From Charina bottae (Eukaryota; Chordata; Lepidosauria; Squamata; Charinaidae): a stretch of 64,000 nucleotides of DNA. Positions 1 to 64,000 of the stretch are shown one piece after another. The stretch spans positions 23,078,501 through 23,142,500 of the forward strand of contig JALMGJ010000008.1 in assembly GCA_023362775.1 (NCBI GenBank), in the 5' to 3' direction. A program made the position numbers and the translations under genes. A model generated the notes under the pieces. That model worked only from the letters and a program-made list of their open reading frames with translations. It was not told where the DNA came from and did not search any database. Every line of letters starts with the position of its first letter. Positions within the stretch are counted from its first letter, which is position 1.

Positions 1-648
1 ATACAATTTTCAGAGGTTCCATTACCTTAGAAAACATTTGGGAAGATTTTTTATTTGAATGTGCTTTCACAAAATCTCACTAACAAAGGAGAAAAAGAGT
101 GAAAAGAGTGGTCTTTATCTTGACCTTGTTGTGTAATCCTTCAAGAGGATTACTTCCAAGCTAGTAGTTAGTCATATACTTGCAGACAATTATATGAATA
201 TTTAAAAAGTGACTGCAAACAATGTAACTGCAGAGAAGAAACCTAATCTCTGGCAGAGACACAAACAGTATAACACCCTTCGTGGTTTGGATCCAGATTA
301 ACTTATTCGATTTTACAGGAGTTCCTACTGAAATCACTGAATGATATATTTGTCATATTGATTGAATGGCAGCTAAGTAACATTAACTCTCTGGGGTAAA
401 GTATCTTACATTCACTGTTTGACCTTGTATGTAGAAATGTAGGATGGATCATTTTATTCATTAATTTTATACTCTTCTACTTCTTAGCATTTGTCCCACA
501 TGTTTTCAGGGTCCACTGTTTTTACATTACACTTACCTAATTATTCCAGTGAATATATTGATGCATGATGCAATAATGGGTTTTATTTATCAGCCAGCTT
601 GTAGCAGAGACAGACACTGATATGGACTAACAGCAATGAAAAGGGCTA
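1..648. other. AT-rich intronic or intergenic sequence, nothing recognised
   Basis: No open frame of useful length and no repeat I recognise. If the upstream NDST4 exons lie to the left of the window, this is intron. Confidence 0.4.
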
Positions 649-697
<49 letters not shown>

Positions 698-698
698 G
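649..698. repeat. (TGTC)n microsatellite
   Basis: About 12 uninterrupted tetranucleotide units. The same motif recurs at 28596 and 45140, and its complement (GACA)n at about 1141. Confidence 0.95.
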
Positions 699-1065
699 AA
701 GGGTTGGACACTCTCCTAGGAGATGGTAGGATAGCAAACATCTTAAAGGACAGTATCAATATTCAGAAGGATTTTGACAAGCTGAAACAAAGGGCAGAAA
801 CCATGCAATCTCCTGTATGTAGATACCAAAAATCAAGCATCAGTGTAGGATAGGGGGATCCTTCTGGACAGCAATAAATGCAATACTGTTTGTGATATCT
901 TTGTGGATCACAAACTAAACATGACCCAATCCTGTGTTGCAGCTGGAAGAAAGCAAATGAAATCCTAGGCTATCAACAAAAGTAAGATAAAAAGAAATTG
1001 TTCCTCACTATTCTGCATTGGCCAGACTATATCTAGAATATTTCATCTGGAAATGAGATAGCTAG
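695..1065 (+). mobile_element. CR1/L3-like LINE 3' remnant
   Basis: The stretch resembles the decayed 3' part of CR1-superfamily LINEs, the same kind of sequence as at 7490-8345, on the plus strand. No open frame survives. Recognition is by overall wording of the sequence, not by alignment, so the subfamily and exact ends are uncertain. Confidence 0.45.
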
Positions 1066-1067
1066 AT

Positions 1068-1102
1068 GACAGATAGATAGATGATAGATAGATGATAAAT
1101 AG

Positions 1103-1179
<77 letters not shown>

Positions 1180-1182
1180 TCT
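1068..1182. repeat. (GATA)n-(GACA)n compound microsatellite
   Basis: Interrupted GATA repeats pass directly into about ten GACA units. GATA/GACA compounds are common in snakes and lizards. Confidence 0.95.
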
Positions 1183-1314
1183 CAACATGTAAGAAATGGA
1201 TTTAAGTATTTTTCAAAACAGTATCTAAGAAGCTGTTCTAAAAAAAGAACTGTCCATGTACAAGGGATTTTTCTTATTTTTTAAAATTTCACTTAGTACT
1301 ACATTTATAACTTA

Positions 1315-2135
1315 CGTTTTTATAAGAATTTTATTAAGTTTGAAACAAAGATAAAAACTGCAAGAAAGAAAAAAACTACAAAAAGAAAAAAAACCCTAAA
1401 AAGTGTGAAACACAAGAAAAATAATTTTAAAGATTACATAAAGAAGTGACTTCCGACTTTCAACAAGAATATACAGCAATTTCCATAATCAATCCCTTAC
1501 TCTATATCAAACCAAGATCACATTATTTCTATAAATCATCCCATTAACACATTATAAAAATCAGTAAATACAATTGCTCCTTCCCCTTATATTAAAAAAA
1601 GAAAAATATATAAACCTCCAAATCAACTTCCCTCCCAAAAAACATTCATTCAATTATTTATTTCCTGACATTATTCTATACATTTCTGTCCACTACAATA
1701 AAATCAAATTATAAAAAAATATAAATTGTCTACTTTTATAATTAATAATACTATAACAATCTTAACCCTATTAAACCTAAAACCAAGCAATTATTATTAT
1801 ACCTTATAAATCTTAAAAATCAAACAGATCTTGAAAGCAATCCAGTAAATCTTAATCCAAATCATCAAAGAAAAATAGCATCATACAAGCCTTAATATCA
1901 ATCCAGATAAGCATTCTTAAATCTTTACCCGACTTCAAAATATACTAAAGCATTTACAGATCTCCATTTTACACACAAGGCATTTTTCATACAGAAATCA
2001 GCCCAACTGCCCTCCCTCAGAAACTCAAACTTCTCAGCAACCAGCCTGAACCCGAAAAAACTGCCATGATGCCAGTTCTGTCCGTGGAGTCCGTGGACAC
2101 AGCTGCTCACTCGGCCATATTCCCACCAGAAGTCC
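1315..2135 (-). mobile_element. 5'-truncated L1-type element, ORF1-only relative, with TSD
   Basis: An 821-bp insertion in minus orientation is flanked by an exact 13-bp target-site duplication, CATTTATAACTTA, at 1302-1314 and 2136-2148. Reading the minus strand, the element starts inside a coding tail (1925-2110, ending in the residues NALVYFEVG) and goes straight into about 600 nt of AT-rich 3' UTR ending in A-rich sequence. The same coding tail and UTR recur in plus orientation at 27817-28592. No ORF2 (reverse transcriptase) lies between the coding tail and the 3' end. The coding end is interpreted as the C-terminus of an L1 ORF1-like protein; that identity is inferred from the second copy. 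Confidence 0.75.
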
Positions 2136-2148
2136 CATTTATAACTTA

Positions 2149-2923
2149 TGTTAATGCATTCTAAAATTACAGAAATGAATAAATCTATATCTATACAATT
2201 GAAGAGGCAGCTTTGGGAAGGATGCTGCCCTGCATAACATTTGGTGCTAAAAGGTGATATAACACAGTTTGGGCATACCCTATTTCTATTTATTCCTTTT
2301 CCCTATAGATATCATGACCTTGAAACATTCAGTCTGGTTCATGGGTTCCAAGCATTGATCTCCTTTTCTTGCTTTTCAAATGATATAAAATGCCATTAGT
2401 CTTTGATGCCTTTTGGATTTTTGAAGGCCAGTTTTTTTTTTACTTTCTCACCTGATCTTTGGTGTTAAAAACCACTTTGAACTTTGAAAGCATACTCTCA
2501 TTTCAGCGCCAAAAAGACATAAATACATATACTGTAAGAGTCACAGAGCTCTTTTGATTATATGGAATGAAATAAAACCTTAACATCAGGGGATTGTATC
2601 CTACATGTGCTTGAGAGAATGTGATAGGTGTGATCAACTTAATTATGCCACCTCCATTTGCTAAGTTCTGTGATCTTTTCAACATAACTCAACAAATTAT
2701 TGATTTGCTACATAAAGGATGACAGGAAAGAAATCATATTCCAGTCCTCTATCTGTGGCCAAATTTTTTGGAATACAATTAAAAACTGATTTGCCAAAAT
2801 GGTATAAAATCTTGTCAAAAAATACATTTGTATCAGAACACTGTATCAGAACAAAATACATCAGAAATACTGACTGAGTGGGCATTTAAATCTAACAAAA
2901 GGCCATTAGATTTTCAAATTGAG
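2149..2923. other. Unrecognised AT-rich sequence
   Basis: Only short chance open frames are present; no motif or repeat family was recognised. Confidence 0.4.
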
Positions 2924-2936
2924 TATAATAATATGG

Positions 2937-3227
2937 TAGGGGCATGGTGGCTCAGCGGGTAAGATGCCAGGCTTGTCGATAGGAAGATTGCAAGTTCGGA
3001 GGCTCGAATCCCTAGTCCCGCATGATGGAGTGAGCTCCTGCACTAGCCCCAGCTCTTGCCAACCTAGCAATTCAAAAGCATGCAAATGCAAGTAGATTAA
3101 TAGGTACCACTTGGGTGGGTAGGTAACAGTGTTCTGCGCACGTCATGCCGGCCAACAAATGGAGATGAGCACCGGCCCCTAGAGTCGGACACAACTGCAT
3201 AAATGTGTGGGGGAAACTTTACCCTTT
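2937..3227 (+). mobile_element. Sauria-type tRNA-derived SINE
   Basis: The 5' part is tRNA-like, with an A box (TGGCTCAGCGGG) and a B box close to GGTTCGAATCC (one base changed here), which together form an internal RNA polymerase III promoter. The 3' end carries AGAGTCGGACACAACTG, matching the reverse complement of the BovB 3' end seen at 4957 and 39828. That is the hallmark of Sauria SINEs, which are moved by BovB machinery. It is flanked by a 13-bp TSD, TATAATAATATGG, at 2924-2936 and 3228-3240. Compared with the copy at 29535 it lacks a block of about 35 bp before the final segment. Confidence 0.9.
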
Positions 3228-3240
3228 TATAATAATATGG

Positions 3241-4933
3241 GTAGGGACTACAATGGAAACAAACAGTATTATGTACCCTGTTTGAATGCCTAGAAGCCTC
3301 TAAGTGTAAAAGATTCAAAATAAAAGTGATCATTCCCAGAATGAAAAAAAATCATTGGAAACAAGGCCTTTTTTTGCAGAGAGAAAGAAGGAAGATGACA
3401 TTTTGCTTGATTAAGAGTTCTGAAGAAGTTGGAAACTTGCACATCATACTAGATTTTTTCCCATGGGCCAACATATATGCTATTGTCTATTTTATGTGGT
3501 TTGATGAATGTTTCATAATGAATGCTACCAAAGATGTTGTATTAGGGATGACTTTAAATGCTTAGCTTTCTCTGTGAATTGCTTGGGTGGGCTAGGAAAC
3601 ATGAAGTCTATTGGGAGGATCTAATCAGGAATGCCAATCTTACTTCGTTTTCCTTTCTGATCTTGAAAATGCACAAACTATAACTGCATGTAAACTTCCA
3701 AGAAGTGGAACTAAGCTATTTTATACCGAATACCAAGATCGAGTTCTCCAGTTTCTTATCCCTTTTATGAGAGAGAGGGAGGGGGGAATCTTTAACAGAC
3801 CATGGGTTCCACCCCACACCCCTGATGGGAAGAAAATAGAAAACTACTGCCCACACAGTGGTCCTTTTGCCAGGCCTCACCAATGAGAGGGTAATAAGTA
3901 AGCAGACCATCCTAGAGCCAGGATAGATAACTTTACAACAACATTGAACAGTATACTGTACTCTTTGTTTCTTTACTTGCTTTGATTTTGCTATTATTGA
4001 TTTACTAATTTGTTATATTAGGACCTGCTAGGAATGAGGTGACTTAAGAAAAAGCACATATGGACACAAAAATTAAATGCAGTTAGATATTTGGTCAATT
4101 GTCCTGTTAACCATATTTTATTTGGGCAGATGGCTTAAGTGCCCACTGGGTAGAAATAAGGGATACAAATGGAATAAAAAAATAAAATTTTCTGCCCCTC
4201 TCTCCACTGATGATATTCGGCACATTTTCAATTCCTATATCATAAGCAGAAAGCATATGACATTAATTATGTTTTTATGTAATAAGCTGATCGTTGATCA
4301 AAATAAAATGGATTGATTGATATGCTAGAATTTGCCTTTCCTGTTGTCATACTCTATAGAGGTCTGTATTCGCCTCTGTTTAAAACATAGTGTGTGTTAT
4401 TCAACAAGAAGAAAAAGGAAATAAAATGGAAACCAACTACTTCTTGCACAAGGCAGTAAGTGCATTAAGACTCATGGCAGGAAGACTGTCTAATCCAAGG
4501 TGAAAATAATAAATATGGTTTTAAAAACACTTGATGGGATAATAAATGCTTCGGAACAAATTTCTGAATGCACTTCTGCTAGTAACAGCATTACTTAAGT
4601 TAATTTTCCTTAATTTTCCTTAACTTTGTCAACCAAATGCAGGGAAAATAAAAAGTTCTCAGGCAAAAAACATCACTTAGCATCGTTAAGATTATACAAA
4701 GAATTTCTAAGTAATCTAGTTCAGGTCAAGCATTATTCATCCACTAAGTGCATGCAGTGGTATTTGGATAGACAGAGGTGAAATATGGCTATAGAACAAA
4801 CTGCCTTAACAGTTTACTGTCTGAATTGCTTGTACAGGATCTGCAGTACGTAGTGCTAGGTGGGGAGCCTAATTCAACTGCTTATTTAACAAATGCATTT
4901 TCTTTGTTTTTGTTTAAAATTTAGGAGTTACTT
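3241..4933. other. Unrecognised intronic sequence
   Basis: Open frames at 3326-3565, 3611-3886 and 4077-4316 have no recognisable domain and look like chance. No repeat family was recognised. Confidence 0.4.
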
Positions 4934-5376
4934 ATTGTTGTTGTTGTTCAGTCGTTAAGTCATGTCCGACTCTTCATGACCCCACGGACCATAGCATGCC
5001 AGGCCTTCCTGTCCTCCACTGTCACCCGGAGTTTACTCAAATTCATTTTCATTACATCGGTGATGCTATCTAACCATCTCATCCTCTGCCGTCCCCTTCT
5101 CCTTTTGCCTTCAGTCTTTCCCAGCATCAGGGTCTTTTCCAGTGAGTCCTCTCTTCTCACTAGGTGGCCAAAGTATTTGAGCTTCAGCTTCAGTATCTGT
5201 CCTTCCAATGAGTAGACAGGGTTGGTTTCCTTTAGGATTGACTGATTTGACATCCTTGCAGTCCAAGGGACTCTTAAGAGTCTTCTACTTAACTTTTCCT
5301 TAAATGCAAAATACCCTTTGTCATATTTCCAATATATCCAATATATATCCCTGAGTCGCTGGGAGTTGGGTGGCAT
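4934..5376 (-). mobile_element. BovB (RTE clade) LINE 3' end, truncated ORF2
   Basis: On the minus strand an open frame (4960-5376, 138 residues) encodes the C-terminal tail of BovB ORF2. The arginine-rich block KRRRGRQRMRWLD and the ending AWHAMVRGVMKSRT are characteristic of the family. The 3' end runs into the (GTT)n-type tail typical of BovB (TTGTTGTTGTTGTTCAG on the plus strand). The reverse transcriptase and endonuclease domains are missing, so the copy is dead and 5'-truncated. A clear TSD was not found. Confidence 0.9.
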
Positions 5377-5382
5377 ATAAAT

Positions 5383-5433
<51 letters not shown>
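5352..5433 (+). repeat. LINE-type tail plus (CAT)n microsatellite
   Basis: A short GGGTGGCATATAAATTT tail, like the 3' ends of squamate L2 elements, leads into about 13 CAT units (5395-5433). The microsatellite probably grew from the retroposon tail. Confidence 0.6.
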
Positions 5434-6074
5434 TTTTAGTAAGAAGCATTTTTAATATAATTCAGTGGTGTTTGGCCACAAAAATAAACTGTTTTGCTTA
5501 ACCTATTATTGTAGTGAAAGAAGGAGCTGAGGCTTAGAAAGAGCATAGGAACAAAAGCAATACAGGGTCCTGTAAATGTTTTCATTGCAAGCTGGAAATT
5601 TAGTTTAGCCTAATTAAAAGAGCAGTCGAAAGTGAGCAGGCAGAAAAAATCTGAATCTAATAATCAATTCCAGAAGAGAAAAGGAAAGCAACTGACTAGT
5701 GATCTGCAAAAAGCTCCTCCTTCTGTGAGGAAGAAGGCACTACCTGAGGCCTCAAGAGGGCATTTTTAATGGGGTAGAAGGAGAAAATTCTGTGAACTTT
5801 GTTGAATTATAAAGCTTTGTTTCGTGTAAGTGGGATTAAATAAAAGTTCATGCTTGTTCTGGACCTATCAACTGTTGACCTTTGTCAATAGTTGGAATGC
5901 CACTCAAAAGCCAAGTTGGCCCTCAGAACAGGGGGGGAAAGTACCCTTGTTAGAGAAGGAATAAAGAGGAATTTTGATGAATTGAATTTAGTAGAGAAAA
6001 TAAGTTCTCAAGTGGGAAGCTACTGAACAAGAAATCTAACAGAGAATCTTAACATAATAGAACTTGTATAGGAT
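5434..6074. other. Unrecognised AT-rich sequence
   Basis: No coding or repeat signal recognised. Confidence 0.35.
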
Positions 6075-6650
6075 TTTTATTATCTATCTACCTATCTATC
6101 TACCCATTCATCTTATTAATTGTCTCCTACATCAATCAAGTTCTCAAATACATGATTCTGGGCAGCTCATAGCAATTAAAATTATATTTAAAAATAGAAA
6201 AACATGTACAGTATATAAAAACAATATTAAAAACCACACAATACAGTCTATAGCCAAGGTATACTAAAAACCAATAACAATCAACACAGCTACCATACAG
6301 GCTCTGCCACACACCTAGGTCCCCAACCCGATGGCAAAGCCAAGTCTTTAAGGCCTTATGGAAAACCAGTAGGTTTGGGGCCAATCTGACCTGTGGGGGG
6401 ATGATATTCCAAAGGGCAGGCACCACAACAGAAAATGCTCTCTTCCCGGGCCCTGCCAGAGAGCACTCCCTAGCAGACAGGACCTGGAGCATGCCTCTAC
6501 GGCCAGACCTAATGGGATGGGTAGATGTAATTGGGGAGAGGTGGCACCTCATGAAGGGCTTTATACAGTAAGTCATCACCAGCACTTTGAATTGAACCCA
6601 GAAGCATATTGGTAACCAATACAGCTTACATATTTCTGCTTAAAGGGCTA
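6075..6650 (-). mobile_element. L2 LINE C-terminal fragment
   Basis: The minus-strand frame at 6136-6585 contains the segment ALWNIIPPQVRLAPNLLVFHKALKTWLCH, cited here only in part as LVFHKALKTWLCH. It recurs as LLAFRKALKTWLCH in the larger L2 copy at 32866-33159 and at 50689-51039. This block lies at the end of L2 ORF2, after the reverse transcriptase. The left end enters a short TATC repeat and AT-rich tail. Confidence 0.75.
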
Positions 6651-7489
6651 CCTGTTTCCAGTAGTATGGAGGGATCTAAACTTATAGGGTTTAGAATCCT
6701 TAGTTGCTGAGTTTTACAAAGTCTTCACTTTGTTTTCAATTTCATGTCACAGAAGAATACACACACATAAACACATATTCAGCAATGCATTATTCATTTG
6801 CTCAATCCATTTATTTATGGCTCTGTGCATACTGCTAGCAACACATCTGCTGGCAGATTAAATTCCTGCTTTTTTATTGCAAGTCTTTTTTTATTCAATA
6901 GTTTGACACCAATATCAGTTTTAGCATGGACTTCACTTTCTGTTTGTATGCTTTACATCTTATTAATGGATTTAATAGCTCTGTTATCTACATGTCCTTT
7001 GTGTGGATACACTTCCAGTATCACTGATCACTATAGTGTACTTCTGAATTATTATGTCTTAGAGAATTATTGTGTCTGGAATTGTACAATAGAGAATTAT
7101 GTTATATGGAAAGCAAACACAAACATTATTCTCTATTTGTCATGGAAAAAATCAGAGTCTAATAGTATCTTACAATTATTAGGATTAATTTCTTTCATTC
7201 TACATTTTATCAATGTTTTCTCCATGTATTAATTAGTATACCTATGCCAGGATATTTGTGCTATGACTTGTTATTATCTTCTTACTATTTAGGATTGTTT
7301 GTTTTGCATTTTATCTCTTGCTGATGCCTCTCCATCTTCCCTGCTATCATCTTTCCTGCTGCCATTCCTATTAATGATTGGGGCTGGGAATGTTAGGATG
7401 ATTCAATTTACACATGTTTTCATCACATGGGAGACAACGTGTGAAACTCCCTCACTCTCTGTACTGTGTTTCTCCTCAAATTGGAGAGT
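6651..7489. other. Unrecognised AT-rich sequence
   Basis: A 144-residue open frame at 6798-7232 is hydrophobic but has low-complexity AT-driven composition and no recognisable domain. It is treated as chance. Confidence 0.4.
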
Positions 7490-8345
7490 GACAATCATAT
7501 ATAGTGCCACAAAGTTCAGTCCTGGGTTTTCTGTTCTTCAACATTGTCATTTATGAAGCTGATTGAAAGAAATGCTGATCAAATTTGTGGGTGGCACAAA
7601 AGTGCATAGGTCAGCTAATACTTCAGAGACAAAAAAATAAAAAATAAAATAAGCTTGATAGGTTAGAGAAATCGGTTAAAGGTAACCGAATAAAATTTGA
7701 ATAAAATTTCACAGAGAAAAATGCAAAGTTATGCACTTAGGAAACAAAAACTAAATGCACAGATACGTACTGTATATAGGATGCAGGATTCCTGGGCTGA
7801 TAGTAGCACTTGTGAAAAGGATATTGGAACAATATTTGATTTTAAAATGAACATTCTGCTTTAATTATATGCAGTATGTGCAGGTTGGACATCATACTTT
7901 AAGAAATATTCAAGAAATTAAAACAGATTCAAAGACATTCAGTGATGGTGATTGGGGCACTAGAAACAAACATTCTGTAAAAAGAGGTGGTAGAGGACTG
8001 TAGGGACTGGGTATTTTAGCTTTGAGAAGAGAATACATTTAAGGGAAATGATAGCATTCTTTAAAGGCTGTCCCAGAGAAGAACTCAAGATCTGTTCTGT
8101 ATCTTTCCAGACTGCAAGACATGGAATAACTGATTTAAGATAAAAGCAGGCAGATACTAATTGAATGTTAGAAAAGTTTCCTAATGGTAAGAGTAGTTTG
8201 ACAGCTGATTGGATCAATTAACTAGAGAAGTGGTGGGCTCCTCTTCATTGGATGTGTTCAAACATCCCTGCTCAGACTTTTGGTGAGGTGCTGCCACTTA
8301 CAGTGACATGATAACAGCTCTTCAGGACTTGTACTTAGCTGTCTT
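7490..8345 (+). mobile_element. CR1/L3-like LINE 3' region, decayed
   Basis: The sequence carries the degraded wording of CR1-superfamily 3' ends (a 'gggtggcac' block, a 'gcacttagg' block, a 'cttcattggatg' block) in plus orientation. All frames are closed. Ends are approximate. Confidence 0.6.
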
Positions 8346-8867
8346 TTCTTTGAGTTGTTTCTATTTTAATTCTTTCCTCCTCAAAGTGGCAGACTTTTCA
8401 GTGCATTTGCTGTAATAAAATACTGTATTATCCATGCAAAATAAGTTTTGCACTCAGATTCTCTATAAAAAATTATTCATACATCCAAATTGTACATTCT
8501 ATTTTGGAATAGTTCCACCCAGCTCACCAGTCAACTTCTGTTCAAAATTTTCAGATACAAGTTACGTTGGCCTGTTTAATTTAGAAATAATTTATCATTT
8601 ACTAATGTATAAAGCTGAATTTAGTTTCACCAAACTCTGCAACACAATTCTTAGCCATTTAAAATTGTTGTGCAAATGGCCTCGCAAACGTCTGTTCATG
8701 GGCAGAATAATGGAGGAGGATAAATTTACTAAATGTATCCAGGAGAGTGAGAACATTTCCAACATGTCCAGAAGTGAAGCTTGTAATCAGTAATAACACT
8801 ATTTTAAAAAATATTGAGATCCAGGTTGATAAATACAGTGAAAATTAATAGCATTTTAGAAAATGTT
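8346..8867. other. Unrecognised sequence left of the Penelope insertion
   Basis: A 119-residue plus-strand frame at 8434-8793 has no recognisable domain. Confidence 0.35.
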
Positions 8868-8954
8868 TACCATGATAATATGTCTATGAAGGTTCTCAGT
8901 CATCCAGGTGGAATTGTCTGTAGCTTGAATCATGTCAACTGGATTTCTATTTTC

Positions 8955-9005
8955 TTAGTGGAAACGTTTCGCTCCTTATCCAAGGAGCTTCTTCAGTCTG
9001 AGCAA
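8955..9005 (-). ncRNA. Hammerhead-ribozyme-like motif in Penelope terminal region (left)
   Basis: On the minus strand: CTCAG, then CTGAAGA (core CUGANGA with N = A), then a 7-bp helix GCTCCTT/AAGGAGC closed by GGAT, then GAAAC followed by GTT. This order, CUGANGA, helix II, GAAA, minimal helix III, cleavage triplet, is that of type I hammerheads known from PLE terminal repeats. Helix I is weak: outer CTCAG faces CTAAG, one mismatch. Activity is not shown. Confidence 0.75.
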
Positions 9006-9095
9006 AGTTGGTAAGGGAATCCTAAATATGTTCCTAGGTAGCTGTGTGACCTTACACCTGGGGCTAGGTCATGGTTATATTGAGATGTAATTTTT

Positions 9096-10360
9096 TTAAG
9101 TCCTTTTATCATCTAATGGAGGGTCGTTAAAATCACCATGCTGCTGTTGAGCTTCTGAAATGGTCTTAATCTTCCTAGGCACAGAAGACAACACAGGGAG
9201 GAAGATGGGGGAGAGTTTGTGCCTGAGGCCCCCACCTCTATTCAAGGAAGGATTTTCCAAGTTGGCATAAATGGATTCCTTGACCCCTCTCTCAAACCAC
9301 CTATCTTCTCTGTCTAAAATGTGAACATTAATGTCCTCAAATGAGTGTCCTTTTTCTTTTAGATGAAGATAAACTGCTGACTCTGGTCCTGTGGTGTTAT
9401 TTCTCCTGTGTTGGGCCATCCTCCTGTACATAGGTTGTTTGGTTTCTCCAATGTAGAGTTCAGAGCACTCCTCACTGCACTGGATTGCATAAACTACATT
9501 GCTTTTCTTATGTTTTGGAGTTTGATCTTTGGGGTGTACAAGCCTCTGTCTCAGTGTGTTGGTGGGTTTGAAATATACAGGTATGTGGTGTTTGCCAAAT
9601 ATCCGTTTTATCTTTTCAGACACGCCAGCCATGTAGGGAATGACCAGGTTCTTTCGTTTACTCTGAGTCTCAGCCCTATCTGTCGCTGTTTTAGGTCTGG
9701 TAGATTTAGATTTGGTGAAGGCCCAATTTGGATATCCACAGGCCTTCAGGGCTGTTCTCAGGTGCTGATTTTCATTCTTTTTGGAATCCATGGAGGTGGG
9801 GATGGTTTCTGCTCTGTGTGACAATGTCCTGATGACTCCTAGTTTGTGCTGCAGTGGATGGTGGGAGTCAAACATCAGATATTGATCTGTGTGTGTGGGT
9901 TTCCTGTAGATCCCTATTTCTAGCTTGCCACCGGTCCCAATGAGGACTTCACAGTCTAGGAATGCCAGTCTGTTGTCCTTGGTGTCTTCTCTGGTGAAGC
10001 TAATGTTGGCATCTATAGTGTTTATATGGTCCGTGAAGGCCTGTACTTCCTGGGCCTTGATTTTGACCCAGGTGTCATCCACATACCTAAACCAGTGGGT
10101 GGGCACCGTTCCCTGGAATGTGTTGAGTGCTTTCTTCTCCACTTCTTCCATGTATAAATTGGCCACAATGGGTGACACAGGAGAACCCATGGCACAGCCG
10201 TGTTTTTGTCTGTAAAAGTCACCTCTGTATGTGAAATAAGTGGTGTTAAGACACAGGTCCAGAAGATGGCAGATCTGGTTTGGGTTGAGATGGCTTCTCC
10301 TTTCCAGGGTGCTGTCCTCTTCTAGTCTCTTCCTGACAGCGGATAGAGCATGAGTGGTTT
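9096..10360 (-). pseudogene. Penelope-like ORF, reverse transcriptase C-terminal part plus GIY-YIG endonuclease (left copy)
   Basis: The frame is open from the internal junction at 10360 to the stop at 9096; the first methionine gives 364 residues (10190-9096), but it lies inside the reverse transcriptase, so no true start is present. Counting from that methionine, the catalytic YVDD motif is at 36-39. The GIY-YIG nuclease has NVVYAIQC at 231-238 and LYIGET at 245-250, followed by conserved Arg and His near 256-261 and acidic residues near 300. In Penelope elements the RT copies the RNA and the GIY-YIG domain nicks the target. The protein is 5'-truncated: the N-terminal region and early RT motifs are missing. 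The cysteine-rich CSEEC precedes the nuclease core. Confidence 0.88.
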
Positions 10361-11258
10361 CAGAGAAGACACCAAGGACAACAGACTGGCATTCCTAGAC
10401 TGTGAAGTCCTCATTGGGACCGGTGGCAAGCTAGAAATAGGGATCTACAGGAAACCCACACACACAGATCAATATCTGATGTTTGACTCCCACCATCCAC
10501 TGCAGCACAAACTAGGAGTCATCAGGACATTGTCACACAGAGCAGAAACCATCCCCACCTCCATGGATTCCAAAAAGAATGAAAATCAGCACCTGAGAAC
10601 AGCCCTGAAGGCCTGTGGATATCCAAATTGGGCCTTCACCAAATCTAAATCTACCAGACCTAAAACAGCGACAGATAGGGCTGAGACTCAGAGTAAACGA
10701 AAGAACCTGGTCATTCCCTACATGGCTGGTGTGTCTGAAAAGATAAAACGGATATTTGGCAAACACCACATACCTGTATATTTCAAACCCACCAACACAC
10801 TGAGACAGAGGCTTGTACACCCCAAAGATCAAACTCCAAAACATAAGAAAAGCAATGTAGTTTATGCAATCCAGTGCAGTGAGGAGTGCTCTGAACTCTA
10901 CATTGGAGAAACCAAACAACCTATGTACAGGAGGATGGCCCAACACAGGAGAAATAACACCACAGGACCAGAGTCAGCAGTTTATCTTCATCTAAAAGAA
11001 AAAGGACACTCATTTGAGGACATTAATGTTCACATTTTAGACAGAGAAGATAGGTGGTTTGAGAGAGGGGTCAAGGAATCCATTTATGCCAACTTGGAAA
11101 ATCCTTCCTTGAATAGAGGTGGGGGCCTCAGGCACAAACTCTCCCCCATCTTCCTCCCTGTGTTGTCTTCTGTGCCTAGGAAGATTAAGACCATTTCAGA
11201 AGCTCAACAGCAGCATGGTGATTTTAACGACCCTCCATTAGATGATAAAAGGACTTAA
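10361..11258 (+). pseudogene. Penelope-like ORF, GIY-YIG endonuclease part (right copy)
   Basis: This is the same protein as the left copy but starting later, at the residues REDTKDNRLAF, after the YVDD motif has been lost. The frame stays open to the stop at 11258 and matches the left copy almost residue for residue, so the GIY-YIG nuclease (LYIGET, R/H residues, acidic residue) is intact here too. The chance methionine at 10350 belongs to the other copy across the junction. Without RT this copy cannot be autonomous. Confidence 0.88.
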
Positions 11259-11350
11259 AAAATTACATCTCAATATAACCATGACCTAGCCCCAGGTGTA
11301 AGGTCACACAGCTACCTAGGAACATATTTAGGATTCCCTTACCAACTTTG

Positions 11351-11400
11351 CTCAGACTGAAGAAGCTCCTTGGATAAGGAGCGAAACGTTTCCACTAAGA
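11351..11400 (+). ncRNA. Hammerhead-ribozyme-like motif in Penelope terminal region (right)
   Basis: Mirror copy of the left motif: CTGAAGA core, 7-bp helix II with GGAT loop, GAAAC/GTT. It lies downstream of the ORF stop in the 3' region. The outer helix I candidate (CTCAG with CTAAG) has one mismatch. Confidence 0.75.
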
Positions 11401-11447
11401 AAATAGAAATCCAGTTGACATGATTCAAGCTACATACCATGATAATA

Positions 11448-13439
11448 GAAATGGCAAAATGGACATAAAATTCCCATAACATAATCTTTTTCTTTTCTTT
11501 TTTTTCTGGCATGAATAACTTCTTCTCCCATCCTCCTTCTTGGACTCCCAGTGATGTTGTTTTTTTCCAATAAGTTTCTCCTAATATCGCTGCTAATAGG
11601 TTCCCTCCTTTTAAAATAATTTAAAATAACTGCAGAGTGTGTGTTCTTCAACATTACAGCAATCCTGGGTATGTTTGCTTCACTATACATGTCAAGATTC
11701 AAGAGTGCTATAAACACAAGTCCATAGTATTATGAAGTGTAATTTCACTGTATTTGTTATTAGGAAAGGGAATAAGGTTTCCCATATGTTTTCATCATTA
11801 TTTTTGCTGTAACTGGAAACATGCTGCTAGTACATTATCTAGAAATAAAAGCAACCCAGAGGTACTGTAAATAATTCTAGGAGGCCACTGTAGATTGGAT
11901 ATCCATTAACGGCTGGCAGAAGTTTCTTCTAAAAGCAGAGAAGCTTTCATATCCAGAGCAGGAGAAAGCATGTAAATTCTATGACTAATGAAATTCGCAA
12001 TTTCTTTAGGTGGTGCAGAAGAACATTTCCAATTCATAGTCAATGAACTGGTTTCAAAGGCAATTAATACTGCTCATTGAAAATGTAGATGTTACAAAGC
12101 ATAGTAGTCATTGACAGAAAGCTAGATGGGAAAAAGGGACAAAAAGGGAGATGCTGGACTGTTATTGTTTTGTTTGTTTTTTGATTCTTGAAGAAAATGT
12201 TCCATGCATCCAGGGTTTTAATATTAGAACTACTTCATGTTGGAGGTTCCAGCAAATCAGCATGCCTCATTAGCATATGGGTGATTGCTCTAGGAGGCAA
12301 ACTCTCTATGTGTTTCTAGAGGAAGCTGCTTGTTGCCCCACCCACTTCCTCTCTCTTTCTTTTTCTCTCTGCCTCCTTCCACCATCGGGGAAGGCAGCAT
12401 GCATGCTACCTCTCTCTCCATCTTGGGCCATGCGGTGGGCCTAGAATTCAGGAGGTTCCCCTTTCTACATGCAGCTCTTAGCAGCAATGAGGGCTAAGAG
12501 TAAATTAAGTTTAAGGAACAAGAGAAGAAGAACTGAAACCATTTTTTTACAGAAATGGATGTAACTGAACCAAATAAATCAGTAAGACTCTTTTACTTAC
12601 TTTTGAACCTATGTTGTCTAAGCATGTAATTCTTTATGCTTGGGTGGGCTAACTGTGTCAAGATCAATAACCTACCTCTGTCTAGCATGCTGATTAATGC
12701 TATTTTGATAAAACTCCTTTCTGTGTGTGCTTATTGCTCCACTGCACTAAGCTCTGCTCCATTCAGTGGTCCTAGTAGTTCACTAATGGCCATCACTTCA
12801 GAAATAAAGCACAGCAAAGAAGTAAAGTTTTCTTTTTAAAGGCCAGTTTTTATATTATAGTAAGGGTTTCAGTCAGAAAGACTGGTGTGCAAACTGATAG
12901 GTACAGAAAGGTATGCACAGATTAAAATTCCAGGCTGTTTTATTTTCAGTGTTAGAAAAGCAGTATTTAGGTTTACCTTCTTTTCAGGCTTTTGTAAATT
13001 ATCAATTTAGAAGTGTACATCCATTTTTGTTTGTGATTTTCCTTAACATACTAAGCTTTAGTTTGTATATAGTTTTATGATCAATTTCTTGGGAAACACT
13101 ATAATGCACATTTCATTAATATCATTAATTGTTGCATATATTTACTTCTAAAATACAAATTTGCTTGATATAAACTCTTCTTCTCTACAATTGCTCCTTT
13201 TTTATTATACTTTCAGAAACCTGAATTCATTTTTGATCACATCTCTTACAACAAATGGTTTTATTATGCAGATTTTGGCCAGAGAAAGACAGATACAAGG
13301 AATTTCAATTCAATATTACAATAAGGTCCATTATGGGAATCATTCAAATCATCCTACATAGAAATCTATGATAAATTTATTTAGATCTCTAACTACAAAC
13401 CATCTTACCGAATGCAGCAAGTAGCTCCAACAATAGTAA
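11448..13439. other. Unrecognised intronic sequence
   Basis: Mostly AT-rich. A CT-rich patch around 12330-12430 breaks the background. No exon, domain or repeat family recognised. Confidence 0.4.
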
Positions 13440-13680
13440 TATTAGATTTTTTAAATCCCGCCTTCTTTATTTTTAACTCTGAAGCAACTCAAGGTGGCAA
13501 ACACCTAATACTTCTGCCACCTATTTTTCCCACAACAACAACCCTGTGAGGTGAATTGGGCTGGGAGAGAGTGGCTGGGCCAAAGTCACCCAGCTGGCTT
13601 TCATGCCTAAGGTGGGACTAGAACTCACAGTCTCCTGGTTTCTAGGCCAGCACCTTAACCACTACTCCAAGCTGGTTCTC
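13440..13680 (-). mobile_element. tRNA-derived SINE (second family, non-Sauria)
   Basis: Reading the minus strand, the 5' end is tRNA-like ('agtggttaaggtgctggcc') and the body contains the motif for 'gggactagaactcacagtctcc' reversed, followed by 'ctcacagggttgttgttgtgg' type sequence. Similar copies, also minus, lie at about 45255, 52865 and 53345. The tail is AT-rich. Probably an old squamate SINE. Confidence 0.7.
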
Positions 13681-14142
13681 TCTATATGATATAACAAAAG
13701 GGAAAACCAATTTACCCTGACCTATCTGACTAGGGTGTCCTCAGAGTGTGGTAAAAAAATTCAAAATGGTGGTGGCAACAGTGCCACCACATTTTTATGT
13801 GTTGCGGTCACTATTTTAACTTTTTTTTTTACCATACTGTGCAGACACCCCTATACCAAAATGTACTGCTATTGAATAACCCTCCAGATATGAAACTGGA
13901 GTTTAGCACAAGAAGAATGGTCTGTTGCTACTAATGGGAGTTTGTTTACCAGTGGCAAATGACAACTAAGAGAGACAATTTTAATGGGGACTGCTACCAC
14001 TATCAATTTTTCTACAGTCTCAGTCCTTAGTGGGTATCTCAATGGATACAATTTAAGTTGTAAATAAATTAATGCAGTGCCCATCTATTTAGGCTACTTA
14101 AAATAAATGCACAATTGCTTTGTTACAGGATCTCTCTTTCAG

Positions 14143-14468
14143 TAAAGGTAAAGGTAAAGGTTTTCCCCTGCATAGTCGTGTCCAACTCTAGGGGGTGATG
14201 CTCATCTCCGTTTCTTAGCTGAAGAACCAGCGCTGTCCGAAGACACTTCCACGGTCATGTAGCCGGCATGATGCGCGCAGAATGCTGTTACCATCCCACC
14301 AAAGTGGTACCTGTTTATCTACTTGCATTTGCATGCTTTCAAATTGCTAGGTTGGCAAGAGCTGGAGCAAGTGCGGGAGCTCACTCCATCACGCAGTGCT
14401 CGGGTCTCGAACCGCCGACCTTCCAATCAACAAACCTGGTGTCTTAACCACTGAGCCATTGCACCTCC
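14143..14468 (-). mobile_element. Sauria-type SINE
   Basis: Minus-orientation copy. The 3' end is at the left, with GGTAAAGGTAAAGG and AGTCGTGTCCAACTCTAG matching the BovB end; the tRNA-like head with its A-box region (TGGCTCAGTGG on the minus strand) is at the right. Full length relative to the copy at 29535. No TSD could be set because the right flank is another retroposon tail. Confidence 0.88.
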
Positions 14469-14499
14469 TTTTTTCTCTTTTCTCTTTTTTGTACTTTCT

Positions 14500-14622
14500 A
14501 TTTTTATAATGGTTTTATAATTTTTATTTGTAAGCCGCCCAGAGTCACTTTTATAGTGAGATGGGCGGTGTATAAATTTAATAATAAATAAATAATAAAA
14601 ATAAATAAATCTATAATCTGGA
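14500..14622 (+). mobile_element. L2-type LINE 3' tail
   Basis: Contains GCCGCCCAGAGTCACTTT, GATGGGCGGTGTATAAATTT and then AATAAATAA repeats, the typical 3' end of squamate L2-type elements. It directly abuts the SINE head at 14468. Confidence 0.7.
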
Positions 14623-17600
14623 AAACTAACTTTTCCTACAGCCAGACCATACATTGCAACTTTGAAGTACAGTAGTATTCTATTGAATAATAATCTTTAC
14701 AGTTCTTTGTGTCACTGTGTGTATTTGAACCCAATTTTTTTCTGGCTTTTTTTTGCAAGCCCACCAAGCATGATAAAATGACCCTTCATGTTTTCCACCT
14801 CTCCAACATAGATTTGAAGTACCTTTATACATTCTAGATAGTTTTTCTGGAGTCATATACCAACATATATGTCAGTAGTATTCTGACTTTTATTAATATG
14901 AATCATGAGGTCAATCCCTTGTTTTACGGTACAATAGCTAGTCTAAACCTGCCAATCATTTTATAATCTAAATTTAGAGTTGTAAAATAAAGTAAGGACA
15001 AAAGGTTAAGATACCTTCAATTAAGCTTGGATCCCAGTGAATACATGGACACAGCCATGTAGTTTTCTTGGCAGTGGTATGGAAGTGGTTTTCTATTGCA
15101 GTTACCTGCTGAGATTAAAAAAAAAGTAGAGGCAACTTTTAAATACATTTTTAATTATCTAGTTAAGTAACATTTTAGCAGCATCTGTTGCAAACCACAT
15201 TAGCACTATGATAGCAGTTACAGTGTCATCATACAAATACCAGCCTTACATACTAGTATCCCAGTGTCCGAAGCAAGCACATAAATTGTGGCATTTGCAT
15301 ACTAACATCATCATGCACATTTCATCATTTGTCCCCTGTTGAATCCCAGGGATGCTCATGTATCTGGTTAACCTTTTGGTCTCAAAAGCTCAGTAATATT
15401 GGGCGTCTTCATTATATCTCTCGTGTATACCAGGACTGTAGAGTAGACTGAAAAGTTGAAAAAGCACTGCAAAAGATGACAATGGCCAGTCACTTCCACC
15501 TTACTCTTAAGTAACATGGATGTATCAATGAAATATAGTTCCACTTTACTTAGCTAAGAGCTTCTCTTATAATCGGTCATTTCAGGTGATATCAAGCTCA
15601 TGAAATAATTTTCAACAGAAAATAGATGCAAAGTCACATTCCATACAATGAACCACTTCAGTACTGAGTCTGTATGATAGTTTTACGTCTAAAATAAATA
15701 AGAAAAAGTTAAGCACACCTATAGTTTATCTCGTGCTCCCAAATAACTTTGTAGATTTCCGCTTTGCACATTGATGTGATTCATATTGCAGTCCAAGGCA
15801 TGTTTACTTGAAAGGAAGTCCTGTCATGCTAAATTGGAGCTTATGTGCCGGTAAATGCACCCTGAATAACTCCACGTGAACATGGACATGGAGTATAATG
15901 GGCTAATTACTAGGTATGTTTGCATAGGATTGAAATATGAAGATCACAATTAAACTATACTTATTGTAAATATCTTATCAAGATTGGTGGTTTCATTTTA
16001 TTAATTTAAAGATGTAAATACAGTTCTAATTTTAGTGGGGATACCTTCATATTGCCCTTTTGGAAAGTTGTCACTGTCTCTGTATTTAAAAATTGCTGTG
16101 TATATCACTTAAAACTACTTGACCCAACATTTTGAAAGTTATGAGAAGACTTTGGCTGATGAGGGGATTTTTTAGAAAGTACTTACAGTTCCTGTCAGTT
16201 ACATTAGAGAGCATCACATATTATGCCAGTGTAAGGAAATAATTCTGAAAATGCATGCTTCACTGAAAAAAATATGTAGGGGATAAAAAGCACTTAGCCT
16301 AGTTATAGGAAAAGGAATATTCTGCAGTTTAACAACTCCCTGAAGACTAATTGCAGTTTCCAACATTAATCTTTATACAATATTTAAAACAAAAACAAAA
16401 ACCTGGATCCATTTGCAGTATTTTGTGTCCCACACAAGACATAGAATATTTTAATGGATTGTAAATGGATAGTAAAAATAGGCTCTAGTACTAAAAAAAG
16501 TTAAGCATTGCTTTTTAAAAAGTGTTATTTTTGACTCAAGCTGAACCATTATTTTATTTTTTAAATAAACTATGGACATATTGGTTACAGAAAACTGTTT
16601 TGTAAAAATGAAAAAAAGTTCACAAAAAGTGTTTTTTTTTTAAATGCCCATTTAAAATCATTTATATTGGATCAAAGAGATACTCCAAGTTTCCTTTTTA
16701 TGTTACATTTCCCCAACCCTTCTTCTTTAGCAGTTTCCACAACTGCTGTTTACTTTTGGCTTCCATTATTCTTTTCAAATGGTGTCTCCTGCACTCAATT
16801 AGAGATAAATCTAACTCTGTCCCTGGCAAGTAATCTATCTTGGTCAAGGATATGTTTTCTCTCCCGTATTACTAAGTGTAGTGTGTGGCGCCAATTTTCA
16901 TAGAAATCACAATGGGAAAGAAAGGATATTAGCTATTCTCCCCACATAAATAAATAAAACAGGTATGATTGCCAGCCATACAATTAGCACTACATATAAT
17001 TAGATGCTTAGTCTGCATATCTTCACATGTTGGAGAGTTTTGTTGAAGGCTTAGGGTAGCAGGAAATGACTCCATCTTTCTTATTAGCAGATCAGTTTTG
17101 AATGCCTGTACAATGCTATGAGTAATAAAACAGGAAGCAGATTTTGTATAGTGTCTACCGTCTGTCCCATTGCTTTTTAGCCCCTCATGTTTAACTGGAA
17201 AAGATGGACTTGGGAAGATTTTGGCCTTTGGGAACTTTAATGTTAATGCTGAAGTCACCTGATCGATACATTCAGAATTTCATGACAACTCTCCATCATG
17301 GATCTGTCTCAAAGTTGATCTGGCACAATAGGTAGCAGAATAGGGAAATCTTATTTAGGGATTGAAAAAATTGAACTCACTGCTTGAGAATATCTGATGA
17401 TCTATGCTCTTAGTGATCTTGTTCAAATGACAGGAGTCCCTTCGGTCATCCAAAGATAGAATGGAGATGTTTGCAGAGAGAAAAACATTGTGTATGCAAT
17501 TTTATTCATTTGATTTCCTGTTGAAGTGGAAGCCAATTCATGTACAGTCACACAAGTGAAGGCTTTCTTCCTGCAAACACCTGGCGGAAGACAGGCTTAA

Positions 17601-19775
17601 GTAGTTCTCATGCAGTGGGTTCTCTCTATGTTTGAGTAACAGATAAAAATATGTTGTCACTGACTGATCTATTTACAAGGTTACTATTTGATCAGATTGA
17701 TAAGAACAAAGAAAATGGAAGAGCTATTAATTGGGGAAACTGTTCATCTGGATAGAAATCAGATATACAGTTTTGAGTTCTTCTGGACTTCCATGTAACA
17801 CCTATGGCTGATTTTTTTTTTTACCAGATTCATTTAGTCTGCCACCTGCAATCCTATCTTGAGAGCTGACCTTGCCACAGTATCATATATCTTGATTACA
17901 TTCAAGGTTTAATTAGTATAATGCACTTTATGTGCAGTTGCCATTAAAGAAGTTTTGGAAAGTATAATTATTATGGATTGCAATAGACACATTCTTACAG
18001 GAGTTCAGACCATCTCTTATTCATTTCCATGCTCAAGGTACTAATATTACTCTTTAAGGCATAAATATTTTTAGACCTAGGTATCTGAAACCAGATAACT
18101 GCTTGAACCAGTGAAAATGAGGCTAAGATTTAAGATTTATATTTGAAATCCATCAGTAAGTGCTGAAAGATTGGTGAATAAGCATTTTACTGTGTCCCCT
18201 ATATCTTCAGAATATCTTCCGGATGTTGAGATATTTTAAATATTATTTATTCCTTGCTTTAGTGTGCTCTGTTTTTAACTACTAAGTTTTATATTACTGC
18301 TATTTCATATGATTGATGATTTTATATTACCCTTTATGTTTTATACATAAATATTTTAATATTTTCCCTTAGGTTAATTGAACATTATCATTACATGTTA
18401 CATGGTATTTTACCATGAATATTAAATGTTATATTAGGTGTTTTTTTTCAGTGCCAAAACTTGAACCCACCTGTGTTAAAATATTTAAAACCATGAGTAT
18501 AAAACTGCTTCTCTTACTTTTTTAAAAATGGCATTTTGATTTGGACATAGTTAAGCACTATGTGAGAATGCTATGGGTAGCATATATTTGCTCAGTTTCA
18601 TTTTCTTTGGTATATGAGGGAGTAAGAGAGGCAGAAATACAGAGGAAAAATCAGAGAGAAAACAATCTTAGATCATTTTTGTACTTAATTAACATGTGCA
18701 GCAGGAACAGGCAGATATATATGTACACCTTGCCAAACACCATGCTGATTTACCCACCTTAAAGATTTGATAATATGCTGTTATAAATGGATAAAAGCAT
18801 CTTCATTTTAGGCAAATCTAGTGCAGAGCAGCCCTCATAAAAACTGAAGGATAGCTTTTAAAATTTGGAGATGTCATCGTTGCTCTAATCTCCACCCCTA
18901 AATAATAGATGGTAGTGTGACAGTAGTGAAGTGCTAAAACACTTAATGTTGCTATAGGCCACATATCTCCCATTGTGTCTGATTTGTGGGCAGTAATTTT
19001 TAAGCCTGGATTTAAAATTTCTGAGTTCAAAAGTCTGAAATAAATGCTACAGAAGATAAAGAGGTTTTAAAGGGCTTTTAATGAACTAGGTTAACCCTAT
19101 AAATCACTTACAGGGCTAAAATAAAATCAAGGGAAGAGCTCTGAATATAAATAATTATGTTTAAAAGTTTTTTTTAAAAAATCTGTTAGGTCTAAGAAGG
19201 GACCTACAAGGTAATTTTTGAAAAGATTGAAAATGTTATTACATAAATCAGTAACACATTTGTATTCATATTTGTATACAGAGCTGAAAATTAAGCAGAC
19301 AACAAGCTAAAAACAGCAGAGTGTGATACATATAAAGTCAGAACGGATTTCTTATTAATTTAGTCATTAAATATAACTAACAAATAGTAGGCATTCTCAT
19401 TATCTTTTAAATTAACTTTATAAAATTTAGTCAATATTTACTTTGTTAATATTACAACTTGATTCCTGGGGCATTATCTTGTTTTCTGGAATGAATTATA
19501 TGACAATTAATTCTTTCACTCAAATACAGATACACTTATTTTCAGTTTCTAAACCATAAGAAGATTTGTTGCCTACAACTCTGGAATAGTCTTGTTAGAA
19601 TATATCAAGATAAATATTTGCTAATGGTGGGGTTCTGTTTTCTGGGAAATAATGCTTCAATATTCCTATAACTTGTAAAACAGCTCCATCAGGGAATCAC
19701 ATTGCCTGCTTTGAGATAAACAGAGTGAGCAACGTTGATGCACAGGACAAATACAATCTGAGAGGCATAGATAGA
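14623..19775. other. Five kilobases of unrecognised AT-rich intron
   Basis: No recent repeat, exon or long open frame was recognised. Small frames at 16667-16903 and 16929-17258 lack domains. This is the longest repeat-poor stretch of the window, so conserved noncoding elements, if any, are most likely here. Confidence 0.4.
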
Positions 19776-19850
19776 ACCGCCCAGGGTCCCTCCTTGTGGG
19801 GGAGATGGGCGGGATATAAATGTAATAATAATAAAAATAGATTGATAAAT
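19776..19850 (+). mobile_element. L2-type LINE 3' tail
   Basis: ACCGCCCAGGGTCCC, then GGAGATGGGCGGGATATAAA, then AATAATAAT: a short, 5'-truncated L2-type tail. Confidence 0.7.
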
Positions 19851-20409
19851 ACATACAATATGGTAACTTAATGATTTTGAAGACAAATTCCAACTTGTTC
19901 TAGAGGTAGAAGTGGAGGTATTCAGTTACAAAAAATGGTGGAATTAATAGGTCATATCTAAAAGTTGGTTGCCATATAGTGTTATACCCTTAAAAATATT
20001 GCCATGATATTATCTTAATTGATATATTAATTGGGGGGGGAGGATGGTGGCACCTGAAAAATGCATTCTTCTGAAGAACAGCAGCATGAAAGAGCTTTGC
20101 TTTGGCTCCTTGCTTGGAGCAAAAGTGACAACATGGTCATAAAAAGTATGGTGGACAATATGGTTGAACTAACAGGAACTTTGTTATGTAAAAGCATTAG
20201 AAATTTGCACTAGCGTAGTCAGAAAGGCTCATATAGATCACCTAAGAGGATATGAACCTTCTCTCTGAACTTTTAAAGTGGATTTTCTCAGTAGCATAGC
20301 ACAAACAGCTTAATCACACAGGTAGTTGCAGTGGATACAAAGGAGTCATTCATAACCAATTTATATATCTATTACCACTTTAGACTATTCATCTTACTCA
20401 ACTAAAATA
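19851..20409. other. Unrecognised sequence
   Basis: Includes a run of eight or nine G around 20033. Nothing else recognised. Confidence 0.35.
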
Positions 20410-20560
20410 GGTTACATAGAATCAGAGAGTTAAAAGGGGCATTTAGGTCACTGAGCCCAACCCCTTGCTCAGTGAAGGAATCCAAATCAAAGCAACTGCA
20501 AAAGATAACTTTCTAATAATTGGACATCCAGCTATGGAGAATTTATCACATTGGTCCCAC
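20410..20560 (-). mobile_element. CR1 LINE 3' fragment
   Basis: Starts with CATAGAATCAGAGAG and continues like the reverse complement of CR1 3' ends, whose terminal repeat is ATTCTRTGATTC. Decayed. Confidence 0.6.
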
Positions 20561-21268
20561 TCAAGACTAAATGTTGAATCATTGGCAATCAGATTCTAGA
20601 CAACTGACTGATTATTAAAATGATAAAACAGCAGAATAAGGATTTTTATCGTTACTACTTCTGGAAAAAACTAATTTGTTGTTCTTCATTTGGTTTTGGT
20701 TTCTTAATTGTATTTCTGGCCATCATAATGCTTACTCAAGTAAGACATTAAACTGCATTTTCTATGGGATACTGTCAGTTTTAAAACTCAGTCTAATGGG
20801 AAAATATATCAAGAAAAATGTGTTATAAAGATTTCAGTACTTTTCAATTTTCCAGACAAGCTGAAAATGCAGTGAAGGGTTAAAATCTGGATTCTAAAGC
20901 GGATATTAAATATTAAAAATGTAGTGTTGCTAAGTTATGATAGGAAACTACTTAGGGCTCTCCAAAAGATGCTTCAGAGTGAATGCACAGGAGCAGCCAT
21001 GCAATCCTAAGAAAGGGCACAGCTACATTAGGGGTGTTACAGAAATGTGCTATATTCAAACCCCTCTGAACTTTAAAGCTCCCTATGGCTTCTATGCTAG
21101 AGCATCCATCCAATCAAGGAAAACAATACTAACAGAAAATAAAATGAATAATTAAAACAAGCCTAAAAAAAATTGAAAATATTAAATGCTGACTAAAAGC
21201 AGCTCTTTGCAACTAGGTGCCTTCCACTTATGTTGGACTACATTAGGCAAATTCCAATTTAGCAAGTG
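20561..21268. other. Unrecognised sequence
   Basis: No supported feature. Confidence 0.35.
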
Positions 21269-21280
21269 TTACAGTTCTAA

Positions 21281-21616
21281 GGGGCATGGTGGCTCAGCGG
21301 GTAAGATGCCAGGCTTGTTGATCGGAAGATCGCAAGTTCAGAGGTTCGAATCCCTAGTCCCGCGTGATGGAGTGAGTTCCCATACTAGCCCCAACTCTTG
21401 CCAACCTAGCAATTCGAAAGCATGCAAATGCAAGTAGATGAATAGGTACCACTTCGGTGGGTAGGTAACAGGGTTCCACGTACGTCATGCTGGCCACATG
21501 ACCACGGAAGTGTCTTCGGACAACGCTGGCTCTTTGGCTAACAAACGGAGATGTGCACCAGCCCCTAGAGTTGGACACGACTGCACAAATGTGCCGGGGG
21601 AACCTTTACCTTTACC
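21281..21616 (+). mobile_element. Sauria-type SINE with TSD
   Basis: Full-length copy with the A box TGGCTCAGCGGG, a perfect B box GGTTCGAATCC, and the BovB-like 3' end AGAGTTGGACACGACTG followed by CCTTTACC repeats. Flanked by the 12-bp TSD TTACAGTTCTAA at 21269-21280 and 21617-21628. Confidence 0.92.
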
Positions 21617-21628
21617 TTACAGTTCTAA

Positions 21629-22165
21629 TGGAGAATATCAGATTGATAAAAGTTACTCTAGTTTTCATTGAAAATATATCATTCTTAAGCTTCCAGGTTT
21701 ATAGTAATAACTTCCAGTGAAAAGAAAGATTTTAATCATCTCTATATATCAATAGGAGCTAGGTAAGGTGATCCCACAATAGCCAAACATTCAAACCACT
21801 TTGAAATCTGGGATCCATGAATTGTTCATCAGGTTACAAGTTCCTGCGCAGAATAGGATTTCACTGAATGATTGTTGGACTAGGATTCTTTCCTACTGCT
21901 TTATTTGAGGAAGAAAGATTCAAATCAGGCATACAGACCTCGATACAGATGTTTTCATTCCAGCTGTGGCGCTCAATGTACATTAAAAAAGAATAGGGCT
22001 TGGACTTCCAGTGGGGACATGGTGGACTAAACAGCTGTGCCCGCGGGCTCAGCGGGCGGAGCTGACAACGCAGCAGTTTTCTCGGGTTCAAGCAGGTTTT
22101 CCTGAAACCCAGGAGTGTTCTCTGGAAAATCACGCCATTTGTCCTCTGGACGGCTGCTTGCAGCC
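21629..22165. other. Unique sequence grading into a GC-rich patch
   Basis: From about 21990 to 22250 the base composition rises sharply ('gtgcccgcgggctcagcgggcgg'). This may be a piece of an L1 5' UTR, but I cannot support that by homology. Confidence 0.3.
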
Positions 22166-23027
22166 AGAAGATCACAAACAGTGTTCGTGTTCGACTGGTA
22201 AGAGCTAGCTCGGAGGCAGGGAAGTCACCATTTTCCAAGCCATGCTGTAGCCTTAAAGGGACACTAAGACCACCATCCCATTTCTAAATCACCCAATTTA
22301 TATTTCTTTTAAGTATGCCTACCCTAAGAGAAGGGGCGTGGTGGCTCAGCGGGTAAGACGCCAGGCTTGTCGATCGGAAGATCGCAAGTTCGGAGGTTCG
22401 AATCCCTAGCCCTGGGTGCGAAGTGAGCTCCCGCACTCGCCCCAGCTCTTGCCAACCTAGCAATTCGAAAGCATGCAAATGCAAATAGATGAATAGGCAC
22501 CACTTCGGTGGGTAGGTAACAGCGTTCCGCGCGTGTCATGTGGCCACATGACCGTGGAAGTGTCTTCGGACAATGCTGGCTCTTTGGCTAACAAACAGAA
22601 GATCACAAACAGTGTTCGTGTTCGACTGGTAAGAGCTAGCTCGGAGGCAGGGAAGTCACCATTTTCCAAGCCATGCTGTAGCCTTAAAGGGACACTAAGA
22701 CCACCATCCCATTTCTAAATCACCCAATTTATATTTCTTTTAAGTATGCCTACCCTAAGAGAAGGGGCGTGGTGGCTCAGCGGGTAAGACGCCAGGCTTG
22801 TCGATCGGAAGATCGCAAGTTCGGAGGTTCGAATCCCTAGCCCTGCGTGCGGAGTGAGCTCCCGCACTCGCCCCAGCTCTTGCCAACCTAGCAATTCGAA
22901 AGCATGCAAATGCAAATAGATGAATAGGCACCACTTCGGTGGGTAGGTAACAGCGTTCCGCGCGTGTCATGTGGCCACATGACCGTGGAAGTGTCTTCGG
23001 ACAATGCTGGCTCTTTGGCTAACAAAC
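22166..23027. repeat. 431-bp tandem duplication containing part of a Sauria SINE
   Basis: Unit 1 (about 22166-22596) and unit 2 (about 22597-23027) are offset by exactly 431 bp: 'gatcacaaaca' starts at 22170 and 22601. I see only two differences, both in the SINE near 22415-22425 versus 22846-22856. The unit runs from unique sequence through the SINE head to 'ctaacaaacaga'. The break occurs at short shared sequence (CAGA). Confidence 0.9.
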
Positions 23028-23096
23028 AGAGATGAGCACTGGCCCCTAGAGTCAAACACGACTGCACAAATGTGCGGGGGGAACCTTTACCTTTTT
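22332..23096 (+). mobile_element. Sauria-type SINE, partly duplicated
   Basis: The original SINE is flanked by the 12-bp TSD TACCCTAAGAGA at 22320-22331 and 23097-23108. The tandem duplication later copied its left TSD and first ~265 bp, so a truncated SINE (22332-22596) precedes the complete one (22763-23096). Both have the A box and B box; only the second has the BovB-like 3' end. Confidence 0.88.
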
Positions 23097-23169
23097 TACC
23101 CTAAGAGAGGCTTTCTACAGCAAGGAGAAGCTGGCTCTCTTGGTGCTTATAATTATCTTTGGGATTTTT

Positions 23170-23755
23170 TGTTGTTTATTCGTTCAGTCACTTCTGACTC
23201 TTCATGACTTCATGGACCAGCCCACGCCAGAGCTTCCTGTCAGCCGTCGCCATCCCCAGCTCCCCCACGGTTGAGTCCGTCACCTCCAGAATATCATCCA
23301 TCCATCTTGCCCTTGCTCGGCCCCTCTTCCTTTTGCCTTCCACTTTCCCTAGCATCAGCATCTTCTCCAGGGTATCCTGTCTTCTCATTATGTGGCCAAA
23401 GTACCTCAGTTTTGCCTTTAATATCATTCCCTCAAGTGAGCAGTCTGGCTTTATTTCCTGGAGTATGGACTGGTTTGATCTTCTTGCAGTCCAAGGCACT
23501 CTCAGAATTTTCCTCCAACACCACAGTTAAAAAGCATGTATCTTCCTTCGCTCAGCCTTCCTTATGGACCAGCTCTCGCAGACATAGGTTACTACGGGGA
23601 ATACCATTGCTTTGACTATGTGGATCTTTGGTGTCAGTGTGATGTCTCTGCTCTTAACTATTTTATCGAGATTTGTCATTGCTCTCCTCCCAAGAAGTAG
23701 ACGTCTTCTGATTTCCTGGCTGCAGTCAGCGTCTGCAGTAATCTTTGCGCCTTGA
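23170..23755 (-). mobile_element. RTE-clade LINE 3' end, distinct from BovB proper
   Basis: The minus-strand frame at 23188-23499 encodes KVEGKRKRGRARARWMDD and ends WRGLVHEVMKSQK, the same C-terminal domain as the BovB copies but a diverged family. Coding-like homology continues upstream to about 23755. The flanks share TTTGGGATT (about 23158-23166 and 23759-23767), a probable TSD. Reverse transcriptase motifs are missing. Confidence 0.8.
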
Positions 23756-23756
23756 A

Positions 23757-23880
23757 TTTTTGGGATTACTTTTTTTAAAAATTATTTTTAAGTTTTGGAC
23801 CTTGTTTTCTCTCCAAATATTAAGGAGGATTGAGAGTAAATAATTTTGTCCCTGTTATTTTTGTACTAAATTTGAAGATA
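23757..23880 (+). mobile_element. 5' part of ORF1-only L1-type element, split by a later L1
   Basis: This stretch is continuous with 27384-28592 once the L1 insertion and one TSD copy are ignored. It carries no coding sequence and would be 5' UTR. Confidence 0.5.
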
Positions 23881-23907
23881 TTAGCATTTTCCTTTTTTTT
23901 TTTTTTT

Positions 23908-24408
23908 AATTTGGTTTAGTTTATTACAGTTGAATAGACCAGCACACAGAAATGTCATACAAAGGTATAAAGAAGTTCACCACAGTTAAGTGTCAACGCT
24001 TTTGGTATTATTACAGGAGTGAGGGCACTATCGTTCTCATTATATATCTAGATTTATTTATTTATTTATAATGTATTTCCACAACCAATGCAAGCAGTTC
24101 CACATAGTTCAACAGTGGACTCTTGAGCTACTCACACTGAATCAGATTTTCCTCAACCCAGTGCCCCTCCAGATGGGGTGAACTTCATGTTTTATATTTC
24201 CTGGCCAGTTGGCCACAATATCAGCATTATGGGTGCTGAAGGCTAATATATGGGTGCATCAAGTTGGAGTAAACCAGCTTATGTTTGAAAAGGAGCCATA
24301 GAAAAGTAAAATTGACCAGTTCATTCTTACTATATCTGCTACAGCCCTGATATCCATATGTTAATAAGGATCCCTGCACAGGGAAAGCTGACAACTTATT
24401 TCCAGATG
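23908..24408 (-). other. Putative 3'-transduced flank of the L1
   Basis: About 500 nt between the two poly(A) tracts, unlike L1. On the minus strand an AATAAA signal (plus strand TTTATT, 23920-23925) lies about 12 nt before the second poly(A), as expected for read-through to a downstream poly(A) site. Its distal end resembles the short repeat at 36620-36760. Confidence 0.65.
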
Positions 24409-24589
24409 TTTTTTTTTTTTTTTGCAGATATAATTTTTTATTATTACATTCAACATAAAACATAAACAAAACATATAACACATAACAATGATCATATATA
24501 ACACATAACAATGGTTACATTTATGTATATATATTTACATTTGATTTTATATAATTATTTTTATTATATTTAATACAATGTATCCTTCT

Positions 24590-25339
24590 TTTTTTGTCTC
24601 TAATCTTTTCTCTCCTTTATCTTTCAATCTCTTCTAACCTATTCTCTCTCTATCTATTCCTTTCCCTTTCCTTTCCTTTTGATTCTTCCTTTAACTCCTT
24701 TTCTCTTTCATCCATTCCCTTCTTCTTTTTTAACCCTCTCTCTCTCTCTCTCTCTAATCTCTTCTCTCACTTACCTTACTCACTCTTTCTAACCCTCCCA
24801 TCTCTCTCTTTTCCTTTCCTTTATCTTTCCTTTTTATTCTTCCTTTTATCCTTTCATCCATTCCTTTCTTCTTCTTCTTCTTCTTCTTCTTCTTCTTCTT
24901 CTTCTTCTTCTTCTTCTTTTTTTATTTTTATTTGACCTTCTCATTCTCTCTAATATCTTCTCTCATACTCTCTCTTTCTCTCTCTAACCTCTTCTCTCTC
25001 TTCTCTTCTGCTCTATCTTCTTTTCCTATCTTTCTTTCCCTTTTCACCCTTTCTATCCTCTTTTTCTTTCTAACCTAATCCTTTCTTTTTCTTCTTACTT
25101 TATATATATTTATCATTCTTTTTCTCCCTTTCCTTACATTATATTATTTATTTATTTATATATTTGTATCAAATTCAATCTTAAGTTTAAATCTTTGTTT
25201 TATAATACATAATACATACATACACTCCATTAAAATTCTTCCAGTTTTCTTAACAAAAAAAAAATTCTTGTAAATACTTGATTTACATTTTTCTCTTCTT
25301 ATACCTCTTTTTTTCCCTTCGCCCCTTCTTTATTTGTAC

Positions 25340-25376
<37 letters not shown>

Positions 25377-25380
25377 TGTT
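24590..25380. repeat. Pyrimidine-rich low-complexity tract with (TTC)n and (TTA)n
   Basis: Part of the L1 3' UTR (purine-rich in L1 sense). Contains about 17 TTC units (24868-24919) and about 13 ATT units (25338-25376). Confidence 0.9.
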
Positions 25381-25382
25381 CT

Positions 25383-25850
25383 CTATTTAATGTTATATTC
25401 TTTTTGAATATATTTTATGAAGGGGTCCCATGTTTCATTATACTTCCCCATTTCTTTTCCTTTTATTAAATTTGTTAATTTGTCTGTTTGCATTAAATCC
25501 ATTACTTTTATAATCCATTCTTCTTTTGTTGGAATATTTTCTTGTTTCCAGTATTGGGCGTATTTTATCCTTGCAGCTGTACTTAGATACTGAAATAAAA
25601 CCTTTTGTTTTTTATTTATATTGTCTTCAATTTTACCCAATAAATATAATTCTGGTCTCATTCTTATTTCTTTGTCGAATATTTTACATACATATTTATG
25701 TATTTTGACCCAATATTTTTTTGCTTTTTCACATAGCCACCATACATGGTAGAAAGAACCCCTTTTGTTTTTGCATTTCCAACATAAAATAGAGTTACTC
25801 ATTTTTGATTTAAATAACACCTCAGGAGACATGTACCATCTAAAAATCAT
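25383..25850 (-). pseudogene. L1 ORF2 C-terminal domain, frameshifted
   Basis: A 155-residue frame in a different phase from the RT frame above. Near residues 23-39 it has the L1 C-terminal cysteine/histidine motif (CWKCKNKRGSFYHVWWLC). It ends in KEYNIK just before the 3' UTR. The phase change relative to 25852-27357 is explained by a single missing base. Confidence 0.88.
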
Positions 25851-25851
25851 T

Positions 25852-27357
25852 TTATACGTTTTCTCTTAAATCATTACTTAAAGTAAATTTTATATTTTTG
25901 ACCCAGATTTCTTGCCAATCTTCATATGTAATTTCAATTCCTAAATTTTCCTCCCATTTTTTCATGTATTTTTTAATTTTTATGTCCTTGGTTTTCATTT
26001 CCAGTAATGTTTTATATATTTTAGAAATTACATGTTCTTCCTCTTTTTCTAATATATTATCCCAATTATTTTCTATTTTTGTAAATTGATAATTTTTTTC
26101 GTCTATTTTATATTGCTCTTTTAATTGGAAATACGTAAACCAATGACATATTATATTTTCATTTTCTAGTTCTTCCCTTGTTTTAAGTTTCTGAGTATTT
26201 CCTTCAAATTTTAACAAATTTTTATATCTTATATATTCTTTTTTATTTTGACTCCCTAATCTGGTACATGCCTCTTGGGTTGACACCCATAGTGGAAGAT
26301 TTGGTAATAGTGTTTTTTTGTATTTGTTCCAAATATTTAGCAAGGATTTTCTTATTATGTGGTTATTAAATGCCTTATGTATTTTGCTTTTATTATACCA
26401 CATGTAACCGTGCCAACCATATCTATTGTCGTGTCCTTCTAAATTCAGTAATTTTTCATTTTCTAGTTTTATCCAATCTTTAATCCATATTAGGCCGCAT
26501 GTTTCATAATATAATTTAAGGTCTGGCATTGCTAATCCCCCTCTATCTTTTGTGTCTTGTAAATATTTTAATTTTATTCTAGGTTTTTTCTTTTGCCATA
26601 TAAATTTGGATATTTCTTTTTGCCATTTTATAAAAATTTGGTTTTTAATCATAATCGGGATTGTTTGGAACAAATACAAAAATCTTGGTAGTATATTCAT
26701 TTTTATTGTAGCAATTCTCCCCAGTAATGATAACTGTAAATTTGCCCATTTTTCAAGATCTTTTTTAATTTCTTTCCATAAATTTTCATAGTTATTTTTA
26801 TACAAATCTAAGTTGTTATCTGTTAATTGTATTCCTAAATATTTTAATTTTCTGACATTTTGAAATCCTGTTATTTGTTCTAATTGACTTTTTTCTTCTT
26901 TTGTCATATTTAAATTTATCATTTTGGTTTTCTGTATATTAATTTTAAATCCTGATAAATTGCCATATTCTTGTAATTTTAAAATTAATTTTTCTATTGT
27001 ATTTCTTGGGTTTTGTATTGTTATTACTAGATCATCTGCGAAGGCCTTTAGTTTATGATTATCCTGTTTTACCTTGATCTCTTCTATATTTTGATCTTTC
27101 CTGATTTCTTCCAGTAATACTTCTAGAACCAATATGAATAATAATGGTGAAATGGGACAGCCTTGTCTTGTGCCTTTTGTTATTGTACATTCTTGGGTTT
27201 CTTCTTCGTTTACCATTATTCTTGCTTTTTGAGTCTTATATATTGCTCTTATTGCTTTTATAAATTTTTCCCCAAAGTTTCTATTTTCTAGTACTTTAAA
27301 CATAAATTCCCAATTAACGTTATCGAAAGCTTTCTCCGCATCTAGAAATAATAACAT
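25852..27357 (-). pseudogene. L1 ORF2 reverse transcriptase fragment
   Basis: A 501-residue frame, open without interruption. It begins just inside the RT catalytic domain: DAEKAFD (first catalytic Asp) at 6-12, TRQGCPISPLLF at about 63-74, and the catalytic FADD box at 106-109. Thumb and linker region follow. The endonuclease and N-terminal RT are missing through 5' truncation. The frame ends at a one-base shift at 25851, and the protein's C-terminus resumes in the next frame (25383-25850). Long open frame with one lesion indicates a fairly young copy. Confidence 0.9.
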
Positions 27358-27383
27358 TATTGGTTTTTCGTTAGCATTTTCCT

Positions 27384-28592
27384 ACATGTTGAATTGGCTG
27401 ATCTGAACCTTCAGCTTTCTGCTTCTACTTTCCCTTGGGAACTGTCTGCATATCTCACTTTTGCTTGTGTAAACACATTCTGGAACTCTTCCATATCTTC
27501 AACTTTCGCTGGTTAAGCTCCTAGGGGGCGCCATAATCTACTGTGTGAGACATGGAGGATTTTAAACAGATTTTCTCTGATTTCCACCAAGATTTTAAAC
27601 AGATTCTTTCTGACTCCTTCCAAGTTTTTATGCAAGACATTCAGGACATTGTGGAAAATATGAGGTCTAAAATGTGTCATTGGTTGGGGATGTTGTGGAT
27701 GAAATTGAGGATTTTTACAGTGACAGAAATGTTTCCTCTAAGAGTGAGATCGGGATTTCTATTGAAATGCTGAAGATCAGATAGTTGAGCTGGAGAAATT
27801 TAAGGGAGAGAGCGAGTTGCAAGCCACAAGCGAAACTGATTTTCTGGTGGAAAGCCATGAAGAAGAAGGGGTTATTATGTATGGGAGGTTTCCTGAAGAG
27901 AAGTTGGAGTTTTTGAAGGGGGCAGTTGGGCTGTTTGATCTTTTTAAGGAAAAGGCTCTGTGTACATTGTGGGGCTATGTAAATGCTTTGGTTTATTTTG
28001 AAGTGGGATAAGGGTTAAAGAATATTTATCTGGATTGCTTTTAAGGTTTGGCTGATTTCATTTATCTTTAATGATTTGGATTAAGGTTAATAAGGTATAA
28101 AAATGTCTTTGGAGGGTTTTGGGTTTATTAAGATTAAGATAATTAAAACTGTTGTATTACTAAGTATAATGGCAGACAATTTATGTGCTTTTTAGTTTGA
28201 TTTTTTTATAGTAGACAGAAATGTATAGAATAGTAGTAGAAAGGGAATAATTAAATAGATGTTATCTTTGGGGAGGGGGAAGTTGTTTAGGAGGTTTACA
28301 TGAATTTTTATTTTTTTTTCCTTTTAATATAAGGGGAGGAAGAAACTGTACTTAATGATTTTTATAATGTGCCAATGTGGAATTATTTATAGAAATAATG
28401 TGGCTTTGGTTTAATATAGAGTAAGGGATTGACTATGGAAAATTTTTGTATATCCTTGCTGTTAAAAGTCGGAAGTAACACTTCTTTGTAACTTTGAAAA
28501 AAAATTCTCTTGTGTTTTCACACCTTTTTAGTATTTTTCTCTTTGTAGTTTTTTTCCCGTAGCTTTTATCTTTGCTTGAAACTTAATAAAAT
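27384..28592 (+). mobile_element. ORF1-only L1-type element, second copy, 3' part
   Basis: Plus orientation. A decayed coding region (27552-28011) begins MEDFKQIFSDFHQDFKQIL, a heptad-like polar/hydrophobic pattern as in L1 ORF1 coiled coils, and ends VNALVYFEVG at 28011 in a shifted frame. Immediately after the stop comes about 580 nt of 3' UTR matching 1315-1924 (minus), ending ACTTAATAAAATTTATG and then a TGTC repeat. No ORF2 is present. It resembles the HAL1 ('half-L1') design. Confidence 0.65.
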
Positions 28593-28595
28593 TTA

Positions 28596-28628
<33 letters not shown>

Positions 28629-28638
28629 GCCTGCCTGC

Positions 28639-28700
<62 letters not shown>
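28596..28700. repeat. (TGTC)n-(CT)n microsatellite at a retroposon 3' end
   Basis: Seven TGTC units, a few TGCC units, then about 27 CT units, starting within a few bases of the ORF1-only element's poly(A)-signal region. It likely expanded from the tail. Confidence 0.9.
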
Positions 28701-28704
<4 letters not shown>

Positions 28705-29523
28705 GCTTGTAAATATATAAATTAGATACATGTATATACATGAAAATTGAAAATTCCTGGTTTAGCCTTAGTAATTTGTAGAACATTACCTTGTTTGTGT
28801 CCATTAGAATTATTATTCCAAGGTTGAGATGTTCTTATTGTTAGAACACTTTTCATAATATCTAAATTTAAAGCTTCCTACTTTGTTTAAGCTACTGCAG
28901 CTGACCATAAAGTGGTGAGACCAAAATGAATATGGGAATATATATATCCAACCATCCGTTTGTACCATAATTTATTTTCCTACTTGGCAATAATATACAT
29001 GTTCCAATGTTCTCAGAAGCACCATAGATCAGAACCATAATCACTAAATTGTTTCTTTTGACTGATGAATTATTTGATGACTTCCATCAAATAATTTTTA
29101 GTATCTGTTATTTAGATAGTAAATAATTTTTATTACCCATTGCTTTCACTACAAAGAAACTGGTCCCATCTTGTTGGGTCAATTTCTTTAACATAACAAA
29201 ATGGCACAGGCTCAGCAACTTGTCCAGAATGTATTCATAAAACTAGCAATCCAGTAACAAGATCTTGACACTCCTTCCATCTTGCCCACTCTGTAGAATA
29301 TAAAAGAGCATTCAAGTAGCCAGGCACTATGAAATCAATGTGAGAGGAATTGGAATGTGTTTTTTATCACCCATTCCCTCTTTTATCTTTATTTTGCTTT
29401 CTTTGGCACCCTGCACTTATAGGCACATATTTTATTTCATTAACAAACGGTCTATGTGAACTTATTACCAGGAAAAAATGTCAGTCACAGATACATGGGA
29501 TTATATCACAAATTACCAGTTTC
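28701..29523. other. Unrecognised AT-rich sequence
   Basis: No supported feature. Confidence 0.35.
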
Positions 29524-29534
29524 TAATAAGATGT

Positions 29535-29887
29535 GTGTGGTGTGGTGTGGTGACTCAGGGTGTGGTGGCTCAGCGGGTAAGATGCCAGGCTTGTCGATCG
29601 GAAGATCGCAAGTTTGGAGGTTCGAATCCCTAGCCCTGCATGCGGAGTGAGCTCCCGCACTCGCCCCAGCTCTTGCCAACCTAGCAATTCGAAAGCATGC
29701 AAATGCAAGTAGATTAATAGGTACCACTTCGGTGGGAAGGTAACAGCGTTCCGCACACGTCATGCCGGCCACATGTCCATGGAAGCGTCTTCGGACAACG
29801 CTGGCTCTTTGGCTAACAGAGATGAGCACCGGCCCCTAGAGTCGGACACGACTGCACAAATGTGCGGGGGGAACCTTTACCTTTACT
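29535..29887 (+). mobile_element. Sauria-type SINE, full length, with TSD
   Basis: TSD TAATAAGATGT at 29524-29534 and 29888-29898. A box TGGCTCAGCGGG and B box GGTTCGAATCC are intact; the 3' end has AGAGTCGGACACGACTG and CCTTTACC. A GTGTGGTG-rich stretch precedes the tRNA-like head. Confidence 0.92.
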
Positions 29888-29898
29888 TAATAAGATGT

Positions 29899-31614
29899 AG
29901 TTCCTATGAAAGAAACATTATATCTTGATTTAATGGACTATTTGCATGAAAGGGCTGTCTGTTAAATCAAAATGCCTGGTAAATCAAATGTACAGAACTG
30001 ATATAAGTTGTGTAATTATATTAATGTATAATTTGCATAAATTTATGTCATTTGAGCCACTTTTATAAATTATACAGTCACATTCTGGGTTTTTGTTTTA
30101 TTTACAGAACAGCAGTTATAGAGAAAGAGAGTCAGAAAAAGCAGACCTCTCCATTACAGAACTTTCTACCTAATATTCTGATTTTGCTGTCAGAATCACC
30201 TTAAAGGAAAACTTATTTGGTTAGTGTCTGACTGGCTTGTGTGTGGCATTGGAACACAAGGCCAAGGTCTGGGGCTTGTTTTTGTAATGCACATTGGAAG
30301 CATTTGACATGTCCTGGAAATGTACCACCAGGAAAAGAACATTTCCCCAGCTGTCAAACATTTGTATGGTGTAGGCTCAGATATGATGTAGGCTCAGATT
30401 CATGCAAATGACATAAAACATCAATAATATAATGTCAAAAATTGATGCAAATCATATATATTGCATGAATTATATGGACTGCTTCAGAAGCAACAGATTT
30501 TGCCTTTTGATTTCAGCCAAATCTGAACTAAATTTCTGCTCCTTGTATGCAAATTCCACTGAATGGAGGTCCAGAGAATCAAGGTTTTGCTGGGCTATCA
30601 CTGACTTTTTTGAAAATAAGTACAGAATAACTTTTCCAATATATTTATCTCTAAATATCGTGGGATGACCACAACTTCCAAAATTTCTCATAACATGGCT
30701 ATCATAAGTGTGATACAGCTCTATCCATATATTAATGTATGCATATTAGTATACAAGCATAAAGAGAAAAAGTGTTCACTTAATCAAAGCTATGCAGTCA
30801 AAGCACTGTTCCAGTTATTGATTATGCTTGCGTCACTTTTTTCAGCTAAGAAATATGAGTGTTCGCTAAATTAAGCTGCCATTTTTCATGTAAACAAGGG
30901 ATCCTGCTTTAACTGGCATATTGATCCATGTGGACTTTTGGGTTAGGAGTAAAGCTTCTTTAATTACTTTGCTTGACGTTTGTTTTTTACCCTGTCTTAA
31001 GATTTCTAGTTCCAGAATTTAGGGTTATTCTCATTTAGCTTATACTTAGAGCTTTATCCCCCCAACTCTGTTCAAGTAATAATGGCCAACCATGCCTATT
31101 TGGCACAGAAATAAAGAAGAGGGGAAAAAAGCTTTTTCTTCAGTTTCTCAAAGGATTTGATAACCTCTTCACTCTCCTTAGCTAGAGGTGTTTTGACCTT
31201 TAATTAAAAGGCAAATTTGTTGTCTTCCATTTGGAGACAGCAAATAATGATCTCATTAAAATGAGGTTAGTGTTCAGGCCTTAGAGCAATAAGAGCTGAA
31301 GTCTCATTAGTAGCTAACAATCCAGAACATAGCATATAAATAAAGCTAATATGGCAGAGCAAAATGCCTTGGTGCATTAAATTTGAGCAGAATCAAATGT
31401 TTACAGTCAATGATGTCTGGGGCATGAAGTTTTAATGTACTTAATAAAGGAAAGCAAATTGCTTCCTATTAGCCATGAAATGTTCCTGGAGAACTAGCCT
31501 GCAAAAAAAGTTTATCATGCAAATAGTTGTAATTAACAAGAACATTGTGAGAAAAGATCATGCCTGCTTAATAGATGCAGCAGTTATGAAGAATAAAGAC
31601 AAGGCAACTCAAAC
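29899..31614. other. Unrecognised intronic sequence
   Basis: No exon, long frame or repeat family recognised. Confidence 0.4.

Positions 31615-31650
<36 letters not shown>
31615..31650. repeat. (AAT)n microsatellite
   Basis: Twelve AAT units, read as an asparagine run in one frame only by chance. Confidence 0.95.
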
Positions 31651-31653
<3 letters not shown>

Positions 31654-32699
31654 AATTCAAACCCTGCTAAGTACAGGCACAATATAAATACTTATCCTAT
31701 GGATGCTGAAGCATATGCTTATAAGAAGCAATAAATATAATATTGGTTCTATTATAATTAATATAATAGAACCAACAATTTAGAAAGATCCTGAACAACT
31801 TAAGTGCTCATTTGATTGCAGTGTAGAATACAAATAGCTAAACTGGGCATTTCTGATTTGAAACTTTTAGAATGCAAAGATTTGCATGTGAACCAGTATT
31901 TAATTTACCAGAGTTGAAATACATCTTGGTCAGAATCATATTATTTTGCAATAATTGCCTTCACCTTGAACTTTCAGTCAAGTTCATAAAGCCATGTATA
32001 ATGCTTTAAAAATAAAATAAACATTATTTCAAATTTTAAGGTAAACTATAATATGTATTTTATTGTAGTTGCCCCAGTTCCTCTGAGAAGGTGATTACTA
32101 TTACCATTACCATTATTACTATTGCTGTTATTATTTTATTTTCATAATGCCCTACCTCCCAAAGGATGCGAGAGCAATATACAAAAAAGAACTATAAAAT
32201 CAATCTTCAACTTTAAAAGAACACTTGGATAAAATAACCACAATGCCATATACAATAAAGCAATATGACAACAATTAAATCCAAATTCATTTTAAAAAGA
32301 CAGCCTTGGGGTTTTTCCCCCCACTGCTGAGTTAAAATGCTATCCATCGATCCTTGAGTTAACACAAAACAATACTGGACTGGCATACACTGCCCCACTG
32401 CAGACCTTTCCTGCCTCAATTGCCTCTATTTTGATTCACTGCCAAATGCTGCTGTCCTGATTCTGTATGTGCAACACATGATGAGTTACTGGATGAGTCT
32501 TCCAAGTTTGCTTCCCTCCTGGTTCTGCCCTCCTGCCTTTGCTGCCTTCACTAGCCAATCATGGTGCTGGATCAGAAACTGTGAATCTGGCTGTAGGACT
32601 CACCCATTACTTGGTGCCCTTCAGGTTCTGCCCCTCCTCCTAAACCTCATTATGCCTAACTCCCATTATAAAGCCCTGAAAAAAGAAAAAGAAAAAAGA
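31651..32699. other. Unrecognised sequence
   Basis: A short TTA/CCA-rich patch at 32097-32145. Nothing else supported. Confidence 0.35.
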
Positions 32700-32708
32700 T
32701 TGGAATAT

Positions 32709-32739
<31 letters not shown>

Positions 32740-34725
32740 TTTTTCAAATTTATTCCCCGCCCATCTCCCATGCAAGGGACTCTGGGCGGGTTACAATAAA
32801 TAAAATTTAAAAACTATACAAAATATCTCACAAGCATAAAATAATAAAATAAAATCCAAGATGGATTAGGACCCGCAGAATGGATCATGGGGCTGCGGGG
32901 CCAGCCAACCCCAGGAGGCACTACCACCTCCATCGTCCCAGGCCAGGTGGCAGAGCCAGGTCTTAAGGGCCTTCCGAAAGGCCAGGAGGGAGGGGGCCAG
33001 TCTCACCTCCGGGGCAAGATATTCCATAGGGCGGGCGCTATCGCAGAGAAGGCACGCCTCCTGGACCCCGCTAGATGGAATTATCTTGTTGAGGGGGTCT
33101 GAAGCATGCCCTCTCTGCATGCACAGGTGGGGTGGGCCGAAGTTATCGGGACGAGACAATCCCTCAGGTACCCTGGTCCTATGCCATGTAGGGCTTTAAA
33201 GGTAATCACCAACACCTTGAATTGGACCTGGAAGCAAACTGGCACCCAATGCAGCTCGCGTAGCAGAGGTGTCACATGTGCCGATCTCCTGGCACCCATA
33301 ACTGCTCGCGCCGCCGCATTCTGCACCAGCTGAAGCTTCCGGATACTCTTCAAGGGTAGCCCCATGTAGAGCGCATTACAATAGTCTATACAGGAGATGA
33401 CAAGGGCATGAGTGACTGTTCGGAGGGCCTCCTGATCCAGGAAAGGGCGTAACTGGCGCACAACTCGAAGCTGTGCAAAGGCCCTCCTGGCCACGACTGC
33501 CACCTGCTCTTTGAGCAGGAGTTGCGAGTCCAGGAGGACCCCCAGATTCCACACTGGATCCGAGTGGGGTAGTGCAACCCCACCCAGAACCAAAGATGAC
33601 AACTTCCCGGATCCAGGGGGGCCATCAATCCACAGCCACTCCGTCTTAGCAGGGTTCAGTTGAAGCCTGTTGTTCCCCATCCAGACCCCCACAGCCTCCA
33701 GGCACTGAGATAAGGCATTGACCGCATCACTTACTTCACCCGGGATGGAGATGTATAACTGGGTATCATCAGCATATTGGTGATACCTCATCCCGTGGTG
33801 ACGGATGATCTCGCCCAGTGGCTTCATGTAGATGTTGAATAGGAGAGGAGAGAGAACCGACCCCTGCGGCACCCCACAAGTCAGGGGTCACGGGTCAGCT
33901 CTCTCCTCCCCTATCAACACCGACTGGGAATGGCCCTGGAGAAAGGAGGCGAACCAGCGCAAAACCACGCTGCCCGCCCCCAACTCCTCGAGCCGCCCCA
34001 AAAGTATACCGTGGTTGACGGTATTGAAAGCCGCTGAGAGATCTAAGAGAGCAAGGATGGACGCACTCCCTCCATCCCGCTCTTGCCAGAGATCATCCAT
34101 AAGCGCGACCAATGCGGTCTCTGTCCCATATCCTGGCCTGAAACCTGACTGGAAGGGGTCCAGATAATCCGTTTCCTTCAGAATCCTCTGGAGTTGCAAC
34201 GCCACCACCTTCTCAACCACCTTTCCCAAAAAGGGAAGGTGGGAGACTGGGCGAAAATTGCCCAGGATTGTAGGGTCCAGGGAAGGTTTCTTGAGGAGGG
34301 GGTGCACCAGCGCCTCCTTAAAGGCAGCCGGGAACACTCCCTCACTCAAGGATGAATTAATCATCGCCTGGACCCAGCCACATGTCACCTCACTAGCTGA
34401 TTTCACCAGCCAGGAGGGACATGGGTCAAGCTGGCATGTGGTGGCATTTACAATCCAGAGGATCCTGTCTACTTCATCAGGCGCAACAGGATCAAACTGT
34501 TCCCAGGTAACATGGTAAGTACGAGCCTCTGGCATCTCCCCAGATCTTGTCTCACGCATGGAGTCCAACTTGGAATGAATCTGAGCGAGTCCAGGAGGAC
34601 CCCCAGATTCCGCACTGGATCCGACTGGGGTAGTGCAACCCCACCCAGAACCAAAGATGACAACTTCCCGGATCCAGGGGGGGCCATCAATCCACAGCCA
34701 CTCCGTCTTACCAGGGTTCATGGGA
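32700..34725 (-). mobile_element. L2 LINE, 5'-truncated and rearranged
   Basis: Minus orientation. The 3' tail at the left has ATTT repeats (32707-32742) and the CCCGCCCATCTCCC block found at the ends of all L2 copies here. The coding part runs 32866-34585. About 138 bp at the 5' end (34584-34721) duplicates an internal segment (about 33524-33658), so the element is chimeric. GC content is well above its surroundings. Confidence 0.88.
33081..34580 (-). pseudogene. L2 ORF2 reverse transcriptase, one stop codon
   Basis: Two segments in the same frame, 33081-33872 and 33888-34580, are separated by a single in-frame TGA near 33884. Upstream part: RT N-terminal motif NFRPVSHLPFLGKVVEK and the catalytic LLDLSAAFNTV. 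Downstream part: [15 protein letters not shown], the catalytic YADD at 33-36 of that segment, then [18 protein letters not shown] and the L2 C-terminal domain. A frameshift near 33110 moves the last part (LLAFRKALKTWLCH) into the frame at 32866-33159. The endonuclease is missing. The placement in L2 rather than CR1 rests on the C-terminal wording. Confidence 0.88.
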
Positions 34726-34990
34726 GCTGAATCACACAGAGCATTTTTTCTCTTTCCTTTCTGTATATAATCAGTGAACATTGACTTCCATATTTCTGTG
34801 TGCACGATAAGGGAAGAAGAGGAGGGGTCTGGTCCCATCATTTTGGGACATTGCTTCAGCCTAACAGCTATTTCACTATTAAACCTGTTCTCTATAATTT
34901 GATTTCAAGGTACATCAACTAGCTTCCTGTACCTTTCATACACCCTTCTGCTTTTTTGGGGGGACAGCAGCAAAATGGGGTTAGACAAGA

Positions 34991-35169
34991 CTGACACCAG
35001 ACTGTGTAAAAGGAGGCATGACTACATCACTTGAAATAACTGATTTCAGTTATCATCACTTATAATGTCAGTGGTAAAGTCAAGTGACCAGCAGAAGGTA
35101 GGTCAGAGAGGCACTTATTGACATTTCAAGTGATGTAGTCATGCCTCCTTTTACATAGTCTGGTGTCAG
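34991..35169. repeat. 47-bp inverted repeat with 85-bp spacer
   Basis: Arms 34991-35037 and 35123-35169 are reverse complements at 46 of 47 positions, starting CTGACACCAGACTGTG. No clear TSD was found. It may be a MITE-like element or part of a long terminal repeat that continues to the right. Confidence 0.85.
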
Positions 35170-36450
35170 CTTATATGCAGACCAATCCATTAGCAGCTGT
35201 ATAAATAAGGACCTGTGTAATGCAGACATTTGCACTATATGCAAGGTGTAAGAGTTGAGTCTGAATCTGATGCTGAGCTAGACAAAACCAAAACCTATGC
35301 TAAGAAAAAAGGGGAAATTGAAACTTATCCTGTAAAAACTTGGGAAACCGAAACTCAGAGTGACTCAGCAGAGTGGGAAATCCTGAGCAGCTGATTAGTC
35401 AGAACCAGGGAGCATGCTCTAAGCTACCAATCAGTGCAAGGGAGAGGCGAGCCGAAAAGCGCACCAAACAGAGAGAAGTCCGATTGGTCCCTGAGGAGAA
35501 ACGGCGTGAAGAAAATAGGATAAAAAGATGCCAGTGCAAGGAGCAAACCACTGGAGACAGCCGTTCCACTGAGCTAACAGCTTCTTCAGGAGTAGAGCTG
35601 GAATCGTTTTCAAAAGACTGCTCTGTAGCCTTTATGGAATCAGAGTCAGTGCTTTTCACCATTTTGGAATTCCTCCGGGTGCCTTGGCCTTCAGCCGAGT
35701 CCTGCCTTGTCGAGCCGCTTCCTTCTACGGAGTCCAGTTTAGTTGCGCCGCGCCTTCCAGTGGAATCCTGCCTTGCCATGCTGTGTTCTTCAGCCAAGTC
35801 CTGCCTTGTCACGCCGTATTCTGCAGCCAAGTCCAGCATTGCCACACCGCATTCTCCAGCCAAGTTCTGCCTTGCCACGTCGCATTCTCCAGTCGAGTCC
35901 TGCCTTGCTATGCCGTGTCTTCCAGCTGAGCCCTGTCTTGTCCCGCCGCATTGTTCGTTCAAGTCCTGCCTTGCCGTGCTGCGTTCTCCAGTCGGATCCG
36001 GTCTAATCACTTAGAGTTCTTCAGTCGAGTCTTGCCTTGCCATGCCATGTTCATCGGCTGAGTCTTGCCCTGCCACGCCACGTCTTCCAGTTGAATCCTG
36101 CCTTGCCGCACCACATCTTCCAATCGAATCCTGCCTTGCCACGTGTTTTCCAGTGGAGTCTTGCCTTGCTAAGCCAAGCATTTCTGCCAAGTCCAGTCTT
36201 GCTATGCCACGAATTCCAGCCAAGCCTGTTCCAGTTTCATTGCCTCGATCCCAAGGCGCTTCCTGCCTTGCTGCTGAATTGCAATCCCAGACGGAATCTT
36301 GTTTACCTGTGTCGTCCAGTGCTCTGACCTTGCCAGGTTGGCTTTAGCTCCGCAAATATTCATTCTTTTAAGGGCTTATTAGGTAAATAGTTGAACTGTA
36401 AATAAAGATTAATTCTATTTAACCTCTGGTCGCCTCATACTCTGAACAGG
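35170..36450 (+). mobile_element. Unclassified LTR-like block with 33-bp minisatellite
   Basis: A TATAAATA motif lies at about 35202 and an AATAAA signal at about 36401, with a GC-rich body between: promoter and poly(A) spacing that would fit the U3-R-U5 of a solo LTR. From about 35690 to 36230 the body is a decayed tandem array of a 33-bp unit (consensus near TCCTGCCTTGCCACGCCGCA...). Since 33 is divisible by three, both strands stay open: 213 residues plus (35373-36014) and 203 minus (35399-36010), with an 11-residue repeat. I do not consider either a gene. TG/CA ends and a TSD were not established. Confidence 0.4.
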
Positions 36451-36619
36451 ACACAAGGATGCCTTTCTATGAATTAATATTGTATCCCTAACATATGGGG
36501 ACAGGGCTGTTTATCAATGTTTAGGTGGTGAGTTTTGTCAGTTTTCATAATACCTGCACAGAGCATAGTTTTGCAAATTAAAAATACAGGAACTGTATTT
36601 AGATGTATAATCATTCATT

Positions 36620-36760
36620 CATTCTAGTTTATTACGGTCACTGACCAGTACAAGATACAATTCTACAAAGGTATACTCATTGAACCTTACAATATATGTA
36701 TAATCCTAAACACTTTAACTAGTACTGAACATAGTCAGTCTTCTCTATAAAAATGCATAG
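36620..36760 (-). mobile_element. Unclassified LINE-like 3' end
   Basis: Shares TAGTTTATTAC, GACCAG and TACAAAGGTATA, in the same order and spacing, with 23917-23968. On the minus strand this is an AATAAA-containing terminus. Family unknown. Confidence 0.35.
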
Positions 36761-36959
36761 AAATGCATTGCCAGGTTATGAAGTGTAATGATAGTACCAT
36801 ATACGCTATCATGATAGCATTCTTTAATATTAATCTTACATCTAGGACAATTTTCAGTTCTACTGCCAAAAGAACAATTGTCTTTGGGTTTGTTTCGTTA
36901 ATTTTTATAGTTGATTTTTTAAAAACAATATAAATAAGCTTCCTTTTGTTTCCTTAAAT

Positions 36960-37226
36960 CAGGGGTGGGGAACCTTTTTTCTTCCAAGGGCCATTTGGAT
37001 ATTTATAACCAGGGACCAGGGGGTGGGAGGCAGGGTTTCTGGGATTTCCGTGGACCGGGGCCCGGAGTTTGCGGGCGGGAGCCAATCACAAGCACTGGGG
37101 GACGGGGTTTGCAGGCGGGAGCCAATCACGTGGAAGGGGCAGGGTTTGTGGGTGGGACCCCGCGGGCCTTAGGCAGGAGCCCTGCAGGCCTTATATGGCC
37201 TGTGGGCCTGACATTGCCCACCCCTG
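36960..37226. mobile_element. Small non-autonomous hAT transposon with 8-bp TSD
   Basis: 267 bp, ends CAGGGGTGGG and CCCACCCCTG (inverted), flanked by the exact 8-bp TSD CCTTAAAT at 36952-36959 and 37227-37234. An 8-bp TSD with CAGGG-type ends is diagnostic of hAT. The interior is GC-rich, unlike the host DNA, with a repeated GGCGGGAGCCAATCAC motif. Its right end is 36 bp from the 3' splice site of the NDST4 exon at 37263. Confidence 0.92.
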
Positions 37227-37262
37227 CCTTAAATGAATGCTATTTTTTCTTTGTTTTTTCAG

Positions 37263-37350
37263 GCCTTACTAGAGACTCAAGTATTACTACGCACTCAGGT
37301 TGCAAATTTTACCTTCAACCTTGGATTTTCAGGAAAGTTTTACCATACAG
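37263..37350 (+). CDS. NDST4: NDST4 internal exon 1 of 4 seen
   Basis: 88-nt exon between a strong polypyrimidine tract with AG (37235-37262) and the donor GTAAGC. It starts in phase 0 and ends one base into a codon. It encodes [18 protein letters not shown] followed by [11 protein letters not shown], in the N-deacetylase domain of heparan sulfate N-deacetylase/N-sulfotransferase, a Golgi type II membrane enzyme that removes acetyl from GlcNAc and sulfates the amine. It corresponds to roughly residues 335-365 of a protein of about 870. ALLETQ with [11 protein letters not shown] fits NDST4 better than NDST3 as I recall them. A hAT insertion lies immediately upstream. The previous exon was not found in the window. 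Confidence 0.85.
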
Positions 37351-37424
37351 GTAAGCAGGAACTATATAGTAGCAGTTAAAAGCATATGAAAAATATTAGA
37401 AGCTTTTTTTTTATCATATAGCAT

Positions 37425-37905
37425 ATTATTATTATTAATTAATTTATTCAATTTATATGACCGCCCATCTCCCCCAACGGGGAACTCTGGGCGGTTTACA
37501 ATAAAATCACATTTAAAATAAGGATATAAAATATAACATTACAGTTTAATTAATACAATTAAATAATTATAAAATCCAATTTGGTGAATTAGCTTAACAA
37601 AAAGGAAGGACATTATGGAATTAACCACCCCCATGAGGAACTATTACTTTCCTCTTCCCATGCTAGGCAGCAGAACCAGGTTTTCAGCTCTTTCCTAAAG
37701 GTCAGGAGGGAGGGGACCTGCCTCAACTCTGGGGGCAAGATATTCCAAAGGGCGGGTGCCACTACAGAGAAGGCCCGCCTCCTGCACCCCACCAGATGAC
37801 ATTCCCTTATTGATGGGGTCCGTAGCAGGCCCTCTCTGAATGATCGGGTGGGGCAGGTCGATGATATGGGGATAAGACGGTCTTATCTTATACTTTATCA
37901 CATAT
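37425..37905 (-). mobile_element. L2 LINE 3' fragment
   Basis: Left end ACCGCCCATCTCCC, then sequence matching the 3' portion of the L2 at 32760-33160, including 'gatattccaaagggcgggtgcc'. Minus orientation, 5'-truncated, interrupted on the right by the Tc1 element. Confidence 0.82.
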
Positions 37906-37908
37906 ATA

Positions 37909-39485
37909 AGCTGCTCAAAAAAATAAAGGGAACACTGAAATAAGACATCCTAGATCTGAATGAATGAAATATTCGTATTAATTACTTTGTTCATTAGATA
38001 GTTGAATGTGCTGACAACAAAATCACACAAAAAGCAATGGAAATCAAATGTAAGCAACCCCTGGAGGTCTGGATGTGGAGTTACACTCAAAAATTAAAGT
38101 GGAAAAGAACACTACAGGCTGATCCAACGTTGATGTAATGTCCTTAAAACAAGTCAAAATGAGGCTCAGTAGTGTATCTGGCCTCCACGTGCCTGTATGA
38201 CCTCCCTACAATGCCTGGGCATGCTCCTGATGAGGTGGCGGATGGTCTCCTGAGGGATCTCTTCCCACACCTGGACTAAAGCATCCCCCAACTCCTGGAC
38301 AGTCTGTGGTGCAACGTGGCATTGGTGGATGGAGCGAGACATGATGTCCCAGATGTGCTCAATTGGATTCAGGTCTGGGGAACAGGCGGGCCAGTCCATA
38401 GCATCAATGCCTTCGTCTTGCAGGAACTGCTGGCACACTCCAGCCACATGAGGTCTAGCATTGTCTTGCATTAGGAGGAACCCAGGGCCAACCGCACCAG
38501 CATATGGTCTCACAAGGGGTCTGAGGATCTCATCTCGGTACCTAATGGCAGTCAGGCTACCTCTGGCGAGCACATGGAGGGCTGTGCGGCCCCCTAAAGA
38601 AATGCCACCCCACACCATTACTGACCCACTGCCAAACCGGTCATGCTGGAGGATGTTGCAGGCAGTAGAACGTTCTCCACGGCGTCTCCAGACCCTGTCA
38701 TGTCTGTCACATGTGCTCAGTGTGAACCTGCTTTCATCTGTGAAGAGCACAGGGCGCCAGTGGCGAAGTTGCCAATCTTGTGTTCTCTGGCAAATGCCAA
38801 ACGTCCTGCATGGTGTTGGGCTGTAAGTACAACCCCCACCTGTGGACGTCAGGCCCTCATACCACCCTCATGGAGTCTGTTTCTGACCGTTTGAGCAGCC
38901 ACACGGACATTTGTGGCCCACTGGAGGTCATTTTGCAGGGCTCTGGCAGTGCTCCTCCTGTCCCTTCTTGCACAAAGGCGGAGGTAGCAGTCCTGCTGCT
39001 GGGTTGTTGCCCTCCTACGGCCTCCTCCACGTCTCCTGATGTACTGACCTGTCTCCTGGTAGCGCCTCCATGCTCTGGACACTACGCTGACACACAGCAA
39101 ACCTTCTTGCCACAGCTCGCATTGATGTGCCATCCTGGATGAGCTGCACTACCTGAGTCACTTGTGTGGGTTGTAGACTCCGTCTCATGCTACCACTAGA
39201 GTGGAAGCACCGCCAGCATTCAAAAGTGACCAAACCATCAGCCAGAAAGCATAGGAACTGAGAAGTGGTCTGTGGTCACCACCTGCAGATCCACTCCTTT
39301 ATTGGGGATGTCTTGCTAACTGCCTATGCTTTCCGCCTGTTGTCTATTCCATGTGCACAACAGCATGTGAAATTGATTGTCAGTCAGTGTTGCTACCTAA
39401 GTGGACAGTTTGATTTCACAGAAGTGTGATTGACTTGGACTTACATTGTGTTGTTTCAGTGTTCCCTTTATTTTTTTTAGCAGTG
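37909..39485 (-). mobile_element. Tc1-family DNA transposon, full length
   Basis: Inverted ends: 37911-37940 and 39454-39483 are reverse complements with two or three differences, containing AATAAAGGGAACACTGAAA. A TA dinucleotide borders the left end; the right end runs into a GT microsatellite, so the right TA is unclear. The 1.57-kb length and gene layout are those of complete Tc1 elements. The wording resembles Tc1 elements I know from teleost fishes. Confidence 0.9.
38166..39198 (-). pseudogene. Tc1 transposase, inactivated
   Basis: Minus strand, three reading frames. N-terminus (from [17 protein letters not shown], near 39187) is a paired-type helix-turn-helix DNA-binding region; the frame then shifts near 39090 to the frame ending GGMRA (38849-39133), which hits a TGA (the codon after GGMRA, probably a decayed CGA); a further shift near 38780 leads to the catalytic part (38166-38750). 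That part has TDESRF (first Asp at 5), QDNARPH (Asp at 96) and NPIEHIWD (Glu at 131): spacing 34, so the DD34E triad is intact. Transposase cuts and pastes at TA. At least two frameshifts and one stop make this copy dead. Confidence 0.92.
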
Positions 39486-39501
39486 TGTGTGTGTGTGTGT
39501 A

Positions 39502-39597
<96 letters not shown>

Positions 39598-39607
39598 ATA
39601 TATATAT
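39484..39607. repeat. (GT)n-(AT)n microsatellite
   Basis: GT repeats interrupted by GTAT units pass into about 25 AT units. It sits directly against the right end of the Tc1 element. Confidence 0.95.
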
Positions 39608-39802
39608 CATCATATACTTTAAAAGAAATGGTAATTTTAAAATTAAAGTAAAATGTAAGAATTTCCCATATATGTTCTAAACATGTATTTAAGTACATAC
39701 AAATTCAGGGAAAGTATTTTCTACGAAGTGAAAAGGAAATATAGTGACAAACCCAAACAACAGACTATGTTTTATGTTTGAAGTTATTTTCTGAAGATTT
39801 TT

Positions 39803-40022
39803 GTTGTTGTTGTTCAGTCATTTAGTCGTGTCCGACTCTTCGTGACCTCATGGACCATAGCACGCCAGGCCTTCCTGTCCTCCACTGTCTCTCGGAGTTT
39901 ACTCAAATTCATGTTCATTACATCGGTGATGCTAACTAACCATCTCATCCTCTGCCGTCCCCTTCTCCTTTTGCCTTCAGTCTTTCCCAGCATCAGGGTC
40001 TTTTCCAATGAGTCCTCTCTTA
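39803..40022 (-). mobile_element. BovB LINE 3' end, short copy
   Basis: 220 bp with the GTT-rich tail at the left and the coding block GKTEGKRRRGRQRMRWL on the minus strand, ending AWRAMVHEVTKSRTRLND. Very close to the copy at 4934 and closer to the family ending SRTRLxD. Strongly 5'-truncated. Confidence 0.92.
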
Positions 40023-40820
40023 AGGTCAATTAATCTCCTGTGAGAGATGCCACTTCTCTCAGGGCATATCTACATTACTGTTTAAGCTGCACCTGTCCTG
40101 TACTAATGCTAAATTCACTATAAGCAAATTTGAAAATTCTTCTCTGGACTGAAATACCTTAGCAATAGCTTGCAGGATTCAGTCCAGCCTGAAGGTTACC
40201 ATATCCTCTGATTTGACAATACCTCAGAAAATGTGTTTTCCCACCTTTCTGTTCCAGGAAGGCAATTGCCAGATACTTTCTTTCTTGTGGACAGTCTTCC
40301 CTAACACCCATATATAGTTTTGTGTGTGTATGTGTGTGTATGTGCGTATTGTGTGTGTATATATATATAAAATTAAAGCATCAAAATGCATATACAAGCA
40401 GACACAGTTAGCAACTTTTTTTAAAAAAAAACTTTCTTAGTGGCCTATTGTTTCTAAAATCCTTTAGAGCCATTTTATTACAATATTTTGTAAAAGCACA
40501 ATGGTTGTAACACTTACTTTGTAAGTGTAAGGTTGCTGGGCTATTGATTATTTAGGAGGTAGGGCTGAACCCTTCTACTTTGAATGATTGGAAAAACATG
40601 TTTCAAGTGACTGGAAAAACAGTGAAATGATGCACCCTGGACTTATTCTTCTTAAAGTATAAGGAAAAGTAAGAAGGTTAGGGAAAGAAAAATAACAATT
40701 ATACAAAATTCTGTCAGGTTTCAAATCAGCAGCCTTCTATTTGCATAGCAAGTGTTATGACCATCATGCTATTATAGCATTCATGGTAAAAAAAAAAAAA
40801 AGCTCTAAAAGGTATTACAG
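40023..40820. other. Unrecognised sequence with short GT/AT repeats
   Basis: GTGTGTAT-type repeats at 40321-40370 and an A run at 40788-40801. No other feature. Confidence 0.4.
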
Positions 40821-41912
40821 ACTACATGTAGTCCTCAAGTTATGTTGGCAATTGGGGTCAGAATTTCCATCGCTAAGTGATGCAGTGATAAAGTGTGATG
40901 TCACGTGACCACATTGCTTAGTGTTGGCAATCCCAGCACTCCCCGTTGCCATTGTTAACCGAATCCCACTTGTCATTAGCCAAGGATCCACCCTGATCCA
41001 AGCCACTCTGCCCCGAGTCTTGGTTCTTCCAGGGTAAGGGACTGCTTCCCCTTCAACTCCCCCCAACTGCCTATTCCCTATCTCTGCCCTTTTGGCTGCC
41101 CTGTACCCTGCCTTGTGGGGCAGCAAGCAGCCGCAGAACTGTGCAGCTCTGGGGCTGCTTGCCATGCTATGGCTCAGGGGCTCCTTGGTGCACCATGGCT
41201 CTGGGGCTGCAAGAAGTTCAGCATGAAGCAGCAGCCCCTCCAGCCCCTCCAGCCCAGCCCAGCCCAGCCCCACAAAGCCGCAGCTGCCCTAGCCCAGCCC
41301 AGCACCATGGCACGAAGCCACAGCTGCCCCATGAAGCCCCAGCCACCCTGCCCAGCCCAGTACTGTAGCACAAAGCCCCATCCCATCCCAGCAGTGCAGC
41401 CACCCTTGCCACCCTGCACTATGAGGCCCCTGCCACCCTGCACTCTGCTGCCACATCTTCTTGCTCCCACTGCTGATGAGGTGTGCCTGGGCTGGCCCTT
41501 CGCAAGGCAGCTGCTGGCCATATGAGGCCTTCTTCCCGAGGTCTTGTGAGGAAAGTGCCATGCGTGATCTTGGGAAGAAGGCCTCATATGGCCAGCAGTT
41601 GCCTTGCGAAGGGCCAGCCCAGGCACACCTCATCAGCAGCGGGAGTAGGAAGACGGCGAATGTCCGCTGGGGCAGCAGAGTGCAGGGCAGCAGGGGCCGT
41701 GGAGTGCAGGGGGCTAAGAGGGCAGAGATGGGGGAGATAGGCAGGTAGGGGGAGTTGAAGCACCCCTGTGGTCAGAGGTGCAGGCAAGCTGCCAAGTGCC
41801 CAAATTTTGATCACATGACTGCGGGGGCACTGCAACTGCCATAACGTCAGGGACCGGGCATAGGTACTATTCGTTCAGCGCTGCCGTAACTTTGAACAGT
41901 TGCTGAACAAAT
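40821..41912. mobile_element. Non-autonomous palindromic DNA element with GC-rich insert
   Basis: The ends resemble a common reptile element: left 'gtagtcctcaagttatg' and 'cgctaagtgatgcagt', right 'gctgccgtaactttgaac' and 'aattttgatcacatgac'. Between about 41000 and 41760 lies a GC-rich block, rich in CAGCCC repeats, that I do not recognise. Transposase is absent. The right terminal repeat seems truncated. Confidence 0.5.
41471..41638. repeat. 67-bp hairpin with 34-nt loop
   Basis: Arms 41471-41537 and 41572-41638 are reverse complements with one mismatch (position about 41510), starting TGCTGATGAGGTGTGCC. Weaker complementarity continues outward for about 40 bp. It is inside the GC-rich block and is open on several frames by palindromy. 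Confidence 0.92.
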
Positions 41913-41915
41913 TTT

Positions 41916-41998
41916 TTGTTTTATTTTATTTTATTATTTTATTTTATTTTATTTTATTTTATTTTATTTTATTTTATTTTATTATTTATTTATTTTAT
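41916..41998. repeat. (TTTTA)n microsatellite
   Basis: About 15 pentanucleotide units with interruptions. Confidence 0.95.
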
Positions 41999-44418
41999 AT
42001 TACAAATGGTTGTAATGGTCAGTATGGTAAACACTGACTCCGTTGAAGGGGTGTTTCTGCCTGTTTGAAGTAGCTAATGAACTGCTTGGGTTAGCCTGCA
42101 ACAAACTGATGCATATTATTCAAAATATACAAGGGTCTCAAAGCAACATAACAAGGAAAAATGTACTGCAGAGGTGGAGCAGAAAAATGAACCTTGAGGG
42201 CGTATTCATAGTGAGTGAGAGATTAATACAGGGCAGCAGCATCTATTTCTATCTTCCAGAAATGGTTGCCATCTTGTTGCAACAGGTCAACTGAGCAGTG
42301 CAAATAAGTTCTCATTAATGAACATATCACTTTGAGGATAAAGTAATACCCCTACCATAAGTAATAGAGCATTACTTTTCCAACCTCTTCAAAGACATCC
42401 ACATTTAGACAATTGCACAACTATAAAAATATTGAGAAAACTTTTTTTTTAAATGGTGTTCCAAGTTCCTAATAAAGATTTTGCTCATGCAGACACCAAC
42501 TTTCAGCTTTTCAGTGTGATTATATTATTATTTTGAGTCAGTCCAGTCTGTCCTAATCTCCTATAGGAATGTACTGATAAAATTTATATTACATATATGC
42601 CACGTTTTCTATTTCCCAATTGGTTTGAATACTATCAATCTGAAACGTATAATGGTGCCAAGATTTAAACAGGGTGAACATGCCTATGATTATGTATTCT
42701 ACAGAGGCTTTTAAGACTCACTAAAATAGCACGAAACAATGAGGTAGGTCTGTGATTTTCATTAAAGCACCTGCTGCACTATGTATTCAGTTAAGCCCTA
42801 CTTTTAAGGTTGGTATTGTTGTTTTGTCACTTCAGCTTAGAGGCAGCAGTCATTCTCCATACAAACATATACTTTATTGTCCAATTATGAATAAAACATG
42901 GGGAGGGCTCTTTAATTAATATAAATGTAGCTTGTTTACCCAAGCAAGCTTTTAAGGTAAGACGGTGAACATGTTTTATTAGCATATGGAAACTTTTGTG
43001 CTTTATTGACTTGTTCCCTAATGCACAATTCTGGTTCCTAAACACACATTGAATATAGGATTTCAAAAAGGAAAATAAGATTATGGATCTGCCAGAAGGT
43101 TTATAGGTTAAAGAAATGGGATCTAAGTGTATTATAACATGATTGCATTCTACTTTACTTTGATTCCATTATGATATCATGTTCAGAGCAGGAATGCACA
43201 AACAACCAATCTCAATTATATCCCAGCAGGAAAATATACTCTTTTGGCATGTATTATAGATCTATCACCTGTTCCTTATTTTGCTGCTAGATAAACCATT
43301 GACGTGATTCTGCAGGACTGAATCTGGAAGGTTCTATTCACAGATATGGTTATTTGTATTCTACTTGTGGGCATTTGAATTGGAATGCTTTTGGGAATAC
43401 CTATCTGTCTAATTCCCATGACGTCTTGTTTAGAGTAACAATTTCACTGCTACTGATAGACAATAATAAGACAATAATAAGAAAGGATAATTGCTCTCAT
43501 GAGGGAGCCTTCCAATGCGTCTGATCTATCACTACGAGGAGGGAGAGAGTGAATTAGATGGACCTTTGCTTTAATTCTGCAAAACTATTAAGTCCTTAAT
43601 TTAAGAATTATGGTCGTATGGAAATGCCACTAAAATTAAGGAAATACTAGTAAGGTTTTAAGATACTATTCCAAATATTCTATATTTCATGGTCAAAAAA
43701 GTTGATACTGTACTTCTGAAGCAAAATAAATACGTTGGTTCCTAACCCAAAGAGTGTGCACAGTATAGAATTTCTGATGCCAAAAAGAGAGAGCATATTA
43801 GTTTAAAACCATTTAAGATTGTACTCTGAGGGTAAAACCTTGAGACAGAACTCTGCCACAGAGCGCCTTTGTCCCAAAGCTGCTGTATTCATTTAAACCT
43901 AAATACATCATAGAGGCATTAAAGAAAGAATGAAAATAAAAGAAACTTTAACACAAGGAAAATGATTTCTCCTGTGCATTTCCCTTGTCATCTAAGTTCT
44001 GTTACCATTCCATAATTTGGCTTTGGGCTCAAGAACTTCTAAAAACAATCCTGATTCATATATTATCTACCATGTTTTTACTTGTAATTGAATTCTCAGA
44101 AATAAATCATAATGGAATGATTATCATTGTTGCTTTGGGAGCAAGGAGATACACCATATCAATTAAATAAAAGTTTTATTATAATAATGGAGGCATATTT
44201 CTCCCAATATTTTTCCACAGTTGTTTGGATTCAATTCCCCAAAAGTTGCTTCATAGCACATGAGGTGTAATGGTATGTGGGAAAGACCTTAGGAGAATGG
44301 GCCAAGAAACACTGCCTAGGGAACAATCAGATAAGAGCCAGCATAGCCCGCAGCTGGATAGTGGGTGGGGCAAGAGGCTCAGAAGAGACCCTCCCTAGTT
44401 TCTCGGACTGTAAAGAAG
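41999..44418. other. Unrecognised intronic sequence
   Basis: No exon, repeat family or frame with a domain was recognised in 2.4 kb. From 44270 to 44410 the wording ('ggcagactaagg... agccagcatagcccg') hints at an old repeat that hosted the Penelope palindrome. Confidence 0.4.
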
Positions 44419-44472
44419 ATGGTGGGAGAATTGTCTGTAGCTTGAATCATGTCAACTGGATTTCTATTTTCT

Positions 44473-44523
44473 CAGTGGAAACGTTTCGCTCCTTATCCAA
44501 GGATCTTCTTCAGTCTGAGCAAA
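44473..44523 (-). ncRNA. Hammerhead-ribozyme-like motif (left arm, one helix II mismatch)
   Basis: Minus strand CTCAG, CTGAAGA, helix II GATCCTT/AAGGAGC (one mismatch), GAAACGTTTC, CTGAG. Core nucleotides are intact; helix I outer pairing CTCAG/CTGAG is perfect. Confidence 0.72.
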
Positions 44524-44594
44524 GTTAGTAAGGGAATCCTAAATATTCCCTTTAATATTAATATTTAATATTTAGGATTCCCTTACTAACTTTG

Positions 44595-44643
44595 CTCAGA
44601 CTGAAGAAGCTCCTTGGATAAGGAGCGAAACGTTTCCACTGAG
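44595..44643 (+). ncRNA. Hammerhead-ribozyme-like motif (right arm)
   Basis: CTCAG (44595-44599), CTGAAGA, 7-bp helix II with GGAT loop, GAAAC/GTT, and CTGAG (44639-44643) complementary to the first block. This is the best-preserved of the four copies of this family in the window. Confidence 0.8.
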
Positions 44644-44733
44644 AAAATAGAAATCCAGTTGACATGATTCAAGCTACAGACAATTCCACCTGGATGACTG
44701 AGAACCTTCATAGACATATGGTGGGAGAATTGT

Positions 44734-45138
44734 ACTTTCAGACTGCAAGATTCTGTTAATGTACTAGCTTTTCAATAAAGTAGAATTAGCTCATCTGGTT
44801 GTGTTTTCTGTCTGGTCTACATAGTAAGGCTGATATGAGGGTGCCAACATTCTTGAGAGTGCCATCATAGCACCTTTGGCAAATCAAATCTAAAGAGCTG
44901 CACACATTTTGGATAAAGTGGAGGAGGGAATGCTTACCAAATTTCTGTACAACACACAAAGAAAATCTAAAACAATATTGATAAAGAAACGGCTTAAAAT
45001 AACAGGATAAAAATGCAGAGTTCTTCAAGTACAGATCAGAAGCCAGATGTATGGGGACGGGATGGGAAATATATGACTTGGTAACTGTACTTGTTAAAAA
45101 AAAGTTCTTGGAATGGTACTTGGTCACAAACTGAATGA

Positions 45139-45139
<1 letters not shown>
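44734..45139. other. Unrecognised sequence
   Basis: A 113-residue minus-strand frame (44786-45127) has no domain. Confidence 0.35.
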
Positions 45140-45229
<90 letters not shown>

Positions 45230-45230
45230 A
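45140..45230. repeat. (TGTC)n-(TATC)n compound microsatellite
   Basis: About 11 TGTC units followed by about 11 TATC units, about 200 bp upstream of the NDST4 exon. Confidence 0.95.
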
Positions 45231-45254
45231 TCTGTCTATCAACTATCATCTATC

Positions 45255-45386
45255 TCCTGCCTCCTATTTTCCCCACAACAAATCCTGTGAGGGGGGTTGG
45301 GCTGAGTCACCCAGCCGGCTTCCACGTCTAGAAATCACAGTCTCCTGATTTCTAGGCCACCACCTTAATCTCTACACCAAACTAGT
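45255..45386 (-). mobile_element. tRNA-derived SINE remnant next to NDST4 exon
   Basis: Same family as 13440-13680: 'cctgtgagg', 'gagtcacccagccggcttcc', 'cagtctcctgatttctaggcc', with the tRNA-like head at the right. An internal deletion removed part of the body. Confidence 0.75.
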
Positions 45387-45434
45387 GGCATCGTCATATA
45401 TTTTACAATGTAGTATTTGCCTTTCATTTCTTAG

Positions 45435-45589
45435 GAACCATTGAAGAAGATGAAGGAGATGACTTATTGTTGGGGTCTGTAGATGAATTCTGGTGGTTTC
45501 CTCACATGTGGAGCCACATGCAACCTCATCTGTTCCATAATGAGTCATCACTAGTGGAGCAGATGATTCTGAACAAGGAATTTGCACTA
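45435..45589 (+). CDS. NDST4: NDST4 internal exon 2 of 4 seen
   Basis: 155-nt exon, acceptor TTTCTTAG, donor GTGAGT, phase 1 start joining the single base of the previous exon, phase 0 end. Encodes [20 protein letters not shown], then [20 protein letters not shown] and [11 protein letters not shown]. The SHMQPH segment gives an HxxxH pattern like the metal-binding histidines of polysaccharide deacetylases, so this exon probably carries part of the deacetylase metal site (inference). LNKEFAL agrees with NDST4 rather than NDST3 (LNKKFAL, from memory). Intron before it is 8084 bp. A SINE remnant ends about 49 bp upstream of the acceptor. Confidence 0.93.
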
Positions 45590-46101
45590 GTGAGTATCTC
45601 TAAACATATCTAGATTGCAAAATAGACTGTCAACATTTTACAGTAATTATTCTTGAAGTAAAATGAGAATAAATGAGCATAATAGGTCTGAATTACTATA
45701 AAAATATAAGTCTTCAGTTTGGTAAATTGAAGGAAACACTTCTAGTCATTCTGGTCACTTTAGTTTCCAGATTCTAGGAATGTAGTGGTGATTCTAGGAG
45801 CATGTCATAAGAGAGGGCTTATTATGAATCAGATATTTCCAGTGACATATGTCTCTGTACCAGATGACTTTCTTCTTGTGGTTCTTTACTTTGAAACCAA
45901 ATTTGAATTGGACAGTCCTTCAAGTAGAGGACTCTGTCAACAATAATACAGATAAAGTAGGATATGGCACTCCTATAGCACTATATTTCAAATCTCTTTC
46001 ACAACAAATACCACTTTATTTTAATTTAAAACATCTGCATTGAATCTTGGATTATTCTTTTATATATTAGGATAATTTACACAGAATGCATGCAGGTAAA
46101 T
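45590..46101. other. NDST4 intron, nothing recognised
   Basis: Unique-looking intron following the exon at 45435. Confidence 0.5.
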
Positions 46102-46139
<38 letters not shown>

Positions 46140-46140
46140 A
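46102..46140. repeat. (GAT)n microsatellite
   Basis: About 12 trinucleotide units. Confidence 0.95.
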
Positions 46141-49100
46141 TTGTAAAATTCAGGTACAGGTGAATATTATAAAAACAGACAAGAGGTTGGTCACACTTTT
46201 GGATTTTGATTCTTCATATCCTGAAAATCGTCTCATTTCCCTTTGCTTTTGAACATAGTTTGAGGCATCTTAGGGTATTCCAGTGACCAGCAGTTCCATC
46301 ACCAGAAACAGACCTCTGGATTCATCTCAGTCACTGCCAGCTCCACAATATATTAGAAATACATTATTGTTCTTATTATCATTTAGCAAATATACTATTA
46401 CTAGAGTAAATAAGGTTCTAATTCATTAATTCAGAATTCCTATTTATTTGCTTCATTTCCTACTCATGATGGCAATGATGATGCATACTGTTTTTTTAAA
46501 TATATTGTCTATTGTGAATCAAGATTACCACTACATTTTAGAAACAACAGAAAAGAAGGGGTATCTGAAAAGCCTTCTAGGCTGGTTTATAACTTCCTCT
46601 CTTTTGATTCAAGTACAGATGATAGTCTTAGAATTAAATATGCTTTTACCAACCTGATACCATTCAGTTATGTTGAGACTATGGTTCCCAGAATTCACAT
46701 CCAATACAGCCAAAGACCATGATGGCTGAGAATTCTGGGAATTGTATTTCTGACATATCTGGAGGGAAATTTTCTTAGATGTCTCTGAGTAGTTGCAAAT
46801 CTGAAAACATCTCTATACTATGAACTTAAAGTAATTTAATGATTTTAATATTGTTCATGACAGTCTACCCATCAATATCAAGGGAACTGATATCATTGTA
46901 ATACCTTTATTTCAGCTTTTTTACTAACCTGAGGTAAAAACATAGAGACTAAGAAATTAACAATTATCACATAAGAACATTAATATCTAAAAACTGTAAG
47001 GACGAGGACTATAGAATTAAAAGATGGAAAGTTAAAATATGTAACTCTGTATTCTATTTTCTCGAAAGCTAGCAGAATAAGATGTGGCAACCAAAACTGT
47101 AAAAGTGTGCAACTTAAAATTAATAGTAACAATGTAATAGACATGAACAATGTTGAGTCTGATTGGCTTTAGCTCGCAATCAGTTCCCAGTAGATTTTGC
47201 CTGCTGTCAAGCAAAACTTGGCAATATTATATGTTATAAAGAGGGTGGAGTTATACAGTAGTAGGGAGATATAAAATTGATCTGTGTGGCTTGGTAAGAT
47301 GATGCACGGTAGTAAAATAACGGTGCTGCCAATGTGTATGTAACATGAATAGGAGAGAAGAACGTGCTTTGTGGTTTCAGTTTGCCCAACATTGCAGGGA
47401 CAGAGATGTTTCAGGAAGGGGTTATTCTTACACATTCCTTCTAACACAGCTAAGGGAAGAGCACTGTAGTCAGCCAGAGGTTAGGGCCTTCTATCTAGAT
47501 AAGATATGTAGCTGGTATTACTATGTACCTTAGGCTTCCAGAGATTGGGACATGTAGAGCCTTGACTAGGTGGAACTGGTCATCTGCATTCATTATAACC
47601 TGTTTGAGTGAACTGGCCTGCTTGTAACCAATGGGGGGGATTAATGGATGTGGTGATAGCCCAAGTGATGATAATTTAGCCAGCAGGATTTGCTACCAGG
47701 TGGATTAATATTCATTCTACAGTGAGGGAATGGTCATATGCCTGTTGGGAAAAAGGGTCTTAGCTTTAAAAAATTAGTATGGACAACTATACTATGGGCT
47801 TTACTTTTACCAAGCCTTCCTCTACTGTTAGAGACACAATAGGAACACAGCTGTTAGGAACCTGATATCTCTATTTTTAGTTGCTATTCATTTTTTTAGC
47901 ATGGCACCATTATTTTAGCCATCTAAAAATGAGCTTTTTGACATGGTATTGTCATCACTATCTGCTCAGGAAGATCCCATGAACTTTCTCCAGTCCTATT
48001 TTCAAGCAACCTTTTTATTCCAGAATATAAAGACCTTTTACAATTGAGCAATTTTAAATACTATATTCTCTCTTAAGGTTCCCTAGTTTTCCTGAAAAGC
48101 TTTCCTAGAGAAATACATTAATGTTAAATCAGTTTCTATCCGTTTCTGTTCTCACAATCACTCCTCAAATAGTTTTGTTATTTTTGCATACTTCCTGAGT
48201 TATTATATTTTTAAAATATATATGGTCTTCAATACTGTTCTGAAGAACCATAGCTTCACATTTCCACTTGGTGCAAATTCAGACAACCAGATAATATCCT
48301 GGTTAATAGAAGTTAAACTTCCCCATTCAGTCTGCAGTTCGTTTTCACATGCAATAGCATTTCTTTAGTGAGAAAAATACATCCCTTTTCCACATTGTCT
48401 TCCTAATGGAATTGGAATAATATGGATTAACATGGTAGGAATGTTTTGGCACAGAAACGTTTGTGGAAACAGAATAAAATAAAGGCTGGGAAAAATGATA
48501 AATCAGAATTGACAGATACATTCATCCTACTTATGAATAGACATGTATATGATTGCACTTTCAGACTATCGTGTTAGCACATTTATTTGAAATTAAGCTT
48601 CACTGAGTTGAATGAACTTATTTTTGAATAAACATGTCCCCAGAGGGGAATCTGAAATTGCTTCAGTCATGTCTAGGGTGTGTGCTTTTTCTCTAAATCA
48701 TTATGAAATTATTATGCTCATCAGTAAGCCAACAGGTAATGATAATAGTTATTTCTCATCCCAAACTGCTAACATGCACTTCGAATTATTGCCCCAAAAG
48801 GTGAATGCATGGTTCTAACAGTCTTTTATAAATATATCATTTTGAAGAAAAATTGTCAGAATGTAAAGCTGCTGTTTATATGAAAGCTACTATATGTACA
48901 GTATATTGGATGAAGGCAAGATCTTTCTGACATACAGCAGTATAACTGTAAGCACCCCACTCTTTTGTGGGAGGATTATCAAATTCAGCCTAGGCACAAA
49001 ATAATATTTACACTTACATCACTGTCAGAAGCTTCTTGGCTTCTGCCGTAGCCTCTCAATCCTGTCAAATGGTTTTCTTCTCAATAACCAGTAGGGATAT

Positions 49101-49314
49101 GAGAATTCAAATGCAATAATGCCAGGAAATGAACTGCTGCTATCAGTCAAAATGTATTAATGCAATTCTACCTGGATTTGCAGATGTCTGAGACGACATT
49201 CTGAACTTGGCATTCAAAAAAGAAGTCCTTCTGCTCTCCTCTCCTGAAAACCTCATATTTTCCCCAAATCAGTTCCAAAGCAGATTTTGAGGATATGCCA
49301 GTTATAGGGGGAAT
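46141..49314. other. NDST4 intron with one small palindromic repeat
   Basis: At 46675-46765 an inverted pair (CCCAGAATTC near 46689 and GAATTCTGGG near 46729) around 'catgatggctg' forms a palindromic interspersed repeat. The rest is unrecognised, with no supported coding frame. Confidence 0.45.
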
Positions 49315-49600
49315 CTTCACAGAATCATAGAACAGAACATTATTGTAGAGGTTATCTAGTCCAGTGCCCTGCTCAGTGCAGGCTCCACTAGAGGGTCTCT
49401 AACAGGTGGCCATCCATCCTTTTTGGAGACTTCTAGCAAAGGGGAGCCTACCATATCATGTAGCACCATATCATGTGACAGCTCATACAGCCAGGAGTTC
49501 CTTCTGATGACTAACCTGAGCCACCGTCTCTGTAGACCTGTTATTGTCTTTGTAAATGTAGTGTGCTTGAGTCCCTTCAATGGTCCAGCATTTTTCATGT
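49315..49600 (-). mobile_element. CR1 LINE 3' fragment
   Basis: Starts ACAGAATCATAGAACAGAAC, the reverse complement of the CR1 terminal repeat region, and continues 'ctagtccagtgccctgctcagtgcagg' into the C-terminal coding end (minus-strand frame 49356-49598). Confidence 0.8.
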
Positions 49601-50789
49601 AGCAAGAAAAAATGGAAGAGGGAAGAGAATGAATAATAAAGAAGAGATTATAAATGGATGCATGGGTTCCTGAAAATCACTCTGTTCTTCCACATTTTGC
49701 TCCAAGTCTTAGTTATCTATACTACATTACTGAAGATAAAATCCTACCCTTTTATAATGGAGAAAATGTAGTAGCAAGCAGCTACATCAACTACCCTACC
49801 TTTTCTCCTATATTAAAAAAAACATAAGGAAAAATGTATGAAAATTTAAGCAACATTTTTAAGTGTATGACTTTTAACATTATGAATATATTATTTTAAA
49901 AGCTTAAAGAAACTGGACAACTATCAACATCCTTCTTATACTTATTAATAGGTTTATTGATTGAAGATTCCCCCCCCCCCATATTTATGTTCCTGTATTG
50001 TTCATAACTTTTTGTTATGGCTTCTGGCCAAAACAAATAAATGAAACTGAACCAAATAAGAGCCCAATCAATCCACTGTACTGACAATATACCCACATTT
50101 TATATCTTGGCTGTGAAGCCATAGATTTTGTCCCTGATGAGTCTAGCATTGTATTCTGATCTTCTAAGTTACTTGAAGGCAGCTTCACTAGATTTTAAAA
50201 ATAACTGTTGCTTCACTGAAAGGCAAATCAGAAACTTTTCACAGTATATAAAAAAAATCCATTTAAACACTGTCTGTGCTCACACTTAATTAAAAAACTA
50301 TATACCAGGTATAATCTGCCCCAGCTACAAAAAAATGTCTTTAATATCCCTTTTAGAATTACTCTGCACGGTGTCTCTAATTCTTTTGTTTACAATAAAA
50401 TGCAAACATTTATTGCAAAGATTACCAAAAATCCTGAATACTATGTGCCATATAAATTGGCTCAGGTTTACTTGTAGCATGAAACCTATGTACCATAGAC
50501 TGCTACACAGATGAAGTGTTTAACACCATTTGGATTAACTGGAGACTAAGGTAATCCAAGGGGACCTATTTTAGTTTTGCATTGCAGAATCTTCAGACAA
50601 ATCGAGTAGTACCTATTGGCATTTCCAACCACATCTTAATTTACTTTCAGTCATTGGAGTTTAACCCTATAAAACAGCCTACCCTAACTTGCGACCTTCC
50701 AGATGTGCTCAGACAAAATCACCCAGTATTTCCATATGGCAAACCCAAATGTGGATTCTGGGTGACATAGTAGTGCAACATTTCCCAGT
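49601..50789. other. NDST4 intron, nothing recognised
   Basis: Contains a C10-11 run at 49970-49980. No other feature. Confidence 0.4.
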
Positions 50790-51186
50790 TGTTTCTACCC
50801 ATCCAATCCGGTCCAGCAGGATAGGCATACTCCGGGTCCAGTCAGCCAAGGAATGTCGGCTGGCGGGGGCCAGAAGATGTGCCTTTTCTGCGATGGTACC
50901 TGCCCTCTGGAACATCCTTCCTCCTGATATTAGGATGGCCCCGACCCTTTTGGCTTTTCGGAAGGCCTTGAAGACCTGGCTTTGTGCCCGGGCCTGGGGC
51001 CCTGAATGTGCGAAGGGCCCTGTTTCATGGCTGTGCTGATATCGACAGATTTTAATATCTCTTGGCTGTATTTATATTTAGTTTTCTGTATTGTTTTAAC
51101 TGTTTGACTGTTTTTTATTATTGTTAGCCACCCAGAGTCACTGGTCTGAGATGGGCAGCTATATAAATTAAATAAATAAATAAACA
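50790..51186 (+). mobile_element. L2-type LINE 3' end
   Basis: Plus orientation. The frame 50689-51039 encodes ALWNILPPDIRMAPTLLAFR, then KALKTWLC, homologous to the other L2 C-termini. The 3' UTR has TAGCCACCCAGAGTCACTGG and GATGGGCAGCTATATAAATT, then AAAT repeats. A different subfamily from the copy at 32700. Confidence 0.85.
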
Positions 51187-52414
51187 CATTTGAAGGATAT
51201 GGGGATCCTGCTGGCAGATGTTTTGACAGATTAGGTAATGTTATACTCTACAATTAATAGCTTTATGGAGGCCCTTAATATGGTAATCATTTCCAAAATT
51301 TGTCATGCAATCATTAACAATTAATACAAACCTGCACTCTCCAGTTGTATACATCAGGATACAAAATACATTTAATACTTTAAAAGACTGAAAATTTACA
51401 GTGGGATGAATTGCTAGAAAACAGCAAAGCGTTTCCCTCTCCCCAATACCTTTCCACAAATAACATAAAATAATGCATAAAGCTGACATAGTAAGAATGA
51501 AATAAAGTAAAATAATCTCCTAGGGAACTTCTTTGCCTGCCTGAGAAACAGTACTTGAAAAAAAAAAGTGTCCTTGTGTTAAAAGTAGAAAGAGCTTATG
51601 TAAATCTTTTAATTCAGCAAGGTGACAGCTGACAGCCAACATTTCACCTCTCTCCTTTTTGACAAGACTCAAAGCAATTCAGCAGGGATCGCCTTGTTGT
51701 GCCAACAGAGGGCAAAAGTATTTTATTTCCCTTAGATGGTTGGAAGCATAAATTTGCTGTTCTAGAATTGTTACTGCACTTGTTGTACTAAAACTGTAGC
51801 CGTGTGGAGAGCACTGTTTTGTGGGTGAGCCTCATTCAGGGAAATTCCAACCTTGGCCCTTCTTCATTTAGCATCTCTCATTTTAAAAAGGGAACCTTTT
51901 ACGCGTGAGATAAAAGAGTGCGGCCAGCGTTCTATCCAACTGCTGACCCAAAATTAAACTTGTTTGTACACTTGAGTCTTTTATCCAAACAGAATAAAAA
52001 CAAAATACGCCTTAGCCACATATTTTTAAATTATATGAAATGCAGGGGTGCTTGAAAGTATGTAAACATTTAGCATGTAAGATTTTTTGTTCACTTCTTA
52101 TTACAAATCTCCCCAGATATAGGCACCAGTTTTATGAGCTTAGACTTGAAAATTGTAGAAGGAAGACTTTACGGTACATATTGGATTTGTTATTCAGAAC
52201 TGGGTCCAGATCTATAGAGAAGTAATTTAGCCACAGTTTATTATGGCTTTCAAAAATATTGCTTGCTTGCTTGATTTTGATTAGGCTATCTGGCTCCAAA
52301 AAGACTCTGGGCATCTTACATATTCTAAAGAATATATATGTATATTAAATATGTAATAACTGTATGTAAATATGTCTTTGTGTGTATGTATGTATGTGTA
52401 TATGTGTATATATA
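51187..52414. other. NDST4 intron, nothing recognised
   Basis: Short TATG/TATA repeats at 52320-52415. No supported frame. Confidence 0.4.
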
Positions 52415-52650
52415 TCAATCAAATGGCTGCCCAGACAAAACCACATAAATAACTTACCCCCACCTCACCCCACCCCCAAAAAATAATAATTGCCAGGGGC
52501 TCCACAAACACCTTTATCCCAAACTTGGCAACTCAGCCAGTCTTAAGAGACTTCTGGAACATTAAAAGGGTGGGAGCCGTACATATTTCTGGAGGATGCT
52601 GTTCCAGAGGGCAAGCGCCACAACAGAGAACACTTGCTCCTCTGTCCTGC
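52415..52650 (-). mobile_element. L2-type LINE fragment
   Basis: 'gctgttccagagggcaagcgccacaacagagaacac' in parts matches the 'tattccaaagggcgggtgccactacagag' block of the other L2 copies, same orientation. Decayed. Confidence 0.6.
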
Positions 52651-52854
52651 AAATGACAAAATTTAACATATACACATTAGTAGGACAGCTACTAAGGATT
52701 TTTATAAAATTGTTTTATTCTAGACTTGTGCAAAACTATTGTTCCAGCAAAGGACATCATATTTCTCTCCAGGTACTGCTGATTCAGATGTTTATGAAGT
52801 GATCTGGTGGGTTTCAGTAGTTCCTCTTCTGGACCAGAATGCACTGTTTTATTT

Positions 52855-53100
52855 TTTATTTTTTATTTTTTTATTTATTGGGTGTCTTCAAGTCAGTATT
52901 GACTCCTGGCAACTGCCTGGACAAGACCCTGCAGTTTTCTTGGCAAGATTCAGAAGTGGTTTGCCATTGCCAACTTCTAGAGCTGAGAGAGTGTGACTGG
53001 CCCAAGGTCATCCAGCTGGCTTTGTGCCTAAGGTGGGACTAGAACTCTCAGTCTCCTGGTTTCTAGCCTGATGTCTTAACCATTAGACACAACAGGCTCT
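52855..53100 (-). mobile_element. tRNA-derived SINE
   Basis: Head at the right ('cttaaccattagac'), body 'ggtgggactagaactctcagtctcctgg' in pieces as at 13440, but with a different 3' part ('gactcctggcaactgcctggac') from the copies at 13440 and 53345. Confidence 0.72.
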
Positions 53101-53344
53101 CATATACTAATTATACTATAGTATATTATATACTATACTAATTAACATATATAGCTACAGATTTAGAAATAAAGTTTTCTAAATTTCTAAATAAATAAAT
53201 ATCAAGCCCATGTTAAAGATGCAGGGGGAGAATAGGCTACTTATTTTATGCCTATCCAGCAATCTTAACCAGAAGAGCTAACTCAAGAACCTGTGGGGTT
53301 ATTGATCACCTGATCATGTCAGTTTTTATTCTGTTACACTATTT

Positions 53345-53567
53345 TTTTTTAGATTTTCTTTTATCCCACCTTTATTACTTTTATAAATAACTCAAGGCAG
53401 GGAACTTACCTAATACTCCTTCCTCCTCCTATTTTACCCACAACAACAACCCTGTGAGGTGAGTTGGGCTGAGAGAGAGTGACTGGCCCAAAGTCACCCA
53501 GCCGGCTTTCATGCCTAAGGTGGGACTAGAACTCACACTCTCCTTAACCACTAGACCAAACTGTTAG
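53345..53567 (-). mobile_element. tRNA-derived SINE
   Basis: Same family as 13440-13680, including the 'cctgtgaggtgagttgggctgag' region (shown in part) and the tail 'tttttagattttcttttatccc' at the left. A short internal deletion removes part of the tRNA-like head. Confidence 0.78.
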
Positions 53568-53572
53568 GTTTC

Positions 53573-56285
53573 AGGTTCATAGAACCCTAGAATGGAAGGG
53601 TTGAAAGGGTTCATAGAACCCTCTGCCCAGTACAGGATCCCCAATAGACACCAATCCAGCTTCTATTTAAGTACTCCCGATGAAGGAGACTACTGACACC
53701 CTCCAACCTGTCTATTCCATCGTTATAGCTCTTGCAATTAGTAAAATTGTATTTGTAATTGTAACTGTAATTACAAAAAATTGTAATTGAAATCTGCTTC
53801 CTTGTAATTTAAGTCCATTTTTTCTTGTCTGGGAATTATGGAACAACACTGAATAAGTCTATGCTGTCTTCTGCATAGCAGTTTTCAAATACCTGAAGAC
53901 AGCTGTTGTGTTTCTCTGAAATCCTCTCTTCTCCTAGCGAAACAAATACAACCCTTCCAAGAATTCCCCATAAGTTTTTTTTCTCCCAAGCCCCTTATCA
54001 TCTTGGTTGCTCTCCTTTGAGCATGGTCCAGTTTGCTAATGTCCTTCCTAAACTGCCCAGAATTGGACATAGTTGGACCAACATAGGATAGAAAGGAATG
54101 GTTACTTATCCTGATCTCGATGCTTTATTTCTCTTTATGTGGTTGTAAAGGAATGTGGAGATAATCTTGGTGAAAGAATGAATGAAGGGAAAAATGACAA
54201 CTCAGCCCTTGGAAAGTGGAAGGCATAAGAAAGAAACTAAAAATTACCCTTCAGTTTGGTATAAGAGGGAGCCAAGACAAACTCTGGCAGGCTTTCAAGA
54301 TTCTGTTATTGTACTCTATAGTAATAAAGTAGCATTCTGTTTTCTGAAGAGCTGACATACGTACAGTAAATCTTCCATTTTTTCCTTAATGGTTCATCCA
54401 TTCCTACATCAATTTCATCTCCATATTCCTTTACAGTGGTACAGGATTGCAGTTGCTTTTTTTGTAACTGCATCACACAATTAGCTCTTCTTCAGCTTGT
54501 GATCCATCAAGATACCACTGAGTACACTTGTTCAATCAGCTCTGTATTCAGCTAATGGTAGCATAGTCTAGCCAACTTTTTGCCAGCTTTCCTACTAGAA
54601 TTTCATGGGAGACTTTCTCAGACATTTTGCTGAAGTCAAGATAGACTTTGTCTACCACATCCCATGGTTAACTAAACTGGTTACTATATCAAAAAGAAGA
54701 TCAAGTTGGTCTGGCATAACATGCTCTTGATTCTACCATACTGGCTCTCCCACCAATCAATGCATATAAAAGAAAGGTCACAAACCAATTGTTTAATAAT
54801 CTATTGTGGACTTTTCCCACATGGATCAGAGTCAAGATCCTTGAAGACTCTTGGATGTAAGTGATCTGGACCTAGAGACTTGATTATAGTAGCCAGGTAT
54901 TTCCTATCAGTTTACTTACCTTGGGTTGTCACTCTCTCCTTACATCACTTGTTTGGTTAAGATCCATTTGAACACAGTTACCCTCTGAGGAGAAGACCAA
55001 AGTATATTAGGAGTTGAAGAATTTTATCCTTCCCCCATTACTTCTTTCTATCCTATATTTTCCAAACAGTGGGCCCACTCTTTCCTTTTTATTCTTATTA
55101 CTGACATAGTGAAAAATTATTTTTATTTCTTTTAGCTTCTTTTGCAAGGTTACATTCTTTTACACTTTAACCTTTATCACTTATTCTGTTATTAGCTGAT
55201 CTGCTTCCTTGGCAATTTCACTATCTTCTATTTCACAGATATATTCCTTTCAATTCTTACCTCAGTTGAAATGTGCTACACATTCACTGGATTAATGTGC
55301 AATTGTACATTTAGTATCCTTAGTATACCTCCTATACTACTTTTATTTATTTATTTGTTTGTTTGTTTGTTTGTTTATTTATTTATTCAATTTATCCCCG
55401 CCCATCTCCCCGAACAGGGGACTCTGGGCGAGTTACAACAAGTTACTTTTGACCTAAGAATTTCTGTCCAATACTTAATACTATTCTAAGCTTGTTGAAG
55501 TTAGCTTTTCTAATTTTTGTTCTGCATGTACAAAGATGCTCCAATTCCATTTCTGCAGGTCACTACTTCCCAAGGTTCCCACTGCTTTTACCTCTTCAAT
55601 TAGCTTTTTTTATTGGTTAGGATAAGATTTAGGAATGCTATTCCCCTTGTCTTTTCTTCAATCTTCTATAAAAATGAAACAGCCAACAAGACCACTAAGA
55701 CTCTGAGGGACATTGCAATCTTAACTGAATTGGTTTTCCAATAGTTGTTTGGATATTAGAAATGTCCCATTATTACTATGTGTTTCCTCCCTCAAAGTTC
55801 TGTAATCTGCTCCACAAAGGCATTATCCAGATCATATGATGGCTCATTGTCTACAGTACATCCCCCACAATAATATCATTGTTGTTTCCCCTTCCTATCA
55901 TTTTTACCCAAATGCTTTTGATTGAATGGTCATGCTCATATTCCTGGATTTCTACAGATGTGCACATTTCTTTGACAAAGACACTCATTCTCCCCTTTTG
56001 TCTGGCATATTTGTTTTGAATAAGTTATTCCTATCAATTCTTGCATTCCATCAATGTGTTTCATCCCATCAGACTTCAGTAATGTGCACTAAATCATGTT
56101 TGCCATTCTGCATTAAGATTTATAATTCTTTCTGTTTGTCTTCCATAGTCCATACTTTTGTACACATACTTTGGTTTTCATTCTTAAAACTAAACGCTAC
56201 CAAAAGCTACTCTTCTTTTGTGAATTGGCTGATTGTGCAAAAAAGCCAAATAGACTTTGTACACATTTAACTGTGCTCTTCATTT
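53573..56285 (-). mobile_element. Ancient CR1/L3-like LINE, nearly full span but decayed
   Basis: From left: the 3' end ('catagaaccctagaatgg'), a C-terminal coding block ('tggttgctctcc', 'tgcccagaattggacatag'), an RT-like region (54450-55260) and an endonuclease-like region (55480-56285). All reading frames are broken. An L2 tail is inserted at about 55340. Assignment is by familiarity of wording with CR1-superfamily elements; RT motifs are not readable. Confidence 0.5.
55340..55445 (-). mobile_element. L2 LINE 3' tail inserted in the CR1-like element
   Basis: ATTT/GTTT repeats followed by CCCGCCCATCTCCCCGAAC and GACTCTGGGCGAGTTACAA, the terminal ~100 bp of L2. Confidence 0.8.
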
Positions 56286-56480
56286 TCTGGTGTGATATTC
56301 AAACTGTTTCAAGCTCAAAGTAGTTTCACATTCAAAACAGGCTGTTTAAATCATTCTGGAAGTGTTTCACATTTAAAGTTACTAATTTATACATTCATAC
56401 TGAAGTACTGAAGTCCAAAGGAAACTGAAAATGCTGTCTGAAAAAAAATTATTAATGTGGAGTCCTTGGTGTTCTCTGAG

Positions 56481-56538
56481 CCTTGTTTTCTTGCAGACGT
56501 TTCATTGCCAGACTAGGCAACATCTTCAGTGTGAAAAG
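56481..56538 (-). ncRNA. Hammerhead-ribozyme-like motif of second PLE lineage
   Basis: Minus strand: TTTTC-ACA, CTGAAGA (56529-56523), helix II GTTGCC/GGCAAT (six pairs, one G-U) around TAGTCT, then GAAAC and GTC, then TGCAA-GAAAA. GUC is the preferred cleavage triplet. Helix I: A-U and C-G next to the core, and TTTTC/GAAAA further out. It overlaps the end of the ORF. Confidence 0.8.
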
Positions 56539-57395
56539 GAAGTGGGACTTGCTCTCTGTTTATATACCATGGCTTGTCCTGCTTGTGGTGGTGGTGGTGG
56601 TGTTCTCTCCTTAGGAGTTCCTTGATTGGGCTGTTGTTTGCTGCTTGGTTGATTGACTGAGTTACTAGTTCCTTGATTAGGGTATATTGTGCTGTTTGAT
56701 TGTTCCTCTGGTGCTAATCCTGGTGTTAATCTTTGCATATCTGGGTGTTGACTGCTGGCAAGGAGGTGTTCTGGTCTTTTGGCTTTTCTATTGTCTCTTA
56801 TAAATGGTATGTAAATGTTGTTTACCTCTATGTGTCTGCTGATGGCTGCTTTGTCTGAGTGCCAAGCTTCCAGGAATTTTCTAGCATTTTTGGATTTGGC
56901 TTGGTTTAAGATGCTCACAGTTTCCCAGTTGAAAGTATAGTTGAGTCTGTCCATGTGTTGTGAGATTAGGGAGTTTTCATCATGTCTTCTGACTGCTAGT
57001 TGGTGTTCGTGGATGCTCTCTGCTAGTCTTCTGCCCGTCTGTCCTACATAGTGGCTGCTACAGTCCTTACATTGTATGTTGTAGATAACTCCTGTTTTTT
57101 CTTCTTGGGCTACTGGGTCTTTTGGGTTACTTAAGATGTTCTGAAGGGTTTTTGTTGGTTTATGTGCTACAGTGATTCCATGTGGTTGTAACAGTCTATT
57201 GGTAGTTTCTGAGATGTTTCTGATGTATGGCAGTGTTATCCTTTTCATAGCTTCTGTTGGTTGTGTTGTCATGGGTTGGGTGGTCAGGCACTTTTTGATA
57301 AAATTGAGTGGGTATCCATTTTGCTGGAAGATGCTGTATAGATGATCTGTTTCCTTTTTCTGGTGTTCTGGGTTGCTACAGTGCATTAGTGCTCG
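56526..57395 (-). pseudogene. Penelope-like ORF, GIY-YIG endonuclease region
   Basis: An open frame of 301 residues (57431-56526), of which about the first 10 residues are flanking AT-rich sequence. GIY-YIG motifs: VIYNIQC at 115-121, HYVGQT at 127-132, Arg near 134-135, His at 141 and Glu at 188 (FLEAWHS). The segment before it is the RT thumb/linker; the RT core is missing. The C-terminal tail is rich in Pro, Gln and Ser. The domain is intact over its full length, but without RT the copy is not autonomous. The last ORF codons overlap the hammerhead motif. Confidence 0.88.
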
Positions 57396-57400
57396 TCTGA

Positions 57401-60049
<2,649 letters not shown>

Positions 60050-60145
60050 GATATGTGGGACAGGTCGTTGTCATGGGGATGAGACGGTCCTCAGGTAACC
60101 TGGACCTATGCCATGTAGGGCTTTAAAGGTGATAACCAACTTTAA
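60050..60145 (-). mobile_element. L2 LINE internal fragment
   Basis: 'gagacggtcctcagg' and 'cctatgccatgtagggcttt' match 33150-33205 in the L2 copy, same orientation. Confidence 0.75.
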
Positions 60146-60701
60146 CCATACTTAAAACATGTTTTTCCTCCATGAAAGACAAGAAAGAGATATATTTTAA
60201 GATACATTTCTCTTCTATAGTTTTATAAGTACTTATATTAAAAATAATTAACATTAAAATATTATTGAATATGGTTAAACTTTTTGTCAACTTTTTATTT
60301 AAATAAAGATTTTTTAAATTAGCCAGTTAATCTAGTTTTATTAATCAGTTCCTATAAATCATATATTACTGTATTCATGATTAAAGCAAGAATTATTCAA
60401 ATCAGCACTTAATGGTCTTAAAAGAGATTAAAGCTGACACCTGTTTAATGGGGAGGAGTGGCTGGTTGCACAATTATTACCATATGTTGTGACATGGCCC
60501 TCAACTGAGCTTGAACCTGCTGTGTCCTATGGCATGAAAAAGAAAGACATCTTTCAGTCACAGAGTGAAAACAGCAGAGGTTCAGCTATCAGAATGTTAC
60601 AGCTGATGGAATCACATACCTATCCATCATACACCAGTGCATGCATATATAAGGACATATCCATACCAAAAGTTTGCTAGTTGTTGTTTTATCTTTCTCA
60701 G
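60146..60701. other. NDST4 intron, nothing recognised
   Basis: Short chance frame at 60489-60680 only. Confidence 0.45.
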
Positions 60702-60830
60702 GTACTCCCTCGACAGACATGTGGGCTTTTCACCCATACAATTTTTTACAAAGAATATCCTGGTGGGCCTCAAGAACTAGACAAAAGTATCCAAGGAGGT
60801 GAACTGTTTCTTACCATCCTTCTTAATCCT
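60702..60830 (+). CDS. NDST4: NDST4 internal exon 4 of 4 seen
   Basis: 129-nt exon (43 codons), phase 0 at both ends, acceptor TTTCTCAG, donor GTAGGT. Encodes [20 protein letters not shown], then [20 protein letters not shown] and [12 protein letters not shown] and FLTILLNP match my recollection of NDST4; NDST3 has GPKELDKSI and FFTVVLNP. The next family exon (beginning ISIFMTHLSNYG) was not found in the remaining 3.2 kb. The sulfotransferase half of the gene is beyond the window. Confidence 0.94.
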
Positions 60831-61567
60831 GTAGGTACTTTTTGTGTTTAAAGAATAATAATAATACTTGCTGTATTATGATAGTAATATATGCTATAGA
60901 AACATAATGCATGAGAATGTTTAGGAAGCAGCAATTATTTCTTTCCAAATAAAATCTTGTCTTAGATGAGTATCAATTATTCCATAAAGAAAAGATTCAA
61001 TTGGAAAGTTTATTATTATGCTGGATAATATTTTATTATATAATAATGGTGATGATGATGATTAAAATATAATACATTACATAATATTTGGGCCTTTCCA
61101 AAAATAGTTTTATGCAACTATGCTATGAGACCAGGTTAGTATATCTTCATATTGTAGATATACAGAAGAGAATAACCATTGCTTGTGTAAACCCATCTAA
61201 TGGTAGCACATTCAACGCAAGAATTTTCTGATTTGTAGCTCAGTGTTTTCAGCTCTTGTGTTATACTACAAATATTTCAAGTTGATGTGTAATACTGAAT
61301 TTGTTTTATTATTCTGGAATGTTGTCTCCAATCAACCCAGTTGCTGATAACCAGATATTTCAAATTTAATCCGAAACTCTGTCTCCTACTTAATATAAAG
61401 TGCCTACTCTTGTCAGCCCTACTTAGTAGACCAGACCAAGAAATCAACTCTAAAAACTACTTTTATTGTGATTGGCTATAATAACAGAATCTTGCAAGGC
61501 TGATTGTATTGTACTGCCTTCCCTTTTTTCTTATAGTTCAATGAATTAGAGAGGTGTCTGTCTAGGC
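60831..61567. other. NDST4 intron, nothing recognised
   Basis: AT-rich. Searched by eye for the next NDST exon without success. Confidence 0.45.
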
Positions 61568-64000
61568 CAAGGGTCGGAAATGGCGGCTCGCGAGCCAGAT
61601 GCGGCTTTTTGGCCCCTTGAGTGTGGCTCTTCCGCAGCTGAACTCACCCCCGCCCCTTCCACGCGATTGGATCCCGCCCCCAAATGGCCGGCGCTGGAGG
61701 AGGGCGATTGATTCTTCCTCCTCCCGCCCTCGGGAGCCTTCCAGAGTCGGGCAGCGCTTCTTCGAGGTCGGCGGGTGGGGAAGTTGGTTGGTTGCCGCCG
61801 CCGCCTCTTCCTCCGCCCGCGTTGTAACGGCCGCCGCCGCCGCCCCCCCCCCCGAAGCTCGCCAGGCAGGCAGGAGAGCGTCGCCATGCTGGGCGCGCTG
61901 CGGGCGGAGCTGCCTTCCTGGCACTCGGGCGCTCCGGCTGGGGTGCAGCGGGACGGGAGCTCCGCCCGCGCGCCTTCCCTGGCCGGTCCTCGTGGGCCGA
62001 TCGCGTGGAAGGCGCGTGGGCGGAGCTGCCTGTCTGGCACTCGGGCGCTCCGGTAGCGCGGCCCCGTCGCCGCCCTTTCTCTCCGGCTTGGATCCCGGGA
62101 AGGCAGCGGGGGACCTCACGGAGGGAGGCAAGCAGGCAGGCGGCCCGCCTCTGCCGCTCTCCGCTTCCACCTCGCTTGCTGGAACATATTGAAGGGGAGG
62201 AAAAGGAAACATTAAGATGAACCAGGAGCTTTGCGGAGAAGCGGAGAGCGGCAGAGGCAGGCGGCGGCAGCAGCGAAGAGGCCACAGGCGCAGGAAGCAG
62301 CAGCCGCCGCCCGCCTCGCCTCTGCCGCTCTCCGCTTCTCCGCAAAGCTCCTGGTTCATCTTAATGTTTCCTTTTCCTCCCCTTCAATATGTTCCAGCAA
62401 GCGAGGTGGAAGCGGAGAGGCCACGGGCGCAGGAAGCAGCAGCCGGAGGCCGCCTCGCCTCTTCCGCTCTCCGCTTCTACCTCGCTTGCTGGAACGTATT
62501 GAAGGGGAGGAAAAGCAAACATTAAGACAGGGCTTTCCAAACTGTGTGTCGCGACGCAATACTGTGTCGCCTGGGGGCCCCAAGTGTGTCGCGTGACAAC
62601 CCGGAAGCTCTGATGAAAATGCCCTTGGTTCTGGCAGGGAGGCGAAAAACACGCATGCTGCAGGGCTGCCTGGGGTGGAAATTCTCTGCGCCGATCAGCT
62701 GTGCGCTGGGAAGCCAGCAGCGTGCGCATGCGATTTTCGCCTCCCTGCCGGAACCGAGGGCATTTTCAGGGTCCCTGGAGCCTGTCCTTTCAAAGGGGCA
62801 GTGGTGGCAGCGGACCATCAGCACTTCCAGGACACCGCTGCTGCCGCTGCCCCTTCAAAAGGGCAGGCTCCGGGGACCCCGAAAATGACCTTGGTTCTGG
62901 CAGGGAGGCGAAAATCACGCATGCTGCAGGGCTGCCTGGGGTGGAAATTATCCGCACCGATCAGCTGTGCGCTGGGAAGCCAGCAGCGTGCGCATGCGAT
63001 TTTCGCCTCCCTGCCGGAACCGAGGGCATTTTCGGGGTCCCCGGAGCCTGTCCTTTCAAAGGGGCAGTGGTGGCAGCGGACCATCAGCACTTCCAGGACA
63101 CCGCTGCTGCCGCTGCCCCTTCAAAAGGGCAGGCTCCAGGGACCCCGAAAATGACCTCAGTTCTGGCAGGGAGGCGAAAATCACGCATGCTGCAGAGCTG
63201 CCTGGGGTGGAAATTCTCCGCGCCGATCAGCTGTGCGCTGGGAAGCCAGAAGCGTGTGCATGCGATTTTCGCCTCCCTGCTGGAACCGAGGGCATTTTCG
63301 GGGTCCCCGGAGCCTGTCCTTTCAAAGGGGCAGTGGTGGCAGCGGACCATCAGCGCTTCCAGGACACCGCTGCTGCCGCTGCCCCTTCAAAAGGGCAGGC
63401 TCCGGGGACCCCGAAAATGACCTCGGTTCTGGCAGGGAGGCGAAAATCACGCATGCTGCAGGGCTGCCTGGGGTGGAAATTCTCCGCGCTGATCAGCTGT
63501 GCGCTGGGAAGCCAGCAGCATGCGCATGTGATTTTTGCCTCCCTGCCGGAACAGAGGGCATTTTCAGGGTCCCCGGAGCCTGCCCTTTCGAAGGGGCAGC
63601 CCCTGCCGCTGCAGCGGCAGCAACCCGGAAGCACCGCCGCTTCCAGGTCTTCGTGGGCCAGCCGTTGGTGTGTCGCCAACGGCAAAAGTTTGGAAAGCCC
63701 TGCATTAAGATGAACCAGGAGCTTTGCGGAGAAGCGGAGAGCGGCAGAGGCGGGCGGCGGCGGCAGCGAAGAGGCCACGGGCGCAGGAAGCAGCCGCCGC
63801 CGCCCGCCTTGCCTCTGCCGCTCTCCGCAAAGCTCCTGGTTCATCTTAATGTTTCCTTTTCCTCCCCTTCAATACGTTCCAGCAAGCGAGGTGGAAGCGG
63901 AGAGCGGAAGAGGCGGGCGGCGGTGGCAGCGAAGAGGCCACGGGCGCAGGAAGCAGCAGCCACCGCCCGCCTTGCCTCTGCCGCTCTCCGCAAAGCTCCT
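61568..64000. mobile_element. GC-rich hAT-like/fold-back repeat block, cut by window end
   Basis: The block starts CAAGGGTCGGAAATGGCGG followed by 'cgcgagcc' and 'gatgcggctttttggcccc', the left end of a widespread hAT-type non-autonomous element. Inside, a cassette is arranged as palindromes: 62161-62267 and 62309-62415 are reverse complements (about 107 bp each), and a second set of the same cassette brackets the hAT insertion at 62528 and continues past 63703. All long frames here, on both strands, follow from GC-richness and palindromy. CpG-dense, but nothing indicates a host promoter. Confidence 0.6.
62528..63702. mobile_element. Non-autonomous hAT transposon with 8-bp TSD and 266-bp internal repeats
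   Basis: Ends CAGGGCTTTCCAAACT and AGTTTGGAAAGCCCTG are perfect 16-bp inverted repeats. The 8-bp TSD CATTAAGA lies at 62520-62527 and 63703-63710, interrupting the fold-back cassette. The interior is four copies of a 266-bp unit ('cagggctgcc'-type anchor at 62661, 62927, 63193, 63459), the last partial. No transposase. Confidence 0.92.

What the first reader, a model, noticed from the sequence alone, without database searches (positions are those of the whole stretch)
8881..11434. Fold-back Penelope insertion with a single outer TSD
Two Penelope copies lie head to head with both 3' ends outward, and one 13-bp direct repeat (TACCATGATAATA) flanks the pair, so they arrived together. Arms of about 1.07 kb are nearly identical. 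The inner ends are at different positions (one keeps the YVDD motif, the other does not), which fits two priming events on one target or a rearranged template, rather than two separate insertions.
Basis: partly seen in the sequence, partly recalled or inferred. Interest (0 to 1): 0.8.

Follow-up and report, generated by a model that had tools for sequence, protein, structure and literature searches.

The report
Mirror-image double-primed Penelope retroelement insertion
The two mirror-image Penelope copies are one young insertion, most likely made when both cut strands of a single target were extended on the same element RNA from two neighbouring start points, and mirror-image insertions like it are common for this family in this genome.

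Summary
In detail: two Penelope arms (1.08 kb, 99.6% identical) lie head to head, 3' ends outward, inside one 13-bp TSD. The left arm carries 38 extra 3' nucleotides, the PLE 'tail', which the right arm lacks. A second, short fold-back of the same family lies at 44.4 kb.

The host assembly (1.80 Gb) could be searched. Of 33 stretches fetched around best matches, 25 are fold-backs. In all 58 distinct fold-backs whose two outer ends I read, one arm has the tail and the other lacks it; 36 of these were picked without tail information. 53 of 58 have a TSD of at least 12 bp. The arms of one insertion share source alleles (8 disagreements, 135 expected), and their inner ends are correlated (17 of 32 within 60 nt, 2.2 expected). 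A second PLE family follows the rule in 8 of 8 TSD-flanked pairs.

Best reading: both strands are cut, each 3' end primes at one of two adjacent start sites, usually on one RNA, and the two cDNAs are joined. This fits in vitro work on an Anolis PLE (PMC11167929) and speaks against antisense self-priming (PMC3846280). The layout is known; I did not find the strict pairing rule in print.

The parts
8868..8880 (.). Left copy of the 13-bp TSD (TACCATGATAATA)
8881..10358 (-). Tail arm (U1235-2711): 5'-truncated PLE unit with part of RT, GIY-YIG, pLTR and tail
8881..8918 (-). The 38-nt 3' tail (U2674-2711) that the right arm lacks
10359..10360 (.). 2-nt filler at the inner junction (unit ruler)
10361..11434 (+). 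No-tail arm (U1600-2673): C-terminal ORF with GIY-YIG and pLTR
11435..11447 (.). Right copy of the TSD
11357..11391 (+). Hammerhead-like core CTGAAGA...GAAACGTT (motif recalled; mirrored at about 8962-8996); no Rfam hit at gathering score
   Evidence: sequence
44419..44434 (.). Left TSD copy of the second fold-back (ATGGTGGGAGAATTGT, part may be microhomology with the element)
44435..44546 (-). No-tail arm of the second fold-back (U2563-2674)
44547..44567 (.). 21-nt filler at its inner junction
44568..44717 (+). Tail arm of the second fold-back (from U2563)
44718..44733 (.). Right TSD copy of the second fold-back

Best explanation
One insertion of a Penelope-type element by two-strand target-primed reverse transcription. 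(1) The GIY-YIG protein, perhaps as a dimer, cuts both strands about 13 bp apart at a loosely two-fold-symmetric AT-rich site, leaving two 3' overhangs. (2) One overhang primes at the tail site of the element RNA, the other at a second site about 34 nt upstream, usually on the same RNA molecule. (3) Both cDNAs run towards the RNA 5' end, the no-tail one more often slightly ahead. (4) The inner cDNA ends are joined, with microhomology or filler, and filling of the overhangs leaves the outer TSD. Shown from sequence: outer ends, TSDs, one tail per fold-back, shared source alleles, correlated inner ends in about half of the cases. Inferred: the dimer, the order of events, the single RNA, the joining route. 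In the window's 8.9-kb locus the inner ends are not coupled (tail arm 365 nt longer), so there the two cDNAs stopped separately.
For: Tail on exactly one arm in 58 of 58 distinct fold-backs with both outer ends read, 36 of them picked by tail-free queries. TSD 12-17 bp in 30 of 30 of the first set, mode 13; 24 of 29 of the second set at 12 bp or more. T-rich just outside both cuts. Arms share alleles: 8 disagreements against 135 +- 14 in 2000 shuffles, none as low. Inner ends within 60 nt in 17 of 32 against 2.2 (0 of 10,000 permutations). Small offsets are mostly no-tail-ahead: 25 against 5, 7 within 2 nt. In L012 the two starts lie a whole unit apart but the inner ends 14 nt apart. The tail end aligns with the RT start codon reported for Anolis PAc, which cuts and extends both strands in vitro. 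A second PLE family: 8 of 8 TSD-flanked pairs have one tail.
Against: About half of the fold-backs, including the window's main locus, have uncoupled inner ends (15 of 32 beyond 60 nt, both signs), so the single RNA is not shown for them. The PAc paper saw no difference in start site between top and bottom strand. Gene conversion between arms could raise allele sharing. The 25 short pairs were picked for closeness, so their coupling is weaker evidence. 8 of 33 loci show only one arm, so double priming is not obligatory. One of the 58 (L100/L101) lacks a TSD and four have only 7-9 bp.
Confidence: 0.72

Rival explanations
1. Self-priming: an antisense transcript (proposed in PMC3846280) or the first cDNA folds back at its 3' end and copies itself, and the hairpin is integrated.
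For: Short hairpin-like inner junctions are frequent, and in most coupled cases the extra loop bases belong to the no-tail arm. Arms are near-identical. Published as the favoured hypothesis for rotifer PLEs (passages).
Against: A copy of one arm cannot carry a tail which that arm lacks, nor be longer inward than its template: tail arms are longer inward by more than 60 nt in 7 of 32. Both outer ends abut target DNA at two fixed start sites. A mixed form, with self-priming only at the inner end, is not excluded.
Confidence: 0.12
2. Two-strand priming on two separate RNA molecules made by the same source copy, with the start site fixed by an asymmetric protein dimer.
For: Explains one tail per insertion, the TSD and shared alleles, and fits the uncoupled half (15 of 32). 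The PAc paper reports a predicted protein dimer.
Against: Does not predict inner ends within 60 nt at scattered positions in 17 of 32.
Confidence: 0.12
3. Two separate insertions, one next to or into the other.
For: Complex arrays of the family exist (L031, L048), and a few close pairs lack a TSD (L100/L101; L108/L109 and L112/L113).
Against: One outer TSD and none at the junction; shared alleles; 29 head-to-head against 1 tail-to-tail pair within 5.5 kb in the listed places.
Confidence: 0.02
4. Assembly artefact (false palindrome).
For: Inverted duplications are a known assembly fault; no reads were available here.
Against: The arms differ at both ends and by small changes, and the same layout with different TSDs recurs at many loci.
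Confidence: 0.01

Closest known systems
Poseidon PAc of Anolis carolinensis (PMC11167929; parts 1-3 of 4 read)
   Same: GIY-YIG/RT protein; both target strands cut and extended in vitro; RT starts at two adjacent internal RNA sites that define the tail; our tail end falls on the homologous codon
   Different: The paper describes RT products in vitro and the optional tail; in the text seen it does not describe fold-backs or a one-tail rule
Penelope families of the rotifer Adineta vaga (PMC3846280; passages)
   Same: Head-to-head inverted pLTR, tail optionally on one of the inverted pLTRs, TSD (8-10 bp in the passages), short junction overlap or palindrome
   Different: Read there as self-priming on an antisense template; few copies; here the arms often include coding sequence and the TSD is mostly 13 bp
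L1 twin priming (recalled; no call)
   Same: Both target strands prime on element RNA and cDNAs are joined in opposite orientation
   Different: As recalled, the second priming in L1 is internal, so the two parts are mostly different segments; here both start near the 3' end and the arms repeat the same sequence

Membership tests
Penelope-like elements (PLE) | PLE-type RT joined to a C-terminal GIY-YIG domain | tested here: met
   Pfam RVT_1 and GIY-YIG in the left unit, GIY-YIG in the right; close PLE-like proteins, best 74% identity
Penelope-like elements (PLE) | Tandem or partial-tandem units (pseudo-LTRs) | tested here: met
   2711-bp period in L012 and L027
Penelope-like elements (PLE) | Optional 30-40-nt tail at one end | tested here: met
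Penelope-like elements (PLE) | Short target site duplication and inverted pLTR | tested here: met
Penelope-like elements (PLE) | Hammerhead ribozyme motif | tested here: inconclusive
   Core-like sequence by eye (motif recalled); no Rfam family at gathering score, no hammerhead among weak hits
Poseidon/Penelope clade within PLEs | Placement in the RT tree | not tested
   Only an N-terminal alignment to PAc, score 66 against a shuffled maximum of 43; no tree was built
L1-type twin priming | Inverted part from a different segment than the direct part (recalled) | tested here: not met
   Arms repeat the same sequence

The most novel reading that the evidence does not exclude
PLEs normally insert by a two-headed reaction: one RNA with two built-in start sites takes up both strands of a double cut, each strand at a different site, and two reverse transcriptases travel in file along that RNA, the trailing one often stopping about 6-21 nt behind, so that a palindrome is the ordinary product. 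The tail would then be the fixed mark of which strand took which site.
Probability: 0.5. Interest if true: 0.8.

Novelty: new variant of a known kind. Interest (0 to 1): 0.62.

Why it matters
How Penelope-like elements complete insertion is open. One tail per fold-back, plus correlated inner ends, turns that question into direct tests, and an in vitro system exists (PMC11167929). It also accounts for many palindromic repeats in this genome: 58,577 places match the 3' end with at most one mismatch. Palindromes matter for genome stability and for repeat annotation, where such copies could be taken for inverted-repeat DNA transposons (inference).

Tried and rejected
Hammerhead cleavage as the cause of the no-tail end: rejected, since the recalled cleavage point lies about 43 nt away from it. 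Snap-back of either cDNA as the whole explanation: rejected. A GACA motif at both start sites (ours and PAc) looked like a rule, but it is not at the ends of the second PLE family. Rfam gave nothing at gathering score and only weak unrelated hits. The fold of the 3' region is no more stable than shuffles (z -0.12). Whole-window self-comparison showed no other long fold-back of high identity.

Rows dropped or adjusted. L027, L030, L031, L034 and L048 lack one outer end in the fetched stretch and are not in the 58. L028b is an old copy with one arm's 3' end missing and no TSD; not counted. L037 was not in the 30-row table and was added; L030 has no TSD because its flank is out of view. L094/L095 is the same locus as L037 and is counted once. 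L072's +317 offset is an alignment split (one search gives +10). In one search the label of L053 (tail) and of L057/L059 (no tail, one duplicated insertion) was set by eye; L067 gave no match. In one search L106's TSD (12 bp, one mismatch) was read by eye. Pairs of the second family were counted by eye.

Full report
OBSERVATION. Arms 8913-9993 and 10361-11440 are inverted repeats of 99.63% over 1081 bp, differing by one substitution and one indel, inside a 13-bp direct repeat. The PLE C-terminal frame is open in both arms, so the insertion looks young. Homology to other PLE proteins starts at 'TTHALSAV' in the left unit. On the 2711-bp unit ruler U, which is one real tandem unit (L012:3725-6435), the left unit begins at U1235 and the right at U1600. 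The outer ends differ: the left arm reaches U2711 and the right arm stops at U2673. The 38-nt difference corresponds to what the PLE literature calls the tail.

SECOND CASE IN THE WINDOW. At 44419-44733 a short fold-back of the same family has its own TSD and again one tail and one no-tail arm, the latter ending at nearly the same internal point (U2674 against U2673).

GENOME SURVEY. The window's assembly (1.804 Gb, 278 contigs) could be searched (41 matches, 40 of 139 candidates scored). I fetched 33 stretches, which cover the places listed other than the window itself and a tandem group on C1 near 238.94 Mb. At the matched place 25 of 33 are fold-backs and 8 show one arm (L010, L014, L017, L023, L032, L033, L039, L041). 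That query contained the tail. I therefore sampled without it. A coding-region query (41 matches, 40 of 88 candidates scored) gave 8 head-to-head pairs with two full matches and no tail-to-tail pair; one is the window's own locus and six of the seven others had both outer ends in view (L048 did not). A 20-nt pattern ending just inside the no-tail end gave 58,577 places with at most one mismatch, and none for the reversed control. In the 100 places listed there, 29 neighbouring pairs within 5.5 kb are head to head, 3 same-strand and 1 tail to tail; about 13 such neighbours of any orientation would be expected by chance. The listing covers the first 4 Mb of one contig and shows only one strand over part of it, so it is not a random sample of the genome.

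THE ONE-TAIL RULE. Fold-backs with both outer ends read: 30 in the first set and 29 in the second, that is all 29 pairs; one locus is in both, giving 58. All 58 have exactly one tail. 36 of them (7, 29) were picked without tail information. A TSD of 12 bp or more is found in 53 of 58, of 7-9 bp in 4 (L083, L086, L088, L093) and none in 1 (L100/L101, 4 kb apart, perhaps not one insertion). The remaining 19 single places gave 9 tail and 9 no-tail ends, one insertion being duplicated, with two labels set by eye; their partners were not read. The tail 20-mer itself has 31,696 exact places; a matched count for the end pattern was not obtained. No-tail ends lie at U2672-2680 in most loci, with exceptions such as L013 (U2670) and L024 (U2657).

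TARGET. TSD length in the first set is 12-17 bp, 13 in 15 of 30; a few bases of it can be microhomology with the element. Just beyond each cut the priming strand is rich in T: +2 is T in 18 of 30 on the no-tail side (p = 0.0012) and in 19 of 30 on the tail side (p = 6e-5), uncorrected. The target is thus roughly two-fold symmetric, and I saw nothing in it that decides which strand gets the tail.

SAME SOURCE, PROBABLY SAME RNA. At 31 sites that vary between loci, the two arms of one insertion disagree 8 times over 30 loci; with no-tail arms shuffled among loci the mean is 135 +- 14 and 0 of 2000 shuffles are as low. Gene conversion between arms could add to this. Inner ends lie within 60 nt of each other in 17 of 32 against 2.2 by permutation (0 of 10,000), although the coupled ends are scattered from U373 to U2563; the other 15 are uncoupled (8 no-tail-ahead, 7 tail-ahead), the window's main locus among them. 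With 25 short pairs added, 37 of 57 are within 60 nt: 25 no-tail-ahead, 7 within 2 nt, 5 tail-ahead (sign test p = 3e-4); these 25 had been picked for closeness, and one large offset (L072) is an alignment split. In L012 the no-tail arm began in an upstream pLTR and the tail arm one 2711-nt unit further downstream, yet the inner ends are 14 nt apart. A shared RNA 5' end explains this most simply.

JOINING. Of 32 inner junctions 20 carry 1-109 nt of filler and 12 have 0-4 nt of microhomology. This resembles end joining; the route is not identified.

COMPARISON. PMC11167929 (parts 1-3 of 4 read) shows for Anolis PAc that both strands are cut and extended, and that RT starts at two adjacent internal sites which define the tail; it saw no difference in start site between the strands. 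Our tail end (ORF nt 53) falls on the codon that aligns with PAc nt 115-117, inside the reported start region 111-118. PMC3846280 (passages) describes head-to-head inverted pLTRs with a tail optionally on one of them and TSDs, and proposes self-priming on an antisense template. The layout is therefore known. I did not find the one-tail rule, the allele sharing or the offset of inner ends in print; the searches were in the held open-access library, of whose hits I opened three papers, and several key older papers are not held.

GENERALITY. A second PLE family, with a 5'-truncated copy near 56.4-57.4 kb of the window, has 10,663 exact 3'-core places; in the 100 listed, 10 neighbouring pairs within 5 kb are head to head and 2 tail to tail (counted by eye). 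Of the 10 head-to-head pairs, 8 have a TSD (10-16 bp, one read by eye) and all 8 have one tail of about 35 nt; the two without TSD are none/none (L108/L109) and tail/none (L112/L113).

VERDICT. The event is ordinary for this family, and the family-wide pattern is the interesting part.

Noticed in passing
56430-57400 (-): 5'-truncated copy of a second PLE family with a GIY-YIG-like C-terminus by eye (no Pfam hit); it ends at that family's no-tail end. Members elsewhere form tail/no-tail fold-backs.
   Followed up: partly
44419-44733: Second, short fold-back of the same PLE family with its own TSD.
   Followed up: yes
22165-23030: Two tandem 431-bp copies, 99% alike; related sequence also near 2.9, 21.3 and 29.6 kb.
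   Followed up: no
62615-63599: 266-bp unit repeated 3.7 times, about 95% alike, in GC-rich sequence with inverted repeats nearby.
   Followed up: no
25383-27357, 33081-34841, 38166-38750 (all -): Open frames that look by eye like two LINE-type reverse transcriptases and a Tc1/mariner-type transposase.
   Followed up: no
L012, L027, L031, L048: Longer arrays of the PLE: tandem units of 2711 bp and complex mixtures of direct and inverted pieces.
   Followed up: partly
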